Of a stretch of DNA of 64,000 nt, positions 1-64,000 are shown in pieces. Under the pieces are notes generated by a model. That model was not told the DNA's origin. It saw only the letters and a program-made list of their open reading frames with translations, and made no database searches. The first letter of the stretch is position 1. Every line of letters begins with the position of its first letter. The translations under genes and the position numbers were made by a program. This DNA comes from Planktothrix tepida PCC 9214. Lineage in GTDB: Bacteria > Cyanobacteriota > Cyanobacteriia > Cyanobacteriales > Microcoleaceae. The stretch lies in assembly GCF_900009145.1 (NCBI RefSeq), contig NZ_LN889796.1, positions 155,609 to 219,608 of the forward strand. Reading direction: 5' to 3'.

Positions 1-165
1 TGGGATTGCTATATCATTCTTTAAGTTTAAATTCAGGAATGATAGCTATTGAGTTGGAGAAAATTCGGTACAATATTGACTTCCAACTCGGCTGCGGTGA
101 TTCCCCTCCTAAAAAAGCCAATCCTGCTTTATGATGAAATGAATTCCAGAAGCAAGATCTCAAAT

Positions 166-1260
166 ATGGCTAAAGTTGGTTTACGAGGACGTTTATTTTT
201 ATCCCATTTATTAGTGATGTTAATTGGGGTAACATCCTTAGTGATTATTGGAAAAATATCTTCTCCTCGCTTTTTTGTCAGTAATTTAGAACAACTTGAA
301 GGCCCAGGATTTCGGTTACAATATATTCGTACTCGTCTAATAGAAGGCTTTGAAATTGCTTGGAACCGCAGCACCTTTTGGTCAGTTTTAGCGGGAACAA
401 CTGCCGCCGTAGGGCTGAGTTATTGGTTAACCCAACGCATTACTAAACCACTCACCCAAATGGAAGAAATTACTCAGAAATTTGCCTCTGGAGAATGGTC
501 AGAACGAATGTCTTTCAGCGATATTCCTGAGTTAAATCAATTAGCCTTAAGTTTTAATAAAATGGCTGCTAGTTTACAAAATGTTGAGAAAGAACGAAGA
601 GAATTAATTAGTGATTTAACCCATGAATTAAGAACTCCGTTAACCATTGTTAGGGGATATTTGGAAGAAATAGCCGATGGTCATATTGAACCTTCTCCAT
701 TAATTTATCAACAATTAGCGAAAGAAACTAAACGCTTAGAACGATTAGTCAATGATTTACAAGAACTTTCAAAAGTTGAATCCGGCTATTTACCCATTCA
801 TCAAAAACCCGTTAATTTATATCCTTTATTAACATCTTTAGTCCAACGTTTTTCAGATCAACTCTTAGAAGAAGGGCCGACTCTTCAGTTAGATTCTAAA
901 CCTGATTCACCGCTAGTATTAGCAGATTTAGACCGAACTGAACAAATTTTAGTTAATTTATTAGGCAATGCGATTCGCTATACTGAAACGGGAACCATTC
1001 TTGTTAAAACAGGTAATGATTTAAACTTTTTCTGGGTTGCTGTTATGGACACTGGAATTGGTATTTCTCCAGAAGATTTACCCCATGTTTTTGAACGCTT
1101 TTGGCGGGCTGATCGTTCTCGTTCTCGGAATTCAGGAGGAACTGGAATTGGATTAGCAATTACTCGCCGTTTGGTAGAATTACAAGGGGGAAGAATTGCC
1201 GTTTCCAGTCGTTTAGGAGAAGGCAGTACCTTTCAATTTTGCCTTCCCTTAGCTAAATAA
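166..1260 (+). CDS. Sensor histidine kinase with HAMP domain (BaeS/ResE type)
   Basis: Membrane sensor kinase of a two-component system: it autophosphorylates on histidine and passes phosphate to a response regulator. Counting from the ATG at 166 (364 aa), membrane segments lie near residues 10-28 and 70-88 with a short extracytoplasmic loop. A HAMP linker follows, then HisKA with phospho-acceptor H153 in DLTHELRTPL, then an HATPase_c domain with N box (NLLGNAIRYT), DTGIGIS and GTGIGLAIT. The frame is open from a TTG at 49, but the extra N-terminus is unlike the family; ATG 139 is the other candidate start and neither has a strong ribosome site. The partner regulator is probably upstream, outside the window. 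The signal sensed cannot be told. Confidence 0.85.
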   Translation: MAKVGLRGRLFLSHLLVMLIGVTSLVIIGKISSPRFFVSNLEQLEGPGFRLQYIRTRLIEGFEIAWNRSTFWSVLAGTTAAVGLSYWLTQRITKPLTQMEEITQKFASGEWSERMSFSDIPELNQLALSFNKMAASLQNVEKERRELISDLTHELRTPLTIVRGYLEEIADGHIEPSPLIYQQLAKETKRLERLVNDLQELSKVESGYLPIHQKPVNLYPLLTSLVQRFSDQLLEEGPTLQLDSKPDSPLVLADLDRTEQILVNLLGNAIRYTETGTILVKTGNDLNFFWVAVMDTGIGISPEDLPHVFERFWRADRSRSRNSGGTGIGLAITRRLVELQGGRIAVSSRLGEGSTFQFCLPLAK

Positions 1261-1279
1261 TTCGTCGATAAAGCAGGGT

Positions 1280-2683
1280 TTATTTTTTCCCTATTAACCA
1301 ATAGGTTCGCATTTCGCCTTTCCCTTTAATTAAAATTATCCCCCGTTCTTCAAATAAATAGTTTTCTTGAAGTTTTTGATAGGTGGTTTGACTGACTTGA
1401 ATTTGTCCTGATAAACCATGAGATTCCATCCGAGAGGCAATATTAACGGCATCTCCCCATAAATCATAACTAAATTTTTTTAATCCAATCACTCCAGCAA
1501 CAACTGGCCCTGTATTAATCCCAATTCTAAGGTTTAATAATTGATTATCTTGTTGGCGAAATTGTTGAATAATAGATTGCATTTCTAACGCCATTTCTGC
1601 GATCGCTTCTGCATGATCCAATCGAGGCATGGGAATACCACCCACCACCATATAAGCATCACCAATGGTTTTAATTTTTTCTAACTGATATTTATCTGCC
1701 AAACGATCAAATTCAGAAAAAATTTCGTTCAAAAACGTTACAATTTGTGTAGGAGAACGACGAGAAGCCATTCCTGTAAAATCCGTTAGGTCTGCAAATA
1801 AAATCGTCGTTTCTTCAAATCGATCAGCAATACAACCTTGCTCTTTTTTGAGCTTTTCAGCAATGGCAAAGGGTAAAATATTCAGTAATAATTGCTCAGA
1901 TTTATCTTTTTCTAACCGCAGAGCCATTTCTGCTTGATTCCGTTCTAGGGTGGCTTGATAAATTTGGTTAAACATCGTTTTAAAGGTAGCAATGACATCA
2001 CCGAGTTCATCATTTCTTTGAATTAATTGGGAATAAAATTTAGGTGCAGGTTTGTTATTAACAATAGCTTTTCCCGCTTCCATTAAATCTAATCGTAGTT
2101 TCAAAATTGGGACAATAACCGTTTTCCCTAAAACAAATAAAGTTGTTGAGGTGACAAAAATAGCAATAATTAAAACCAACCCAGCAATTCTTAAAATATA
2201 AGCGTAAATATCAGCATTGATGCTGGAAGCGTCATGACGAATAATCACAAGATATTTATTTTTGATCAGAAGTGTATTACAAGCAACATCATAGCGATCG
2301 CCTTGTTCTTGACGCAAATATAATGTTTCACCTTTCACCGCCTGTGCAAAGCTTAGAAGGGGGGGTTCACCAAATTCACCGATTAATTCTCCGGTATTTC
2401 GATAAACAGCACCGCCTAAAATCTCAGGATTCAAATAATGTAAATGACTTAATTGTTGTAGAAGTTCAGCATCGGATTGATAAGGATAGGTTTCAATCAT
2501 CCAGGCAATTTTACCCGCCGACATTGTAGGTAAGCGTTTCAACAATTCCTGCTGACGTTGATACACTGAAGGAATTAGAATTAAAATCTCGACAAACACC
2601 AAACTCAAAAATACCCAAAGTGTGATGGTTGCAGAAAGTCGAGCATTTAGAAGTTTAAAAAATAATTTAAGTTGTTCACGCAT
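1280..2683 (-). CDS. Membrane-bound class III adenylate cyclase
   Basis: Makes cyclic AMP from ATP. The protein of 467 aa has a membrane segment near residues 18-38, an extracytoplasmic region, a second membrane segment near 160-188, a HAMP-like linker, a coiled segment and a C-terminal class III cyclase domain from about residue 280. Metal-binding aspartates are in ILFADLTDFTG and TIGDAYMVVGG; the adenine-selecting Lys/Asp pair appears in KIKTIGD and YDLWGDAVNIASRME, where the following Asn and Arg stabilise the transition state. This pattern favours adenylate over guanylate cyclase. It is convergent with the kinase at 166-1260, only 19 nt apart. Confidence 0.85.
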   Translation of the reverse strand: MREQLKLFFKLLNARLSATITLWVFLSLVFVEILILIPSVYQRQQELLKRLPTMSAGKIAWMIETYPYQSDAELLQQLSHLHYLNPEILGGAVYRNTGELIGEFGEPPLLSFAQAVKGETLYLRQEQGDRYDVACNTLLIKNKYLVIIRHDASSINADIYAYILRIAGLVLIIAIFVTSTTLFVLGKTVIVPILKLRLDLMEAGKAIVNNKPAPKFYSQLIQRNDELGDVIATFKTMFNQIYQATLERNQAEMALRLEKDKSEQLLLNILPFAIAEKLKKEQGCIADRFEETTILFADLTDFTGMASRRSPTQIVTFLNEIFSEFDRLADKYQLEKIKTIGDAYMVVGGIPMPRLDHAEAIAEMALEMQSIIQQFRQQDNQLLNLRIGINTGPVVAGVIGLKKFSYDLWGDAVNIASRMESHGLSGQIQVSQTTYQKLQENYLFEERGIILIKGKGEMRTYWLIGKK

Positions 2684-3057
2684 AAATTGATGGCTCCTCT
2701 AAATATCTGTTTTTTTACAGGTAGATTGATAACTTTCGAGCTAATTCATTTTCTGGGCTCTCTTTTAAACGAATTATTAACCATAATTTTAGTTGGCTTT
2801 ATTGGCAATTTAAGGTACAATTAATCTATCAATGCAAAATTGTCTAATTTGTACCCTCTGGAGTTGAATATTAACTATCCACAAAACTCACATTCCCAAA
2901 GAATGATCCAATGTTAAGACAGATTTAGTTAAAATCAGGATAATTTAACTTGAAATTATTTGTCAGCTATCGGGTTTTTAACTGTTGAGAGTTGACCGTT
3001 AACAGATAACAGACACCAGACACTAGACAACAAAATCAATATAACTAAGGTTAATCA
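2684..3057. other. Intergenic region between divergent cyclase and pentapeptide gene
   Basis: This 374-nt AT-rich stretch holds the upstream regions of two divergent genes. It includes TTAAC-rich short repeats around 2988-3035 (GTTAACAGATAACAGACACC type), common in cyanobacterial spacers. I see no RNA gene or convincing promoter. Confidence 0.5.
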
Positions 3058-4347
3058 ATGACAATGGATCCCAATTCATCCTCGTCTCATTCCCAAGAAG
3101 TTCAGGAGAACCCTGAAAGCCTTAATGGTGGGGTACTTCAGCCACACGATTCCCCCCATCTACCCCCCCCCATGGAGGAAATACAACTGAATTCTGGGGA
3201 ATCTTGGGAGATCGAGACCCAAAACCCAATTTTGGAGGATCATCCCAGTTCTGTATCGGGTTCAATCGTCGTGCTATCAGCGATGGCTTTGATGATTTTA
3301 GGGCTAGGAATCGATAATATTACCCTAGGATATGTCAGTGCTTTGGCAACATTGGTAGTTTCCCTGCGCTTGATCTGGTCAGGTTGGGGTAAAGTTTGGA
3401 CAACTTTAATTCCAGCAAGCTGGCGTAGTTTAATTATTGCTTGTTTTGGGATTTTAGGCTCTTTAATTGGGTTAGTTATTTTTAGTAATGCTAACACCGC
3501 AAATGAAGTCAGTAATATTACGATTAATTGGGATGCAATTGGCGCTTTAGGGGATTTAGGAGGAGCATTAGGTCAAATTTTAATTGCGATTCTTGCCGTT
3601 TATGTAGCTTGGCGACAGTATATTATTTCCAGAGATTTAACGATTCAACAAAACCGAATTACTCAACAACAAACGATTGATGCTTATTTTCAGGGAGTCT
3701 CAGATTTAGCATTAGGAGAACAAGGATTATTAGAAGATTGGCCCCAAGAACGAGTAATTGCAGAAGGACGAACATCGGCGATTATTAAAAGTGTTGATGC
3801 GGAAGGAAAAGCCAAAATTCTGAGGTTTTTATCCCAAGCTAAATTAATTACTCCATTACAACGCGATCGCCATTTAGGACGTCCAATGTTAGATGGAAAT
3901 GGCAATTATGCAGAAGATCGAGATCATGGGGTACGAGTGATTGATTTAGGGGCGATGTTAGCGGGTGCAGATTTATCTCAAACTGACCTCCGACGCACGG
4001 ATCTCAGTGATGCGAATTTAGTCAAAGCTAATTTACAGGGATGTGATTTAGTTCGCGCTAATTTAGCCAGATCGATTCTCTATGAAGCCAATTTATCTTA
4101 TACAAATTTGCGTGCTATCAGACTGTTTTATGGTTCGCCAGAAACAGCTTCTCCTCGCAGTAAAACCTTAATTCCTAATTTTAATACCGGAGAACATACA
4201 GGGGCTGTTGTGGAAAATGCTGACTTTACTGGGATTGAAAATCTATCAGAAGAAAATCGCTATTATTGCTGTGCATGGTGCGGTTCTAAATCTCGAAAAA
4301 CCATCCCCGGAGGTTGCGAAGGAATTCCAAATAAATTAGATCGATAA
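3058..4347 (+). CDS. Pentapeptide-repeat membrane protein
   Basis: 429 aa. The first 60 residues are acidic and Pro/Ser-rich. Hydrophobic segments follow near residues 65-85, 88-105, 122-140 and 160-180, then a soluble part. Around residues 300-350 a run of A(D/N)Lxx pentapeptides (ADLSQTDLRRTDLSDANL and on) predicts a short right-handed quadrilateral beta-helix. The end has a Cys cluster (YYCCAWCG). The function of such proteins in cyanobacteria is largely unknown. The start ATG has AAGG 9 nt upstream. Confidence 0.7.
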   Translation: MTMDPNSSSSHSQEVQENPESLNGGVLQPHDSPHLPPPMEEIQLNSGESWEIETQNPILEDHPSSVSGSIVVLSAMALMILGLGIDNITLGYVSALATLVVSLRLIWSGWGKVWTTLIPASWRSLIIACFGILGSLIGLVIFSNANTANEVSNITINWDAIGALGDLGGALGQILIAILAVYVAWRQYIISRDLTIQQNRITQQQTIDAYFQGVSDLALGEQGLLEDWPQERVIAEGRTSAIIKSVDAEGKAKILRFLSQAKLITPLQRDRHLGRPMLDGNGNYAEDRDHGVRVIDLGAMLAGADLSQTDLRRTDLSDANLVKANLQGCDLVRANLARSILYEANLSYTNLRAIRLFYGSPETASPRSKTLIPNFNTGEHTGAVVENADFTGIENLSEENRYYCCAWCGSKSRKTIPGGCEGIPNKLDR

Positions 4348-4382
4348 GTTTTGGGGGTGTCGGGTATTTTCGGGAATCTTTC

Positions 4383-6209
4383 TTATTTTTTAATCATTTT
4401 TGCTAAAAAAACTTCAATAACTTCAGTCAACATTAAAGCCAAGGTTAATAGAAGTTCAATGATTAAAAATAAGGGAAGGAAAATGACTTGAACGATCCAG
4501 AGTATAACTTTCTTGCTTTGTTTCATTTGAGTTTGGGCGGTCATCATTCGCAGCGCTCGAACTAAAATTCGGATTAAGCGAATTCTATAGCTAATCTTGA
4601 GATCTTTAAACTTAGGATTATCAAATTGAACTTGACCCGAATTAAACAGTTGATTTAATGTTAAAATAGAGTCTTGGGTATCAATTTTTGAAAAGTTTAA
4701 ATGGAGCCAAGTTAAACCACACAGTCGCCCTAAAATAAAATCCTGTTCTCGATATTTTTTATCAAAAAAACCGCCAAAAGCGTTGAGAAAATCCGATGCT
4801 AATAGTTCATCTGCATCCTTGGGTTCTTCTACAATCGGAGTTTTAAACAAAGAACGGAATTTTTGATAAAGGGCTTCCAGTTGCGTTCGAGCTTCTATAT
4901 CCTCAATCAAACTAATTTGATTTAAAATTAAAGGTGTAATAGGTGAGAGTTGAATATGATGATAGGGGATAGCTTTTTCTAGGTCAGCTTTAATTTGAGA
5001 AAGTGTGTCTTCCGGTGAATGTTCTGATAACGTTTCTAAACTCGATAATATCTTTTCTTTATAATCCACTTGTTCATTAATTTGAACAATTTGTTTTAAC
5101 TGCATCGCATCCTGTTGAATGGAGGGAATTTTCAATCCTTTAAACAACAAATCCAAAAGATTAAACTGATTCTTCTTCAAACTAGGTTTACTATCTAAAT
5201 TTTCTAAAGAATAGGGAGAAACATAAACATACAATCGATCATCTCGCTCTGTTTTAACTTTGCGGTTAAATTCATGACTAAACTTAAGAAAATCTCGACC
5301 TTCTTCTTGAAGGAAAGACTCTGAATTCGGCAAAGAACTTAATCGAATATTCGCTTCTAAATCAATGGCTTTTAAAATCGGTAAATTATCTAAAATTCCC
5401 CCATCAGTATACCAAAATTTCAGATTTTCCTGGGGACAAAACATCGGTAAAGTCGGATCTAACTGTTGTTCACCAGATTTAGAACAAATTGTAAAATAAG
5501 CTGGACTTAAATTTTTTAAGTTATAACTTTTAATATTTGATCGATCTTCAACGGGAGGAAAAGCCAGAGGAAAAGCCCCAGAAATTAAACTACTATCAAC
5601 AACTTTATTCCAGATTTTTTGTAAGCGATCGCCTTGACGATTTAACTCAGAATGAAACAAAAAGCGACGAGTTTCTGCATGATTAATAGCGGGAATTCCT
5701 GAATAATTCCGACATTTATTTTCATAGGTGACTAATAAACCTTGTAAGTTCGTAACCGTCATCACTAAAGCCAACGGTTGATGAATCTTAAGTTGGTCTG
5801 TATTTTGAGTAATTAAATTGGCAATATTTTTAATTCCTTTTTGAGATAATAAACTTTCATTCTCACTTTTAAATACATTCTTTAAAGCTTGACGGTAATC
5901 TTCAATGGCGAAAACCGTATCAATATCTTTCATATCCGCCCGTTCAACCCACGCTTGGGCTAATAAATTCTGAGCTTCATAGTCACTATCTAAAATCTCT
6001 CGATTTAATAAATAATAAGCCGTAATTGCTCCTGTCATCGCTCCCGCAGAAGCACCTGTGATCAAATCAATTAACAACGGAGCATTGTCTTTTCTGGCTT
6101 GTCTTACTAATTCAAAACATACCCCCGCCATATAAGCTCCGAGTGCAATTCCACCTGATAAATTCAGGGAAATAGGAACAGGGTTAGGAGAGGAATTTGT
6201 TAAAACCAT
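4383..6209 (-). CDS. Patatin-like phospholipase-family protein
   Basis: Predicted lipid acyl hydrolase of 608 aa. The N-terminus has the oxyanion-hole motif (LNLSGGIALGAYMAG), the nucleophile elbow GASAG with Ser54, and further on the DGG that supplies the catalytic Asp (YTDGGILDNLP). The Ser-Asp dyad is therefore complete. A long central region and a hydrophobic C-terminus (about residues 570-600) suggest membrane attachment, as in patatin-related proteins with a membrane tail. The substrate is not evident. It is convergent with the pentapeptide gene. Confidence 0.75.
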   Translation of the reverse strand: MVLTNSSPNPVPISLNLSGGIALGAYMAGVCFELVRQARKDNAPLLIDLITGASAGAMTGAITAYYLLNREILDSDYEAQNLLAQAWVERADMKDIDTVFAIEDYRQALKNVFKSENESLLSQKGIKNIANLITQNTDQLKIHQPLALVMTVTNLQGLLVTYENKCRNYSGIPAINHAETRRFLFHSELNRQGDRLQKIWNKVVDSSLISGAFPLAFPPVEDRSNIKSYNLKNLSPAYFTICSKSGEQQLDPTLPMFCPQENLKFWYTDGGILDNLPILKAIDLEANIRLSSLPNSESFLQEEGRDFLKFSHEFNRKVKTERDDRLYVYVSPYSLENLDSKPSLKKNQFNLLDLLFKGLKIPSIQQDAMQLKQIVQINEQVDYKEKILSSLETLSEHSPEDTLSQIKADLEKAIPYHHIQLSPITPLILNQISLIEDIEARTQLEALYQKFRSLFKTPIVEEPKDADELLASDFLNAFGGFFDKKYREQDFILGRLCGLTWLHLNFSKIDTQDSILTLNQLFNSGQVQFDNPKFKDLKISYRIRLIRILVRALRMMTAQTQMKQSKKVILWIVQVIFLPLFLIIELLLTLALMLTEVIEVFLAKMIKK

Positions 6210-6374
6210 AACAACTAATTGAGGATCACCAATATAAGAAAAGCACCCTTAAATACTCTAATAGAAAAACTCCAAAAAGTCAAGGATTATCGAAAAAAAG
6301 AAAAAGTATCTCCTAGGGTTAGCACTATTAATAATTAATGAAATCAGGTCGGCTTTTGAGCATGAGGATATATA

Positions 6375-9128
6375 ATGTTAAAGGCGATGTCTGATACTTA
6401 TACTGTTATAATGACCAATACACTAACTAATATTAACACCTTTATTGACTACGCCCGAACTTTGAAAGGTGACGAAAAAGGGGAGGCACAAGTATTTTGC
6501 GATCGCCTGTTTCAAGCCTTCGGTCATCAAGGCTATAAAGAAGCAGGAGCCGAACTAGAATATCGGGTGAAAGCTAAAGGGAAAACTACAAAATTTGCTG
6601 ATTTATTGTGGCGACCTCGATTATTATTAGAAATGAAAAAACGGGGTGAAAAACTAGAAAAACACTATCAGCAAGCTTTTGAATATTGGTTGGAATTAGT
6701 GCCACAACGTCCTCAATATGTAGTGCTTTGTAATTTTGATGAATTTTGGATTTATGATTTTGATCTTCAGCTTAGGGAACCTGTAGATCGGGTGAGTTTG
6801 GAAGAATTACCTGCTCGTTTTACGGCTTTTAACTTTCTGTTTCGTGAAAATAAAAAGCCTTTATTTAATAATAATAAAATTGATGTAACTCGAAATGCTG
6901 CTAATAAAGTAGCTCAAGTTTTCAATCGTTTAGTAGAGCGAGGGGAAACCGTAGAAACCGCTCAACGGTTTATTCTTCAGTGTGTAGTGGCTTTGTTTGC
7001 AGAAGATATTGATTTACTCCCCAGAGGTTTATTCACTGAATTTTTAACAAATTGCCAGACAAATAAATTTAGTTCTTATGATTTGATTGGGGGTTTATTT
7101 CGACAGATGGGAAGTAATCGCCCTGCTCCTCAAGACAGTTACTATCACAATGTACCTTATTTTAATGGGGGAATTTTCTCAACTGTTGAACCCCTACACC
7201 TTACCCGAAGCGAAATTGACTTATTATTAGACGCAGCAACGGAACGTTGGTCAAAAGTGGAACCTGCGATTTTTGGCGGGTTATTTGAGTCTAGTATGGG
7301 TAAAGAAGAACGTCATGCTTTAGGTGCTCACTACACCAGCGAAGCTGATATTCAAAAAGTAGTTTTACCCACGATTACCCGTCCTTGGCGAGAACGAATT
7401 GAAGCCGCAAATACTCTAAAAGACTTACTGGCACTGCGGCAAGAATTAGTTAATTTTAAAGTCCTTGATCCGGCTTGTGGGAGTGGTAATTTTCTCTATG
7501 TTGCTTATCGGGAACTCAAGCGACTAGAAGCCCAATTACTCAGCAAAATTCATCAAAATTTTACCCGTGCTGCTAATACCATTGGTACGATGTCGTTAGT
7601 AAAAACCAGCCAATTTTACGGGATTGATATTAAACCCTTTGCAGTAGAATTAGCAAAAGTAACCTTAATGTTGGCTAAAAAATTAGCCCTGGATGAAGAA
7701 AATAATTTGCTAAATGTGGTACAGATGAACTTAGCATTAGACTTAGATCAGGCATTACCTCTTGATAATTTAGATCAAAATATTCGCTGTGATGATGCTT
7801 TATTTTGTGATTGGGAACCTGTTAATGTAGTCGTTGGTAATCCTCCATTTTTGGGTGGTAAACATATTCGTTTAGTTTTAGGGGATGAATATGTTGATCG
7901 CATTTTTGCCAAATTTCCTGATGTTAAAGATGTGGATTTTTGTACTTACTGGTTTCGTCTTACCCATAATCATTTGGGGGAAAATTGCCGTGCTGGTTTA
8001 GTAGCAACTAATTCTATTTCTCAGGGGAAAAGCCGTAAAGTTTCCTTAGATTATATTACTCAAAATGGGGGCTGTATTTATGATGTTATTTCTACACAAC
8101 CTTGGTCTGGTGAAGCTAAAGTACATATCAGTATTATTAATTGGCTGAAAACTTCTGACAATCAAGAATTAACTTACCGGATAGATCATAAAATTGTCTC
8201 AAACATTAATTCTGCTTTGAAAGCCGAGGTTGATGTTTCTCAAGCCGTGCGACTGAAGGCAAATCTTAACTTGTGTTTTCAAGGTGTGATTCCTAACGGT
8301 AAGGGATTTATTGTAACAGAAAAAGAAGTACAACAATGGATTAAAACCGATCCCACAAATCAAAAAGTTCTCAAACTCTTTTCGATGGGTGCAAACTTAG
8401 CACAAAATCCTCACGGTAAACCTGATCGATGGATTATTGATTTTGATGATATGAGTTTAGAAGATGCTAATGAATACAAACTTCCTTTCAACCATGTTAA
8501 AACCAATGTAAAACCAGAGCGAGATACTAATAGAGACAGTAGGGCTAAACAACTTTGGTGGACTTTTCACAGAACTCGTGGCGAAATGCGAAAAGCTCTA
8601 GCAATTTTACCTTATTGTTTCGCAGTTCCTAGAGTATCGAAATGGGCAATTTTTATTCCATTTCCATCAAATTGGTTAGCCGGTGATAAATCAGTTGTTG
8701 TGGCTTCTGATGATTTTTATGTTCTTGGTATCCTAACTTCTAACGCTCATCGTATCTGGATGCACGCACAAAAATCCACACTTAAAGCAGATATTGCCTA
8801 CACTCACAATACCTGTTTTGAAACTTTCCCTTTTCCTCAAAATTGCCCTGCAAAAACTAAAACTGAAATTCGAGTAGCAATGCAGGCTATTCATGACTAT
8901 CGCACCGAACAAATGGAGCGCAAACAGTGGGGAATTACCCAACTCTATAACCAGTTTTTTAATGAATCTGCTAGTCAACTTGCTAAACTCCACGCTCAAT
9001 TAGATCAACTTGTTTGTAAAGCCTACGGTATCAAAGCCAACGATGATCCCTTAAAGTTTCTATTAGAATTAAATTTAGAAGTCGCAAATCGGGAATCTCA
9101 AGGTTTATCTGTTGTCGCTCCAGGTTGA
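6375..9128 (+). CDS. MmeI-like type IIG/IIL restriction-modification fusion enzyme
   Basis: One polypeptide of 917 aa combining endonuclease, adenine methyltransferase and target recognition. The N-terminus has a PD-(D/E)XK nuclease core with D76, E86 and K88 (D-x9-E-x-K, the spacing known in MmeI). A helical connector follows, then a gamma-class N6-adenine methyltransferase with motif I DPACGSGNFL and catalytic NPPF. The last third is the likely target-recognition domain. Length equals the MmeI family norm (about 920 aa). GAGGA lies 8-9 nt upstream of the chosen ATG. There is no separate methylase or specificity gene next to it, as expected since these enzymes protect host DNA by their own methylation. 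The recognition sequence cannot be read from the gene. Confidence 0.85.
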   Translation: MLKAMSDTYTVIMTNTLTNINTFIDYARTLKGDEKGEAQVFCDRLFQAFGHQGYKEAGAELEYRVKAKGKTTKFADLLWRPRLLLEMKKRGEKLEKHYQQAFEYWLELVPQRPQYVVLCNFDEFWIYDFDLQLREPVDRVSLEELPARFTAFNFLFRENKKPLFNNNKIDVTRNAANKVAQVFNRLVERGETVETAQRFILQCVVALFAEDIDLLPRGLFTEFLTNCQTNKFSSYDLIGGLFRQMGSNRPAPQDSYYHNVPYFNGGIFSTVEPLHLTRSEIDLLLDAATERWSKVEPAIFGGLFESSMGKEERHALGAHYTSEADIQKVVLPTITRPWRERIEAANTLKDLLALRQELVNFKVLDPACGSGNFLYVAYRELKRLEAQLLSKIHQNFTRAANTIGTMSLVKTSQFYGIDIKPFAVELAKVTLMLAKKLALDEENNLLNVVQMNLALDLDQALPLDNLDQNIRCDDALFCDWEPVNVVVGNPPFLGGKHIRLVLGDEYVDRIFAKFPDVKDVDFCTYWFRLTHNHLGENCRAGLVATNSISQGKSRKVSLDYITQNGGCIYDVISTQPWSGEAKVHISIINWLKTSDNQELTYRIDHKIVSNINSALKAEVDVSQAVRLKANLNLCFQGVIPNGKGFIVTEKEVQQWIKTDPTNQKVLKLFSMGANLAQNPHGKPDRWIIDFDDMSLEDANEYKLPFNHVKTNVKPERDTNRDSRAKQLWWTFHRTRGEMRKALAILPYCFAVPRVSKWAIFIPFPSNWLAGDKSVVVASDDFYVLGILTSNAHRIWMHAQKSTLKADIAYTHNTCFETFPFPQNCPAKTKTEIRVAMQAIHDYRTEQMERKQWGITQLYNQFFNESASQLAKLHAQLDQLVCKAYGIKANDDPLKFLLELNLEVANRESQGLSVVAPG

Positions 9129-9189
9129 CCACCTATTGTTAAATAAGGTGTTTGACAATACTAAACCTTGTAACAAGGGTCATAACTTA

Positions 9190-9212
9190 CTGTTCCCTGT
9201 TCCCTGTTCCCT
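9190..9212. repeat. Short tandem GTTCCCT repeat
   Basis: Three copies of the heptamer GTTCCCT in a row lie between the restriction gene and the convergent TPR gene. The same heptamer, in reverse complement, appears near 12665-12690. Such short tandem heptamers are typical of filamentous cyanobacteria. Confidence 0.7.
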
Positions 9213-11720
9213 TCAAGATTGAAGTTTGGCTTTCGGACGCAAAAACTTCACAATCCCATATAAATCCGGGTCAGTTTTAGCTTCTTCTCGATAACGCGGA
9301 TTAAAATCAATCGCCTGTTCTAAATGTTCAACGGCTAATTCCGTTTGACGTTGTTGAGCATAACTAATGGCTTTATTATAGTAAGCATCCGCATAATCAG
9401 GCTTTAATTCTAAGGCTCGATCTAAACTTTCTAACGCTTCTTTTCCCCGTTTTAACTTAATTAAAACATACCCTCGATAATTCCAAGCTTTAGAATTATC
9501 AGGATCAAATTCAATGGCTTTATCAAAAGATGTCACCGCATCAGAATAACGTTCAATGGCTTGTAACGCCATCCCCCGATTTAACCACGCCACCCCATCT
9601 TCGGGTTTTACTTTCACCGCTTGATCAAAGGCTTCAAAGGCTTCTTGATGTTTTTGTAATTTACCATAAGTTACCCCTAAATCCACCCAAGCTTGATGAT
9701 AATCGGGTTTAATTTCTAAAGCTTTTTTATAGGATGCGATCGCTTCATTTTGTCGTTTTAATCGACTTAAAGCCATACCTCGATTTAGCCAAGCTCGATA
9801 ATCAGTAGGTTGCAATTCTACGACTTGATGAAACGCGCCTAAAGCTTCTTCATAACGTCCTTCTGCAAATAAAACATTTCCCTGCTGAACAAAATCTTCA
9901 ACATTTAAAAACAACTCTGGTTTGTTGGATTTTAACCGATCTAATTGCTCCGTAATCGTTTCAATTTTTTGCATCATTTCTGATACCGCCGATTCGACTA
10001 AATTCGTCGGAGAAATTGCGGCTAATTCCTTGAGAATTTCATCTTTTCTTGTTAAGGCTTCCGACTGCATGGCGACTAATTCTTTGTAAATTCCCGCTTT
10101 TTGAGTATTAGCATCCGCTTGAACTTCTGTTAACTGTTCGGTTAACATCGTGTCAAATTTATCTAATTTCTTAAAGGTAGAATCCTTGCGGGTTTGCAAA
10201 TCTTCTCTTAACTGTTCAATCACCCCATTCACATCTTGATCAAACTTCTCTAACCGTTGGACAATACGTTCTTTTTGGGTTTTCCATCCCGCCTGACTAT
10301 CGGCAATAATCGCAGCATAATCTGCTTCTAATTGTTGTAATCGTTGTAACTTTTCATCCACCTGGCTTTGGACTTGTTGCTGATAGGTTGCGAGTTGGGT
10401 TTCCGCTTGTTGTTCTAACTGTTGAATGCGTTGGAGTTTCTGCTCCATTTGTCCTTGAATTTTACCTTGAGAATCAGAAAGTTTCGTAACGGCATCATTG
10501 CCAAATTTCTCTAAATTTCTCAGTGCTAAATCAATTTGTTCCTGGGCTTTTTGTTCAGATTTAATCCGAACTTCCTCTAATTGCGGTGCGAAATCCGTTT
10601 CATATCGTTCTAAACGCGCAAATACCCGATCTTTTTGGGTTTCCGCCTGTTTTTGCAGTTGGGATAACTCTTGAGCTAATTCGGCTTCAATTTGTTGTAA
10701 ATTCTTGCCAACGGTATTTTTTTGTCCTTGAACATCCGTTTGCCAACTCGATACCGTCTTTTTAAAGTCTGCACTAACTTGTTCTAAGGTTTGGAATAAG
10801 CGATCGCGTTGGTTTTGAACTTGATGTTGTAACTCCGATAATTGTGTGGTTAAAGCCGCTTCTGATTGTTTAAAATGCTCTAAAACTGTATTCTGTTGTT
10901 GATCCGCATCTTTTTGTAATCCTGCCAAATGATTACCGTAATTTGTTCCCAGTTTATCTAAATTTTGTAAGATTACATCCTGTTGATTACTGGCTCGATT
11001 TTGTAACTCTGCTAATTGTTTAGAAAATTCAATTTCTAAGCGATGAATTTCCTGTTCCGCTTCTTGCGCTTCCTGTTGAAACTCTTGGATCGCTTGTTGA
11101 CGAACCTGGGTTAATTCTGTTAACCATTCCCCGATCTGACTGCGATGGTCTCCTAATTCATTCTGGAAATTATCAGCTTCTAAATGTAGATCTTGAGCAA
11201 TTCGATCCGTTTCCTGAATCACCGCTTGCATTTGTCGATTTGCGGCTGCTATTTTTCCTTCTAAATCCCCTAATTCATTGAGATGATTTTTAACAATAAT
11301 GGTGACTTCTCGGACAACAGACCGTCGCAATAACCATAACCCCACCAACGTTGCTGCTAATAATACCCCTAACAGCGCTAATAACAAATTAAACAGCGTC
11401 ATAGTCTGTTTAAAGGCTCGTTGAGCTTCTGCTTGAACCTGTTCTTGTAAACGTTGCTGTTCTCGCAGTTGTTCGAGTTCCTTGCGATCCTTGGGGGACA
11501 GGGTTTCGGTCGGAGTTGTGGGTTTCGGTTCTGGAGACTTAGGCGGTTTAGACTGAGCAACGCTAACTCCCGCCGACAGTAATACTAACGTCAGGATAAC
11601 GCTGCTGCGGGATACCCACGCCAAAAAATCAAGACGCTTATCAGAGATAGCCTCAGCATCAAACCGTTGATACTGTTGCGTGAATAGCTTTGTCTGTTTA
11701 ACCAAGTCCGAGTTCTCCAA
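9213..11720 (-). CDS. Membrane-anchored coiled-coil protein with C-terminal TPR repeats
   Basis: 835 aa. Hydrophobic segments are at about residues 30-52 and 108-130, separated by a Pro-rich stretch (KPPKSPEPKPTTPTETLSP). A very long Gln/Glu-rich coiled coil follows (about 140-590), and then about five TPR units (AWLNRGMALSRLKRQNEAIASYKKALEIKPDY pattern, about 605-815). The layout suggests a membrane-tethered scaffold. No enzyme domain is visible. The gene stands alone on its strand. Confidence 0.65.
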   Translation of the reverse strand: MENSDLVKQTKLFTQQYQRFDAEAISDKRLDFLAWVSRSSVILTLVLLSAGVSVAQSKPPKSPEPKPTTPTETLSPKDRKELEQLREQQRLQEQVQAEAQRAFKQTMTLFNLLLALLGVLLAATLVGLWLLRRSVVREVTIIVKNHLNELGDLEGKIAAANRQMQAVIQETDRIAQDLHLEADNFQNELGDHRSQIGEWLTELTQVRQQAIQEFQQEAQEAEQEIHRLEIEFSKQLAELQNRASNQQDVILQNLDKLGTNYGNHLAGLQKDADQQQNTVLEHFKQSEAALTTQLSELQHQVQNQRDRLFQTLEQVSADFKKTVSSWQTDVQGQKNTVGKNLQQIEAELAQELSQLQKQAETQKDRVFARLERYETDFAPQLEEVRIKSEQKAQEQIDLALRNLEKFGNDAVTKLSDSQGKIQGQMEQKLQRIQQLEQQAETQLATYQQQVQSQVDEKLQRLQQLEADYAAIIADSQAGWKTQKERIVQRLEKFDQDVNGVIEQLREDLQTRKDSTFKKLDKFDTMLTEQLTEVQADANTQKAGIYKELVAMQSEALTRKDEILKELAAISPTNLVESAVSEMMQKIETITEQLDRLKSNKPELFLNVEDFVQQGNVLFAEGRYEEALGAFHQVVELQPTDYRAWLNRGMALSRLKRQNEAIASYKKALEIKPDYHQAWVDLGVTYGKLQKHQEAFEAFDQAVKVKPEDGVAWLNRGMALQAIERYSDAVTSFDKAIEFDPDNSKAWNYRGYVLIKLKRGKEALESLDRALELKPDYADAYYNKAISYAQQRQTELAVEHLEQAIDFNPRYREEAKTDPDLYGIVKFLRPKAKLQS

Positions 11721-11830
11721 CCCATCCTCTATAGTTTGACATATTTCGGGTTTGGGTTGACGGAAAATCAGTTATCAGTTATCAGTGTAAGAGTGAAGTG
11801 CTAATTAACTGTCCACTTCTTGATTGATGA

Positions 11831-12628
11831 CTAATTATTAATTACTGATTTCCGATGACGCAGAAGGGTTAAACTTAATCCAAATAATCCTAATGATAAG
11901 GATACGGCGATGGCTGTGACTAAAATCATGGGTTGCGTCGCTTGGCGAACGGCGATCGCACAAAGTGCCCACATAATTACAAAGGGATAAGCTATTTCAT
12001 CCCGTTCAATGATTAAAATAGCGGCTAATGTTCCCGCAATGACTAATAAAATTGCTGTCCAGAGTTCGGGTGAAATTCCTCCCCCTGTCCATTGCCAAGT
12101 TTCTAAAACTAAAGCGACATTAACAATCGTGGCAACAGTAATCCAAGCAAAATAAATACTAATGGGAATATCGACACACCAGCGTTCCTTTTTGGCAACT
12201 CTAACTTTCCCAATATTTAACCGTAAATATCCCACAATTAAGGAATTTAAAATAGCCAACATTGCCCCTAGGGACAGAAAAAACATTTGATATTGAAATA
12301 AAAATACCCAGATAATCTGGGCAATACAAGCTAAAACAATGGAAAAACCCAATTTTTGTAATCGAGGATTTTCACGGTTTTGAGGTAATCCTTGATAACC
12401 CGCAAACGCAAATAATCCTACATAAATTAAACCCCAAATTGCAAAGGCATAATTAGCCGGAATAATTTTAACATTCCTAAAAATAGTATTAGAAATTTCT
12501 CCAATTGTTAACCCATTAAAAGGAGCTATATTCGCTAATACATTAATTCCGAATGCGGCTAAAATTGCTGTTATATTTGCCCATTGTCTGACCGAGTTAA
12601 AATTAGAGTCCTGAGAATTAGTCTGCAT
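11831..12628 (-). CDS. TspO-like tryptophan-rich sensory membrane protein
   Basis: 265 aa, almost entirely hydrophobic with about eight membrane segments. The region PANYAFAIWGLIYVGLFAFAGYQ and the Trp-rich loops resemble the TspO/MBR group in its extended cyanobacterial form, usually annotated as tryptophan-rich sensory protein. Classic TspO has five helices, so this is the longer relative. Ligand (porphyrin or other) unknown. Confidence 0.6.
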   Translation of the reverse strand: MQTNSQDSNFNSVRQWANITAILAAFGINVLANIAPFNGLTIGEISNTIFRNVKIIPANYAFAIWGLIYVGLFAFAGYQGLPQNRENPRLQKLGFSIVLACIAQIIWVFLFQYQMFFLSLGAMLAILNSLIVGYLRLNIGKVRVAKKERWCVDIPISIYFAWITVATIVNVALVLETWQWTGGGISPELWTAILLVIAGTLAAILIIERDEIAYPFVIMWALCAIAVRQATQPMILVTAIAVSLSLGLFGLSLTLLRHRKSVINN

Positions 12629-12766
12629 TGCTCTTGGAAAATATAGCAGGGAATAGGGAACACGGAACAGGGAACAGGGAACAGCGATTGACTGTAAGCG
12701 GTGAGAGGGTTTGCTGGATTGAGGCCTGTCCTAACTATCATGCGTAGCTTTATAGCAACGGCTCTA

Positions 12767-12803
12767 ACAAAAAAAATTGAGAGACACGATAAATCGCGTC
12801 TCT
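12767..12803 (-). terminator. Rho-independent terminator of the helicase gene
   Basis: Read on the minus strand, an 11-bp stem (AGAGACGCGAT/ATCGTGTCTCT, one G-U pair, 12780-12803) is followed by CAATTTTTTTTG. It lies about 40 nt past the helicase stop. Confidence 0.75.
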
Positions 12804-12843
12804 GAATCTGCTTTAATCGACTTTGAGCCGTTAACGATGAATG

Positions 12844-14247
12844 TTATTCAACGCCTTGAGACACCGAGGGACGAGAAATCCGACGGTTTAATTTAGGTTT
12901 AGAAGTCACTAATTGAGCTTCTTCCTCCGGAGCATCAAAGTCAGAATCTAGCCAACTGGGACGAGTTTGATCGTAGGCCAGTTGTAAGGCGGCGGCGGCG
13001 ATCGCATGAGGATCGTATTCCTCACCCAATTGCGCCACAATCGGCAAGAAAGATGCCACCCGTTCACCGGATAACGCTTCCCGCACCCGTCCTTGCAGAC
13101 GTTCAATATAACGGGCTTCAATTTGCGAGCGCTTAGGAATGGATAACACCGTAAAGTTATGGCGCAAATGACGCTCGATTAACCGCAGTTTCCGGCGATC
13201 AATCGGTTGAATCAGCGTAATCGCAATCCCATCCCGTCCGGCGCGACCTGTCCGACCAATGCGGTGAACATAACTTTCCGCGTTATCGGGTAAATCGTAG
13301 TTAATGACGTGGGTAAGATGATCCACATCTAATCCTCGTGCTGCAATGTCGGTAGCCACAATCCACCGCACTTGACGACGGCGGAAGCGTTGCAGCAGTC
13401 GTTCCCGTTGGGCTTGGTTCAAGTTGCCATGATATTCATCCACACTATGACCCGCCGATTGCAGGAATGTGGTTAATTCCGCAGCGGCTTGTTTTGTGCG
13501 GACAAAAATAATCGCCGATTCTGGATCTTCTAATTCTAAAATCGGTTGCAACGCCCGGGCTTTTGACCAGCCACGCGGGGCCATATAAGCACGCTGTTCA
13601 ATGCGTTTGGGAGTGGCTTTGGGATTTTCGGCTTTAATGGTGACTGGATTTTTCAGGAATTTCTTCACCAGTTTCCAAATCGAAGGCTCCATCGTCGCAG
13701 AGAAAAACGCCGTTTGACGTTCTTCCGCTACAGATTCAAGAATTTTTTCCACATCTTGAATAAAGCCCATGCTTAACATTTCATCGGCTTCATCCAACAC
13801 TAACCACTTAATCCGGTTTAATTTTAGATCGCCGCGATTGAGTAAATCTAAAATCCGTCCCGGTGTCCCCACCACAATTTGAACGCCTTGTTGTAAGCGT
13901 TGAATTTGTCGCTCAATGGACTGACCGCCGTATACGGTTAACACATACAAGCTGCGATCATCGGTCATTTTCCGAATCGCTTCTTTAACTTGCATGGCCA
14001 ACTCACGAGTTGGGGTCAGGATTAACGCTTGTACGCCTTTCGCACTTGTGTCTAGTTGCTCCAGAATGGGCAATGAGAAGGCGGCTGTTTTGCCCGTCCC
14101 GGTTTGAGCCAGTCCCACCACATCACGTCCAGACAATATATGGGGAATTGCTTCGACTTGAATGGCGGTTGGTTCAGTAAAGCCTATTGTTTCCAGATAA
14201 CTCGCTCGTTCTTCGGAAATTCCTAAGCTTGCAAAAGATGGACTCAT
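12844..14247 (-). CDS. crhR: DEAD-box RNA helicase, CrhR-like
   Basis: ATP-dependent RNA helicase of 467 aa. Motifs in order: Q motif (GFTEPTAIQ), I AQTGTGKT, Ia PTRELA, GG and TPGR, II DEAD, III SAT, IV/V IIFVRTK and ARGLDVDHLTHVINYD, VI HRIGRTGRAG. The C-terminal extension matches the length of cyanobacterial CrhR, which unwinds and anneals RNA and is induced by cold and redox state in Synechocystis. A long untranslated leader precedes it, fitting cold-regulated control. The assignment to CrhR rather than another DEAD-box paralogue rests on length and overall sequence. Confidence 0.8.
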   Translation of the reverse strand: MSPSFASLGISEERASYLETIGFTEPTAIQVEAIPHILSGRDVVGLAQTGTGKTAAFSLPILEQLDTSAKGVQALILTPTRELAMQVKEAIRKMTDDRSLYVLTVYGGQSIERQIQRLQQGVQIVVGTPGRILDLLNRGDLKLNRIKWLVLDEADEMLSMGFIQDVEKILESVAEERQTAFFSATMEPSIWKLVKKFLKNPVTIKAENPKATPKRIEQRAYMAPRGWSKARALQPILELEDPESAIIFVRTKQAAAELTTFLQSAGHSVDEYHGNLNQAQRERLLQRFRRRQVRWIVATDIAARGLDVDHLTHVINYDLPDNAESYVHRIGRTGRAGRDGIAITLIQPIDRRKLRLIERHLRHNFTVLSIPKRSQIEARYIERLQGRVREALSGERVASFLPIVAQLGEEYDPHAIAAAALQLAYDQTRPSWLDSDFDAPEEEAQLVTSKPKLNRRISRPSVSQGVE

Positions 14248-14582
14248 TAATTCTCCTGTCTATGTGTTTTAGCCCGGTTCCTTCCATTGCCCTATTCAAT
14301 CGAGACACTTGTACTCTGATGCAGAGGTTTATTGGTTTTGCTATAACGCTTGACGTAGCTCTCTACAGAAGTCGAGTTACGTTGTCTCAGGGGCATCTTG
14401 GAACCTAATTACATTCCAAGGTCTTCAAAGTTCCTGAAGTCACTCTTAGTCACAACCTTTGGGGTTGTCTAGTCAATCAGACCCTTTAATAGACCATCTC
14501 TCTCTAGGATAACGCTTAATATTCAGAAACATTACAACAAATTTCTTAAAATTTGCCGCGTTTTCTTTAAATTGGCTGACGG
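14248..14582. other. Upstream region / probable long 5' leader of the CrhR-like gene
   Basis: About 335 nt between rimO and the helicase, both on the minus strand. It contains a small hairpin (ACAACC...GGTTGT, about 14453-14470) and an AT-rich part toward rimO (14510-14575) where a promoter would be expected. No gene is visible. Confidence 0.4.
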
Positions 14583-14600
14583 TTGAGGGTTAACCCTCAA
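14583..14600. terminator. Perfect 18-bp palindrome just past rimO
   Basis: TTGAGGGTTAACCCTCAA starts 9 nt beyond the rimO stop on the minus strand. It can fold into a strong hairpin but has no T run, so it is a possible terminator or 3'-end protector. Confidence 0.4.
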
Positions 14601-14608
14601 TTGACAAC

Positions 14609-15925
14609 CTATTCTAAGACGTACCCATAGAGATCATAAATATCGGCGTCGGTGATTTGGACTTTGATCAGTGAACCTAAACGAGCCTCGCCTTCAATAT
14701 AGACTAACCCGTCTACTTCCGGGGCGAAACGGGATGAACGACCGATGAGTTCCCCGGTTTGCGGCTGTTGTTGTTCAATGAGAACATCCACCACCTGTCC
14801 GATAGATTTTTGATTTTGTTTCAAGGAAATGGGTTGCTGTACCTGCATTAAGGCATCCCGACGCGCATCCATAACCTCTTGTGGCAGTTGATTGGGTAAC
14901 TGATAAGCCGGGGTTCCTTCTTCGGGAGAGAAGGTAAACACGCCAACGTGATCAAATTCGTGACGTTGCACAAATTCGCGGAGGTGTTCAAAATGCTCCT
15001 CAGTTTCCCCTGGAAAGCCAACAATAAAGGTGGTACGCAGTACCGCATCTGGGATGGCGGTTTTCAGTTTTTCAATAATCTGATCGTTGACTCGTCCTTG
15101 CCAAGGACGGTTCATCGCCCGTAACACATCGGGGTGTGAATGTTGTAGCGGTAAATCTAAATAAGGTAAAACGTTCGGGGTGTCTTGAATTGCTGCAATT
15201 ACTTTTGGGGTTAGCCCCGTTGGATAGGCATAGTGCATCCGTATCCAGGGAATATCAACTTTTCCTAATGCCCTTAATAATTCTGCCAGTTTGGGTTCAC
15301 CGTAGAGATCCAGTCCGTAGTTGGTGGTAATTTGGGAAATGAGTATTATTTCCTGAACCCCTTGATCGGCTAATTGTTGGGCTTCAGTAACAATTGATTC
15401 TATAGTACGCGATCGCTGGTTTCCGCGCAAGTGGGGAATAATACAAAAGGCGCAGCGATAGTCACAGCCTTCTGCAACTCGCAAATAGGCAACCCCTTCA
15501 CTGGTGGTGCGGTAGCGAGGAACGGTTTCATCGGCAATATAGGTGGGTTCAGCCGAAATTTCGGTGACTCGTTCTCCTTGTTCGACCCGTTTGATGACAT
15601 CGACAATTTTATGATAATCTCCAGTTCCCACAACAGCGACAGCTTCCGGGAGTTCGTCTAACAGTTGTTCTTGGAAGTGCTGCGCCATACAGCCTGTGAT
15701 CACAATTTTTTTCTTGGCATCTGCTAATTCTACTAAGGTGCGAACGGATTCTTCCCGCGCGGCTTCAATAAAACTACAGGTATTTACAATAACGTAATCG
15801 GCTAATTCTTCGTTAGAATCGACTTGATAGCCTGCTTGTACCAGTAAACCGAGGATATGTTCGGAGTCAATGCGATTTTTTTCGCAACCAAGGTGAGAGA
15901 TCGCAATCGTTGGCTGAGTTGCCAT
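14609..15925 (-). CDS. rimO: Ribosomal protein S12 methylthiotransferase RimO
   Basis: Radical-SAM enzyme that adds a methylthio group to the conserved Asp of ribosomal protein S12. 438 aa, the family length. N-terminal UPF0004 domain with cluster cysteines ([25 protein letters not shown]), then the radical-SAM CxxxCxxC in [12 protein letters not shown], then a C-terminal TRAM domain ([12 protein letters not shown]). The CEKNRIDSE start separates it from MiaB. Housekeeping gene. Confidence 0.92.
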
Positions 15926-16019
15926 TCTAATAAAATTCTATCTAAAGATTACACAACCAGGCTTATATTATACCACATCTTTTAATTGTTTACTCAAACT
16001 GTCATCAACATTATAATTC

Positions 16020-16050
16020 GTAGGGTGTGTAAGCGCAGCGCACGCACCCC
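16020..16050. repeat. Intergenic palindromic repeat (GGGTGTGT...ACGCACCC)
   Basis: A roughly 27-nt imperfect hairpin (GGGTGTGTAAGCG-CAG-CGCACGCACCC, 16023-16049). A variant of the same theme (GCGTGCG-GTTC-GCTTACACAAC) is near 47124-47145. It is a dispersed cyanobacterial intergenic element. No gene is seen in 15926-16194. Confidence 0.5.
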
Positions 16051-16194
16051 TAGAGAGATTAACTTGAAAGGTTTAAGAAATATACCCGAAATCCACTTAG
16101 GAGAATACTTGCACGGGGGAATAAATTACTTCTCTGGACGGATGACATCAATCAACTCTTTCTCCAAAGATAGATTTATGAGTTAGGCTTGATT

Positions 16195-16416
16195 ATGCGT
16201 TGTCTATTCTGTCCTTATCAATTACATCAAGATAAAACCGCAGCGTTCCAACAGATTACCGATATTATTCATCTCCTTGATTCCGCGCAAGATGCCTCGG
16301 AAGATGCCACGGCGAACCATTTAATTAATGAAGCAGTTGATCGGTTATATGATCTGAGAATCCATACTAATAATTCAGGAACCTGTGTGGAACAGTGTTC
16401 TCTTTGTCCCTATTAA
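16195..16416 (+). CDS. Small protein with CxxC motifs at both ends
   Basis: 73 aa from the ATG at 16195; the open frame begins two codons earlier at a TTG. It starts MRCLFCPYQ and ends CVEQCSLCPY, with a helical middle. The paired CxxC motifs could bind zinc or form disulfides, which is inference. No named family is recognised. Short conserved proteins of this kind are common in cyanobacteria. Confidence 0.55.
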   Translation: MRCLFCPYQLHQDKTAAFQQITDIIHLLDSAQDASEDATANHLINEAVDRLYDLRIHTNNSGTCVEQCSLCPY

Positions 16417-16572
16417 AATATATTCTTCCTCCTGATAATATCAATCACTGCTTTCGGTGGCTTTCAACGGAATGCAGTAGGTTTTTGATTATTTTTGCTA
16501 ATATAGAGAAATTGAAATTGACTAGGCGATCGCATTTTTAGCGATATTTTCTCAAAAATCAGGAGGTTTAGT

Positions 16573-17175
16573 GTGTTTTTCAACCGACTTTTATTACTCG
16601 CAACTGTTTTATCTTTAGGTGTGGTTGTCCCTGCACCCGTCAACGCGCAATCTGTTCGCGAACCCCAATTACAATTATCTCAACAATCGGTTCCTGAGCA
16701 GAAACGTCAACTCATCAAGGAATTAATTGAACTGACAGGCGGTGAACAAATGTTTCGCAATGTCAGCCAAATTACCTCTGCACAAATGCAACAAGAGATT
16801 AATGGAATTTTACAATCGATTATTCCTGAATCATCAGGGATTTCGGAAGCCAAGAAAGAAGAAATGATTAATAAAATCAATCAAGATATGAATCGCATTG
16901 TTACCCAATTTAATCAGCGATTAATGGAAGAGCTTGATTTTAATAAAATTATGGAAACAGTTTATTATCCCCTTTATGATAAATATTTTACCGAAGAAGA
17001 TTTGCAAGCGATGATTGATTTCTATAAAACCCCAACGGGTCAAAAAACAATTAGTGTGATGCCAGAGTTATTGGTAGAATCGATGCAACGAGTCTCTCAA
17101 ATTATTCAACCTCAAGCCATTCAAATTTTTAAAGAAATATTTGAACAAGAAGTCGAGCGTTTTAATTCCAAATAA
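16573..17175 (+). CDS. Secreted DUF2059-domain protein
   Basis: 200 aa beginning with GTG preceded by AGGAGG. A signal peptide is clear (hydrophobic residues 5-22, cleavage after VNAQ). The C-terminal half (YYPLYDKYFTEEDLQAMIDFYKTPTGQKTISVMPEL) is the DUF2059 signature. These are periplasmic helical proteins of unknown function. Confidence 0.75.
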   Translation: MFFNRLLLLATVLSLGVVVPAPVNAQSVREPQLQLSQQSVPEQKRQLIKELIELTGGEQMFRNVSQITSAQMQQEINGILQSIIPESSGISEAKKEEMINKINQDMNRIVTQFNQRLMEELDFNKIMETVYYPLYDKYFTEEDLQAMIDFYKTPTGQKTISVMPELLVESMQRVSQIIQPQAIQIFKEIFEQEVERFNSK

Positions 17176-17337
17176 GCGGAATATTGATTAAAGGGACTGT
17201 TATGGTTGGTATGGGGTTCATCTTTTGATGAACGGGTCATCGGATACAGATGGAAACCCGGGTTTCTCTTAGAGAAGCAAGATACATTTTAAACAAAGTA
17301 TACTTAAGGTGGGATAGCCAGCCAGAAACAAAGACCT

Positions 17338-18825
17338 ATGAATTCCTTATTTTTGAGATTTGCAACATTTGGACTGTTCTCTGTTGGAGCCTTGATTTAT
17401 GTCCCGGTTGCCAACGCCAGTTTATCAAAAACAATTTCGATTTTACCTCAATCCTCAGTTCCCTCTGCCGATTTTATCTCCAATTCAGGTGATTCCCGCC
17501 TTATTTTGGCTCAAGATGCAACGGAAGAAGAAACCAATATTCATGTGTATGAAAAGGCTAGTCCGGCTGTCGTTTCCATCGATACGGAAAAAACCAATGG
17601 CAGTGGAACGATTATTAGTCCCGATGGTTTAGTGTTAACGAATGCCCATGTTGTCTCTAGTGGCGGAACTGTCACCGTTACCTTAGCCGATGGCCGTAAG
17701 TTAGAAGCGGATGTCATAGCTTTTGGAGAAGATGGACTTGATTTAGCGGTTGTGAAAATTCGCAATGGGAGCAATTTACCGACTATTCCTATCGCTAGTC
17801 CGAATTCGGTGAAAGTCGGTCAACGGGCCTTTGCTATTGGTAACCCCTTTGGTCAATTCCAAAACACCTTAACGGTGGGAATTGTTAGCCGCCTGGATAA
17901 AGAGCGGAATTTAATTCAAACCGATGCCGCCATTAATCCCGGTAATTCGGGTGGCCCCTTACTCAACAGTGCTGGGGAATTAATTGGGGTGAATACAGCG
18001 ATTTTTACACGGGGTCAAGGGGGGGGTAATATTGGCATTGGTTTTGCGATTTCCGTTGATAAAGTCCCCCCATTTTTGCAAGCTGTTCGAGAGGGACGGG
18101 CACCTCGCACCGCTCCACCAGAAACTCCGGCTTTTGAAACTCAAAATGCTAAACAAATTGAATTAAACGGCCCGGAAGTTACAGATACCTTGAAACAAGG
18201 AGATAAAGTTTTACCCGTTGATAATAGTTTTTATCATGTTTATGCTTTTACGGGAAAAGCGGGTCAACAAGTCACTATTGAAATGAATAGTAAGGAGGTT
18301 GATTCCTATTTAATTTTGTTAAGTGAAGATGGAAGTGAATTAGCTCAAGATGATGATAGTGGGGGAGAGAAAAATGCCAAAATTAGTATCACTTTACCGA
18401 CGGATGGGACTTATATTTTATTAGTCAATTCCTACGAAGCGGGAGAATCGGGTTCTTATCGTTTAAAGTTGAAAGCAACTGCATTTTCACCCAATGATCC
18501 TACAAAAGGTCTGATTTTAAATCAAGAAGGAGAATTAGAAAATAAAGACTCGGTATTATCATCCGATGGCAGTTTGTATGACGAATATACCTTTGATGGA
18601 CAGCAAGGTCAGTCTATTTTGATTCGTTTGGAAAGTCGGGATTTTGATCCCTATTTAGCATTATTTGACCCCCAGGGAAACTTAATTGCTGAAAATGATG
18701 ATGCGAGTCGGTCAGAGAAAAACTCATCCATTCGAGTTACATTACCTGCAACGGGTCGGTATCGTGTAGTTGTCAATGCTTATGATAAAACGGGTCGAGG
18801 TCAATATTTATTAACGGTTCGTTAA
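17338..18825 (+). CDS. Secreted trypsin-like serine protease with two PPC domains
   Basis: 495 aa with a signal peptide (cleaved near VANA). The trypsin-like domain (about residues 65-240) has the HtrA-type triad: His in TNAHVVSSG, Asp in DLAVVKI, Ser in NPGNSGGPL. In place of PDZ domains, two pre-peptidase C-terminal (PPC) beta-sandwich modules follow (about 280-375 and 400-495). It is therefore a DegP-like catalytic domain with a different C-terminus. The next gene encodes a lone PPC module very like the second one here. Likely periplasmic or outer surface. Confidence 0.8.
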   Translation: MNSLFLRFATFGLFSVGALIYVPVANASLSKTISILPQSSVPSADFISNSGDSRLILAQDATEEETNIHVYEKASPAVVSIDTEKTNGSGTIISPDGLVLTNAHVVSSGGTVTVTLADGRKLEADVIAFGEDGLDLAVVKIRNGSNLPTIPIASPNSVKVGQRAFAIGNPFGQFQNTLTVGIVSRLDKERNLIQTDAAINPGNSGGPLLNSAGELIGVNTAIFTRGQGGGNIGIGFAISVDKVPPFLQAVREGRAPRTAPPETPAFETQNAKQIELNGPEVTDTLKQGDKVLPVDNSFYHVYAFTGKAGQQVTIEMNSKEVDSYLILLSEDGSELAQDDDSGGEKNAKISITLPTDGTYILLVNSYEAGESGSYRLKLKATAFSPNDPTKGLILNQEGELENKDSVLSSDGSLYDEYTFDGQQGQSILIRLESRDFDPYLALFDPQGNLIAENDDASRSEKNSSIRVTLPATGRYRVVVNAYDKTGRGQYLLTVR

Positions 18826-18930
18826 CTCCTGCATGATTCTATCTCAAGTCATCACCCAAATAGGGGGGATTGACATAGACTAATGCTGAGGTGAAATCTG
18901 GTTCTGTTCCCCGCTACGCTGAGGTTTTTT

Positions 18931-19509
18931 ATGCAAAAAATGTTAATTTGGACAACAACAATGGGTGTATTGGTTTTCCTTCAAACACCATTGTTGAATG
19001 TTCTGAATATTTCTAAAATTGAACCCTGGAGAGGGTTAATACCTGAAAACGTTTTAGCTCAGGAAACACCGACTCCCCAGCCTTCAGTAAGTCCGAGTCC
19101 TGTACCGGAGGTTGAAGAAACACCTGCACCCAACCCAACCCCAACTCCTCAACCGTCTCCTACTGAAACACCTCCGACACCGACTCCTAATCCAATATTG
19201 TTAGATAAGCAAGGGGAATTGCAGGAAGGAGATAAGGTTTTACCTTCGGATAAAAGTTTGTATGATGAATACACCTTTGAAGGACAACAAGGTCAACAAG
19301 TTACGATTTCTTTAGAAAGTTCTGAGTTTGATACTTATCTAGCGGTTTATACCCCAGACAATCAATTACTGCAAGAACATGATGATATTAATCAAAATAA
19401 TTCCAATTCTCAAATTACAGTTACGTTACCGAAAACAGGAACCTATCGGGTGATTGTTAATGCCTATGATAGCAAAGGAAAAGGAAAGTATTTGCTTAAA
19501 GTTCAGTAA
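18931..19509 (+). CDS. Secreted Pro-rich protein with one PPC domain
   Basis: 192 aa: signal sequence, a Pro/Thr-rich linker (PTPQPSVSPSPVPEVEETPA), then one PPC module (about residues 95-192: LYDEYTFEGQQGQQVTISLE, VTLPKTGTYRVIVNAYDSKG). The module is closely similar to the last PPC module of the upstream protease, so the two are probably related by duplication. No catalytic domain is present; the role is unknown. Confidence 0.65.
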   Translation: MQKMLIWTTTMGVLVFLQTPLLNVLNISKIEPWRGLIPENVLAQETPTPQPSVSPSPVPEVEETPAPNPTPTPQPSPTETPPTPTPNPILLDKQGELQEGDKVLPSDKSLYDEYTFEGQQGQQVTISLESSEFDTYLAVYTPDNQLLQEHDDINQNNSNSQITVTLPKTGTYRVIVNAYDSKGKGKYLLKVQ

Positions 19510-19514
19510 AATTT

Positions 19515-19545
19515 AGAGACGTGCAAAGGCGCGTCTCTTCTTCTT
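19515..19545 (+). terminator. Rho-independent terminator
   Basis: Stem AGAGACGTGC / GCGCGTCTCT with loop AAAG (19515-19538), followed by a T-rich tract, right after the PPC gene stop. Confidence 0.7.
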
Positions 19546-19891
19546 ATAAGGCAATACTTTCTAACAAAACCCAGTGACGGTTATCAATAATTAATTGACT
19601 CACTTGTTCAAAGATTCCGCGACAATGATTGGTACTTTGTAATGCTAAAGCTTCATTTTTAATATAAACGGTCATTTTGGTTTCATTAACCGTCGAAGTT
19701 GCCGTATCAAACACCACCTCAGCAATAACTAATTCTTGTACGGTGACTTGCCCTAAAGCTTCCCGTGCAATAATTGAGCTTGGGGTTTGATAAGTGATCT
19801 CCAGATTACAAGATTCTAGGATATCAATCATCATCGGTCGTAGATCTTCAATCCCGACATTAACAATAAAAAATCCAGTGTAGCGGGCCAT
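19544..19891 (-). CDS. Conserved hypothetical protein, 115 aa
   Basis: The start MARYTGFFIV at 19891 is chosen because GGAG lies 7 nt upstream; the frame is open 9 codons further. The sequence is mixed alpha/beta with no membrane segment, and I recognise no named domain. It is divergent from tmk. Confidence 0.5.
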   Translation of the reverse strand: MARYTGFFIVNVGIEDLRPMMIDILESCNLEITYQTPSSIIAREALGQVTVQELVIAEVVFDTATSTVNETKMTVYIKNEALALQSTNHCRGIFEQVSQLIIDNRHWVLLESIAL

Positions 19892-20063
19892 AGAGAACTC
19901 CAGAGGTGCAACAGGCAATTTTGAGTCTAAAAAATTGAGGGTAAATTTAACCTCAGTGATTAAACCATTTCAACATCATGGTCTGGAATAGACCTTATCA
20001 TATTTAGAGAAGGTTTGAAATATCGGACGATCATTATTGATTTCAGGGGGAGGCTGTCAGCCG

Positions 20064-20708
20064 ATGCGGGGAAAATTAATTGTTTTTGAAGGGGTTGAAG
20101 GGGGCGGAAAAACAACTCAAATGCAGAGGATTCAGCTTTGGTTGCAAACCGTGACGGATGCACCTGTGGTCATGACCCGCGAACCGGGGGGAACTGTCTT
20201 AGGCCAAGAGTTGAGACGTTTATTATTAGAATATCAGGGGGAAGAACCGATTCAAGATCGGGCAGAATTGTTGATGTATGCTGCCGATCGCGCTCAACAC
20301 GTTGAGGGGTTTCTTAAACCGTTATTATATCAGGGAACGATTATTTTATGCGATCGCTACACAGACTCAACTATTGCTTATCAAGGCTATGGTCGAGGTT
20401 TAGATTTGAGTTTAATTGAACAATTAAATCAAATTGCCACCCAAGGTTTAGAGAGTGATTTAACGTTATGGTTAGATGTGGATGTGGAACTAGGACTTGC
20501 CAGAACTCGCGCTAGAGGCAAAATGGATCGTATGGAACAAGCAACTCTGGAATTTCATCAGCGTGTAAAGCAGGGATTTCAACGATTAGCTGAAACTTAT
20601 CCAGAGCGCATTATAACCATTGATGGAACTCTAAAGGTTGACGAAGTGACCGAAAAAATTCAATGGATTTTAAGTCAAAAATTAATAGAATGGGGATTCA
20701 GGGCTTAA
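20064..20708 (+). CDS. tmk: Thymidylate kinase
   Basis: Phosphorylates dTMP to dTDP. 214 aa from ATG 20064, with GGGGGAGG about 12 nt upstream; the frame is open from a TTG at 20037. P-loop GVEGGGKTTQ, TREPGGT dTMP-binding motif, DRYTDSTIAYQGYGRG and the lid RARGKMDRME are all present. It runs into holB 10 nt later, an arrangement common in bacteria. Confidence 0.93.
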   Translation: MRGKLIVFEGVEGGGKTTQMQRIQLWLQTVTDAPVVMTREPGGTVLGQELRRLLLEYQGEEPIQDRAELLMYAADRAQHVEGFLKPLLYQGTIILCDRYTDSTIAYQGYGRGLDLSLIEQLNQIATQGLESDLTLWLDVDVELGLARTRARGKMDRMEQATLEFHQRVKQGFQRLAETYPERIITIDGTLKVDEVTEKIQWILSQKLIEWGFRA

Positions 20709-20718
20709 TTAATACCAA

Positions 20719-21684
20719 ATGAATACTTTTTTTGCTCGGTTAATTGAACAACAACCTGCTATTGAGTTGTTAACACAAGTAGTAGCCCAAAATCGTATTG
20801 CTCCCGCTTATTTATTTGCGGGGGTGGATGGTATTGGTCGAACGTTAGCAGCGAACTGTTTTATTGAATTTTTATTTTGTCAAAATCCTGATCAAAAACT
20901 TGATGAAAAACAAATTCGTTCTCGAATTCAACAAAGAAATCACCCGGATATTCTTTGGGTAGAACCCACTTATTTACATCAGGGAAAACGTCTGTCTGCA
21001 AAAGAAGCCGCAGAAGCGGGAGTGAAACGGAAAGCACCACCTCAAATTCGCATTGAACAAATTCGAGAAATTAGTCAATTTTTAAGTCGTCCTCCTTTAG
21101 AAGCATCTCGATTAATAGTAGTAGTTGAACACGCAGAATCGATGGCAGAATCCGCCGCCAATGGATTATTAAAAACGTTAGAAGAACCTGGGAAAGCAAC
21201 GATTGTTTTAATTGCACCGGGAATTGATTCGTTATTACCAACATTAGTATCTCGGTGTGCAAAAATCCCGTTTTATCGGTTAACAGATGAAGGCATGAAG
21301 CAGGTTTTAAAACAACAAAACTTAACCGATATTTTGTCCCATCCTGAAATTTTAGCAATGGCGCAAGGAAGTCCCGGACAAGCGATTTCTCATTGGCAAC
21401 AATTACAAACTATTCCAGAAGAATTTTTAAATAAAGTTAAAAAACCCCCCTCTAATTTAAGAGCAGCTTTAGAGTTGGCTAAAGAAATTAGTCAAACCTT
21501 GGATAGTGAAGGACAATTGTGGTTAGTGGATTATTTACAACATTGTGATTGGCAAAACCAACAAAAAAAGGGAATTATTGATGATCAATTTTTAAAACAG
21601 TTAGAAAAAGCTCGAAAATATTTATTAAATTATGTTCAACCGCGATTAGTTTGGGAATGTACGTTAATGAGTCAATTTTTATAA
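20719..21684 (+). CDS. holB: DNA polymerase III delta-prime subunit
   Basis: Clamp-loader subunit, 321 aa. N-terminal AAA+ fold with a degenerate P-loop (AGVDGIGRTLAA), a sensor region in NGLLKTLEEPG and LVSRCAKIPFYRL (SRC motif). As in other delta-prime subunits, ATP hydrolysis is not expected. Co-directional with tmk. Confidence 0.85.
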   Translation: MNTFFARLIEQQPAIELLTQVVAQNRIAPAYLFAGVDGIGRTLAANCFIEFLFCQNPDQKLDEKQIRSRIQQRNHPDILWVEPTYLHQGKRLSAKEAAEAGVKRKAPPQIRIEQIREISQFLSRPPLEASRLIVVVEHAESMAESAANGLLKTLEEPGKATIVLIAPGIDSLLPTLVSRCAKIPFYRLTDEGMKQVLKQQNLTDILSHPEILAMAQGSPGQAISHWQQLQTIPEEFLNKVKKPPSNLRAALELAKEISQTLDSEGQLWLVDYLQHCDWQNQQKKGIIDDQFLKQLEKARKYLLNYVQPRLVWECTLMSQFL

Positions 21685-21693
21685 CATTTTTTT

Positions 21694-23928
21694 ATGACTG
21701 AAATTCTGGCTGACAAACAATTTCGTTTTCTTCTCAAACCTAGTGGTAATCTTAAATTAGCAAGGGGATTAAGATTAACTATTGCATTATCGGTTTCCCT
21801 CGCCGTTGGACAATTAACAGGTCATCCTGATGTCGGTTTTGCGGTCGGAATTGATAGCTTATTTTTTCTTCTGAGTGATGCGGGGGGATTTTATTCAACC
21901 CGGGCAATTTCTCTACTATTTACGATTATAATTTCTACGGGATTAGTTACGTTAGCAACCTTAGTTTCAAATATCCTATTTTTAAAATTAATATTAACAT
22001 TTTTTAGCTTATTTTTTGCCGGGTATATTGCTTTATTTGGACATCCTGGAGTTTTGTCGGGAATTGTGATTGGGTTATTTACTTTAGTAACCTTATATTT
22101 ACCTGCTGGAGGTTGGGAAACTGCCAGTGAAAGAGCGATAATTTGTCTGATGGCGGGAGGATGGACAATGATATTATGTTTAGGAATTTGGCCGTTAAAT
22201 CCCTATCTCCCCTTAAAAAAATCTATTAGTCAATGTTATCAAGCTATTGCAGATTATATTAATCCGGGTAAAAATTGTTCTCCGACAGAAGAATTAAAAC
22301 GGGTGAGTCAACTTCGAGAAACTTTACAAAATGCGCGTCAATCCTGGGCATTAAACCGTAAATTAAGGTTAGGAAATACGCCATTAGGGGAAGCGGTTAT
22401 TATTTTAGTTCAGGATGCTGATCATTTAATTACATCCATTGTCACCTTAACTGAATTAGTCCAACTTCATCAACATGATCCCCAATTTATCACCGTTGGT
22501 CTTTTAGTTGATGATGCTTTGGAGAAAATAGCTTTATTTTGTCAAAATTTAATTAAACTTTTATGGAATCAATCGGTTTCTGTTGATAGTTCTAATTTAA
22601 AACGTATTGTAATGGCGATCGCACAACAAAAACAACTACAACAACAAACGATTGGCAATCAGGTTGAAGATTATCCGGCTTTAGTAGTTATAGAACGAAT
22701 TGTTTCAACCTTAGAAACGATTATTCGTCAATTAGATTGTACAGCTAAGACCCTCACTCAAATTAGAAAAAATCAATCGATTAATCACCCCCAAAAAGCC
22801 AAAATATTATCCGCAGAAACGGAAACTTTATCCCCATTTAAAATTATTTCTGGGTTAGAACCCTTGCGAGATAACTTTACCTTAGATTCTAGCTTTTTTC
22901 GTCATGGGTTACGGTTAGGAATTATGACAACCATTGGGGTTGCTATTTATAGTCTAGCTGAACTTCCCCAGGGAAATTGGTTAACAATCACAATTTTAGT
23001 CGTCCTACAACCTAATTTTGGTGGAACGTTTCAACGATTTTTCCATCGAATGTTTGGAACAATTTTAGGCTCAATCATTACGCCTATTCTTTGGATAAGT
23101 ATTCCCAATCCATTAATTTTAGAAAGTATTAATTTGGGTTCTATTATTTTGGGATTTTCTTTAGTTCCCTTTCATTATGGTTTAGCTGTATTTTTTATTT
23201 CTATTTTTGCCATTGGATTAGAAATGAGTAAAGATGGGGGAAATTGGCAAGTAGCAATGGTTCGTTTTCTCTGGACTTGTGTAGGTGCTGCGTTAGCATT
23301 TGTCGGTGCATTTGTGTTGTTTAGATCCCAGGAAAAAGAACAGCTATCCGCTAAATTAATTAAGGCAATTACAGCCTCCAATGATTATTTTAATACGGTT
23401 TTATCAGTTTATTTAGGAACCGCACCCGATGATTTAAACCGAATAACCAAACAACGACAAAAAACCCGTTTAGCTTATTTTAATGCTCAAGCGGCATTAC
23501 AGCAGTTAAGTAGTGATCCCAATACCTCCACTGCGGAAATCGAACCGAAAATGACCTTATTAATTTATTTGCATCGGTTTAGCCGCTCTGTCAGTGTTTT
23601 ATTAGCACAATTAGAACATTTTACAGGGACTGAACCCCATCCTGAATTAGCCACTTTTGTTGAACAAGTGAATCAATTTTTTGATCAATTAGTTAATGCC
23701 ATTTTAACCGGAACTTTACCGCCAGCCTTACCCAATTTTGAACCTTCTATCCAAGCGATACAAAACCATTTACACGCCTTACAAGCAACTCGCCTACAAG
23801 AGTTTGCACGAGAGCAAAACTATACCCCTACCCGTCAAATTTTAAAAGATTATACAATTTTAGGGATTGAACTCAATCAAATGCTTGATTCTCTTAATTC
23901 GATTCATTCAACGATGATTCGTTATTGA
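21694..23928 (+). CDS. FUSC-family (aromatic acid exporter-like) membrane protein
   Basis: 744 aa. Two blocks of membrane helices (about residues 25-175 and 405-545), each followed by a long cytoplasmic helical region, which is the FUSC/YccS/AaeB layout. The repeat of the membrane block is visible in LRLTIALSVSLAVGQLTG and LRLGIMTTIGVAIYSLAE. Predicted efflux of organic acids; the substrate is unknown. It follows holB after 9 nt. Confidence 0.7.
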   Translation: MTEILADKQFRFLLKPSGNLKLARGLRLTIALSVSLAVGQLTGHPDVGFAVGIDSLFFLLSDAGGFYSTRAISLLFTIIISTGLVTLATLVSNILFLKLILTFFSLFFAGYIALFGHPGVLSGIVIGLFTLVTLYLPAGGWETASERAIICLMAGGWTMILCLGIWPLNPYLPLKKSISQCYQAIADYINPGKNCSPTEELKRVSQLRETLQNARQSWALNRKLRLGNTPLGEAVIILVQDADHLITSIVTLTELVQLHQHDPQFITVGLLVDDALEKIALFCQNLIKLLWNQSVSVDSSNLKRIVMAIAQQKQLQQQTIGNQVEDYPALVVIERIVSTLETIIRQLDCTAKTLTQIRKNQSINHPQKAKILSAETETLSPFKIISGLEPLRDNFTLDSSFFRHGLRLGIMTTIGVAIYSLAELPQGNWLTITILVVLQPNFGGTFQRFFHRMFGTILGSIITPILWISIPNPLILESINLGSIILGFSLVPFHYGLAVFFISIFAIGLEMSKDGGNWQVAMVRFLWTCVGAALAFVGAFVLFRSQEKEQLSAKLIKAITASNDYFNTVLSVYLGTAPDDLNRITKQRQKTRLAYFNAQAALQQLSSDPNTSTAEIEPKMTLLIYLHRFSRSVSVLLAQLEHFTGTEPHPELATFVEQVNQFFDQLVNAILTGTLPPALPNFEPSIQAIQNHLHALQATRLQEFAREQNYTPTRQILKDYTILGIELNQMLDSLNSIHSTMIRY

Positions 23929-23930
23929 AA

Positions 23931-23962
23931 AACCCCTCAAAAAGCAGTGAGGGGTTGATCAT
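23931..23962. terminator. Bidirectional terminator hairpin
   Basis: AACCCCTC (23931-23938) pairs with GAGGGGTT (23949-23956) between two convergent genes. A-rich and T-rich flanks could serve both strands. Confidence 0.65.
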
Positions 23963-23998
23963 TTTAAAGCATTAAGTTGTTAACATTTTGATTTGAAA

Positions 23999-26011
23999 TT
24001 AGTGCAGCCATTCAGGTATTGCTTCTTCTTTCGTGTTAGTGCGACGTTCAGGGGTTTCACGCACAAACTTGAGGTGAACAGAACGGGTTTGCTCTCCATC
24101 CGCAGCAACGGCGAAAATGGGGAAATCGAGTAAACCGTCTTGGAAGGACATTTGTAACCGGAATGTACCATCGGGGTTAAGTTTGATGGGGCGTCCGCCA
24201 ATGGTTAAGTTTGCATCGGGTTCGGTCGCACCATAAATAATCAGTTCAGCATCAGCGACTAACCAGAACTCGCGAGGACGTATCGGTGGCATTGAAGAAC
24301 CCATCCCAATACCGGACATTCCCATACCGGACATGGTATAGCCTAATCCCGCACCGGACATACTCATTCCAGCACCAGACATGGTTTGTCCTACACCGGA
24401 TTGAGTGTAACCTACACCAGATTGAGTGTAACCTACACCGGATTGAGTGTAACCTACACCAGATTGAGTGTAACCTACGCCAGATTGAGTGTAACCGACA
24501 CCAGATTGAGTGTAACCGACACCAGATTGAGTATAGCCCACACCAGACTGGGTATAGCCCACACCAGACTGGGTATAACCCACACCAGATTGAGTGTAAC
24601 CGACACCGGATTGAGTATAGCCCACACCAGACTGGGTATAACCCACACCAGACTGAGTATAGCCCACACCGGATTGAGTATAGCCCACACCGGATTGAGT
24701 GTAACCGACACCGGATTGAGTGTAACCCACACCGGATTGAGTATAGCCCACACCGGATTGAGTATAGCCCACACCGGATTGAGTATAGCCCACACCGGAC
24801 TGGGTATAACCTAAACCGACCCCGGACATTCCGATACCAGACATAGTTTGACCGATACCGACACCGGACATAATTTGTCCAATACCTGATTGGGTATAAC
24901 CTACGCCGGACTGGGTATAACCCAAACCTGCGCCCGACATCCCGATACCAGACAGGGTTTGACCAATACCTAAACCTGCGCCGGACATCCCGACACCGGA
25001 AGTGGTGTAACCTCCGCCGGACTGGGTATAACCCAAACCTGCGCCCGACATTCCGATACCGGACATAATTTGCCCAATACCCGCACCGGACATCATTTGT
25101 CCAACACCGGACATTCCGACACCGGACAGGGTTTCACCCACTCCAGAAGCCCACATTCCCACACCCGAAGGGAAGATGAAGGAACTCACAGTCTCTTGGG
25201 GTTTGACGACTTGGTGCATGGAACCAAACAGAGAACCGGCAATGCGTTTGGCTTCTGCTTCCCTGGATAACCCAAATAAATCGTCGTGAACCCCAGCCAG
25301 AACATAGGTTTTGCTGGGGACAGGGAATTCATAAAAGGTTTTCCCTTGTAATTCTTCGTCCCAAGAAACGGTAATAAATTGATCGTCAATCCATTCTGCG
25401 GGATAAACCGGAGGAATACGAGTTGCAGCAGAACGCGCTAATCCTAACCAACGGCCATCAACACAGCGATAACCAATTTCAACTACATAGTCGCGGTCAC
25501 TGACAGGAACTGGTAAATACCATTCCCGTGCTAATTCATCACAGGGATATTCTTGAATACTGTGGGGACTTTGAGACTCTAACTCAATATCGGTAACATC
25601 ATAGATCCGTAGAGCGAGTTGTTGTCCACCTTGACGCCGAAACATTTCTTTGTGTTCGTTAGAGACATCCCAGTAGGCATAGGCCCATTCAGGATCTCTG
25701 GGCATCATGACGATTTGGCTGTCACCATATCCAATCGGTAAATCCACTAACCCCTCATCTACTGAGGATAAGGAATCATCGATCTGATAGTTTTGACTGA
25801 CGACGGAAAACTTTGCGACTTCCACTTCTTCTTGTGCCTCCAATGCGCGTGATGGATTAGGGGTTCCAAACTTTTGACTTTCGATTTCTTGAATAGCTTC
25901 TAAAAGCTGAGATTTACGCATTCGGCTATAGCGAGAAATGCCATATTCACTTGCGACCTTGCGGAGTTGCCGGAGGGTCATATCTTCTAAAGGTGGACGT
26001 TCCTTTGGCAT
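23999..26011 (-). CDS. DUF4912 protein with Rho-N-like head and long heptapeptide repeat
   Basis: 670 aa. Residues about 1-50 form a SAP/Rho-N-like helical motif (MTLRQLRKVASEYGISRYSRMRKSQLLEAI). A DUF4912 domain covers about 90-240 (MPRDPEWAYAYWDVS). Residues about 275-570 are low complexity: mixed SGVGMSGAGLG units, then about 20 uninterrupted copies of YTQSGVG encoded by a 21-bp tandem repeat. A C-terminal segment resumes (REFWLVADAELIIYGATEPDANLTIGG). DUF4912 proteins may bind DNA or carbohydrate; the function is not established. Confidence 0.7.
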   Translation of the reverse strand: MPKERPPLEDMTLRQLRKVASEYGISRYSRMRKSQLLEAIQEIESQKFGTPNPSRALEAQEEVEVAKFSVVSQNYQIDDSLSSVDEGLVDLPIGYGDSQIVMMPRDPEWAYAYWDVSNEHKEMFRRQGGQQLALRIYDVTDIELESQSPHSIQEYPCDELAREWYLPVPVSDRDYVVEIGYRCVDGRWLGLARSAATRIPPVYPAEWIDDQFITVSWDEELQGKTFYEFPVPSKTYVLAGVHDDLFGLSREAEAKRIAGSLFGSMHQVVKPQETVSSFIFPSGVGMWASGVGETLSGVGMSGVGQMMSGAGIGQIMSGIGMSGAGLGYTQSGGGYTTSGVGMSGAGLGIGQTLSGIGMSGAGLGYTQSGVGYTQSGIGQIMSGVGIGQTMSGIGMSGVGLGYTQSGVGYTQSGVGYTQSGVGYTQSGVGYTQSGVGYTQSGVGYTQSGVGYTQSGVGYTQSGVGYTQSGVGYTQSGVGYTQSGVGYTQSGVGYTQSGVGYTQSGVGYTQSGVGYTQSGVGYTQSGVGYTQSGVGYTQSGVGQTMSGAGMSMSGAGLGYTMSGMGMSGIGMGSSMPPIRPREFWLVADAELIIYGATEPDANLTIGGRPIKLNPDGTFRLQMSFQDGLLDFPIFAVAADGEQTRSVHLKFVRETPERRTNTKEEAIPEWLH
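24385..24815. repeat. 21-bp tandem repeat, about 20 copies
   Basis: Each unit reads ACACCNGAYTGRGTRTARCC plus one base on the plus strand and encodes YTQSGVG on the minus strand. Third-position differences are shared by blocks of units, showing that the array grew by unequal duplication. Spurious long frames in other phases come from the repeat. Confidence 0.9.
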
Positions 26012-26215
26012 AAAAGGGTGATCTCCATTGGTTTAAACAGCAGATGGATAACTCTGTAGAAATTCTTCGGGATCATGGGGATCGCTTGATTACTGACCAT
26101 GTTGCAGAAAATATTGAATTTGGTCAAGGGGTAACTAGAGGTATTGATGAGTAAATATACACAGTTTTAATGGTTTTGGGGATCATTATGTCATGAAACC
26201 CTGACATTTTGAGGA

Positions 26216-26243
26216 AAAAAAATCCTCTTTGGGATCAAAGAGG
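26216..26243 (-). terminator. Terminator of the Ftn2-like gene
   Basis: On the minus strand CCTCTTTG-ATCC-CAAAGAGG is followed by ATTTTTTTTCC, about 20 nt past the stop. A textbook Rho-independent terminator. Confidence 0.85.
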
Positions 26244-26264
26244 GAAACCGGGATCGGAAATAAA

Positions 26265-28607
26265 TTAGCGGATTACTTGCCAATCTTCAATTCGCCATTC
26301 GCCATCCTTGCGAATAAAGCGATATTGAATTTGCAAAGAAGCATTTTCAGTATTTTGGAGTTGACCTTGGCTGTAAAATTGAGCCTGCTCATCAACATCC
26401 GCATAAGCAACAGCTTGATTCGGATTGGCTTGATCCATCTGCACTTCAGTAACTTTCACACTATGTTTGTAGGTGCGATGGGAACCGTCTTGTTTCATTG
26501 TTTCTGTCATCCCCACCCAACGAGCTAGGGCTGGATCAACTAAAATTTGTCGCAATCCTTCGACTTGATGTTCAGGCCCCATAGCCGCCGATTTCACCGA
26601 CAACCATTGGTTAAGTTTGGCTTCAGCCACTTCCGGGGTAATTTTTTCGGGTTCTGCGGTTACGGGTTTGGGTTCGGGAATGGGTAAGGGAGGTTGGTTT
26701 AACTGCACCATTGCTTGTTCCCCTTTCAATTTCGGCCCAGACCAGCCCAAAACATCTGCTAAGGCTCCAAAAACGAGGGAGAGTAAAAACCACAGTAACC
26801 AAAGCCCCAGCAATCCCCCTACACCCAGAATTAACAACCGACGCCATTTACTCGCATCATTTTTCCGTTGAATACGACGGAGGCTACTGCTATTCGCTGG
26901 GGGAGGTGCAGTGGTTGGTGTTGGGGTGGGCGGGGTAGTCCCCGATGATGTAGGTTCAGGAACCGTAGAAGGCGGAGTTTCCTTGGATGTGGAAGAACTG
27001 CGACGGGAAGATTCAGGTTTACGACTTCCCTGTAACGACGTTGAGGCAGAACTTGTTTCAACGGAAGTCCGAATACTCGGAGGGGGAGGGGCGGACAAGA
27101 GGGGGGCAATGGATTCGTTAACCTGAACTCCTGACATTTCCGAATTCACAGGAGATCCCGTTGTCAGGGGAGACTCTAGGGACGTGTTGGTCAGTTGAAT
27201 ATTTGTGGGGGTTGGGCTGGATTTTGACGTTGTGGACTTGGAGGCGGAAGTTGAGGGTGTACCAGGACGACGAGGCTGAACCACAACCCACTCATTGGAA
27301 GGGCTGCCCGTTTCATTTGGTAGGGCTTCGAGATAAGCTTGGACATGAGGATCAGCAAAATAATCTTTTAAAGAAACCGACTTATCCAGCAAATCCCGAA
27401 AATGCGGAAAGACCTCATCTTGTAACCAACTTTCCGCGTAGAGACATAATCCCGGTAACAAATCAGGGGAATTCTGGGAATTTTCTCGGATAAAGGCAAT
27501 AGGTTCCCGTTCCTGACTTAATTCCAAAGAACGACTAGCTTCTTCCGTTTGCCCCAACAATAAAGCACAAACGGCTTTTTCTAAATGCACATCTTGCCGC
27601 CGTCCTAACTGCATCAGCATTAATTTGGCTTTGCGAATCAAGGCGGGTTGAGCTTCAGCAAAGCCTTGGGCAATTAAGGCATAAACCGCTAAATAGGTGG
27701 CAACGGCAGAGGGGCGACGAGCTTCGGCTTCAAACAACCCTTGTTGTTCAGTGGTGGTCATGTAGCGACGGAGTTGCTGCACAAACCGCAGGAAGTCTTC
27801 GACCCCTAACCCGGATTGATCCTCCCCTTGACCATCAATGCCACCTCTTTCGTGAAGCATTTCCCGCAGGAGTTGCAATCCTTTGCGACGTTCTGTGGCT
27901 TTTTCTAAGGGTAGTTGGAGTAATTCTAAAATCCGGTAGGGACGGAGTTTGTAGAGATCCGTTTGCATTTCACCTCTCAAACTGGCAAACAAGCTTTCTC
28001 GTAGTAATAGATTTTGTCCAGCCTCTAAGGAAGAAGCCGCATTTTCATATTGTCCTTGTTGCCATTGCTCCCGACCCAATTCTAAATAGGCTGAGGTAAC
28101 GGTCAATATAATATCAGGAACAATCAGAGCCGGATCACCAAAACGACCATCTTTGAGGCCAATACTGCCATTACTAAGATAGGGGTGACATAATTTCACC
28201 ACTAATTCATATTCCCCTAATTCATGGAGCAGTAATAAAGCCCCCACAAATTGTTTATCCTCGATCTCAATACTCGGTGTGTGAGAGTCGATGACGGGTT
28301 CTAACGCCGTCCCTTGGCTGGCGACACGTTTGCCAAAAGTGGGAGTTTTAACTTCTGATTCGGGTTCGTAGGTTTTGGCTAAAAACCCCATATCATAAGC
28401 TTGACGTTGATCGGCATCCGATAGAACTGCATACGCCTCATCAATCAATTGCTTGCGTGCGGTGATCGCCTGATCAGAATACTCCCGTCTAGGAAGTTGC
28501 AAAGTGCGATCACGGTGCGCTTGCTTAAGTTGTTCAGGAGTTGCTTGAATCGGTAAGCCTAATATTCGGTAATAATCGAGTGGAATACGCACGGGCCACT
28601 TCCCCAA
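26265..28607 (-). CDS. ftn2: Cell division protein Ftn2/ZipN (ARC6 homologue)
   Basis: 780 aa. Residues 8-65 resemble a J domain (IPLDYYRILGLPIQATPEQLKQAHRDR). A large helical region follows, then a Ser/Thr/Pro-rich linker (about 430-600), one membrane helix (about 615-640) and a C-terminal IMS domain (LNQWLSVKSAAMGPEHQVEGL). This is the Ftn2/ZipN/ARC6 architecture, which anchors the FtsZ ring in cyanobacteria and chloroplasts. Confidence 0.85.
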   Translation of the reverse strand: MGKWPVRIPLDYYRILGLPIQATPEQLKQAHRDRTLQLPRREYSDQAITARKQLIDEAYAVLSDADQRQAYDMGFLAKTYEPESEVKTPTFGKRVASQGTALEPVIDSHTPSIEIEDKQFVGALLLLHELGEYELVVKLCHPYLSNGSIGLKDGRFGDPALIVPDIILTVTSAYLELGREQWQQGQYENAASSLEAGQNLLLRESLFASLRGEMQTDLYKLRPYRILELLQLPLEKATERRKGLQLLREMLHERGGIDGQGEDQSGLGVEDFLRFVQQLRRYMTTTEQQGLFEAEARRPSAVATYLAVYALIAQGFAEAQPALIRKAKLMLMQLGRRQDVHLEKAVCALLLGQTEEASRSLELSQEREPIAFIRENSQNSPDLLPGLCLYAESWLQDEVFPHFRDLLDKSVSLKDYFADPHVQAYLEALPNETGSPSNEWVVVQPRRPGTPSTSASKSTTSKSSPTPTNIQLTNTSLESPLTTGSPVNSEMSGVQVNESIAPLLSAPPPPSIRTSVETSSASTSLQGSRKPESSRRSSSTSKETPPSTVPEPTSSGTTPPTPTPTTAPPPANSSSLRRIQRKNDASKWRRLLILGVGGLLGLWLLWFLLSLVFGALADVLGWSGPKLKGEQAMVQLNQPPLPIPEPKPVTAEPEKITPEVAEAKLNQWLSVKSAAMGPEHQVEGLRQILVDPALARWVGMTETMKQDGSHRTYKHSVKVTEVQMDQANPNQAVAYADVDEQAQFYSQGQLQNTENASLQIQYRFIRKDGEWRIEDWQVIR

Positions 28608-28743
28608 CGGTGAGAAACTGATGTAGCTATATTAGCAGGGAATGGGTATAGGGCAAGAACAGGGGGGTGAGGTGGGACAGTTGGGGTAGGAAAAAAGAGC
28701 ATGGGAAGCAAGGTAGGGCTATTTTGAGTCTAAAATTTAATGA

Positions 28744-30999
28744 TTATGGGGTAGATATATCTTGCCAGAAGGGTTGTTCATTTCCGAGACGAGTGGTATT
28801 TGTGGCACTGTAAATATTACCTTGTAATTCTTGATAGTAATCATCCTCTAGGAAATCAACATTAATTCCAGCTACGGCAACCCGGCGTTTAAAATATTCT
28901 TGGGTATAGTCTCGCCCATCAATTAAGGGCCCTTTGGGATTAGAAACTAATAATTCACCATTCACATAAACACAATTAATTAAATTCGGCCACCACGCAT
29001 ACCCACTATAACTAAAGATTGCCGGAATTTCAATAATTTGATCAGTTCTCAGATTAAATTCTTTTTTGAGTTGATTAATTAGAGGATCGATTTTTTGCTT
29101 TTGTAAATTCTGATTATGTTGCATCAATAATTGATTATTTAAAGCTGCCCTGACAGTGGTTTGAGTGCTTAATTCTCGATTAATTGCGGCTCCTTCATAG
29201 CCTTGTTTTTCCAGGTCTTTGAGGAGTTTAATGCCTTCCCCTGGACTGGCAATTAACATTAAAGGTTCACCGGAGGGACTGGGAATAAAATTAATAATTT
29301 CATCGACATGACGCACCATTAACCAAGAGGTATCAATCGCAACGGGATCACCTTGAATTTTTTGGGCTTTTAAAAATTCAAGAACTTCGGGATTTAAACT
29401 AACATTATCGGCTGTACCATAATAAATTCTGCCTAATGGATATTTCGGTAAAGCGGGAGTGACGGCTAAATTATTATACCAATCTGCCCATTGATTAAAT
29501 ACATCTAATTGGCGGGGTTTACCGACTTCAAACCAGCCAAAATTTTGATTCATTAAAGATTGAGCATAATCATCACTTTCTGTACTCCGGTTTCCTTTTA
29601 AAACAACGGGATATTCCTTTAAACCTTCAGTATTCGGAAATTGAACATAACCAATTTCTTGAGTTCCTTTCATCCATAAGGTTGCCCCTGGTGTCACTTT
29701 AACATTAGCTCCGGTTTTTTCAACGATTGTTTTTACCTCTTGAACAATGGCTTGATTGTCACCGCGATCGCTAATATGAACTTCAGAAACCGGTGCAGTA
29801 TTGGGAGACATAATCCAAGGGGCTACACCCATTGAAATGGTATCTGTCGCCATGATAATTCCCTGTTTACGGGCGGTGGCTTTTAAATTAATTAAACCTG
29901 ACCAATTTTGATTGGCAAATTGTTTCGCTTCTACCCCTAAAATAATATCTGAACTAAATTCTAAAGGGGTTGTACCGGATAAATCAACGGCTTTCCATCC
30001 GGTTGAGGTTTTTTGGAATAAATTAATATAAGGTCTTGCTGCTTCATCAACACTCATCAATAATTCTGAACCGTTATAATCTTGAGAGACTTTAAAATGA
30101 ACTATAGCTAAATCCTTTTCATCTTCAGCCCCATTCACCCCTTTTTCTCGCCAGTCGGGTAAGCCATCACGATCATCATCATCATTATTAAATAAGACTA
30201 ACGGCCCAACGGATAAAGACCATTGTTCTGGGCGTTGTTCATCGACTTCATTAACAACACCATCTCGGTTTGTATCTCCATACAGTTTAAACCCTGGAAA
30301 TTGAGGATTAGCGGTGGAAATGGGGGAAATCGTTTGCGGTTTTTCAGGTTGTTCTTTTTGGGATTGTTGGGCTAACGCTCGTTGATAAGTAGCGATCGCT
30401 AAATACCCTTGATATTCTACAATTTTATCAATAGCTTTAGCACTTAAAAAAGATTCTCTGGGAATTTTTCTTAAAGTATCAATGGCTTGAACCCATAATT
30501 GTTGTGCTGTTTCCCAATCTTTAACCGTATGGGTTTCGGGTTGTTTACCAAAGGTTGCCGCTTCCGTAGCGATTTTAATCGCTTGATTCCAAGTTTCTAG
30601 GGTTGTTTCTTCAAATTTAATTTGGGTTTCAACTTGACGATTTGCTTTAACTAAGGTTTCATATTGTTTGAGTTGCAGTTGATATTCCCAAGCTTCTAAA
30701 TTACTATTAATATCGGGAGGATTTGAGATTTTCTTTAATTCCGCTTGAATGCGCTCGCGCAGTTGATATAATTCAGCTAAGGATTTCGGTGTAATTTCGA
30801 TGGTTTCAAAATTAGGATTTTTGCGAGTATCGGTTTCAAACCCTTGCAATTGCAGTCCTGAATCGTTAATGTGATACTCTAAATCCAAATCCGTTGGTGC
30901 GGACTGAGCGAAAGTTGGAGGGGCGGGAACTAAAATAATTCCAACGACTACACCGAAAGCATTAATTAAAGCAACAGCAATGTAGCGCATCCAGTTCAT
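28744..30999 (-). CDS. Secreted PAD-family (arginine deiminase-like) protein, likely inactive
   Basis: 751 aa with a signal peptide ending near TFAQ. An N-terminal helical region and an EF-hand-like stretch (YGDTNRDGVVNEVDEQ, DDDDRDGLPDW) suggest calcium binding. The C-terminal part matches the protein-arginine deiminase catalytic domain: WMKGTQEIGYVQFP, WLMVRHVDEIINFIPS and GNIYSATNTTRLG line up with the three active-site blocks of animal PAD4. His564 and Asp566 are kept, but the first Asp is Gly445 and the nucleophilic Cys is Ser731. Family membership is clear; citrullinating activity is doubtful. Confidence 0.7.
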   Translation of the reverse strand: MNWMRYIAVALINAFGVVVGIILVPAPPTFAQSAPTDLDLEYHINDSGLQLQGFETDTRKNPNFETIEITPKSLAELYQLRERIQAELKKISNPPDINSNLEAWEYQLQLKQYETLVKANRQVETQIKFEETTLETWNQAIKIATEAATFGKQPETHTVKDWETAQQLWVQAIDTLRKIPRESFLSAKAIDKIVEYQGYLAIATYQRALAQQSQKEQPEKPQTISPISTANPQFPGFKLYGDTNRDGVVNEVDEQRPEQWSLSVGPLVLFNNDDDDRDGLPDWREKGVNGAEDEKDLAIVHFKVSQDYNGSELLMSVDEAARPYINLFQKTSTGWKAVDLSGTTPLEFSSDIILGVEAKQFANQNWSGLINLKATARKQGIIMATDTISMGVAPWIMSPNTAPVSEVHISDRGDNQAIVQEVKTIVEKTGANVKVTPGATLWMKGTQEIGYVQFPNTEGLKEYPVVLKGNRSTESDDYAQSLMNQNFGWFEVGKPRQLDVFNQWADWYNNLAVTPALPKYPLGRIYYGTADNVSLNPEVLEFLKAQKIQGDPVAIDTSWLMVRHVDEIINFIPSPSGEPLMLIASPGEGIKLLKDLEKQGYEGAAINRELSTQTTVRAALNNQLLMQHNQNLQKQKIDPLINQLKKEFNLRTDQIIEIPAIFSYSGYAWWPNLINCVYVNGELLVSNPKGPLIDGRDYTQEYFKRRVAVAGINVDFLEDDYYQELQGNIYSATNTTRLGNEQPFWQDISTP

Positions 31000-31147
31000 G
31001 ATTCATCCTCAGCTATCCTGATTGATTGTACCTGAAATTTGCCTCGCTGTTGATAGGGGTGAGAGAAAAATTTAACAACTTCTCTGAGGATGCAACGCTA
31101 AAGTTAGTCCGGGGGCTATTCTACACGTTTAGAAGAAATTGTTTTTT

Positions 31148-32167
31148 TTAGCCAATTCCTAACAAATTATCACTAATATCAACAATATTAATACTATTTT
31201 TAACACTATTAATATCGGTGGTATTAGCGACAACACCGAAAATATTTCCCGTTGTTGTTTGACGAATAATAATTCCTTGGGATGTTCCAGTGGCGAGTAG
31301 GAAATTGGCAGTTTGATCAAAAGTTTCCAAGGTAAGTTCTTCGGAGGTTAGATTAGCAACAATCAAAATTTTATCGCCTTCTACGGCATTAAAATCAGTA
31401 ATTAAATCGGCTTGAGTGGGGTTTAGAGGAACTTCTGCGGGGTTTGCACCTAAAATAAATATATCAGCATCCGTACCCCCAGTTAAAATATCAAAGTCTA
31501 AATCTCCGATTAAAATATCTCGTCCCCCACCTCCATCTAAACTATCTTTTCCTTTTCCTCCTCTTAATAAATCTTCTCCATCCCCTCCCATTAAGAAATC
31601 ATCTTCACGATTCCCATTAATAATATCATTTCCACTATCACCTTTGAGGGTATCATTTCCCTGACCGCCTCGAAGTAAATCAATGCCTTCTGCACCGGAT
31701 AATTGATCATTTCCTGTGTTTCCATTCATGACATCGGTTTGATTAGAACCGACTAAAATATCATCTCCTGCTAAGGCTAATATTCCGCCTGGATTATTGA
31801 TTGTCCATTCTGGTAAAATCAAGCCACTGGGTTGTTGTGGGAAATTAAACGTGTTGGGGGGTGCTAGAACGTCAATATCATCTGTTAATATAAATAATTG
31901 TGAGGATTGTCCTGATAATTGAGTTAGGGTTTTATAACTGCTTAAAATATTAATATCGGTTAGAATTTGACTGGGTTTAACTTCCAAAGTTGGGGCTGTA
32001 TTCAGAGTAATTTGAGGGTTTTGTTCTAATAATTTCTGAACCCAAGGTTCTGCAATGGGCAGAATAGTGTTAAATAAAGGTTCATATTGGGGAAAAAATG
32101 TGAAAATGAGGGGTTCAGCAACAGGCCAAATTACATTACTGACAAAATTAATAATTTTTTTAAACAT
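31148..32167 (-). CDS. RTX-like calcium-binding repeat protein
   Basis: 339 aa. After an N-terminal region without recognisable domain, residues about 145-240 carry consecutive GGxGxDxLxG nonapeptides (GNTGNDQLSGAEGIDLLRGG, GDSGNDIINGNREDDFLMGG) forming a calcium-binding beta-roll. The end (ILVGDLDFDILTG..ADIFILGAN) is typical of cyanobacterial secreted hemolysin-type proteins. Probably secreted by a type I system; no export genes are nearby. Confidence 0.75.
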   Translation of the reverse strand: MFKKIINFVSNVIWPVAEPLIFTFFPQYEPLFNTILPIAEPWVQKLLEQNPQITLNTAPTLEVKPSQILTDINILSSYKTLTQLSGQSSQLFILTDDIDVLAPPNTFNFPQQPSGLILPEWTINNPGGILALAGDDILVGSNQTDVMNGNTGNDQLSGAEGIDLLRGGQGNDTLKGDSGNDIINGNREDDFLMGGDGEDLLRGGKGKDSLDGGGGRDILIGDLDFDILTGGTDADIFILGANPAEVPLNPTQADLITDFNAVEGDKILIVANLTSEELTLETFDQTANFLLATGTSQGIIIRQTTTGNIFGVVANTTDINSVKNSINIVDISDNLLGIG

Positions 32168-32274
32168 ATCCAGAACATCCGAAGTGCGACTGATAAATCG
32201 GTTAGTTATCTTAATTTTGCACTTTTATTTCCTAGAATTCAGGATAAATTTTTAAGAAGAATTGAAAGCCAATC

Positions 32275-32305
32275 AAAAAATAGAGATACATGAATTTGTA
32301 TCTCT
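32275..32305 (-). terminator. Terminator of the GDT1 gene pair
   Basis: On the minus strand AGAGATACA-AATTCA-TGTATCTCT is followed by ATTTTTTG, about 30 nt past the stop of the gene at 32334. Confidence 0.75.
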
Positions 32306-32333
32306 TAAATCAGACTGATTAATGTTGGCGATG

Positions 32334-32636
32334 CTACTCTGAAAAATCGGTTTCTGAATGTTCCCCTTGATTAAACCAGAGTAACCGAATTCCTAAAACT
32401 CCAAACCCAATAGCAGCAGCAATTTTAACAAGATGGGTCGGTAAAACTTCTGCAACCCCTTGTCCCACCATGACTCCTAAAAAACTTGCTAATAATAGGG
32501 CTGCGGCTGTACCCAAAAAGATCGGACGGGGGGATTTTGTACTTCCACTTAAAGCGATCGCTGCTACTTGACTTTTATCCCCTAATTCTGATAAAAAAAC
32601 CGTGATAAAACTCAATCCTAATAATTGAAAATCCAT
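32334..32636 (-). CDS. Half-size GDT1/TMEM165 family cation transporter
   Basis: 100 aa with three membrane helices and one copy of the family motif ExGDK(S/T): FLSELGDKSQVAAIAL. Full-length members have two such halves; here each half is its own gene and this one follows its partner after 15 nt. The family exports Mn2+ in cyanobacteria and transports Mn/Ca/H elsewhere. Probably acts as a heterodimer with the next protein. Confidence 0.75.
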   Translation of the reverse strand: MDFQLLGLSFITVFLSELGDKSQVAAIALSGSTKSPRPIFLGTAAALLLASFLGVMVGQGVAEVLPTHLVKIAAAIGFGVLGIRLLWFNQGEHSETDFSE

Positions 32637-32651
32637 AGATTTATTCTAATT

Positions 32652-33032
32652 TTATGAGTGTAAAACTTCCCAAATTAATAATGCAGAAATCAATAATAAA
32701 CTGCTTCCGGCTGCCCGTTCCAAGGTTCGGGGAGAGATGCGTGTAGCTAACCATTGACCCAGTAAAACCCCTAATAAACTGGTTAATACTAAGGCACTTC
32801 CTGCACCTGCAAAAACAATCCAAGGCGCATGAGATTCTGCCGTCATTAATAAAGTCGTGAGTTGGGTTTTATCTCCAATTTCTGCTAAAAAAATAGTAAT
32901 AAAAGTGGAAACAAAAATTTTCCAAGTCTTGGGACTGACTAAATTTTGAAAGGGATTGGTCTTTTTGGCAGAACTAGCGGATGTAGTCAGTCGGTCTTCC
33001 TGAACGTTAACAAGGATAGGGGATGAACTCAT
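32652..33032 (-). CDS. Half-size GDT1/TMEM165 family cation transporter, partner
   Basis: 126 aa: a 35-residue hydrophilic head, then three membrane helices with FLAEIGDKTQLTTLLM. It is the first of two tandem half-transporters and probably pairs with the 32334-32636 product to make a Mn2+ or Ca2+ exporter. Confidence 0.75.
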   Translation of the reverse strand: MSSSPILVNVQEDRLTTSASSAKKTNPFQNLVSPKTWKIFVSTFITIFLAEIGDKTQLTTLLMTAESHAPWIVFAGAGSALVLTSLLGVLLGQWLATRISPRTLERAAGSSLLLISALLIWEVLHS

Positions 33033-33125
33033 AGGTTGAGGGTCGGGGTATTGAGCAAGACTATATCATAATCTTTTCATATTTTCCCCAATCCCGCAAT
33101 AGACAAACGAGGAACGCTTTTCGGG

Positions 33126-33476
33126 TTAGCACTCAACTGCTTGATTAAAACGCTCCATTTCCGGGGAAGAATCCCCATACACCCCTTCAATTTGTTGTTG
33201 ACAACAATCAATGGCAAAATCGTTTAACTCTTCCGGTTCGATGCCATATAATTCTTGAAAAACATCCGGTTGTACCCGACAAAATCGAGGGCGTTGATCA
33301 TAGATTTTGCATTCTCTGGCTTCCGCATCAAAATGAATGCACCATCCATCTTCCCCGACTAAACTTAAATACAGTTGTAAGTTCTCTGGGGTTAAATACT
33401 TTTCTAAGTCAGGACGTTCGCCAGGGTCGAGATGACAGCACGCCCCACATTGTTTTACACAAAGCCAATTTGCCAT
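33126..33476 (-). CDS. YkgJ-family cysteine-cluster protein
   Basis: 116 aa with C-x2-C-x3-CC-type clusters (CVKQCGACCHLD), CKIYDQRPRFC and DCCQQQ, the UPF0153/YkgJ pattern that probably binds zinc or an Fe-S cluster. Its ATG overlaps the stop of the upstream Ycf66 gene by one base (TAATG), which implies translational coupling. Confidence 0.75.
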   Translation of the reverse strand: MANWLCVKQCGACCHLDPGERPDLEKYLTPENLQLYLSLVGEDGWCIHFDAEARECKIYDQRPRFCRVQPDVFQELYGIEPEELNDFAIDCCQQQIEGVYGDSSPEMERFNQAVEC

Positions 33477-34768
33477 TATTCCGGTTTTGATTCAGAAGGA
33501 GAATTAGAGTCCGTTGGTTTTTGGGCTGCGGCTTTTAAATCTGGGTTGGGAGGATGGGGACGAACCAAAGCCGGAGGGGTGGTTTCCTCAGCTTCAGTGA
33601 CTTCGGCGGACGTTTCAGGTTCGGACACTATAATAATTTCCTCAACGGTTTCTGAGTCTGCGACATCGACAACCACAGATTCCTGGGTGTCTTCAATAAT
33701 AAGATTCACCTGTTCTGCGGTAATTTCAACTACAACTTCCACCTGGGGTGTCGAAATTTGTTCAAAGGGTGAAGGTGTGGGTTTCTCAACGGTTTCCGTC
33801 GCTTCTGGTTCTGTTGAGGGTTCGGTTTCAATTCCAACAACTTCTGCAACATTAGGGGTTGAAGAAACCGTTGTTTCTATATCTTCAAATTCTGCAAATT
33901 CTGAGGCTACAGAATCAGCCTGACTCGATGGCGTTGATTCCACAACCGTTGAAGTCGAGGGCGCAGAATCAGGTTTAGAAGATTTAGCTGTAGTTGTCGG
34001 TTTCGGGGTTTTGACTTTGCGTTTTTTATTGAATAATCCTGTTAAGTTACCAACCCAACCCGATACCATTCCAGCAATTTCTGGGATAGATTTCTGGGGT
34101 TTAGCAACGGTTTTTGACGGCGTTTTTCCTGAAGAAATCGGGGTTTTTTCCTTTGTTTTCTGAGGTGTTTCTACCGGGGAGGGAGTTGGTTCAACACTGG
34201 GGGGAACTGCGATTTCCTCAACAGAAACTTCTGCTTCGGGAGTGACAGCAGAAATCGGGGGTTCCTCTACAACGATATCATCCTGAACTGCTGCGACATC
34301 AGGAGCGGTTGCAATGATTTCTGGTTCAGGTTTGGGTTCCCCTCGGGTTTCTACAGGGGGTTCAGGAATAACAGGATTAATTTTAGATGCAGGTTGAGGA
34401 GGATTAACAATATTGACCGGGGGTTTAGATTGAGGTGAAATCACCGGAGGTTGAGGACTTAAAAAGCTGTTGAGTCGTTCTTTAACATCCGCCGGAATGG
34501 GGGTTTGTTGGGCTACAGGGGTTCCGGCTCGGCGTAGCATCAGAGCTTCCCATCCAAACCAAACTAATAATGATACACTCGCCACTTGGCCTAAAAGCAC
34601 GGCCCCTGTAATTCGTCCAGCACAGGCCCAGAGCACCAGTGCATAAAACAATCCGACTCCACTCCAGACAAAATCACTTTTGCGGTGAACTTCTGGAAAG
34701 AAGAAGGCCGCCATATAAAGGGCAAAACTTCCTAAACCCACTGCGATCGCTAGGATATACGCCAGCAT
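33476..34768 (-). CDS. Ycf66-family membrane protein
   Basis: 430 aa from the ATG at 34768, which has GGAGG about 6 nt upstream; the frame is open 7 codons more. Residues 1-85 (MLAYILAIAVGLGSFALYMAAFF..) are the Ycf66 domain with three membrane helices, known only from cyanobacteria and plastids. The rest is a Pro/Thr/Glu-rich disordered tail. Function unknown. Overlaps the ykgJ-like gene by one base. Confidence 0.8.
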   Translation of the reverse strand: MLAYILAIAVGLGSFALYMAAFFFPEVHRKSDFVWSGVGLFYALVLWACAGRITGAVLLGQVASVSLLVWFGWEALMLRRAGTPVAQQTPIPADVKERLNSFLSPQPPVISPQSKPPVNIVNPPQPASKINPVIPEPPVETRGEPKPEPEIIATAPDVAAVQDDIVVEEPPISAVTPEAEVSVEEIAVPPSVEPTPSPVETPQKTKEKTPISSGKTPSKTVAKPQKSIPEIAGMVSGWVGNLTGLFNKKRKVKTPKPTTTAKSSKPDSAPSTSTVVESTPSSQADSVASEFAEFEDIETTVSSTPNVAEVVGIETEPSTEPEATETVEKPTPSPFEQISTPQVEVVVEITAEQVNLIIEDTQESVVVDVADSETVEEIIIVSEPETSAEVTEAEETTPPALVRPHPPNPDLKAAAQKPTDSNSPSESKPE

Positions 34769-34812
34769 TTTTCCCTCCCACTCTATCAAGGAACCTGTTA
34801 TGGAGTTATTTT

Positions 34813-34831
34813 ACCGTTAACTGTTAACGGT
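34813..34831. repeat. Palindrome ACCGTTAAC-T-GTTAACGGT
   Basis: A 9-bp perfect inverted repeat around one base, upstream of the Ycf66 gene. Related GTTAAC-rich words occur at 2988-3010. Could be an operator or a dispersed repeat. Confidence 0.4.
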
Positions 34832-35047
34832 TAACAGAATCTAGGGAATGGTGTTGGCTGTAGGCAGTTAACAGCCACTGTCCATTGTCAATGGAAACCT
34901 GTTGTGATTTGAATCACCAATTTTATGTGAATTATATCATAAATACAGATTGTACGGAATCATACAGACAGGATGTGTTGTCTTATTACTATAGATATAG
35001 GTAGAGAATAGGGTGCGATCAGAAAGTGATTTAGGGGGGAGTTAATC

Positions 35048-35203
35048 ATGTTAGAAAAATTATTGTTAGCCGCTTTTGTGACCTTGGCTCTTCATTTACA
35101 GTTTGGTGTCAACTGGTTAAGCTCTAAACCAGCATCCACAACAGGTGTCGCACTGCAAATCGATATGGGAAGAATTGTTCTGTCCCAAAAAATTATTAAG
35201 TAG
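35048..35203 (+). CDS. Small membrane peptide, 51 aa
   Basis: Short ORF with GGGGGGAG about 8 nt before the ATG. It begins MLEKLLLAAFVTLALHLQFG, one hydrophobic segment, then a polar tail ending SQKIIK. The strong ribosome site supports translation. No family recognised. Confidence 0.5.
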   Translation: MLEKLLLAAFVTLALHLQFGVNWLSSKPASTTGVALQIDMGRIVLSQKIIK

Positions 35204-35401
35204 AGTCTGTTGGGAGAAACTTTAGCTCCAGATAAAAAGATGCCTCTATTGCTCAATTGAGGTTCCCTAAAAACTAAGTGAATTTGCATGAATTTTTTCT
35301 CATCAACCCTTCATCGCTCGTTCACCTTCAAGGGTTACTATCATCAATAGAGTTCGTGATTGTTGCATCTATCTTTACTATTACTGGAGTTTTAGTTAAC
35401 C

Positions 35402-36238
35402 ATGTTTTCCTCCGATTGGAAAGCTCATCGGAATCCATCTCCTACTCCAGATAATCCTAAACTCGTTCGATTAACCAGTGATGTTGAATGGATTCAATTA
35501 ATTGAAAATGCAATATCAGATAATCGTTGTGCTTTATATCTTCAGGATGTTATTTCTTTAGCAGAACCTGATTCTCGACGATATTATGAAGTTTCTGTAC
35601 GATTATTTGATCCCAATGGTCGGGTGATTCCTCCCTCAGTTTTTCTTCCGGTGGCGGAACGATATTATTTACTACCTGATCTGGATCGTTGGTTGGTTGA
35701 GAACCTTCTGGAATCCTTAGCTAAAATTGAGGCTGACCTACTCAATAACAGTTCTTTTGCGATTAACTTATCGCGACACAGTATCAATAAAGTTGATTTT
35801 GTTAGTAGGATTCATCAACAATTAAAACAATTAGATATTTCTCCTGAAGTGATTTGTTTTGAAATCAATGAAACAGTTGCTTTATCTAATTTAGAAATTG
35901 CTTCTGATTTAATTACCTATCTTCAAAGTTTAGGATATTACTTTACTTTGGATGATTTTGGTCGAGGATTATCTTCCTTATCTTATCTCAAACATCTGCC
36001 TGTAGATTATATCAAAATTCCGGGGATTTTTATTCGGAATATGCTGAATGATTTAACAGATAGAAGCATTGTTGAAATGATCCATTATTTAGCCCAAAAA
36101 ATGGGATTAAAAACCATTGCTGAAGATGTAGAAACTGAAGCGATTTTTCAAAGCGTTAAAGCTCTGGGTATTAACTACGCTCAAGGTTACTATCTCAGCC
36201 GTCCCCAACCCTTTGAGAAGGTTTTACGTTCCGAGTAA
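35402..36238 (+). CDS. EAL-domain protein with altered EAL signature
   Basis: 278 aa, an EAL fold (cyclic-di-GMP phosphodiesterase family) without another domain. Downstream metal and catalytic motifs are kept: INLS, CFEINE, LDDFGRG, DYIKI, AEDVETE and AQGYYLSRP. The first signature, normally E-A/V-L-x-R, reads YEVSVRLFD, so the Glu and Arg stay but Leu becomes Ser. It may be active or may only bind c-di-GMP. Confidence 0.7.
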   Translation: MFSSDWKAHRNPSPTPDNPKLVRLTSDVEWIQLIENAISDNRCALYLQDVISLAEPDSRRYYEVSVRLFDPNGRVIPPSVFLPVAERYYLLPDLDRWLVENLLESLAKIEADLLNNSSFAINLSRHSINKVDFVSRIHQQLKQLDISPEVICFEINETVALSNLEIASDLITYLQSLGYYFTLDDFGRGLSSLSYLKHLPVDYIKIPGIFIRNMLNDLTDRSIVEMIHYLAQKMGLKTIAEDVETEAIFQSVKALGINYAQGYYLSRPQPFEKVLRSE

Positions 36239-36348
36239 AGAATAGAAAATCATTCTGATGTGTCTTAGAGTTCTAGCTTCTTGAAACTCCTCGTAATGTT
36301 AACCCATAATCTTTGATTCTCCATTTTACCCTTCACTCAGAATTGAGA

Positions 36349-37194
36349 TTAATCTTGATATAGCTGATAAAGTTTAGTAACTTCCTGTTTAAATCGTTGT
36401 CGTACCGCATCCGGTGCCACAATTTCACAATCTGGGCCATAGCGAAACACCTCCCGAATTAACCAAAACGGATTCACAACCCGTCGCACCACCTGACGCA
36501 CCTCACCCAAAACCTTGTTTTCCAGATCGTCCGGTTTCGGTTCATAGGCATTGACTAACCATTTTTTAAAGTGTAAGTACACTTTTATAGAATCCAGCGA
36601 TTCGCGCCATTCTCCCTCAATCGGTAAAATTCCGTTAATTCGGTCTAACCTCAAACATCGATTGTGATGGAGTTCTGGCCCGTCTTCGCTATCTTCGGTT
36701 TCATCACACCATATTTGTAAGTAATAGCGTTTCTCATAAAAGCAGATTTCAGCATAACGGGCGGTGTACTCCATTTGCTGTTTTTGAGAGTTGGTATAAA
36801 CAACGTGAAACGGCTGTTTTCGGGCAATTTGCTGATCGACTAAAATCCGCCATGCTTGAGTGGGTTGACTGACTTTTTGGAGGAGAGACTGACGCAAAGG
36901 AGCTTGTAAGTTGCCTCGGTTGACCAATAGGGATAATAAAATCTGAGCTTCCTCTACAGAACCCGAATCCACTAACACTTCCGTTGCTTTTTTTAATGCC
37001 TTGACCTGATTGGCATCGAGGGTAAAGGGTTGTCCGACTTCGAGTTGGGAAAGGGCGATCGCACCAATTAACCCCGATGCACTGGGTTTATCACCCCATT
37101 TGATATCCAGGCGTTGGGCGATGTCTTCGAGCTTTTCTTTGGTTCCAGGGGGGACAGACAGGGTTAGGGTTTCTTTTTTTCTGGGCATTTTCAA
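36349..37194 (-). CDS. WYL-domain transcriptional regulator of the CRISPR-Cas locus
   Basis: 281 aa. The N-terminus (KETLTLSVPPGTKEKLEDIAQRL) looks like a ribbon-helix-helix DNA-binding head; the middle and end match a WYL domain (YAEICFYEKRYYLQIWCDET, NRCLRLDRINGI). It is divergent from cas3' across a very short gap. WYL regulators next to cyanobacterial type I-D operons are known; in Synechocystis Sll7009 is reported to repress such a locus. A role as repressor here is inference from position. Confidence 0.75.
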   Translation of the reverse strand: MKMPRKKETLTLSVPPGTKEKLEDIAQRLDIKWGDKPSASGLIGAIALSQLEVGQPFTLDANQVKALKKATEVLVDSGSVEEAQILLSLLVNRGNLQAPLRQSLLQKVSQPTQAWRILVDQQIARKQPFHVVYTNSQKQQMEYTARYAEICFYEKRYYLQIWCDETEDSEDGPELHHNRCLRLDRINGILPIEGEWRESLDSIKVYLHFKKWLVNAYEPKPDDLENKVLGEVRQVVRRVVNPFWLIREVFRYGPDCEIVAPDAVRQRFKQEVTKLYQLYQD

Positions 37195-37213
37195 AAATAA
37201 TTACAAAATGTAC

Positions 37214-37242
37214 TTGCAATTTATAGATGAGTGTGTGATAGT
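37214..37242 (+). promoter_or_regulatory. Candidate promoter of the cas operon
   Basis: TTGCAA (37214-37219), a 17-nt spacer, then GATAGT (37237-37242). Transcription would begin near 37249. That would leave the first in-frame ATG (37248) off the message and supports the downstream GTG start of cas3'. Confidence 0.45.
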
Positions 37243-37310
37243 AGTAGATGTCAATACATTCTAGTCTCAAACAGGAAAGTTTAATTGTGGATACCTACTC
37301 TATCACACTC
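37229..37310. promoter_or_regulatory. Candidate operator: imperfect inverted repeat around the cas start site
   Basis: GAGTGTGTGATAGTAG (37229-37244) overlaps the -10 region, and CTACTCTATCACACTC (37295-37310) is close to its reverse complement, differing by two 2-nt gaps. The pair brackets the predicted transcription start and could be the site of the WYL regulator. Confidence 0.35.
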
Positions 37311-39467
37311 AAGCCTGTTTATTCCTGTCCCGCGTCAGAACCGTTGCAGGGGGTGACGTTACCGCCCGGTTGGACATTAGCTTGGCATCAAGCCGAAACC
37401 TTTAAAGCGTTGAGTGATCCGAATATTGATGTGGTTTTCAATACAGCCATGACGGGGGATGGTAAAACATTGGCGGCTTGTTTAGATGTACTTCTTGGTA
37501 ACGGTTCAGCAATGGTGCAGTATCCAACAAATGAATTGGCTCGTGATCAAGAAATACAAATTCAAGGCTATGTTGAAAAATTCAACCCCTTTCCTCTACC
37601 TCGCATTGGTCGTTTAAGTGGTGCAGAGTTAGAACTTTATGCTGAGAATGAAGGTGTGAGAAAAAGTGCTGTCCTCGAAACACATACCAGTCAACGAGAA
37701 ATTTTACTGAGCAATCCAGATATTCTTCACTACTTACATCGGGGTGCTTATTTAATGCCCAAAGATAGCCCTGATAAGCTGTGGGGAAGAATTGATGAAG
37801 ACTTTGATCTATTCATCTTTGATGAATTTCATGTTTTTAATGCTCCTCAAATTGCCAGTGTGATCAATACCTTGTTATTAATTCGTTACACGAAGCGACA
37901 GAAAAAGTTTTTATTTCTTTCAGCAACCCCCAATCAAGAATTACTCACACGCCTTAATAAAGTTGGGTTTCGGTGTGTAGAAATTAATCCGATTGATCAA
38001 AATAAGTATGTTTTTCCAAGTACCATTAAAGAATGTCAGGAACTTGAGGCACAAAAATGGCGTAAAGTATCCAGAGAAATTAAACTGAATTTTATTTCAT
38101 TAGAACCTTCAACAAAAGCTTCTGAAAACTGGTTAAAAGACAATCAGCAACTAATTTTAGATTATTTCCAAAATAATCCAGGGAGTAAAGGAGCGATTAT
38201 TCTCAACTCCATTGCTGCTGTCAAGCGATTAACCCCAATTTTTACTGAATTTCTTAAACCCTATGGATTAACAGTTGGCGAAAATACAGGTTTATCAGGA
38301 AAGGGGCAAAAAGAGCGATCGCTTTCAACTGATTTAGTTTTAGGTACTAGCACAATTGATGTCGGTGTTGACTTTAAAATTAACTTTCTGATTTTTGAAT
38401 CATCCGATACCGGAACCTTTATTCAACGGTTAGGACGGTTAGGACGGCATGATGATTATGAAAAAGATGGTAAAAAAATAGCCTTTACTAACTTCACTGC
38501 TTATGCTCTAACTCCCAATTTTCTAGTCGGTAGTTTATTTTTAGAACAATCAGCACCGTTAGAAATAGGTGGAACTTATGATAGAAAATATTTCAACGAG
38601 ATTTTGAAAGATAAATATTATAAGATTAATGACTTTAGCAAATATTATTCTCGTTGGGGTGCGGTTCAATCTGTCATATTGTGTGGAAAAAATGGATTAG
38701 GTAATGATTACATTAAGCGAAGTTATGCAGGAAGCCAAGAAGCCTTTAAAACAGCGTGTGAAGAAGTTTTTGAGACAAAATTCGGTAGAGTTGCAGGTTG
38801 CTTAAGACGATGGCGAAGTGAGTGGCAACAATTTTCTGGTCGAGATGGAAATCCTATCGCGGATGAAGCAGCTAGTTTTCGGGGATCAAGTCCGCTTCAG
38901 TGTGGTATTTATGACTTAACTGAAGCCCATGAAATTGATCGGTTTAAAACCTATGATTTACCTGGAATTATCAGCAATTTAGAAATTGAAGTAATCTCTA
39001 AAGAAGCTTTTTTGCGATCGCTTCACCAAACCGCAGAACGTCGTAAGCAACCGATACCTAAAAGTCGATTTGAATACTGTTTGGCTTTTATGAAATTGCA
39101 TAATTATCGAGAAGAACGTTTAAATTGGCGATTGACTTACCCAGGAGATCTACAACCGATTGCAGACGCTTGGAAAGTTCAAGTTTTATTAGGAATTCAA
39201 GTATGGCAACCTCAAAACCGTTGGATTAGCGAAATTAATAAAAGGCTGAGAACAAAACCCTTAGTCAGTTATGTTTTGCCAATCCCAATGATTGAGGTTC
39301 GTAAACGTTTACGTCTTCCTATGCACTTTCAAATTTATGAATTAGATGAAACAGGTCAACATGATCGCAATGCCATCTATTCCGTTGCTTTTGGTCAGTC
39401 TGCATTACTGTTAGAAACCCTCGCCTATCGGTTCAAAAGTCATGGAGGTGAATTATGGATTTGTTAG
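37287..39467 (+). CDS. cas3: Type I-D Cas3' helicase
   Basis: Superfamily 2 helicase that unwinds and pulls target DNA after Cascade binding. In type I-D the HD nuclease is on Cas10d, and indeed no HD domain is present here. 726 aa from the GTG at 37287 (AGGAAAG 7-8 nt upstream); an ATG at 37248 in frame is the alternative. Motif I TAMTGDGKTLAA (about residues 54-65), DEFH box in FIFDEFHVF, motif III LSATPN, motif VI QRLGRLGRHDD. First gene of the cas operon. Confidence 0.88.
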   Translation: MDTYSITLKPVYSCPASEPLQGVTLPPGWTLAWHQAETFKALSDPNIDVVFNTAMTGDGKTLAACLDVLLGNGSAMVQYPTNELARDQEIQIQGYVEKFNPFPLPRIGRLSGAELELYAENEGVRKSAVLETHTSQREILLSNPDILHYLHRGAYLMPKDSPDKLWGRIDEDFDLFIFDEFHVFNAPQIASVINTLLLIRYTKRQKKFLFLSATPNQELLTRLNKVGFRCVEINPIDQNKYVFPSTIKECQELEAQKWRKVSREIKLNFISLEPSTKASENWLKDNQQLILDYFQNNPGSKGAIILNSIAAVKRLTPIFTEFLKPYGLTVGENTGLSGKGQKERSLSTDLVLGTSTIDVGVDFKINFLIFESSDTGTFIQRLGRLGRHDDYEKDGKKIAFTNFTAYALTPNFLVGSLFLEQSAPLEIGGTYDRKYFNEILKDKYYKINDFSKYYSRWGAVQSVILCGKNGLGNDYIKRSYAGSQEAFKTACEEVFETKFGRVAGCLRRWRSEWQQFSGRDGNPIADEAASFRGSSPLQCGIYDLTEAHEIDRFKTYDLPGIISNLEIEVISKEAFLRSLHQTAERRKQPIPKSRFEYCLAFMKLHNYREERLNWRLTYPGDLQPIADAWKVQVLLGIQVWQPQNRWISEINKRLRTKPLVSYVLPIPMIEVRKRLRLPMHFQIYELDETGQHDRNAIYSVAFGQSALLLETLAYRFKSHGGELWIC

Positions 39468-39997
39468 CGTTTCGATCCCTGATAGGGATTATAGGAAGGC
39501 ATCAGCCTCTGCATATAGTGGCGGAAATTTCAATCCCTGATAGGGATTACAGATCGCTCAACCCAGCTTGGCAAGCGATATTGAAATTAACTTCCCACTG
39601 TAAGTATACACAATCTATGCCACCTATGGAAATTGCATGGTCTTCCGTTACTAAATATATAAATGATGTGTTATCATCCCGATATGGTTGGCATCATCCT
39701 CTGGATATAGTGACGGCGATGGTTGGACGCCATTTATGGCCTTCTGACGACTCCTTGCTTTTTCTGGAAAAGAAGCCACCCTTTATCCAAACTAAAGGAG
39801 TGTCTCAATCATGTATAAACAACTGGAACTGTTTGACTTGCGACCCTACACCTGTAAGGAGTCTGCTACAAAAACCTATCCAGTTCAGCCAATGGAGGAA
39901 ATTTATCAATGCTGCGAGTACCAACAACTTGAACTTGATCTATTCCCACCGCAGTGTTGAAACAACTCTTTCAGAGTTAATTAACGTTTCTAATTAA
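39455..39997 (+). CDS. Doubtful 180-codon ORF spanning the degenerate repeats
   Basis: An ATG overlapping the end of cas3' by 13 nt has a good ribosome site (GGAGGTG, 39444-39450). The frame stays open for 180 codons through both degenerate CRISPR repeats, the duplicated segment and, in another phase, the small ORF at 39811. The product resembles no known family. The duplicated DNA differs from its copy at three amino-acid-changing positions, so there is no sign of protein-level selection. I think this is more likely a relic or chance frame, but translation initiation here is possible. Confidence 0.25.
   Translation: MDLLAFRSLIGIIGRHQPLHIVAEISIPDRDYRSLNPAWQAILKLTSHCKYTQSMPPMEIAWSSVTKYINDVLSSRYGWHHPLDIVTAMVGRHLWPSDDSLLFLEKKPPFIQTKGVSQSCINNWNCLTCDPTPVRSLLQKPIQFSQWRKFINAASTNNLNLIYSHRSVETTLSELINVSN
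39469..39494 (-). CRISPR. Degenerate CRISPR repeat B (reverse orientation) after cas3'
   Basis: On the minus strand the last 26 nt of the array repeat are present with one change: CTATAATCCC TATCAGGGATcGAAAC (the T of ATTGAAAC is C). It starts 1 nt after the cas3' stop. The hairpin arms AATCCCT/AGGGATT, the part that Cas6 recognises, are intact apart from the last pair. The 5' third of the repeat is not conserved. Confidence 0.85.
39527..39562 (-). CRISPR. Degenerate CRISPR repeat A (reverse orientation)
   Basis: On the minus strand a nearly full-length repeat of 36 nt: the first five bases GTTGA are kept, the next few differ, then CTgTAATCCCTATCAGGGAT and TGAAAt. The full 7-bp stem and the 8-nt handle (one change) are present. 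With repeat B it encloses 32 nt between conserved cores, making a one-spacer mini-array antisense to the operon. Confidence 0.85.
39603..39632 (-). promoter_or_regulatory. Candidate minus-strand promoter for the mini-array
   Basis: Read on the minus strand: TTTCCA (39632-39627), an 18-nt spacer, TATACT (39608-39603). It points toward degenerate repeat A about 40 nt away, as a minimal leader would. Confidence 0.35.
39811..39960 (+). CDS. 49-aa small protein between cas3' and cas10d
   Basis: ATG with AAAGGAG 8-9 nt upstream. The protein begins MYKQLELFDLRPYTC and ends EYQQLELDLFPPQC, so it carries a duplicated (Y)(K/Q)QLEL motif. QLELF and QLELDL both resemble beta-sliding-clamp-binding peptides (QL[SD]LF and QLxLxL). 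Four cysteines. No known Cas family. It sits in a different phase inside the 180-codon frame and is the better coding candidate of the two. A hairpin follows directly after its stop. Confidence 0.5.
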   Translation: MYKQLELFDLRPYTCKESATKTYPVQPMEEIYQCCEYQQLELDLFPPQC

Positions 39998-40039
39998 AAG
40001 CTAATAGGGTTGAGGCGTTATTCATTCCTCATCCCTATT
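39964..40039. promoter_or_regulatory. Two hairpins between the small ORF and cas10d
   Basis: First AACTCT-TTC-AGAGTT (39964-39978), then AATAGGG-TT-GAGG / CCTC-AT-CCCTATT (40003-40039). There is no T run, so they are unlikely simple terminators; they may set mRNA processing or attenuate expression of downstream cas genes. Confidence 0.4.
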
Positions 40040-40090
40040 TAGTAGTGGCTTTCATGAAAAGTTTTGGTTACTTTTTGGAGAAACAAAGCA

Positions 40091-43000
40091 ATGAAAAGAA
40101 AAAATAAAAAATCTGAGCAGGAAATACAGCAGTTATCGCTGTTTGATGAATCTGAGTATATAAGTGGTAATGAAATTAATCAAGTTGACGAAGAATGGTC
40201 GCCAGATGATGATTATGGAGAAGGACTTGAACAAAAAAGTCGTCCTATTGAAACACAACCTCCTGAATTAATTCCCCTTAAAATCTTGAAAGACGCAATT
40301 AAGGCTCAAAATCCTGATGATGTCGTTATGCAGGACTTGAGTGAGTATGTATTATCAAACTTATTGCGAGTTGGTATAGGAGTAACTGCAAAAGGCGGAA
40401 AATTTTTTGACAAGATTGATGAAAAACGAGAAGAGACGGGGGAACCTCCAGTTCGGCGAGATCATGCTGGAGATCAATCTCTTAACACTCATTTACTGAA
40501 TGGATTATTCCCAGCTAATTTAATTGAGCAACGTTTGGAACAACTTGATACAACAGTGCAGCGTTTTGTAAAAGAACGAGAGCGGAGACTGGCGATCGCT
40601 GGATTTATTCTACATGATTTCGAGAAATTTGATTATCAACGATTTCCCAATATGCCTGAGCAGTATAAGGCAGTTCCAAAAGATCAGATCCGTGATTTAT
40701 CTTTGGAGGAACATCGAGAAATCATTGATATTCTTATTAAAGAATTAAATCTTGACCGATTTCTATACCCGAATCAACCAGAGGAATATCAAAAGCATAT
40801 AGATGATTTACTTTATATTGCTTATAATGCTCAAAAACGTCATGATACAAACTTAAATACTTCAGAATTTGGATTAAATAAACTCACACTCAAAGGCAAG
40901 CAACCTAAAAGTTTAGCTGACCTTGCCTATTTGGCAGATTCTCTAGCTTCTGTGATTAAACATCCACAGGATATAGATGTTCCCAAGCTACAAGAATTAA
41001 TTCACTCTTTAAGTGATGGGCAACTAAAATTTACTTATCACCGCATTGCAGAAAATCGAGGGGTGCTGACGAATGTTATTAACAATGCCTTAATGGATGA
41101 ACATACTGGACTCAACCGTAAAGATTGTCAATATTTTCCCCCGTTTTGCCATTACTATGAACCCTTGCTTTATCTCCCCACTGGGATCATTTATCTTCAA
41201 CATAAAAATGCACCTCCAATTTCAACAGAAAACCTGCCAGAAAAAGTAATTGATAAGATCAAAAATCTTTGTATAGAGGAATTAAAACAACAACAAAAAG
41301 GTTTTGTCCGAGAAGGTAAAGGGATGAAATATGCCGAATATTATGATCTATTTTTTGATGATATTGCTTTGATGAAAGTCGCTCTTGATGCCACTCGTAA
41401 CACTATCAAAAGCAGTAAAGCTCAAGATCGCAGTCAAAGCCTTCAGGAATTCCAAAAAAAAGGAGCATTATCGGCTCAATACAATTTTGAATTTTCTAGT
41501 GATGTTCGGATTGATCAATTAGCAGAGTTTGGGGATTTATTGACTCGAAAAATTTGGTCTGATAGAGTTGCGAAAATTATTGATGAGAATAAGAAAAACA
41601 AGACCAATAAGGCAGGAGGAACTGTTCAACTGCCTGATGATCTGAATTCTAGTGATCAATTAGTTTATAAAATTGTCGAATTTTGGAATTTAGGTGAATA
41701 TTTACCTGCTGTTCAAGAAATTCAGAATATTAATGGAAAACTGAAAGAACTAAAACTTAAAGGTAATACAGGCGGTCTTCCTTTAGAATGGTATTATTTA
41801 GCAGCTAAGTATATTGAGCATCATCCCAGCTTAGAAGATATTCAAACCACAGGAGATGATTTAATTACTTACCTTGCTGAACTTCTAAATCCTATTTTAC
41901 AACAAAATAAATCAGCGAATGACGGATGGGAAGATCTGCGCTTATGGCTCAAACAAGTGGTGATGTTACCTACTGGAAATAAGACTCAAACTGATCAGTT
42001 TCTAAAAGAACTAAAATACTATCAATCAGCAAAACAGCCTGGACGGGGTAAGCAGCTAATTTGTTCAATTTCTCATTCTGCTTACACTGTAAAAGAACAA
42101 ATGGAATCTGCTGTTTTATTTACACCCCAAGTTTATACTAATAAACAAATGCTGGGCGGTTCTAATGCTAAACGGAATATCTCTAGTATTGCTCAAATCG
42201 AGTTGATGTTGCGTCAAATTTTAATGAGCAAAACTCAAGCAGTCGGAAAAAGCTTTGAAGATGGTAAATATCGCTATTTGTACTTTTATCCGACCTATTA
42301 TTTTACTCCTGAAACAAATTGTTTTTTAGCAAAAGTCTATGATCAAATTGTTCAAACTCGCTTTGATACAGGGATACGGAATCACTTCATCAGTCAAGAT
42401 ATGCAAGCCGATTTTTCTTTAGAACGTTATCAAAGCGTAGATTTGTTTAAACTATCTGAAGGAAAAAAATCAACAACAGATGAGAAACAAGAAAGCAAGA
42501 AAAGCTTAATTTTCAAACTGAACTATCCTGAAGAACAACCTTTAACATTTTATTTCATGGCATTACCACCTGAAAAGCGAGGCAAAACTGAACCGACGGA
42601 TACAGAATCTTGGGTTATGCCAACTTGGTTAGCATTCGCATTTCCTATGATTTTAGATGTCAAAACTGTTGTTTCAGAATCTCCAATTCCACCATTCACC
42701 GATGGGACAGAATTTGAACAAACAGTATTTTTAGATAGTGCGCCTCAAGCCTTCCGAGTTTTAACTCAAGAAGAACGTTTTCGTTTGGATTATATTCTGG
42801 AAGGATGGGAGAAAAAGCAATCTAAATATCCTGCACCTTTAAAAGTTTTAACGGCTGCTTATGCAATTAATTTGGATGTTAATGCTCGACAAACTAAAAA
42901 AGGCTATAACCCCAACTGGGGAAAACTATCTGAATTGGCGCGAGACTTTGAAACGAGTCCTCTTTATGTTTTTACTTATCTAAAAAATTGGGTACGTTCT

Positions 43001-43603
43001 CAAAATCTCGATACTCCTAGCAAGGCTAAAATTCGACTCTATGCCTATCAATTTTATCCTTGCTTCGATCCCCATGTTGAATACAACTTTGAATTAGAGG
43101 ATTGGACTATGACTGAGCAATCAAAACTGCACCACCCTAAAAAATTAACAGAGTTATATCGCAAATTCTATCGAGCGAAATCCACCAAAGGCAAACCCAC
43201 AAAAGCAAATGCTATTTTGAAACCGATTGATGAGGCGGCTGATGTTATTTTGAAAGCTGAATTAAGCTGGTGTCAAGGTGAAGCAATGGTTGATGCTGTT
43301 GCCGCACGACTGTTTAGTTTAATGAATCGAGTTCACAGTTCCACCGCAGAAGGGCGATGGGTTTTCAAAAATAGTGAACGAGATCAGGAAAGAGAGACGA
43401 TTTTAGATTTTGCTCGATATTTTGTTCTGGAAGTTTTTGAAGGAACATTTAAAGGCGATCGCGCTCGTTTAGCAGGTCGTCAACTTAATCTAATTCGGGA
43501 TACTTGCGAATTTATATATCGCCTAGAAGATGATAAAGAATATCGAGCAAGAAAACTATCTAATGATGATTCAAAAGGAGGTGATCCGCAAGAAGAAGAA
43601 TAA
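40091..43603 (+). CDS. cas10d: Cas10d (Csc3), large subunit of type I-D effector with HD nuclease
   Basis: Signature protein of type I-D, 1170 aa from ATG 40091 (GGAG about 12 nt upstream; the frame is open from a TTG at 40064). An N-terminal acidic region precedes an HD nuclease domain with DH at about 124-125 and HD at about 175-176 (FILHDFEKFD). The Cas10-like palm/helical body follows; no GGDD cyclase motif is seen, as usual for Cas10d. Residues 14-18 are QLSLF, a perfect match to the beta-clamp-binding consensus. The end is charged (DDSKGGDPQEEE). Acts in DNA interference with Csc1, Csc2 and Cas6. Confidence 0.92.
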   Translation: MKRKNKKSEQEIQQLSLFDESEYISGNEINQVDEEWSPDDDYGEGLEQKSRPIETQPPELIPLKILKDAIKAQNPDDVVMQDLSEYVLSNLLRVGIGVTAKGGKFFDKIDEKREETGEPPVRRDHAGDQSLNTHLLNGLFPANLIEQRLEQLDTTVQRFVKERERRLAIAGFILHDFEKFDYQRFPNMPEQYKAVPKDQIRDLSLEEHREIIDILIKELNLDRFLYPNQPEEYQKHIDDLLYIAYNAQKRHDTNLNTSEFGLNKLTLKGKQPKSLADLAYLADSLASVIKHPQDIDVPKLQELIHSLSDGQLKFTYHRIAENRGVLTNVINNALMDEHTGLNRKDCQYFPPFCHYYEPLLYLPTGIIYLQHKNAPPISTENLPEKVIDKIKNLCIEELKQQQKGFVREGKGMKYAEYYDLFFDDIALMKVALDATRNTIKSSKAQDRSQSLQEFQKKGALSAQYNFEFSSDVRIDQLAEFGDLLTRKIWSDRVAKIIDENKKNKTNKAGGTVQLPDDLNSSDQLVYKIVEFWNLGEYLPAVQEIQNINGKLKELKLKGNTGGLPLEWYYLAAKYIEHHPSLEDIQTTGDDLITYLAELLNPILQQNKSANDGWEDLRLWLKQVVMLPTGNKTQTDQFLKELKYYQSAKQPGRGKQLICSISHSAYTVKEQMESAVLFTPQVYTNKQMLGGSNAKRNISSIAQIELMLRQILMSKTQAVGKSFEDGKYRYLYFYPTYYFTPETNCFLAKVYDQIVQTRFDTGIRNHFISQDMQADFSLERYQSVDLFKLSEGKKSTTDEKQESKKSLIFKLNYPEEQPLTFYFMALPPEKRGKTEPTDTESWVMPTWLAFAFPMILDVKTVVSESPIPPFTDGTEFEQTVFLDSAPQAFRVLTQEERFRLDYILEGWEKKQSKYPAPLKVLTAAYAINLDVNARQTKKGYNPNWGKLSELARDFETSPLYVFTYLKNWVRSQNLDTPSKAKIRLYAYQFYPCFDPHVEYNFELEDWTMTEQSKLHHPKKLTELYRKFYRAKSTKGKPTKANAILKPIDEAADVILKAELSWCQGEAMVDAVAARLFSLMNRVHSSTAEGRWVFKNSERDQERETILDFARYFVLEVFEGTFKGDRARLAGRQLNLIRDTCEFIYRLEDDKEYRARKLSNDDSKGGDPQEEE

Positions 43604-43656
43604 TTTTTTTATTTGCTAGATTCTGTTCATTCAACCACAATTCTTGGAGATTTACT

Positions 43657-44706
43657 ATGACTTTTCTGAAAACCGTTAACTCTAAAAAGTTCTTTCAAGC
43701 CGAAATCCCCTACAAACCAATGGGCAAATATGTACATTTCCTCACAGTCCGCGTTACCGAATCTTATCCTCTTTTTCAAACCGATCAAGAACTAAATAAA
43801 GCTAAAGTTCGAGCAGGTTTAAAACGGGAAAATCGCGCTCCCATTAGTCGCTTAACCATGTTTAAACGGAAACAGTCAACCCCAGAACGTTTAGTTGGTC
43901 GAGAACTGTTGCGAAATTATGGTTTAATGACGGCTGAAGAATGCGAATACAATGTCAGATTTGCAATGGATAATCCTGATTGTATTATCTATGGATTTGC
44001 CATTGGTGATTCGGGTTCAGAAAAGTCAAAAGTCGTTGTTGATACCGCTTTCTCTATCACCCATTTTGACGATTCCCATGAATCTTTTACACTCAATGCT
44101 CCTTATGAAAATGGAACAATGGCTGCAAAAGGCGAAAAAAAAGAACTGGGACAAGGAAAAAATAGCCCAGGCAAATTAGATGGAGAAATTGGGAGTACAA
44201 CATCTCGAATTAATCAGCAAGATCACATCCGCCCCCAAGTTTTCTTCCCTAGTATTATTACCCTCAAAGATCCAACTGAAGCCAGCTTTTTGTATGTTTT
44301 TAATAATATCTTGCGTACCAGTCGCTACGGCGCACAAACAACTCGCACAGGTAAAATGCGAAATGAACTGATAGGAGTCGTTTTTGCTGATGGGGAAATT
44401 ACCAGTAATCTTCGTTGGACTCAGGCAATTTACGATCAATTTTCAACAGAAATCCTTCAATCTCTCGAACCTTTAGATGAGGATGATGTTATGGAATATG
44501 CTGAAATAGCTATCAAGAGTTTGTTACAGGATGAACCTATTGTTCATACTGATTTTATTGGTAACGAGTTTCAGACCTTACTTCAGGAAGTTAAAGCTCT
44601 GACAAGTCAGGAAGAATCTCTTAAAGCAATTCTACAAAAAGCAGATGCAGAAGCTAAACAATATGCTTCTGATCATATTAAAGGCAAGAAAAAAGCTGAA
44701 GTGTAA
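43657..44706 (+). CDS. csc2: Csc2 (Cas7-type backbone subunit, type I-D)
   Basis: 349 aa. Cas7-family protein that polymerises along the crRNA in the I-D effector complex. The start ATG follows TTGGAG about 8 nt upstream. The N-terminus (GKYVHFLTVRVTESYPLFQ) begins the RRM-like fold; the length and position between cas10d and csc1 fit. The C-terminus is charged (DHIKGKKKAEV). Confidence 0.9.
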   Translation: MTFLKTVNSKKFFQAEIPYKPMGKYVHFLTVRVTESYPLFQTDQELNKAKVRAGLKRENRAPISRLTMFKRKQSTPERLVGRELLRNYGLMTAEECEYNVRFAMDNPDCIIYGFAIGDSGSEKSKVVVDTAFSITHFDDSHESFTLNAPYENGTMAAKGEKKELGQGKNSPGKLDGEIGSTTSRINQQDHIRPQVFFPSIITLKDPTEASFLYVFNNILRTSRYGAQTTRTGKMRNELIGVVFADGEITSNLRWTQAIYDQFSTEILQSLEPLDEDDVMEYAEIAIKSLLQDEPIVHTDFIGNEFQTLLQEVKALTSQEESLKAILQKADAEAKQYASDHIKGKKKAEV

Positions 44707-44719
44707 CGGAGTCGAACTA

Positions 44720-45430
44720 ATGACAATTCTCTATCGTTGCACAATAGAACTGCATGATAGCCTTTATTTTGCCACTCGTGAAATTGGGCGACTCTATGAA
44801 ACGGAACCCATTCTGCATAATTACGCCCTTTGTTATGCCTTGGGTTTAATTGATAACCCTTCCTATCAAACAACGGTTGCTGAGGAAGATTCCTATCGTT
44901 ATTTCTGTCCTGAACAAGTTCCGAAATACGCCGAACATTTAACGCCTCTGAATCAACAGGGAATTTATGTAACTCCAGCCCGAACCGTTAACTATACTGC
45001 GGTTCTCAATACTTGGAAATATGCCAATAATAACTATCATGTTGAGATGGAAAAAACCCAAAAGAATATTCCCAGTTTTGGCAGAACAAAGGAAATAGCC
45101 CCTGAAAGTCAGTTTGAGTTTTTTATCATTACTGAAAAATCGTTGAAACTGCCAAAATGGATTCGGTTAGGAAAATGGGCAAGTAAGGCAGAATTAACAA
45201 TGGAAGAATTACCGTCTTCTAAACAAGATCGAGAGAGAGAATTTATTTTTTCCTATCCTTTGAATCCTTTGGATGTGATGTTTACTCATCAAGTTTTGAG
45301 TTATGACACGATTAATATGCCTCCGGTTAGTTTAATTCGTAATGTCAGAATGCGAGGGGAATATTACAGCGTTCAGATGAGGAAAGAAACGTTAAAAATT
45401 CCTGCCCAAATGCAATACCGTTTTCGTTAA
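44720..45430 (+). CDS. csc1: Csc1 (Cas5-type subunit, type I-D)
   Basis: 236 aa from the ATG at 44720; the frame is open earlier but overlaps csc2. Cas5-like protein (MTILYRCTIELHDSLYFATREIGRLYETEPILHNYALCYALGL) that caps the 5' handle of crRNA and takes part in PAM reading. It starts 13 nt after csc2. Confidence 0.88.
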   Translation: MTILYRCTIELHDSLYFATREIGRLYETEPILHNYALCYALGLIDNPSYQTTVAEEDSYRYFCPEQVPKYAEHLTPLNQQGIYVTPARTVNYTAVLNTWKYANNNYHVEMEKTQKNIPSFGRTKEIAPESQFEFFIITEKSLKLPKWIRLGKWASKAELTMEELPSSKQDREREFIFSYPLNPLDVMFTHQVLSYDTINMPPVSLIRNVRMRGEYYSVQMRKETLKIPAQMQYRFR

Positions 45431-45432
45431 CC

Positions 45433-45491
45433 TGTAGGGTGGGTGACGCATTAATCGATCTTAACTTTTGTTTTTTCTCACCCACCCTACA
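45433..45491. repeat. Intergenic inverted repeat between csc1 and cas6
   Basis: Perfect 14-bp arms TGTAGGGTGGGTGA (45433-45446) and TCACCCACCCTACA (45478-45491) around a 31-nt loop. A dispersed cyanobacterial element of the GTAGGGTGGG family inserted inside the cas operon. Confidence 0.75.
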
Positions 45492-45509
45492 ACTTACTAA
45501 GGTGAAATT

Positions 45510-46328
45510 ATGCCCCATAGTCTTGTTCTCAATTTGTTGCCACTTTCTGCTATTCCTCCTAACTTTTTAACGGGACGACATCTTCATGCGTTATTTCTAA
45601 CATTAGTCAGTTCTGTTGACCCCGAATTAGGAACTTATTTACATGAACAAAAAACCGATAAAGCGTTTACCTTAAGTCCGTTACAAATCAGCAAAACGAT
45701 TCATCAGAATGTTCTGCAATGGCAACATAAGAAACCGATTTCAAGCGAAACTCCTTGCTGGTTAAGAATTTCTTTATTGGATGATAATTTGTTTAGTCAT
45801 TTGAGTGGTTTATGGTTAAATCTTAATCCTAAAACACCTTGGCATTTAGGCCCTGCTGATTTACAAATTACCAGTATTTTAGGCACACCTCAATCGACTC
45901 AACCTTGGGCTAATTTTTCATCCTATCATCAATTGTATGAACAAGCATCTGATGAAAACCGCCAAATAGAATTGATTTTCTGTACCCCAACAGCCTTTCG
46001 TCAAAGCAATTTTGATTCTGCTTTACCCACGCGAGATAGTGTGTTTGGGTCGTTATTAAGACGTTGGAATCAATATAGCGGGATTCCTTTTGAAGATACT
46101 TTAATTGAACCTATTTTTCCGAGTTTCTTCAATATTAGAACGGAGATTTTAGCGGATTCTCGCAGTAAATTTATTGGCTGTGTGGGAGTTATGAATTTTA
46201 GAATTTTGGGAGATGTAGACCCAATGGTTATTAAACAGATTAATACCTTAGCGGATTTTGCTCTGTATAGCGGTGTCGGACGGAAAACACCGATGGGGAT
46301 GGGAATGATGAGGAGAATTAAGAATTAA
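45510..46328 (+). CDS. cas6: Cas6 crRNA-processing endoribonuclease (type I-D)
   Basis: 272 aa. Cuts the pre-crRNA in each repeat to leave the 8-nt handle ATTGAAAC. The C-terminal glycine-rich loop (GVGRKTPMGMGMMRR) is the Cas6 signature that binds the repeat stem. An N-terminal His (around RHLHALF) is a candidate catalytic residue. Confidence 0.88.
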   Translation: MPHSLVLNLLPLSAIPPNFLTGRHLHALFLTLVSSVDPELGTYLHEQKTDKAFTLSPLQISKTIHQNVLQWQHKKPISSETPCWLRISLLDDNLFSHLSGLWLNLNPKTPWHLGPADLQITSILGTPQSTQPWANFSSYHQLYEQASDENRQIELIFCTPTAFRQSNFDSALPTRDSVFGSLLRRWNQYSGIPFEDTLIEPIFPSFFNIRTEILADSRSKFIGCVGVMNFRILGDVDPMVIKQINTLADFALYSGVGRKTPMGMGMMRRIKN

Positions 46329-46347
46329 GAATTAGGATTTAAAGCAG

Positions 46348-46371
46348 TAGTGCGAGTGTCCTCACTCGCTA
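46348..46371. repeat. Palindromic element between cas6 and cas4
   Basis: TAGTGCGAGTGTCCTCACTCGCTA; stem GCGAGTG / CACTCGC, loop TCCT. The same element, one base pair different, is at 47065-47088. Confidence 0.75.
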
Positions 46372-46456
46372 ATTCAATCAACTTCTTGCGATCGCTCTTA
46401 CTCGCCAACTCGATCAACAATTTTTGTTAATTTTTAACCACAATTTAGGTGAAATT

Positions 46457-47053
46457 ATGGAAACCATTGATTATATTCCGATTTCGTCTTTGAATCATTT
46501 TTCCTATTGTCCCCATCGCTGCTGGCGAATGTTTTGTGCAGGGGAATTTGTTGATAATCAGTATACCATAGAAGGAACGAGTTTGCACGACCGTGTTCAT
46601 AATTTTGGAGAACAAAATCGTGATGAAATTTGGCAAGTTCGGGCGGTTTGGTTGAAATCTGAACGTTATAAATTAATTGGAAAATCGGATTTAATTGAAT
46701 CACAATCGGGAGAATTTTACCCCGTAGAATATAAACGGGGACGCAAAGGGGAATGGGATAATGATGAAATGCAGGTGGTAGCGCAAGCGTTATGTTTAGA
46801 AGAAATGACGGGTAAAACTGTCACAAAGGGTTATATTTATTATGCTCAATCTCATCAACGTCAACCTGTGGAAATTTCCTCAATATTACGAGAACAAGCA
46901 ATTAATATTATTGATCAAGTTTTCGCTCTTTTACAAACGGGTCATCAACCTTTAGCAAGTTATCAAAAACGCTGTAAAGGTTGCAGTTTGTATGAATCTT
47001 GTTTACCGAAAATTGCTGCAAAAGTTAGTCGGTATCAAGAGGTGATTGTTTAA
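46457..47053 (+). CDS. cas4: Cas4 adaptation nuclease
   Basis: 198 aa from ATG 46457 (AGGTG 7 nt upstream). RecB-family nuclease with a 4Fe-4S cluster: cysteines at 18 and 22 (YCPHRCW) and the C-terminal CKGCSLYESC group. Nuclease motifs GKSDLIE and VEYKRGR are intact. It trims and PAM-selects prespacers for Cas1-Cas2. Confidence 0.9.
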   Translation: METIDYIPISSLNHFSYCPHRCWRMFCAGEFVDNQYTIEGTSLHDRVHNFGEQNRDEIWQVRAVWLKSERYKLIGKSDLIESQSGEFYPVEYKRGRKGEWDNDEMQVVAQALCLEEMTGKTVTKGYIYYAQSHQRQPVEISSILREQAINIIDQVFALLQTGHQPLASYQKRCKGCSLYESCLPKIAAKVSRYQEVIV

Positions 47054-47057
47054 GGTA

Positions 47058-47096
47058 AATATTGTAGTGCGAGCGTCCTCGCTCGCTAGTATTTAC
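47058..47096. repeat. Palindromic element between cas4 and cas1
   Basis: Stem GCGAGCG (47069-47075) / CGCTCGC (47080-47086) with loop TCCT, widened by GTAAATA ... TATTTAC flanks. A second palindrome of another type (about 47124-47145) lies before cas1. Confidence 0.7.
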
Positions 47097-47171
47097 TTTA
47101 TAGATCATAGACAGTAATTCTGTTGCGTGCGGTTCGCTTACACAACCTACTATTTTTTTGAGGTTAATACA

Positions 47172-48176
47172 ATGGGAACGGTTTATGTTACGGTTAATGA
47201 TTCGTTTATTGGTAAAACGGATGAACGGTTAACGGTAAAGGCGGATAAGAAAAATGTTCTGGATGTACCGTTAATTAAGGTGGATGGAATTGTGATTTTA
47301 GGACGTTCAACGGTGTCTCCTGCGGTGGTTCAGGAACTTTTAGAACGACATATTCCGTTAACATTTTTAACAGATACGGGGCGTTATTTAGGACGATTAG
47401 AACCAGAAATGACCAAGAATATTTTTGTGAGAAAAGCGCAATGGGAAGCAGCCGGAGAGTCGGAAAAGGCGTTACATTTAGTCCGGGGGTTTGTGCGGGG
47501 AAAATTGAAGAATTATCGGATGATTTTATTGCGACAAGGACGTAAATATTCTGAACTGGATTTAGAGGCTGCTTTGACTCGGTTGGATAATGCGATCGCT
47601 CCTATTTCTTATACGAATAATATTAACTCTTTACGCGGTTTAGAAGGGGCGGGAAGTGCGGCTTATTTTGGTGCATTTGATCAGTTAATTCGGGGAGATG
47701 GCTTTAGTTTTAATTGTCGTAACCGTCGCCCGCCAACTGACCCAGTTAATTCTTTACTGAGTTTTGGTTATTCTTTATTGTGTCATGATGTGCAAAGTGC
47801 AGTTAATTTAGTGGGGTTTGATCCTTATTTGGGTTATCTTCATGTTCAACATTATGGTCGTCCGAGTTTAGCGTTAGATTTAATGGAGGAGTTTCGACCG
47901 TTAATTGTGGATTCAATGGTATTGAGTGCAATTAATTTAAAACAGTTGACTCCTGATGATTTTACCACAGAACCGATTAGCAATGCGGTGTTAATGTCTC
48001 CTGAAGGACGGCGAACGTTTCTGAAATTATATGAACAGAAAAAACAATCTAAGTTCAAGCATCCGGTGTTAGGTAAACAATGTACTTATCAAGAGGCGTT
48101 TGAACTTCAAGCGCGTTTATTAGCTAAATATTTGATGGGTGACATTGAAAAATATCCGCCTTTGGTGTTAAAATAG
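47172..48176 (+). CDS. cas1: Cas1 integrase
   Basis: 334 aa from ATG 47172 (GAGG about 10 nt upstream); the frame is open 15 codons earlier without a good ribosome site. Catalytic residues of the family are visible: Glu in LRGLEGAGSAAYFG, His in LHVQHYGRPSLALD, Asp/Glu in LMEEFRPLIVD. Together with Cas2 it inserts new spacers at the leader end. Confidence 0.93.
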   Translation: MGTVYVTVNDSFIGKTDERLTVKADKKNVLDVPLIKVDGIVILGRSTVSPAVVQELLERHIPLTFLTDTGRYLGRLEPEMTKNIFVRKAQWEAAGESEKALHLVRGFVRGKLKNYRMILLRQGRKYSELDLEAALTRLDNAIAPISYTNNINSLRGLEGAGSAAYFGAFDQLIRGDGFSFNCRNRRPPTDPVNSLLSFGYSLLCHDVQSAVNLVGFDPYLGYLHVQHYGRPSLALDLMEEFRPLIVDSMVLSAINLKQLTPDDFTTEPISNAVLMSPEGRRTFLKLYEQKKQSKFKHPVLGKQCTYQEAFELQARLLAKYLMGDIEKYPPLVLK

Positions 48177-48178
48177 TT

Positions 48179-48460
48179 ATGTTTGTTGTGGTGTCTTACG
48201 ATATTTCTGAGGATAAACGCCGCACTAAGATTCATTCGATCTTGAAATCCTATGGTCAATGGATGCAATATAGTGTTTTTGAGTGTGAGTTGACTAACAC
48301 GCAATATGCTAAATTGCGATCGCGTCTCAACAAAATTATTAACCCTGAAACCGATAGTATTCGCTTTTATTTCCTTTGTGCTTGTTGTCAGGGTAAGGTT
48401 GAACGTATCGGCGGCGAACAGCTACGGGATGATACGATTTTCTTTGCTGAGTTGCGCTAA
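48179..48460 (+). CDS. cas2: Cas2
   Basis: 93 aa, starting 2 nt after the cas1 stop. Ferredoxin-like fold with VVSYDISEDKRRTKIHSILKSYG, where the Asp is the conserved first-strand residue. Structural partner of Cas1 in spacer integration. Confidence 0.93.
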   Translation: MFVVVSYDISEDKRRTKIHSILKSYGQWMQYSVFECELTNTQYAKLRSRLNKIINPETDSIRFYFLCACCQGKVERIGGEQLRDDTIFFAELR

Positions 48461-48702
48461 CCTGTGGCTGTTGGGAAAAGGAAGGGTAAAATTATCGCTG
48501 AAACCTTTATCTGTTCTGGTTTTGAACTCGGTTGGTTGTCTTGGGAGGTTGGCGCAATTTTTGGAAGCTATACCAATCAAAGGTTTCAGCATTTTTTTAT
48601 TTTTGCCTCTTGCTAAGTCGATGGCTGAAATGGTATATTCTGATCAGGTTAGCGCGATCGCACCTCGAAAACTAAATACACTAAGGGTTTCAGAAGCCTG
48701 CG
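48461..48702 (+). promoter_or_regulatory. CRISPR leader
   Basis: 242 nt between cas2 and the first repeat. It holds a perfect 12-bp inverted repeat, GCTGAAACCTTT (48497-48508) and AAAGGTTTCAGC (48579-48590), the second arm followed by ATTTTTTTAT, and a further GGTTTCAG word near 48687. The leader side is set by the decayed repeat at the far end and by the 3' handle orientation. Confidence 0.75.
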
Positions 48703-49983
48703 GTTGAAATCAGCTATAATCCCTATCAGGGATTGAAACTCTGCTGATGCCAAATGTTCACCAAGCTGTAATTCAAAAGAGTTGAAATCAGCTATAATCC
48801 CTATCAGGGATTGAAACAATAACAAAATTAATGTTTCCCCTGATTACAGGTTGAAATCAGCTATAATCCCTATCAGGGATTGAAACCAGGCAGTTAACGT
48901 GCATATTAAAATCGGAATGCCGTTGAAATCAGCTATAATCCCTATCAGGGATTGAAACTTGTGATTCACGCTTTTCCATAGGGGCATCTATTATAGTTGA
49001 AATCAGCTATAATCCCTATCAGGGATTGAAACCCCGCTTATCTTCTGGGAGTGCTTTTGCCATTTCCCAGTTGTTGAAATCAGCTATAATCCCTATCAGG
49101 GATTGAAACGATTGGTATCTACTGACTCTGATAGTTGATAAACCTTATTAGTTGAAATCAGCTATAATCCCTATCAGGGATTGAAACGGGATAAACAATT
49201 TTATTCAAACCACCAACCCAGGTTGAAATCAGCTATAATCCCTATCAGGGATTGAAACAAGTTAATGATTCGATCTATCTAGTTGAATAGGAGGTTGAAA
49301 TCAGCTATAATCCCTATCAGGGATTGAAACTCAGCACTAAAAGAAGAATTCGATGTTTTAAACGATTTGTTGAAATCAGCTATAATCCCTATCAGGGATT
49401 GAAACCACACCACAGTAGACACTACAGAATTAGAGGCAAGGTTGAAATCAGCTATAATCCCTATCAGGGATTGAAACAGCTACGGTTTCCGAGTCAATTC
49501 TCAGAACTCGGTTGAAATCAGCTATAATCCCTATCAGGGATTGAAACTATTTGATATTGCTTAATTGCTATCACCAAACCGAGTTGAAATCAGCTATAAT
49601 CCCTATCAGGGATTGAAACCCTTCATTCGTTCCGGTCTTTTTGTCAATATTTGATGTTGAAATCAGCTATAATCCCTATCAGGGATTGAAACTGTCCCCA
49701 TCGCATTTTTCTTTTTTGTTTGCGGTTGAAATCAGCTATAATCCCTATCAGGGATTGAAACCATTGGCGTTCATGTAAAAACACGATACCTCCAGCAGAA
49801 TGTTGAAATCAGCTATAATCCCTATCAGGGATTGAAACAAAATATCCATATTATCTAGATCAGAATTTAGTTGTGTTGAAATCAGCTATAATCCCTATCA
49901 GGGATTGAAACTATTCGATGTTTGACCCACGCCAAGCCATCGAAAGGTTGAAATCACCTATAATCCCTATCAGGGATTGAAAC
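48703..49983 (+). CRISPR. Type I-D CRISPR array, 18 repeats, 17 spacers
   Basis: Repeats are 37 nt: GTTGAAATCAGCTATAATCC followed by CTATCAGGGATTGAAAC. The first 17 are identical; the last (49947-49983) has G to C at position 11, marking the leader-distal end. Each repeat has a 7-bp stem AATCCCT/AGGGATT and ends in the 8-nt handle ATTGAAAC. Spacers are 32-41 nt. Transcription is rightward. I saw no spacer matching another part of this window. Confidence 0.97.
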
Positions 49984-50064
49984 GGTATAATTGAAAAATC
50001 CCTAAAACCTTAATTGTCAAAGCGTTACTGATGAAGAAATTGTAATTGTTTCCTGTAAATTTCA

Positions 50065-50094
50065 CTACTGAGCCCCTCCTTTTGGACTCAGTAG
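50065..50094. terminator. Hairpin between the array and aspS
   Basis: CTACTGAG / CTCAGTAG stem extended by CCC/GGA pairs, between the convergent array and aspS. No clear T run on either strand; a likely shared terminator. Confidence 0.5.
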
Positions 50095-50106
50095 CTTAAC
50101 TAGGGT

Positions 50107-51897
50107 TTATTTGTCGGTTTTGGGTTTGTAAGTTGAAGCAACGTAGAGTTCCTTTAACTGTTTTTGGTCTACGCCAGAGGGTGCATTTGTTAATAAACAA
50201 CCCGCTTGTTGAGTCTTCGGAAAAGCGATCACATCTCGAATTGATTCCTCTCCCGATAATAACATCACTAATCGATCTAAACCGTAAGCAATACCGCCGT
50301 GAGGAGGAGTTCCGTATTCAAAAGCTTCTAATAAAAAGCCGAATTTATTGTAAGCTTCCTCCATTGTTAATCCAATGGTTGAAAATACCTTTTCTTGAAT
50401 CTCTCGTTTATAAATCCGTAGACTACCACCGCCGATTTCATAGCCATTTAAGACTAAATCATAAGCTTGCGCTCTGGCGTGGGGTAAATCATTAATATCA
50501 TCGAGATGGGGAGAAGTGAAGGGGTGATGTAACGCTTCTAACCGTTTTTCGTCTTCATTCCATTCAAACATGGGGAACTCAACAATCCACAATAAATTAA
50601 TTTTATTAGCATCAATGAGTTCCAATTCTTTAGCCATAAATTGACGCAGACGGTCTAGGGTTTTATTCACCGTTGCAATATCTCCCGCCCCAAATAACAG
50701 TAAATCTCCCGGTTTTGCATTTGTCCGGGTCAGAATTTCCTGTTTTTGTTCGTTGCTTAAATTGTCTTTAATTGCGCCAATGGTATCAATCCCATCTTCT
50801 CGAACGCGAATAAAGGCTAACCCTTTTGCTCCCGCCTCACACGCTTCTTTAAAGATATCTCCACCGGGTTTAATTCGCATATTAGAAATGGCTTCATTTC
50901 CCCCAGGAATCGGTAATATTTTAACAATTCCGCCCGAAGCAACAGCCCCAGAAAACACTTTAAAGCCGCAATCTTTGACAATATCAGAAACATCGACTAA
51001 CTCTAAACCATAGCGAGTATCCGGTTTATCACTTCCATAACGTTCTAGGGCTTCTTTATACGTTAAACGGGGGAAGGGAAGGGGAATTTCAACGCCTTTA
51101 ACGGCTTTAAAAATATGAGCAACTAAGGCTTCATTTAACGCCAGAATTTGTTCCTGGGTCATGAAGCTCATTTCCATATCTAATTGGGTAAATTCCGGTT
51201 GTCGGTCGGCGCGTAAATCTTCATCTCGGAAACACCGGGCGATTTGATAATAGCGATCAAATCCCGATACCATTAATAATTGTTTGAACAGTTGGGGAGA
51301 TTGGGGTAACGCAAACCATTCCCCCGGATTAACTCGACTAGGAACTAAATAATCCCTAGCCCCTTCGGGAGTTGAACGGGTGAGAATGGGGGTTTCTACT
51401 TCAATAAAATGCTCTTGATCTTCTAAGAAACGTCGCATGGCTTTAACGACTTCATGACGCAATTGTAAGTTGCGGGTCATGCGTTCTCGACGTAAATCTA
51501 AATAGCGATATTTGAGGCGTAAATCTTCTCGAACGCTTTCGGTTTCTGAGGCGGAAATTTGGAAAGGTAATTGTTTTCCGAGTGCATTGAGAAGTTGAAT
51601 CTGATCGGCGTAAATTTCGATTTCCCCGGTGGCTAATTTGGGGTTGAGGGACTCTGGGGGGCGTTGGGAAACTCGCCCGGTAATTTTAACAACATATTCA
51701 TTCCGCAGACTCTCGGCGGTGTTGTAGGAGTCGGGGGTGCGTTCAGGATCGCTGACAATTTGAACAATACCCGTGCGATCGCGTAAATCTAAAAAGATTA
51801 CACCACCATGATCGCGGCGTCGATCAACCCATCCGCAGAGGGTAACAGTTTCGCCAATATCGGTAGATCGGAGATTGCCGCAGTAGTGGGTTCGCAT
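50107..51897 (-). CDS. aspS: Aspartyl-tRNA synthetase
   Basis: 596 aa, bacterial-type class II synthetase. N-terminal OB anticodon-binding domain ([20 protein letters not shown]), class II core with motif 2 ([18 protein letters not shown]), the GAD insertion domain and motif 3 ([11 protein letters not shown]). Bacterial length. Housekeeping gene adjacent to the CRISPR array. Confidence 0.95.
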
Positions 51898-52266
51898 GAC
51901 TCTTAATGAAAGTTAGACTAAGGTTTAAATTAAATCAGGGCAACTTATCAGTATAGATTAAAGACCGTCACCCGTCATCCATTAGTTATTTGTTAAAAGT
52001 CAACCCTAAACGATTAACAGTCGTAGGGGTAAGGTAGGACGCAAAGTCCGTCAACTTAACCCACGTTAGCCCTGAACTCAAGTTCGGGCTAAAAGCGATC
52101 GGCATCTAAAGATGACTCAGATCATTCTTCATTAACCCGTTTTAACGGGTTTTAGCGTAGAGGGGGTTACATGGCGCGTCTCTCTACTGAAATTGATTTC
52201 AAGGCTTTTCAACTTAAGTTGACACTGATGACACAAGCCCCTACCCGTCAATCGTCAACACTCTAT
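51898..52266. other. Intergenic region with two palindromic elements
   Basis: 369 nt. Contains TTAGCCCTGAACTCAAGTTC GGGCTAA (52066-52092), a strong imperfect palindrome of a type dispersed in related genomes, and AACCCGT-TTTA-ACGGGTT followed by TTAG (52134-52151). No gene seen. Confidence 0.5.
52066..52092. repeat. 27-nt imperfect palindrome
   Basis: Arms TTAGCCC(T)GAAC and GTTCGGGCTAA with a single bulged base. Possibly a REP-like element or a terminator. Confidence 0.5.
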
Positions 52267-53409
52267 CTATTCTGGGTTTACAGGTAAACAAACGGTGAAT
52301 AGGCTACCCTGACTTATTTTCGATTGAACGTGAATCGTGCCTCTGTGGGCTTCTACAATTCGTGAAACTAAATGCAATCCTAAACCACTTCCCGCTCGTT
52401 TATTATTTCCTTGGCGGAATCGTTCAAAGATAATCGCTTGATCTTCGGGAGACATCCCAACCCCGCTATCTTCCACTTCCAAAATCACTCCATCGGTGGG
52501 TTGATCTTGGGTATCGAGGAAAATCTTCTTGCGATCTAAACGAATTTCTATCGCACCCATATCCGTAAATTTAATCGCATTTCCCACTAAATTTGTCACC
52601 ACCCGTCTGATTTCTAACGGATCACCCATAATAATCGGTGAGTCTGTTAAACAATTGCTAATCGGATTAAATTTAAGGGTTAATTCTTTTTCTTGAGCTA
52701 GGGGAGTCAGTTCTTGAATGACCTCTTGAATAATTTTCCCTAAATCAAAAGAGGAAAAGGTTAAGGTTTTGCGACCCGCTTCATACCGATAAACCTCCAG
52801 TAAAGTATTTACCATTTGTAATAAATTTTGATTACTGTTGATCATCGAGGTGATCGCGTCTTCAATGGTCGGTGAGATCTCTCCTAAAGCCCCCTGAAGA
52901 ACCAAATGTAACATCCGATCTGCCGCGACTAGAGGAGTTCGCAGATCATGGGTGAGACGGGAGACAAAATCCTCCCTTTGGCGGGACATCGCCATCTGTT
53001 GATCAATGCTATGTTTAAGTCGAAGCAGCGATCGCACCCGTGCTAAAAGTTCATCAACCTCAACAGGTTTGCGAATAAAGTCATCTGCCCCTGCATCCAA
53101 GCCTTCGACCACACTGGAATGATCATGGGCCGTAATTAACAAAATGGGAATAAACGGAAGATGGGGATTAGTCCGAATCCGCCGAGTAACTTCATAGCCA
53201 TCAATTCCCGGCATCATAACATCGAGTAACACTAAATCGGGAGGGTCGGCGTTAATAGAGGCTAATGCTGAACTTCCATCAGACTTACAGACAACTTCGT
53301 ATCCTTCTTCAGCTAATATTGCCTCGATTAAAAATAGGTTATCCGGGGAATCATCAACGGCCAGAATTCGATCACTAGATTTTAAAGGGGGGGCAATAAA
53401 AAGGGACAT
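52267..53409 (-). CDS. Response regulator-histidine kinase hybrid
   Basis: 380 aa, soluble. N-terminal receiver (acidic pocket DD near 16-17; phospho-Asp in DLVLLDVMMPGIDGYEV), then HisKA (RLTHDLRTPLVAADRML) and HATPase_c (NLVGNAIKFT, DSGVGMS, GSGLGLHLV). REC before the kinase means it is switched by another kinase, a layout common in cyanobacteria. It is divergent from the LuxR-type regulator. Confidence 0.85.
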   Translation of the reverse strand: MSLFIAPPLKSSDRILAVDDSPDNLFLIEAILAEEGYEVVCKSDGSSALASINADPPDLVLLDVMMPGIDGYEVTRRIRTNPHLPFIPILLITAHDHSSVVEGLDAGADDFIRKPVEVDELLARVRSLLRLKHSIDQQMAMSRQREDFVSRLTHDLRTPLVAADRMLHLVLQGALGEISPTIEDAITSMINSNQNLLQMVNTLLEVYRYEAGRKTLTFSSFDLGKIIQEVIQELTPLAQEKELTLKFNPISNCLTDSPIIMGDPLEIRRVVTNLVGNAIKFTDMGAIEIRLDRKKIFLDTQDQPTDGVILEVEDSGVGMSPEDQAIIFERFRQGNNKRAGSGLGLHLVSRIVEAHRGTIHVQSKISQGSLFTVCLPVNPE

Positions 53410-53538
53410 GATTTTGAAAAACGTGTTTTTTACGCCAACTAAGTTACAAGATTAATCTTGTCGAGCACATTTGTTATTGATTTTAACAAAAAATCTGTCA
53501 ATAATAAAGACAATGAGATCATTAAGGGAAAATCAACC

Positions 53539-54258
53539 ATGAGTGAAATTCGTGTTGTCCTTGTAGAAGACCATGATTTGACACGGGTAGGCTTACGAAC
53601 TGCCCTACAACAAGAAAATAATATTCAGGTTGTTGGGGAGGCGGCTAATGCTAAGAGTGGTTTAGAAATTCTTAAACAGACCCAGCCGGATATTGCCATT
53701 ATTGATATTGGTTTACCGGATATGGATGGGATTGAATTAACTCAAAAATTTAAACAATATATCTCTAATGGAGGAGTTCGAGAAACAAAGGTTCTAATTT
53801 TAACGATGCACGATAATGATGATGCTGTTATGGGAGCCTTTGCTGCGGGTGCAGATTCTTACAGTGTTAAGGATGTTAGCATTGATAAACTCAAGGATGC
53901 TATTTACACAACTTTTGAAGGAAATGCTTGGATTGATCCGATCATTGCTCGCACTGTTCTGAAGCAGGCTAAGAAAAAACCACCGGAGGTTGTAGCACCT
54001 AGCGATATCAAAACTGTAACCATTAATGCGGTAGAAGCGGAATATCAAGATTTTCTGCAATCTTGCCCTTTAACTGAACGAGAATTAGAGGTTTTGGAAT
54101 TGATTGTTGCTGGACGTAGTAACGCTGAAATTGCCGAAAAACTCTATATTACTGTGGGAACGGTTAAGACTCATGTTCGCAGTATTTTAAATAAGCTTTG
54201 TGCTGATGATCGCACACAGGCAGCAGTTCGTGCTTTACGTTCAGGTTGGATTGAGTAA
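53539..54258 (+). CDS. NarL/LuxR-type response regulator
   Basis: 239 aa from ATG 53539 (AAGGGAA about 9 nt upstream; 27 codons of upstream open frame rejected). Receiver domain with phospho-Asp in DIAIIDIGLPDMDG, then a LuxR-type helix-turn-helix (LTERELEVLELIVAGRSNAEIAEKL, TVGTVKTHVRSILNKL). Likely partner of the divergent kinase. Confidence 0.85.
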   Translation: MSEIRVVLVEDHDLTRVGLRTALQQENNIQVVGEAANAKSGLEILKQTQPDIAIIDIGLPDMDGIELTQKFKQYISNGGVRETKVLILTMHDNDDAVMGAFAAGADSYSVKDVSIDKLKDAIYTTFEGNAWIDPIIARTVLKQAKKKPPEVVAPSDIKTVTINAVEAEYQDFLQSCPLTERELEVLELIVAGRSNAEIAEKLYITVGTVKTHVRSILNKLCADDRTQAAVRALRSGWIE

Positions 54259-55776
54259 GATTTTTTGATTGAGTTTAAGTTAGAATGAAGAGTTTTTTAA
54301 CTATATTTTATTTGTTTTTTATAAAGTTACTAAAAAATGTTCTTCATTCTAACTATTTTCTGTCCTTTAATTTTCTATTTTTTGCAAAATACAAAAAATA
54401 TTTTATAATTTTAATTATAACAAAAACTACTTTAATACAAATTGTTTAATTATCTAAAATAATTTAATTTATTCTTATCATAAAATGACAGTAAAAATGG
54501 AGACTTTATCTTTGCAAAATTTTATAAAATAAACAGGGTATAAATCAATTTTAAAATATTAGAAATATTTTTATTTTATGGCGACATTTAAAAATAGTAT
54601 TAAAATCATTAAAAACAGTAAAAATATTCTTTAAATTATCCAATTTAAGGGTTTATTGATAACAATAACTTTGTGGTTTTAACGATCATAATTTTAAAGC
54701 ATAAAAATTTCTCCCTGATTAAATTAATTTAACCAATACCCCAAAAAGTATCAGCTTTAACAGGATTATATTGAGGAAAATAATTGAAATTACAGGCAAT
54801 AATTCTATAGGCTCATCCTTTTCTAGGTAGGGGAGATATAAAAATAAAATTTTTATCCTTTGTTGAAAATAGCCTGAAAATTTAAAAGCTTGAAGATCAT
54901 TTGATTTTCACAAAAGTTAACTGATCAATGAGCCTTAAATTTTGAGTTTAAAATTTTAATGTTCATGGCAAAACTTACAACCTCAAACCTGTAAAACAGC
55001 AAGGTTGCTTAATTTAGAGAGGTTAACCCAATCAGCACTTAAACCACAGATTTAAACCGGATAAAACTAAAATCCTGTTCCCTGTACCGTATTTCCTCTT
55101 TCCGATTCGCTTAAGCTAAACAGAAAATTGGAAATATTGTTTAAATTTTGAGAGGGGGATTCTATCTTTCACTACAATTAAGGCAAGGATATGCTCCAGC
55201 CTGCTTAATTCACCAGGGGTTAAAACGCAGTTAAACTTACAATTTCCAGGGTTAATCCAGAGAATAAGCGATAACGCTTTGTAGCTACCTCTACCGCAAG
55301 ATACATTTGTGCCCAATAGCAGGGTAAACCGTTGACGACATTCCGGGTAGCTATGTTACAATTGTTACCAAATAACTCCAGACTCAAAAGTAAAGTTGTT
55401 AACTTTAGCGAACTTAGGAATAAAGGATTAAATTCTATAAAAAATTAGAAAAAACTGAACATTAAAGTTTTTAAGGTTTAGTTTGTTAATCGTTTAAAAA
55501 AACACAAGTAGGATTTACATCATCAGACAGATAACGGTTATTCTGACTGGGGTTTACGATGTAACTTACAAGGGGGTTAACTTCCCCACGTTCTTAAAAT
55601 GTACTAGAAATAGTATGTAAAAACAATCAATTCTGAGTTGAGATTAAATATTGGGAAAATAAGAAGATTTTAAGACTGTTTTTATCTCTAACAGTTCTAA
55701 AATTAACTAATTTTCACAGTTCCCTATTTTGCGGAATGCAAGTCAAAACTTATTCAATTCATTAAAAAAATTTTTC
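54259..55776. other. 1.5-kb AT-rich gene-free region
   Basis: No credible coding frame on either strand. The first 700 nt are very AT-rich with poly-A/T tracts; the second half is more balanced. A possible promoter is TTGACG (55332-55337), 19 nt, TACAAT (55357-55362), pointing toward the REC gene. Could hold small RNAs or a long leader, or be a decayed gene. Confidence 0.4.
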
Positions 55777-56229
55777 ATGTCTACATCCTGGTCAAATTTT
55801 AATTCGTTGCCCTCAACAACAATTTTAGTCGTTGATGATTCGCCTGATATTTTATTTTTAGTAGAAGCTATTCTACAAGGGGCGGGCTATCATGTTAAAT
55901 GTGCTGAAAATGGCTATATTGCTTTAGATCAAGTGAAAGACTCTCCTCCCGACCTGGTTATTGTCGATGTGATGATGCCCGGTTTAAGTGGCTATGATGT
56001 CATTCAAAGAATTCGCCAAAATTCGGAGTTAGCTTTTATTCCAATTTTAGTCATGACGGCTTGTAGTTTTTTTGAAGTTAAACAGGAATCAAAAGGAGAA
56101 GCTAATGGTGTCATTTATAAACCCATTGATATTGATGAACTACTGAATCAAGTCAATATGATGCTCAAAATCAAACAAAAAAAGACTGAACATCAAAGGT
56201 GCTCGACGTTCAGAGAAAAGTCTGCTTAA
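55777..56229 (+). CDS. Stand-alone CheY-like receiver protein
   Basis: 150 aa from ATG 55777; the frame is open from a TTG at 55729. One receiver domain: ILVVDDSPD pocket, phospho-Asp in DLVIVDVMMPGLSGYDV, Thr in LVMTAC, Lys in VIYKPIDIDELL. No output domain. It may pass phosphate within the phosphorelay made by the convergent hybrid kinase. Confidence 0.8.
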   Translation: MSTSWSNFNSLPSTTILVVDDSPDILFLVEAILQGAGYHVKCAENGYIALDQVKDSPPDLVIVDVMMPGLSGYDVIQRIRQNSELAFIPILVMTACSFFEVKQESKGEANGVIYKPIDIDELLNQVNMMLKIKQKKTEHQRCSTFREKSA

Positions 56230-56250
56230 TCAATTGAATCTAAATCAATG

Positions 56251-59142
56251 TTAGCTGGAGCGGAATGAAATTTCCTCTTGCACAAAGACTTGAACTCGAT
56301 TTAAACACTGTTGCAATTTTTCAACTAATTCCGTTGCACCCTCTAAAGTTTGTTCTTGAGCGAGATCTTCAAGTTGTTTCGCGATTTCTGGCATTTCTAA
56401 GACTGCTGCACTCGCACTTGAACCCTTCAACGCATGGGCCTGTTGTTTTATGCCGCTATAATCTTGATTCAGGATAGCTTGATGCAAATTCTGAATTCGG
56501 ATTTGAGCTTGTTCGATGAACAAATTCAGCAGCCGGTGTTGCAGTTGAAGATTTCCTTTGAGTAAACGATTGAGACGTTCTAAATTGACAGGACTTTCGG
56601 CAAATGTCAAGGCACTCATAGGATTTGATTCTAAGGTAGAGGTTTCAAATGCAAAAGCAGGGTGTCGATCAGATGAATTCACCGACTGTAGAACCGAAAG
56701 ACTCGGATCAGGGTCTGAGAGTTTGCAAGAACTCCAGCGCTGTAATATTTTTCCCAGAGCATTCAATTCTACAGGTTTACTAACATAATCATCCATTCCC
56801 GCTTCTATGCAACGTTCTCGATCCGAAGACATGGCACTGGCCGTGAGGGCGATTACGATTGGCTGTCGATGAATCAGGTCAGGATGCTGGCGTAAGCGCC
56901 GAGTGGCTTCATAGCCATCGAGAATAGGCATCTGACAGTCCATCAGAATCAGATCGTAATCTTTATAGGTTAATCGCTCTAAAACACTTTGTCCATTATT
57001 GACTAAATCGGCATCATAACCCAAAAGTTTAAGTTGACTCAAAATCACTTTTTGGTTAATCGGATCATCTTCTGCTAAAAGGATTTTCAGAGTATGAGCT
57101 TGCAGGTTAAACCGTTGATCGCGATTTTGAAACGATTCTATGCGATGGGTTTGATGCTGCCATTGATGTAGACGAGTTAAAATAGCCGGAGATTTCAGAT
57201 TTAGGGTCAAAACCAAGGTTTGTAAAAAACGTAAAGGCGCGACGGGTTTTAATAAATAGCTATAATCTCCTAAATTAACCACTTGTTCCGCGCGATCGCG
57301 TTGATTGAGTTTACTCATTAAAATCATTTTAGTCGAGGATTTTTCATCACAATGATGTAAAGCCCGAACTAATTTAACCCCTTCTCGATTTAATAAAGGT
57401 AAATCAATTAAAATAATATCATAAGGATTACCTTTTTCAAGGGCTGTTTTCCAAACGGTTAAAGCCGTGTTTCCATCCTCGACTTCATCAATCTGAATTC
57501 CCCAAGTTTGAGCAAAGGAACAGATAGACTCACGAACTAAAGGATTACTATCAACTACTAATAATTTCACCTGTTCCAACTCTGGAACTCGGTTTGAAGC
57601 AATGGTTTCAGCTTTCGATAATTCTACATTAAACCAGAAATTAGACCCTTCACCTAAAGCACTTTCAAACCCAATTTCACCCCCCATCAGATCCACTAAA
57701 TGTCGGCAGATAGATAGCCCTAACCCCGTCCCCCCATATTGACGGTTGGTGTTAGAACTTGCCAAAGAAAAGGGTTGAAAAATTTGAGCTTGTAAATCTT
57801 GAGCAATTCCAATTCCTGTATCTTTAACAGCAAACTTAACTTTGATTCTATCAGAATAGTTTGCCAATATTTTAAGCGTTAATATAACGTTACCTTTTTC
57901 GGTAAATTTAATCGCATTACTAATTAAATTCAGTAGAATTTGATGCAAACGTAAAGCATCACCCTTGAGTTGGCGGGGTAAATCGCTATCAATTTGGACA
58001 ATTAACTCTAAGTTTTTTTCTTCGGCTTTGACCGTTAATAAATCAATCACCGTTTCCAGACAGCTATCTAAATCAAAATTGACCGTTTCTAAACGAGCTT
58101 CTCCCGCTTCTAGTTTAGAAAAATCCAAAATTTCATTAATAACCGTCAATAAATGTTGAGCACTACAATAAATCGTTGAGGTATAGTCCCGTTGTTGGGG
58201 AGTTAGTTGAGTCTCTAAGAGTAATTCAACCATCCCTAAAACCCCATTCATGGGAGTACGAATTTCATGGCTCATTTGAGCCAGAAAGTGAGATTTATGC
58301 CTAGCTGATTCTAAGGCGGCTTCCCGTTCTTCAATCAGTTGACTAATGGGTGTTGTTGCTAAAATTAAACCGCCGATTTTACCCGGCTTTTTATACCAAG
58401 GTTGAATCACCCAACTTTGTTGAAACTGGGTTCCATCCTCTCGTTCCCAAGTATCTTCTCCTTGAGAAATTGTTTCCCCTTTGAGTGCTTGTTGATGAGC
58501 TATTTTCCAGTCTAATTTGATATCGGGAAAGACTTCATAATGGCTTTTTCCAAGCAAGTTTTGATCTTCTAAGTTATATTGAGACAGCCAAATTTGAGAA
58601 TAGGCTAAATAGCGCATTTGGGTATCAAAAATGGCGATCGCAATGGGAAATTGGAAAATCAGATCTCTAATCTCTACTATCCTCTGTTCCCAAACAAAGT
58701 TCGCATTTTCTACATAGCCATGCAGAAGTAAACCTTTAATTTTACCTTGGGGGTTTAACCAAGGATTAATATTCCAGTGAATTAACCCTTCTTCTGCATT
58801 CGCCAGTGAAACTAACTGTTGAAACTGAACGGATTTTTTTGTAGTTAAAACATATTCATAATGAGTTATCACTTCTGTTTCCATCGAGGGCGGAACAAAT
58901 AACTTTAAGTAATTTTTACCCCAAACTTCATGACGTTGATATCCATAATGTTTTGCTGCACTAAGGTTCCATTGTTGAATGCAGTAATCAACGGATAAAC
59001 CGATTACCATACAGTCAAGGTGTTCAATCATCGACTGTAATTCAGTTAAGCTCGCTTTCCAGCCCAAGGCTAGTTGTCTTTGTTGCCAAGCCCATCCTAA
59101 AGCAACTAAAACTAAACTGGTGAAAAAGAAGTATAAAATCAC
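56251..59142 (-). CDS. Large hybrid sensor kinase (PAS-PAS-HisKA-HATPase-REC-REC-HPt)
   Basis: 963 aa. One N-terminal membrane helix (residues 2-20), two PAS domains (about 35-150 and 165-280), HisKA with phospho-His in QMSHEIRTPMNGVLGM, HATPase_c (NLISNAIKFT, GTGLGLSICRHLV), a first receiver (DIILIDLPLLNREG), a second receiver with standard DLILMDCQMPILDGYEA, and a C-terminal HPt domain (HALKGSSASAAV). A complete phosphorelay in one chain. Convergent with the stand-alone REC gene 20 nt away. Confidence 0.88.
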   Translation of the reverse strand: MILYFFFTSLVLVALGWAWQQRQLALGWKASLTELQSMIEHLDCMVIGLSVDYCIQQWNLSAAKHYGYQRHEVWGKNYLKLFVPPSMETEVITHYEYVLTTKKSVQFQQLVSLANAEEGLIHWNINPWLNPQGKIKGLLLHGYVENANFVWEQRIVEIRDLIFQFPIAIAIFDTQMRYLAYSQIWLSQYNLEDQNLLGKSHYEVFPDIKLDWKIAHQQALKGETISQGEDTWEREDGTQFQQSWVIQPWYKKPGKIGGLILATTPISQLIEEREAALESARHKSHFLAQMSHEIRTPMNGVLGMVELLLETQLTPQQRDYTSTIYCSAQHLLTVINEILDFSKLEAGEARLETVNFDLDSCLETVIDLLTVKAEEKNLELIVQIDSDLPRQLKGDALRLHQILLNLISNAIKFTEKGNVILTLKILANYSDRIKVKFAVKDTGIGIAQDLQAQIFQPFSLASSNTNRQYGGTGLGLSICRHLVDLMGGEIGFESALGEGSNFWFNVELSKAETIASNRVPELEQVKLLVVDSNPLVRESICSFAQTWGIQIDEVEDGNTALTVWKTALEKGNPYDIILIDLPLLNREGVKLVRALHHCDEKSSTKMILMSKLNQRDRAEQVVNLGDYSYLLKPVAPLRFLQTLVLTLNLKSPAILTRLHQWQHQTHRIESFQNRDQRFNLQAHTLKILLAEDDPINQKVILSQLKLLGYDADLVNNGQSVLERLTYKDYDLILMDCQMPILDGYEATRRLRQHPDLIHRQPIVIALTASAMSSDRERCIEAGMDDYVSKPVELNALGKILQRWSSCKLSDPDPSLSVLQSVNSSDRHPAFAFETSTLESNPMSALTFAESPVNLERLNRLLKGNLQLQHRLLNLFIEQAQIRIQNLHQAILNQDYSGIKQQAHALKGSSASAAVLEMPEIAKQLEDLAQEQTLEGATELVEKLQQCLNRVQVFVQEEISFRSS

Positions 59143-59592
59143 AACTGTAGGCTCACCGAATGAGTAAAAAAGGGGAAACAGGAGCTAACATACAGTTCAA
59201 GTCAATTAGGTATTTTTTGACCAAAGCTCCTAAAGTCTAGCCCAGGAAATTGTAGAATTGTTCGCCCGATTCAATTGGCTTCATAGACTGACTAAGATTA
59301 GGATTCCTAGAAATCTAAAAAATACCTTAACACAAATCAATAGAGTTTGGATGTACACGGTGTAACACGACTCAACTTCCAAAAACCTCGGATGGGAAAT
59401 TCAGTTGAAATCAAACTAAACTCATTGATACCGAAAGATTAACAGTTGAAATCTGAGGGATGATCTGCAATTCATGGAAATTCGTTTACAGGAATTTAAT
59501 CTATACACAACAGATCTAGGTAACTGAGTCAGTTACCTAGACAAAATTTATCAATTCGATTTTATAGGGCTCAACACCGGAACAAAACCCAA
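59143..59592. other. Intergenic region upstream of hybrid kinase and downstream of csbD
   Basis: 450 nt. The only structure I see is a 27-nt palindrome at 59515-59541. The rest is the AT-rich upstream region of the minus-strand hybrid kinase. Confidence 0.5.
59515..59541. repeat. Perfect 13-bp inverted repeat around one base
   Basis: TCTAGGTAACTGA-G-TCAGTTACCTAGA. It lies about 50 nt past the CsbD gene stop on the minus strand and may end or protect that transcript. Confidence 0.6.
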
Positions 59593-59781
59593 TTAATGTT
59601 TATCGATCTCTTCTTTGACCGCATCTTTAACATTTTCCACCGTATGTTGTGCAGCAGCTTCTGTTTGCTTCATTTTTCCTTCTGCTTTATCTTCAGGATC
59701 GCCCGTAATATTTCCAGCCGCTTCTTGGACTTTTCCTTCTACATTTTTTAAGGTGGCTTTTCCTTTTTCTTCAGTGCTCAT
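59593..59781 (-). CDS. CsbD-family stress protein
   Basis: 62 aa from the ATG at 59781 (GGAG about 12 nt upstream); the frame is open from a TTG six codons earlier. Charged, Lys/Glu/Ala-rich sequence KGKATLKNVEGKVQEAAGNI and TGDPEDKAEGKMKQTEAAA match CsbD. General-stress family of unknown mechanism. Next to dps, also a stress gene. Confidence 0.8.
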   Translation of the reverse strand: MSTEEKGKATLKNVEGKVQEAAGNITGDPEDKAEGKMKQTEAAAQHTVENVKDAVKEEIDKH

Positions 59782-60163
59782 GATTATTGGTTTCTCCAAA
59801 ATTAAATGGCTTAACTGTCTTGAGAATTAAATTCCGATTCAAAACAGCATTTATTAACTTTCTAAACAGTAATCAATTTTTATTGTTGTTTCCATCTATC
59901 CTCGGATGGATTAGTCCATTTCCTGGGTATTATTTAGTTCTGTAGGGTTTAATGTTAGAGATCGCTTAGGTTTAAATTCCCCGATTCTAATTCAGGATTA
60001 ACTTGTTTTTGCAGTCTATCTTTCTTTAGGAAGATTTAAACCCAAAACAAGCAGATTCATAAGTTATAAATTCTGAGAGTTCTCTCACAAGGTAGATGTT
60101 TGGAATAAACAGACTCGTTTGAATAGGAAAGAGATTTGCAAATTAAAAAGGAGGTTTGAAAGT
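59782..60163. other. Shared upstream region of csbD-like and dps genes
   Basis: 382 nt between divergent stress genes. No RNA gene or clear promoter motif identified. Confidence 0.4.
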
Positions 60164-60709
60164 ATGCCTAAGTTAAATATTGGTTTAACTGAAGAGCAAA
60201 TGCAAGGGGTTATAGAATTATTAAATGCAGATATATCCAATATGTATCTGCTCTTAATCAAAACTAAAAAATACCATTGGGATGTGGTTGGGCCGCAATT
60301 TCGTACCCTACATCAACTCTGGGAAGAACATTATGAAGCCTTAACCGAAAATATTGATGCAACGGCGGAACGAGTTCGGACATTAGGGGGTTATCCGGTT
60401 GGGACGGCGGAAGGATTTTTAAAACTGGCTTCCATTGAAGAACACGCTGGAGATCTTCCAAACACAACCGAAATGGTTCAACGATTAGTGAATGATCATG
60501 AGCAAATTATTCGCAATCTTCGTGAACATATTGATCAATGTGCAGAAGAATTTCATGATGCAGGAACAGCCGATTTCCTAACAGGATTAATGGAGCAACA
60601 TGAACAAATGGCCTGGATGTTGCGTTCCTTTATTGAAGGGGAAGGTTTAGAGTCTAATGGTAGACGCTCTAATGTCAATCAAAAAGCTGTTGCAGCCAGT
60701 GTGATGTAA
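60164..60709 (+). CDS. dps: Dps-family ferritin-like DNA-binding protein
   Basis: 181 aa. Chosen ATG at 60164 has AAAGGAGGT 8 nt upstream. Four-helix Dps fold with ferroxidase residues in KKYHWDVVGPQF, LHQLWEEHYEALTENIDATAERVRTLGG. Mini-ferritin that stores iron, uses H2O2 as oxidant and protects DNA. Divergent from the CsbD gene. Confidence 0.88.
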   Translation: MPKLNIGLTEEQMQGVIELLNADISNMYLLLIKTKKYHWDVVGPQFRTLHQLWEEHYEALTENIDATAERVRTLGGYPVGTAEGFLKLASIEEHAGDLPNTTEMVQRLVNDHEQIIRNLREHIDQCAEEFHDAGTADFLTGLMEQHEQMAWMLRSFIEGEGLESNGRRSNVNQKAVAASVM

Positions 60710-60888
60710 AAAAATTTGACTTAAAAACGGTCTTTAAATAGTTATCAGTCCGCAATAAATCGCAATTTATTATCAAATTTTGAGTGAATTATTATCGCTC
60801 ATTTAACACAATATAACATGAATTGTTCATTGTTGACTGATAACTATTTATTCCCAATCTTGCTCATTCAAGCTTTAGGAAAAAATCA

Positions 60889-61614
60889 ATGGTTCCTTTA
60901 AACGATGAAAATCCGATCCGAATTACACCGATTGTTACTTATATATTAATCATAATTAATGTTCTGGTTTTTTTCTATGAACTGAGTTTAACTCCTCCTC
61001 AATTAGAAAAATTCTTTCAGTTGTATGCCGTCGTTCCTAATCAACTCAGTGCCAGTTTTGATGGGGTTTCTGTTGATCAATCCGTCCCCGAACCTTTTAC
61101 TTTAATTTCCTCTCAATTCCTTCATGCTGGAATTATGCACGTCGGTTTTAATCTGTTATTTTTATGGATTTTTGGAAACAATATTGAGCAGGAATTAGGA
61201 CACATTAAATTTTTAATTTTTTATATCCTTTGTGGAGCCTTGGCGGTTTTGACTCAATGGTTTTTCTCTCCTCAATCTTCGATTCCTTCTTTAGGAGCCA
61301 GTGGAGCGATCGCCGGAGTCATGGGAGCTTATATTCTCAAGTTTCCCCAAGCTAAAATATTAACCTTAATTCCATTAGGATTCTTTTTCTATACGATTCG
61401 AGTTCCTGCCATTTTTTTCCTAGGATTTTGGTTTGTACAACAAGCCTTTAATGGATTAATTTCATTAGGAGTTCCTGCTAATGTGGGAATGCAGCAAGGC
61501 GGTGTTGCCTATTGGGCACACGCTGGCGGATTCGTTTTCGGGGCAATTCTGGGGCCGTTATTAGGCTTATTTTCCCGTCCTTCCCCTGGAAGATATAACG
61601 AATATTGGCAGTAA
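60889..61614 (+). CDS. Rhomboid-family intramembrane serine protease
   Basis: 241 aa with six or seven membrane helices. Catalytic Ser in LGASGAIAGVMGAY and His in VAYWAHAGGFVFG; the HVGFNLLFLWIFGNNIE block is the usual rhomboid L1-TM2 region. Cleaves membrane substrates; targets unknown. Confidence 0.85.
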   Translation: MVPLNDENPIRITPIVTYILIIINVLVFFYELSLTPPQLEKFFQLYAVVPNQLSASFDGVSVDQSVPEPFTLISSQFLHAGIMHVGFNLLFLWIFGNNIEQELGHIKFLIFYILCGALAVLTQWFFSPQSSIPSLGASGAIAGVMGAYILKFPQAKILTLIPLGFFFYTIRVPAIFFLGFWFVQQAFNGLISLGVPANVGMQQGGVAYWAHAGGFVFGAILGPLLGLFSRPSPGRYNEYWQ

Positions 61615-61801
61615 GTTTAAATGATTTACAGATTGTATAAAGTTTTTTCTATATTTTTTTAAGATCTCTATTCAGCGAGTCTGGGTTGAGATCTTTTATT
61701 GTATTCAAAATAAGTTTAACTCTCGAATGTGGTAATTTGTCATCTGAGCTTAGGAATGCTAAAATACCTCATAATAAAGATGCCAATGGAGAATTGAGAA
61801 A

Positions 61802-62974
61802 ATGCTATTTGCGCCCGTTGAAGAAAAAATGTGGGAGAAATCTTCCTCAAAACGTCAAAAAAAAATGTCGGATGGAGAAATTAATGATAAATACTCCTCC
61901 CAAGAAAACCGCATCCTAACTGAAATTAATCGTGAAAAGCTGCCTAGCTTTGCTGAGGCTTTAAAAAAAAACGGATATATGAATGTACAGCCCGTTTACC
62001 AAAGAAGACCTCGATGGGATGACAAGATGAAGTCACGATTAATTGAGTCATTCCTAATTAATATCCCTGTTCCACCCATTATTCTGTTTGAAATAGATTA
62101 CAATTCTTATGAAGTCATGGATGGTCAACAGAGAATTACAGCAATTAAAGAGTTCTATGAAAACAAACTCAAACTAACAGGACTCGAACTTTGGCCAGAA
62201 ATCAATGGACGTACTTATGATCAACTTCCAATTAAAGTTAAAGCAGGAATTGATCGTCGATCCATCTCATCTATTGTTATTATTGCAGAATCAACTTCTG
62301 ATCCTGAAACAGCTTTGTTCCTCAAACAGAAAAGTTTTGAACGTTTTAATACCGGAGGCGTAGATTTAAGTCAGCAGGAAGTACGGAATTGTTTGTATCA
62401 TGGGAAGTTTAATTCATTATTACTAGAATTATCTCGTAATCCTATCTTTACTCAATCTTGGGGAATTCCTATCGATGAAAATGACCCTGATTTATTAAAC
62501 AATAATCTTTATAAAAAAATGGAAGATGCAGAATTAGTGCTTCGTTTCTTTGCCTTGAGAAATGTAGACCATTTTCAACGAGGAATGGAAGGATTTCTTG
62601 ATCTTTATATGATCAAAAGTTCAAATTTTTCTGATGAGGATATTTTAATCCTAAAGGAAGTATTTTTAAAAACAATTAATCTAGCTTACCAAATTTATAA
62701 CGATAATTTATTCAAACCCTTTGATCCAAAATCTAGGACTTGGAAGAAAGATTCCTATAAAGCTTATTATGATGCGGTCATGGTTGGATTTAATCGACAT
62801 TTGGATAAAACTAAAATTTTAATTGATCAAAAAACAAAAATTATTGAAGAAACCCAGAAACTCTTTGAACGGGAAGAATCACGTCTTTTAACAGGAGGTG
62901 GAAAAAGTAAAGCAGAAATTCAACAACGAATCCAAATCTTTGATGATATGCTATCGCAGGTTATTGGAGAATAG
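61802..62974 (+). CDS. DUF262-domain protein (ParB/GmrSD-N like)
   Basis: 390 aa from the ATG at 61802 (GGAG 10 nt upstream; ATG 61865 is an alternative). The DUF262 core shows NVQPVYQRRPRWDD, IPVPPIILFE, VMDGQQRITAIKEFY and FERFNTGGVDLSQQEVRN. DUF262 has a ParB-like nucleotide-binding/NTPase fold and is frequent in defence systems. It has no C-terminal HNH (DUF1524) domain; instead the next gene encodes a HEPN-type protein 6 nt later. Confidence 0.8.
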   Translation: MLFAPVEEKMWEKSSSKRQKKMSDGEINDKYSSQENRILTEINREKLPSFAEALKKNGYMNVQPVYQRRPRWDDKMKSRLIESFLINIPVPPIILFEIDYNSYEVMDGQQRITAIKEFYENKLKLTGLELWPEINGRTYDQLPIKVKAGIDRRSISSIVIIAESTSDPETALFLKQKSFERFNTGGVDLSQQEVRNCLYHGKFNSLLLELSRNPIFTQSWGIPIDENDPDLLNNNLYKKMEDAELVLRFFALRNVDHFQRGMEGFLDLYMIKSSNFSDEDILILKEVFLKTINLAYQIYNDNLFKPFDPKSRTWKKDSYKAYYDAVMVGFNRHLDKTKILIDQKTKIIEETQKLFEREESRLLTGGGKSKAEIQQRIQIFDDMLSQVIGE

Positions 62975-62980
62975 CTTGCA

Positions 62981-64000
62981 ATGTTTGAGAATCTTTTAGA
63001 AACATCCAGTATAAAAATTGCAACTGTTCGTGCAATGCTCCAGACTAATGATAGACTTAGGGCAATTGTTTTTGGAAAACAAAGTTTAAATAAAGATCCA
63101 TTGCCGGAAAATAATGATTTTCTGGAATTGGCTCAAGAATTTCCTGGAGAAATTGAATGGAAAATCTATGACCACTGTGCTACTGTAATGCGATTGTACG
63201 CCATTTATGAACGATTTGTTGAAGATTTAATCTCCGAATGGTTACAACTTTTACCTGAGTTAATTTCCAGTTATTCCGATTTAGATGAAACAATTCAAAA
63301 TACCCATCGAGAGGGAATAGGACGATTATTAATATACCCGAAAAAGATACGATTTGAAGACCCTGAAAACCAAAATCTATCTATTTATTATAAAAAAGTG
63401 GTTCAAGGGTTTTTGGCTGCCCTTAGTGATCATGAAAAATACGAGTTACTTCCTGAAATTTTTATATTCCATGAACAAAATTTAAGAAAGGATGCGTTAG
63501 TGGAATTATTCACTAAAGCGGGAATTGAAAAGGCTTGGGAATGGATTATTCACCATCGACAGATTAAATATTTTATAGAGCAAGTCCGAGGAAATCAAAA
63601 TACCGCCGAAGCAGAACTTAAACAATTTATTCACTATCGGAATAAAGCAGCACATGGATCAATTAATGAAATTTTAGGAATTCAAGAATTGCTATATTTA
63701 GCAGATTTTGTCGAAGCATTATGCCAAGCTTTAGCTGAATTAGTAACTTATCAAATCCTTTTAAAAAAAGTATCCATTGGACAAGCTCAAAAAGTTGGAC
63801 GAGTTACGGAGTGGTTTAAAAAGCAAAAAGCAGCCATCGTAATAGTAGAGAATATAACTTTATCTGTAGGAGATAAGTTATTTCTAGTAAATGAAGAATC
63901 CTCTTATTGTTCTTTGACGAGAATTGAGAGTATTCAAATAGACAGTCAACCTAGAAATGAAGTTAAAATATCTTCTCCTACAGAAGTGGGATTAAAGTTT
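62981..64000 (+). CDS. HEPN-family protein (MAE_28990/MAE_18760-like), cut by window end
   Basis: Open for 340 codons with no stop before the window edge. GGAG lies 11 nt before the ATG, inside the end of the DUF262 gene. The central helical part carries the HEPN ribonuclease motif R-x4-H: R220 to H225 in HYRNKAAHGSI. This matches the MAE_28990/MAE_18760-like HEPN group that is often found with DUF262 genes. Probable toxin or effector RNase of the pair. The C-terminus is missing. Confidence 0.7.
   Translation, partial: MFENLLETSSIKIATVRAMLQTNDRLRAIVFGKQSLNKDPLPENNDFLELAQEFPGEIEWKIYDHCATVMRLYAIYERFVEDLISEWLQLLPELISSYSDLDETIQNTHREGIGRLLIYPKKIRFEDPENQNLSIYYKKVVQGFLAALSDHEKYELLPEIFIFHEQNLRKDALVELFTKAGIEKAWEWIIHHRQIKYFIEQVRGNQNTAEAELKQFIHYRNKAAHGSINEILGIQELLYLADFVEALCQALAELVTYQILLKKVSIGQAQKVGRVTEWFKKQKAAIVIVENITLSVGDKLFLVNEESSYCSLTRIESIQIDSQPRNEVKISSPTEVGLKF

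Follow-up and report, generated by a model that had tools for sequence, protein, structure and literature searches.

A putative CreA/CreR-type guide RNA gene with two kinds of matched site in a cyanobacterial type I-D CRISPR-Cas locus

What is the role of two decayed CRISPR repeats lying in antisense orientation directly behind the cas3' gene of a type I-D CRISPR-Cas locus? We addressed this question in a window of 64 kb (the whole stretch of DNA analysed), which is part of one contig of the 6.78 Mb genome of Planktothrix tepida PCC 9214. Analysis with Pfam and PADLOC identified a complete type I-D system, containing cas3', cas10d, csc2, csc1 and cas6 in that order, and the genes for Cas6, Cas10d, Csc1 and Csc2 are all present at the locus. 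It is arranged as follows:

36349..37194, minus strand: gene for a WYL/WCX-type regulator upstream of cas3' (WCX above, WYL below the Pfam cut-off)
37248..39467, plus strand: cas3', with the stop codon at 39465-39467
40091..43603, plus strand: cas10d (start codon ATG at 40091, chosen by eye in preference to TTG at 40064)
43657..46328, plus strand: csc2, csc1 and cas6
46424..48460, plus strand: cas4, cas1 and cas2
48703..49983, plus strand: CRISPR array of 18 repeats of 37 nt each

Degenerate repeats and a spacer behind cas3'

A preceding sequence-only reading had described two antisense degenerate repeats of 36 and 26 nt at the cas3' stop codon, which preserve the Cas6 stem and flank a single spacer-like segment, and had proposed that they form a regulatory or addiction guide RNA. 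We recovered all of these elements at the following positions:

39527..39562, minus strand: upstream degenerate repeat psiR1, stem intact, handle ATTGAAAT; it would supply the 8-nt 5' handle
39494..39526, minus strand: guide (spacer) of 32-33 nt between psiR1 and psiR2
39469..39494, minus strand: downstream degenerate repeat psiR2, without the 5' half but with an intact stem and the handle ATCGAAAC; it would supply the 3' stem
39603..39632, minus strand: candidate promoter of the guide gene, TTTCCA-18-TATACT, weak and not above the chance count

The repeat core AATCCCTATCAGGGATTGAAA matches the minus strand at 39528-39548 without and at 39470-39490 with one mismatch, and the other 18 of its 20 matches in the window constitute the array at 48703-49983, compared to a mean of 0.02 matches in shuffled windows. 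psiR2 starts 2 nt past the cas3' stop codon, and the guide segment amounts to 33 nt when counted to TATAATCC (39526-39494). Both degenerate repeats fold into a minus-strand stem like that of the array repeat; psiR1 keeps stem and handle, while the handle of psiR2 is altered relative to the array. The sequence-only reading had also suggested the plus-strand cas mRNA as a possible Cas6 substrate; the repeat stem is palindromic, but the handle sequence is absent from the plus strand. Degenerate array repeats flanking one spacer outside the array, as present in the window and its relatives, are a feature of CreA/CreR-type genes, and in CreA genes the 5' handle is reported to come from the first of two degenerate repeats and the 3' handle from the second (PMC8501985). 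A promoter scan of positions 39000-40400 returned five promoter-like sites versus a mean of 3.5 in shuffled sequences. When the array spacers were used as self-targeting controls, none of the 17 exceeded 66% identity elsewhere in the window. Two further arrays with a near-identical repeat stem and the same handle were observed in the same genome (L009, approx. 1079-1994, and L010, approx. 1294-2070), the latter with decayed repeats at one edge.

The conservation of the repeats was analysed by searching 291 genomes of the order for Cas10d (E<=1e-50). From the 102 positive genomes, we used the window and 96 other loci; five genomes were left out, two because of contig edges, two as partial or divergent, and one by oversight. 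One locus (L133) does not contain cas3', leaving 96 loci including the window with a cas3' end, 89 of which show a gap of more than 270 nt between cas3' and cas10d. We searched the region beginning 11 nt ahead of the cas3' stop codon and ending 168 nt behind it for repeats, with a threshold of at least 15 of 22 matching positions. Minus-strand repeats were found in 72 of the 96 loci and pairs in 46, which strongly confirms that the repeats are kept in related type I-D loci, and the 72 loci cover 22 of the 23 families present. Control stretches yielded no pairs, and repeats at the same threshold occurred in 0/87 cases before cas10d, 3/96 within cas3' and 3/95 within cas10d. Because of the palindromic stem, the region at the cas3' stop codon also yields hits in plus orientation (46/96 loci with 19 pairs), but at a threshold of 17 only nine loci and no pair are left, compared to 68 loci and 38 pairs in minus orientation. 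The remaining 24 loci contain no repeat above threshold; six of them are almost gapless, and others, including L077 and L113, do have repeats which were missed by the detection rule. In a smaller set, 39 of 59 loci carried a pair, 38 of which were scored because L064 was set aside there and kept only later. The analyses of guides and targets draw on the 61 loci whose distal repeat lies at +38 to +150 and matches in at least 15 of 22 positions; the sequence behind the handle of this repeat was taken as the guide.

A PAM-plus-seed target in the cas3'-cas10d gap

Type I-D systems recognise a GTN PAM (PMC10212523), and CreA pairs with its target in a PAM-dependent manner via seed positions 1-5 and 7-11 (PMC8501985). 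We searched for a GTN PAM followed by matches at these ten positions from the gap up to 200 nt inside cas10d. The window shows the following features:

39640..39674, plus strand: site 1, PAM GTC (39640-39642) and protospacer from 39643, seed 9/10 with a mismatch at position 7
39669..39677, plus strand: candidate extended -10 element TGT-TATCAT at the end of site 1, recognised by eye and unlisted in the promoter scan

Only 2 of 3000 shuffled guides reached a score of 9 at site 1 of the window. Among the 61 guide-bearing loci, 55 contain a gap site with at least 8 matching seed positions, 49 reach 9 and 24 reach all 10, compared to 6.5%, 0.6% and 0.0% for shuffled guides. If GT was replaced by any of the other 15 dinucleotides, 2-14 of the 61 loci reached 8, 0-5 reached 9 and none reached 10. 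Within 300 nt of cas3', a GTN PAM with a seed match of at least 9/10 to the own guide is present in 48 of the 61 loci, representing 29 distinct seeds and 16 families, whereas foreign guides with a different seed reached this score in just 1 of 3168 pairings (0.03%); 13 loci have no such site inside 300 nt. Scanning the whole loci yielded 58 hits of at least 9 in the first 300 nt after cas3' (43 on the plus and 15 on the minus strand) and six in the other 1.09 Mb covered by these loci.

The pairing was further analysed by position in 53 loci, whose PAMs are GTT (27) or GTC (26). Identity between guide and site amounts to 0.94-1.00 at positions 1-5 and 0.79-1.00 at positions 7-11, but only to 0.19 at position 6 and 0.17 at position 12, and it fades beyond the seed from 0.81 at position 13 via 0.72, 0.64, 0.57 and 0.40 to 0.30 at position 18. 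Positions 6, 12 and 13-18 played no part in site selection. The guides are thus free to mismatch at positions 6 and 12, as is the case for Cascade, and the pattern would be the trace expected from recognition by a type I Cascade. PAM-dependent pairing via positions 1-5 and 7-11 with partial pairing past the seed is a further CreA/CreR-type feature, represented in the window with 9/10, and the spacer looks like a working guide.

We also examined three of ten named loci and three of five plasmid records for the module. It is present on pANA02 of Anabaena sp. 90 (site 1 at 9/10, plus a relative of the 49-aa protein described below), in Dolichospermum sp. UHCC 0315A (site 1 at 10/10, on the minus strand) and in Picosynechococcus sp. 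PCC 7117 (L139; a guide and site 1 at 9/10). In L088 the detection rule had picked the wrong repeat, and the correctly read named copy of this locus (L144) has a site 1 at 9/10; L146 reaches 8/10. Planktothrix sp. PCC 11201 (L140) showed a single repeat and a best site of 7/10, and its module looks either broken or misread. In a more distant I-D group (L121, L123, L124, L126, L128 and L130), the PAM-seed sites are found on the minus strand, with two copies each for L124, L126 and L128, and a family of proteins of about 170-210 aa is encoded near the promoter.

The repeats might also represent functionless leftovers of a decayed or mis-inserted array, as they are degenerate and missing from 24 of the 96 loci. 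We regard this as very improbable, given that their position and strand, the psiR1 handle, the seed, the PAM and the six-nucleotide pattern are kept across 16-22 families.

Site 1 of the window coincides in part with a candidate promoter that precedes a 49-aa gene and cas10d; transcription from it is predicted to start at about 39684. Comparable TGn-TAnnnT elements were recognised by eye in five relatives of the same group, L044, L045, L055, L065 and L085. We treat the promoter as an inference because promoter scores at site 1 barely exceed those of shuffled sequences (8.09 vs. 7.48 in 45 loci, three of which reach 10). Taken together, we consider it probable from the sequence comparisons that the minus strand at 39469-39562 represents a CreA/CreR-type guide RNA gene of a type I-D system, and that Cascade represses the unit in the cas3'-cas10d gap. 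The seed mismatch at position 7 in the window and the unconvincing candidate promoter of the guide gene are points against this explanation.

A second, PAM-less target

The guide of the window has another match behind site 1:

39686..39718, minus strand: site 2, matching the guide at 26 of 33 positions and lacking a GTN PAM; it is complementary to a plus-strand transcript

This match was reached by none of 20000 shuffled guides inside the gap, and the own guide ranks first of the 61 guides in the gap of the window. After masking of site 1, extended matches (p<=0.01) were found on the minus strand in 28 of the 61 loci and on the plus strand in one. We tabulated 27 of the 28 minus-strand loci, dropping L111 because of a shifted guide; they represent 24 distinct guides from 14 families. 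Mean identity is 0.24 at positions 6, 12, 18, 24 and 30, compared to 0.65-0.97 in the other five phases, and a GTN PAM is present in 0/27 loci. Site 2 lies beyond site 1 in all 26 loci with both sites (site 1 being sought only within 300 nt of cas3') and is located 40-213 nt before cas10d in eight loci. In the window it would correspond to about +2 to +35 of the predicted transcript. Transitions at site 2 are predominantly wobble-compatible (38 vs. 10 incompatible), unlike those at site 1 (16 vs. 19), but we set this bias aside as proof because it shrinks to about 16 vs. 9 without positions 1 and 8.

Pairing over the whole length with every sixth base free, no PAM and an antisense orientation may reflect an RNA bound by the Cas7 filament. 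The I-D complex has been shown to bind RNA at approx. 11 nM with either of two flanks tried, needing no particular flanking motif (PMC9123187), and a 2023 review of type I-D states that interference in vivo has been shown only against dsDNA, while the complex prefers single strands in vitro (PMC10212523). We are evenly divided on the resulting proposal that one guide serves two targets, with the I-D Cascade, a hybrid of types I and III, holding promoter DNA at site 1 and binding, perhaps also cutting, the messenger at site 2. If it is true, type I-D would have a natural RNA target in site 2, as part of a two-level switch; no such natural target was found in the open-access literature, which was surveyed mostly at listing level. 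Site 2 also makes RNA versus dsDNA targeting by type I-D testable.

Alternatively, site 2 may be a second DNA target, acting as a roadblock or persisting as a relic of the origin of the guide, which we regard as a serious but rather doubtful alternative. Cascade can bind DNA, and up to 24 of 30 positions are identical between guide and site 2, which might have arisen by duplication; the loci are related, the strand bias does not represent independent events, and the 27 loci were chosen among minus-strand matches. A DNA target is harder to reconcile with the complete lack of GTN PAMs, the ratio of 28 minus-strand to one plus-strand loci, the constant order of the two sites, and the freedom of every sixth position, a pattern that mere decay should not produce.

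A further alternative starts from an open frame of 180 aa in the window (39455-39997), which contains guide and site 2 in one reading frame, so that the 26/33 match might be a coding repeat, or from solitary-repeat anti-CRISPRs, since these Racrs use solitary repeats (PMC10651486). We consider either extremely improbable and rejected the frame as a gene: its alignments to L044, L055 and L064 run through stop codons, and it has no family match in Pfam or PADLOC. Guide-target pairs with the six-nucleotide pattern recur in the relatives, which speaks against a coding repeat, and a solitary repeat is unlike the arrangement seen here, where a pair of repeats with its guide and matching targets sits within a cas locus.

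The idea that the flank of site 2 is a copy of the repeat handle was dropped, as it holds by eye only for the group with TTGAGATT and is not general. In L060, L061, L043, L073 and others, site 2 is enclosed by an inverted repeat, GGGAAGCT / AGCTTCCC, with the two halves about 150 nt apart. RNAalifold predicted a weak outer stem of 10 bp (-9.4 kcal/mol) around site 2 for a group of 14 loci.

Proposed control of the gap unit and its variable genes

From the conserved repeats, the guide and the two kinds of matched site, all of which are present in the sequence, we infer the following course of events for a CreA/CreR-type guide. The guide gene would be transcribed and the transcript cut by the own Cas6 at both degenerate repeats, yielding one crRNA-like RNA which would be loaded into the I-D Cascade. 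The loaded complex would find site 1 by the PAM GTC and the seed over the promoter of the gap and repress the unit behind it. In the window this unit would comprise the 49-aa gene and probably also cas10d together with the cas genes downstream; we assumed that cas10d is transcribed from the candidate promoter at site 1. Because the pairing fades past about position 16, Cascade would be able to bind without triggering cutting, by analogy with CreA. Site 2 would probably be bound in RNA and serve as a second lock or a sponge. Loss or inhibition of the loaded Cascade, or its depletion by crRNAs from the array, would switch the unit on, which would lead to more Cascade and the small product, and in relatives also to expression of the toxin-antitoxin genes. 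For the window we favour a Cascade-level sensor restraining a small gene and cas10d in a CreR-like manner, with an added toxin role being possible.

The small gene of the window is located between site 2 and cas10d:

39811..39960, plus strand: 49-aa ORF with two sliding-clamp-like motifs, QLELF and QLELDLF, about 12 C-terminal residues shorter than its relatives

The ORF has no Pfam hit. Across the protein and its nine relatives, the motif QLxLFD is kept in 10/10 and a second QL..LF motif in 9/10 sequences, and all nine relatives end in AA. QL[S/D]LF is a consensus motif for binding to the replication clamp (PMC12309361). A clamp-like QLSLF also occurs in the N-terminus of Cas10d in the window (40091-40200), and among 81 loci from the close group, 56 show QLxL[FLY] near the start of Cas10d; the I-D Cascade may therefore dock on the replication clamp via this Cas10d motif.

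Behind site 1, the loci carry one short gene from several unrelated kinds. Proteins of 49-64 aa with QLxLF motifs occur in at least ten loci including the window, and a small protein that appears winged-helix-like by eye and has no Pfam hit in at least 22; a family of about 170 aa (at least eight loci), coiled-coil-like proteins and others were also found. Toxin-antitoxin-type genes are frequent in the gaps of the 96 loci, with MNT and HEPN in at least 34 each (both in at least 27), DUF433 in at least 21 and DUF5615 in at least eight, and a PDDEXK gene in at least 20. At least 57 of the 96 gaps contain one of the first four, and at least 66 if PDDEXK is counted. These cargo counts are lower bounds obtained with one seed per family, and for the gaps between L077 and L087 they are the sole source on gene content. 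Pfam assigned one representative each to HepT-like, nucleotidyltransferase, DUF433 and DUF5615 families, while the name PDDEXK was taken from a record of Anabaena sp. 90 that is 79% identical to the seed used. Together with the conservation beside cas3', the co-varying PAM-plus-seed target and the second target, these genes support the regulatory or addiction guide RNA of the sequence-only reading.

In an addiction or alarm system like CreTA or CrePA, the guide would mainly keep a toxin off, which is compatible with the CreA/CreR-type guide proposed here and which we view as a tentative possibility. The toxin would be the 49-aa protein in the window, whose two clamp motifs could block the replication clamp, and HEPN-MNT, DUF433-DUF5615 or PDDEXK in the relatives; at least 34 of the 48 loci with a site 1 of at least 9 indeed carry one of these five genes. 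Toxin-antitoxin pairs of the HEPN-MNT or DUF433-DUF5615 type, however, come with their own antitoxin, the 49-aa protein of the window lacks the C-terminal tail seen in the related proteins and is possibly a remnant, and in 14 of the 48 loci, the window included, none of the five genes was detected. Since these 14 loci combine guide and site 1 without a detected toxin-type gene, and since site 2 lies near cas10d in eight loci, control of the unit leading into cas10d would be the common element, and toxin-type genes a frequent extra beside it.

The variability of the gap is illustrated by the sister locus L041 from another genome of the same genus. Up to 27 nt past the cas3' stop codon it shares 93.5% identity with the window, and the two align again, with 95.8% identity, from about 100 nt into cas10d. 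The roughly 700-780 nt in between (39495-40186 in the window) cannot be aligned, and either gap comes with a guide, a site 1 and a site 2 of its own. As these unrelated cassettes each fit their own guide, guide and targets are exchanged together as a unit.

Regarding known systems, the module resembles CreTA in its two degenerate repeats around one spacer, its location in a CRISPR-Cas locus (PMC12737573) and the pairing of the guide by PAM and positions 1-5 and 7-11 with a promoter (PMC8501985), which here is a candidate. In contrast to the CreTA cases described in the sources cited, which are haloarchaeal (PMC8501985) or belong to type I-F (PMC10097628), it is part of a type I-D locus and has a second, PAM-less target, and we recognised by eye no tRNA-sequestering minigene but protein genes behind the presumed promoter. 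In haloarchaeal CreTA the first repeat is more diverged (PMC9458426), whereas here the second repeat is shorter. Like CreR, it would produce an RNA that resembles a crRNA and is directed against a candidate promoter upstream of Cascade genes, and some loci are without detected toxin-type genes; unlike CreR, it has two target sites and a gap unit between the presumed promoter and cas10d. CreR is named for types I-B, I-E and V-A in one source (PMC13131331), which differs from the type I-D found here, and is called widely distributed in type I by another review (PMC12737573), so I-D members may already have been predicted. CrePA comprises guide-repressed protein toxins responding to the loss of Cascade (PMC12737573), which corresponds to an addiction role. 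It differs by its KilA-N-type toxin CreP, for which Pfam gave no hit with the window ORF or nine other cargo representatives, while the cargo here is varied and no known toxin family was found in the window gap by the Pfam scan and the seed-based cargo count. HEPN-MNT has been described beside type I-D in Aphanizomenon (PMC11676413, reporting Songailiene 2020), which is the same toxin-antitoxin type as in the gaps of the relatives, although absent from the window itself; for this pair ATP sensing is proposed, and control by a guide RNA is not mentioned in the relevant part of that source.

CreA, CreR and CrePA are already known. No I-D case of a guide of the CreA, CreR or CrePA type was found in the open-access literature, again mostly at listing level, and PMC10758571 covers mini-CRISPRs and type I-D with CreR and CreTA absent. 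If our interpretation is correct, type I-D loci in this cyanobacterial order would usually possess a built-in regulatory guide, and the cell could sense the failure of its own CRISPR defence. The presence of HEPN-MNT and similar genes beside type I-D would then be explained by their position behind a promoter shut by Cascade, from which they would be released once phages disable Cascade. The two-level switch of sites 1 and 2, if it exists, would in most I-D loci of cyanobacteria guard a variable gap island that encodes peptides with clamp motifs, proteins of winged-helix-like appearance and toxin-antitoxin pairs.

Two minor observations concern the gap. The predicted transcript of the window opens with a frame of eight codons (39687-39713, MVGIILWI), which by eye is not kept in L044. 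L091, L094 and L109 have two MNT-like genes in one gap, and as judged by eye a HEPN-like gene stands behind each of the two in L109, as if these cassettes were collecting modules.
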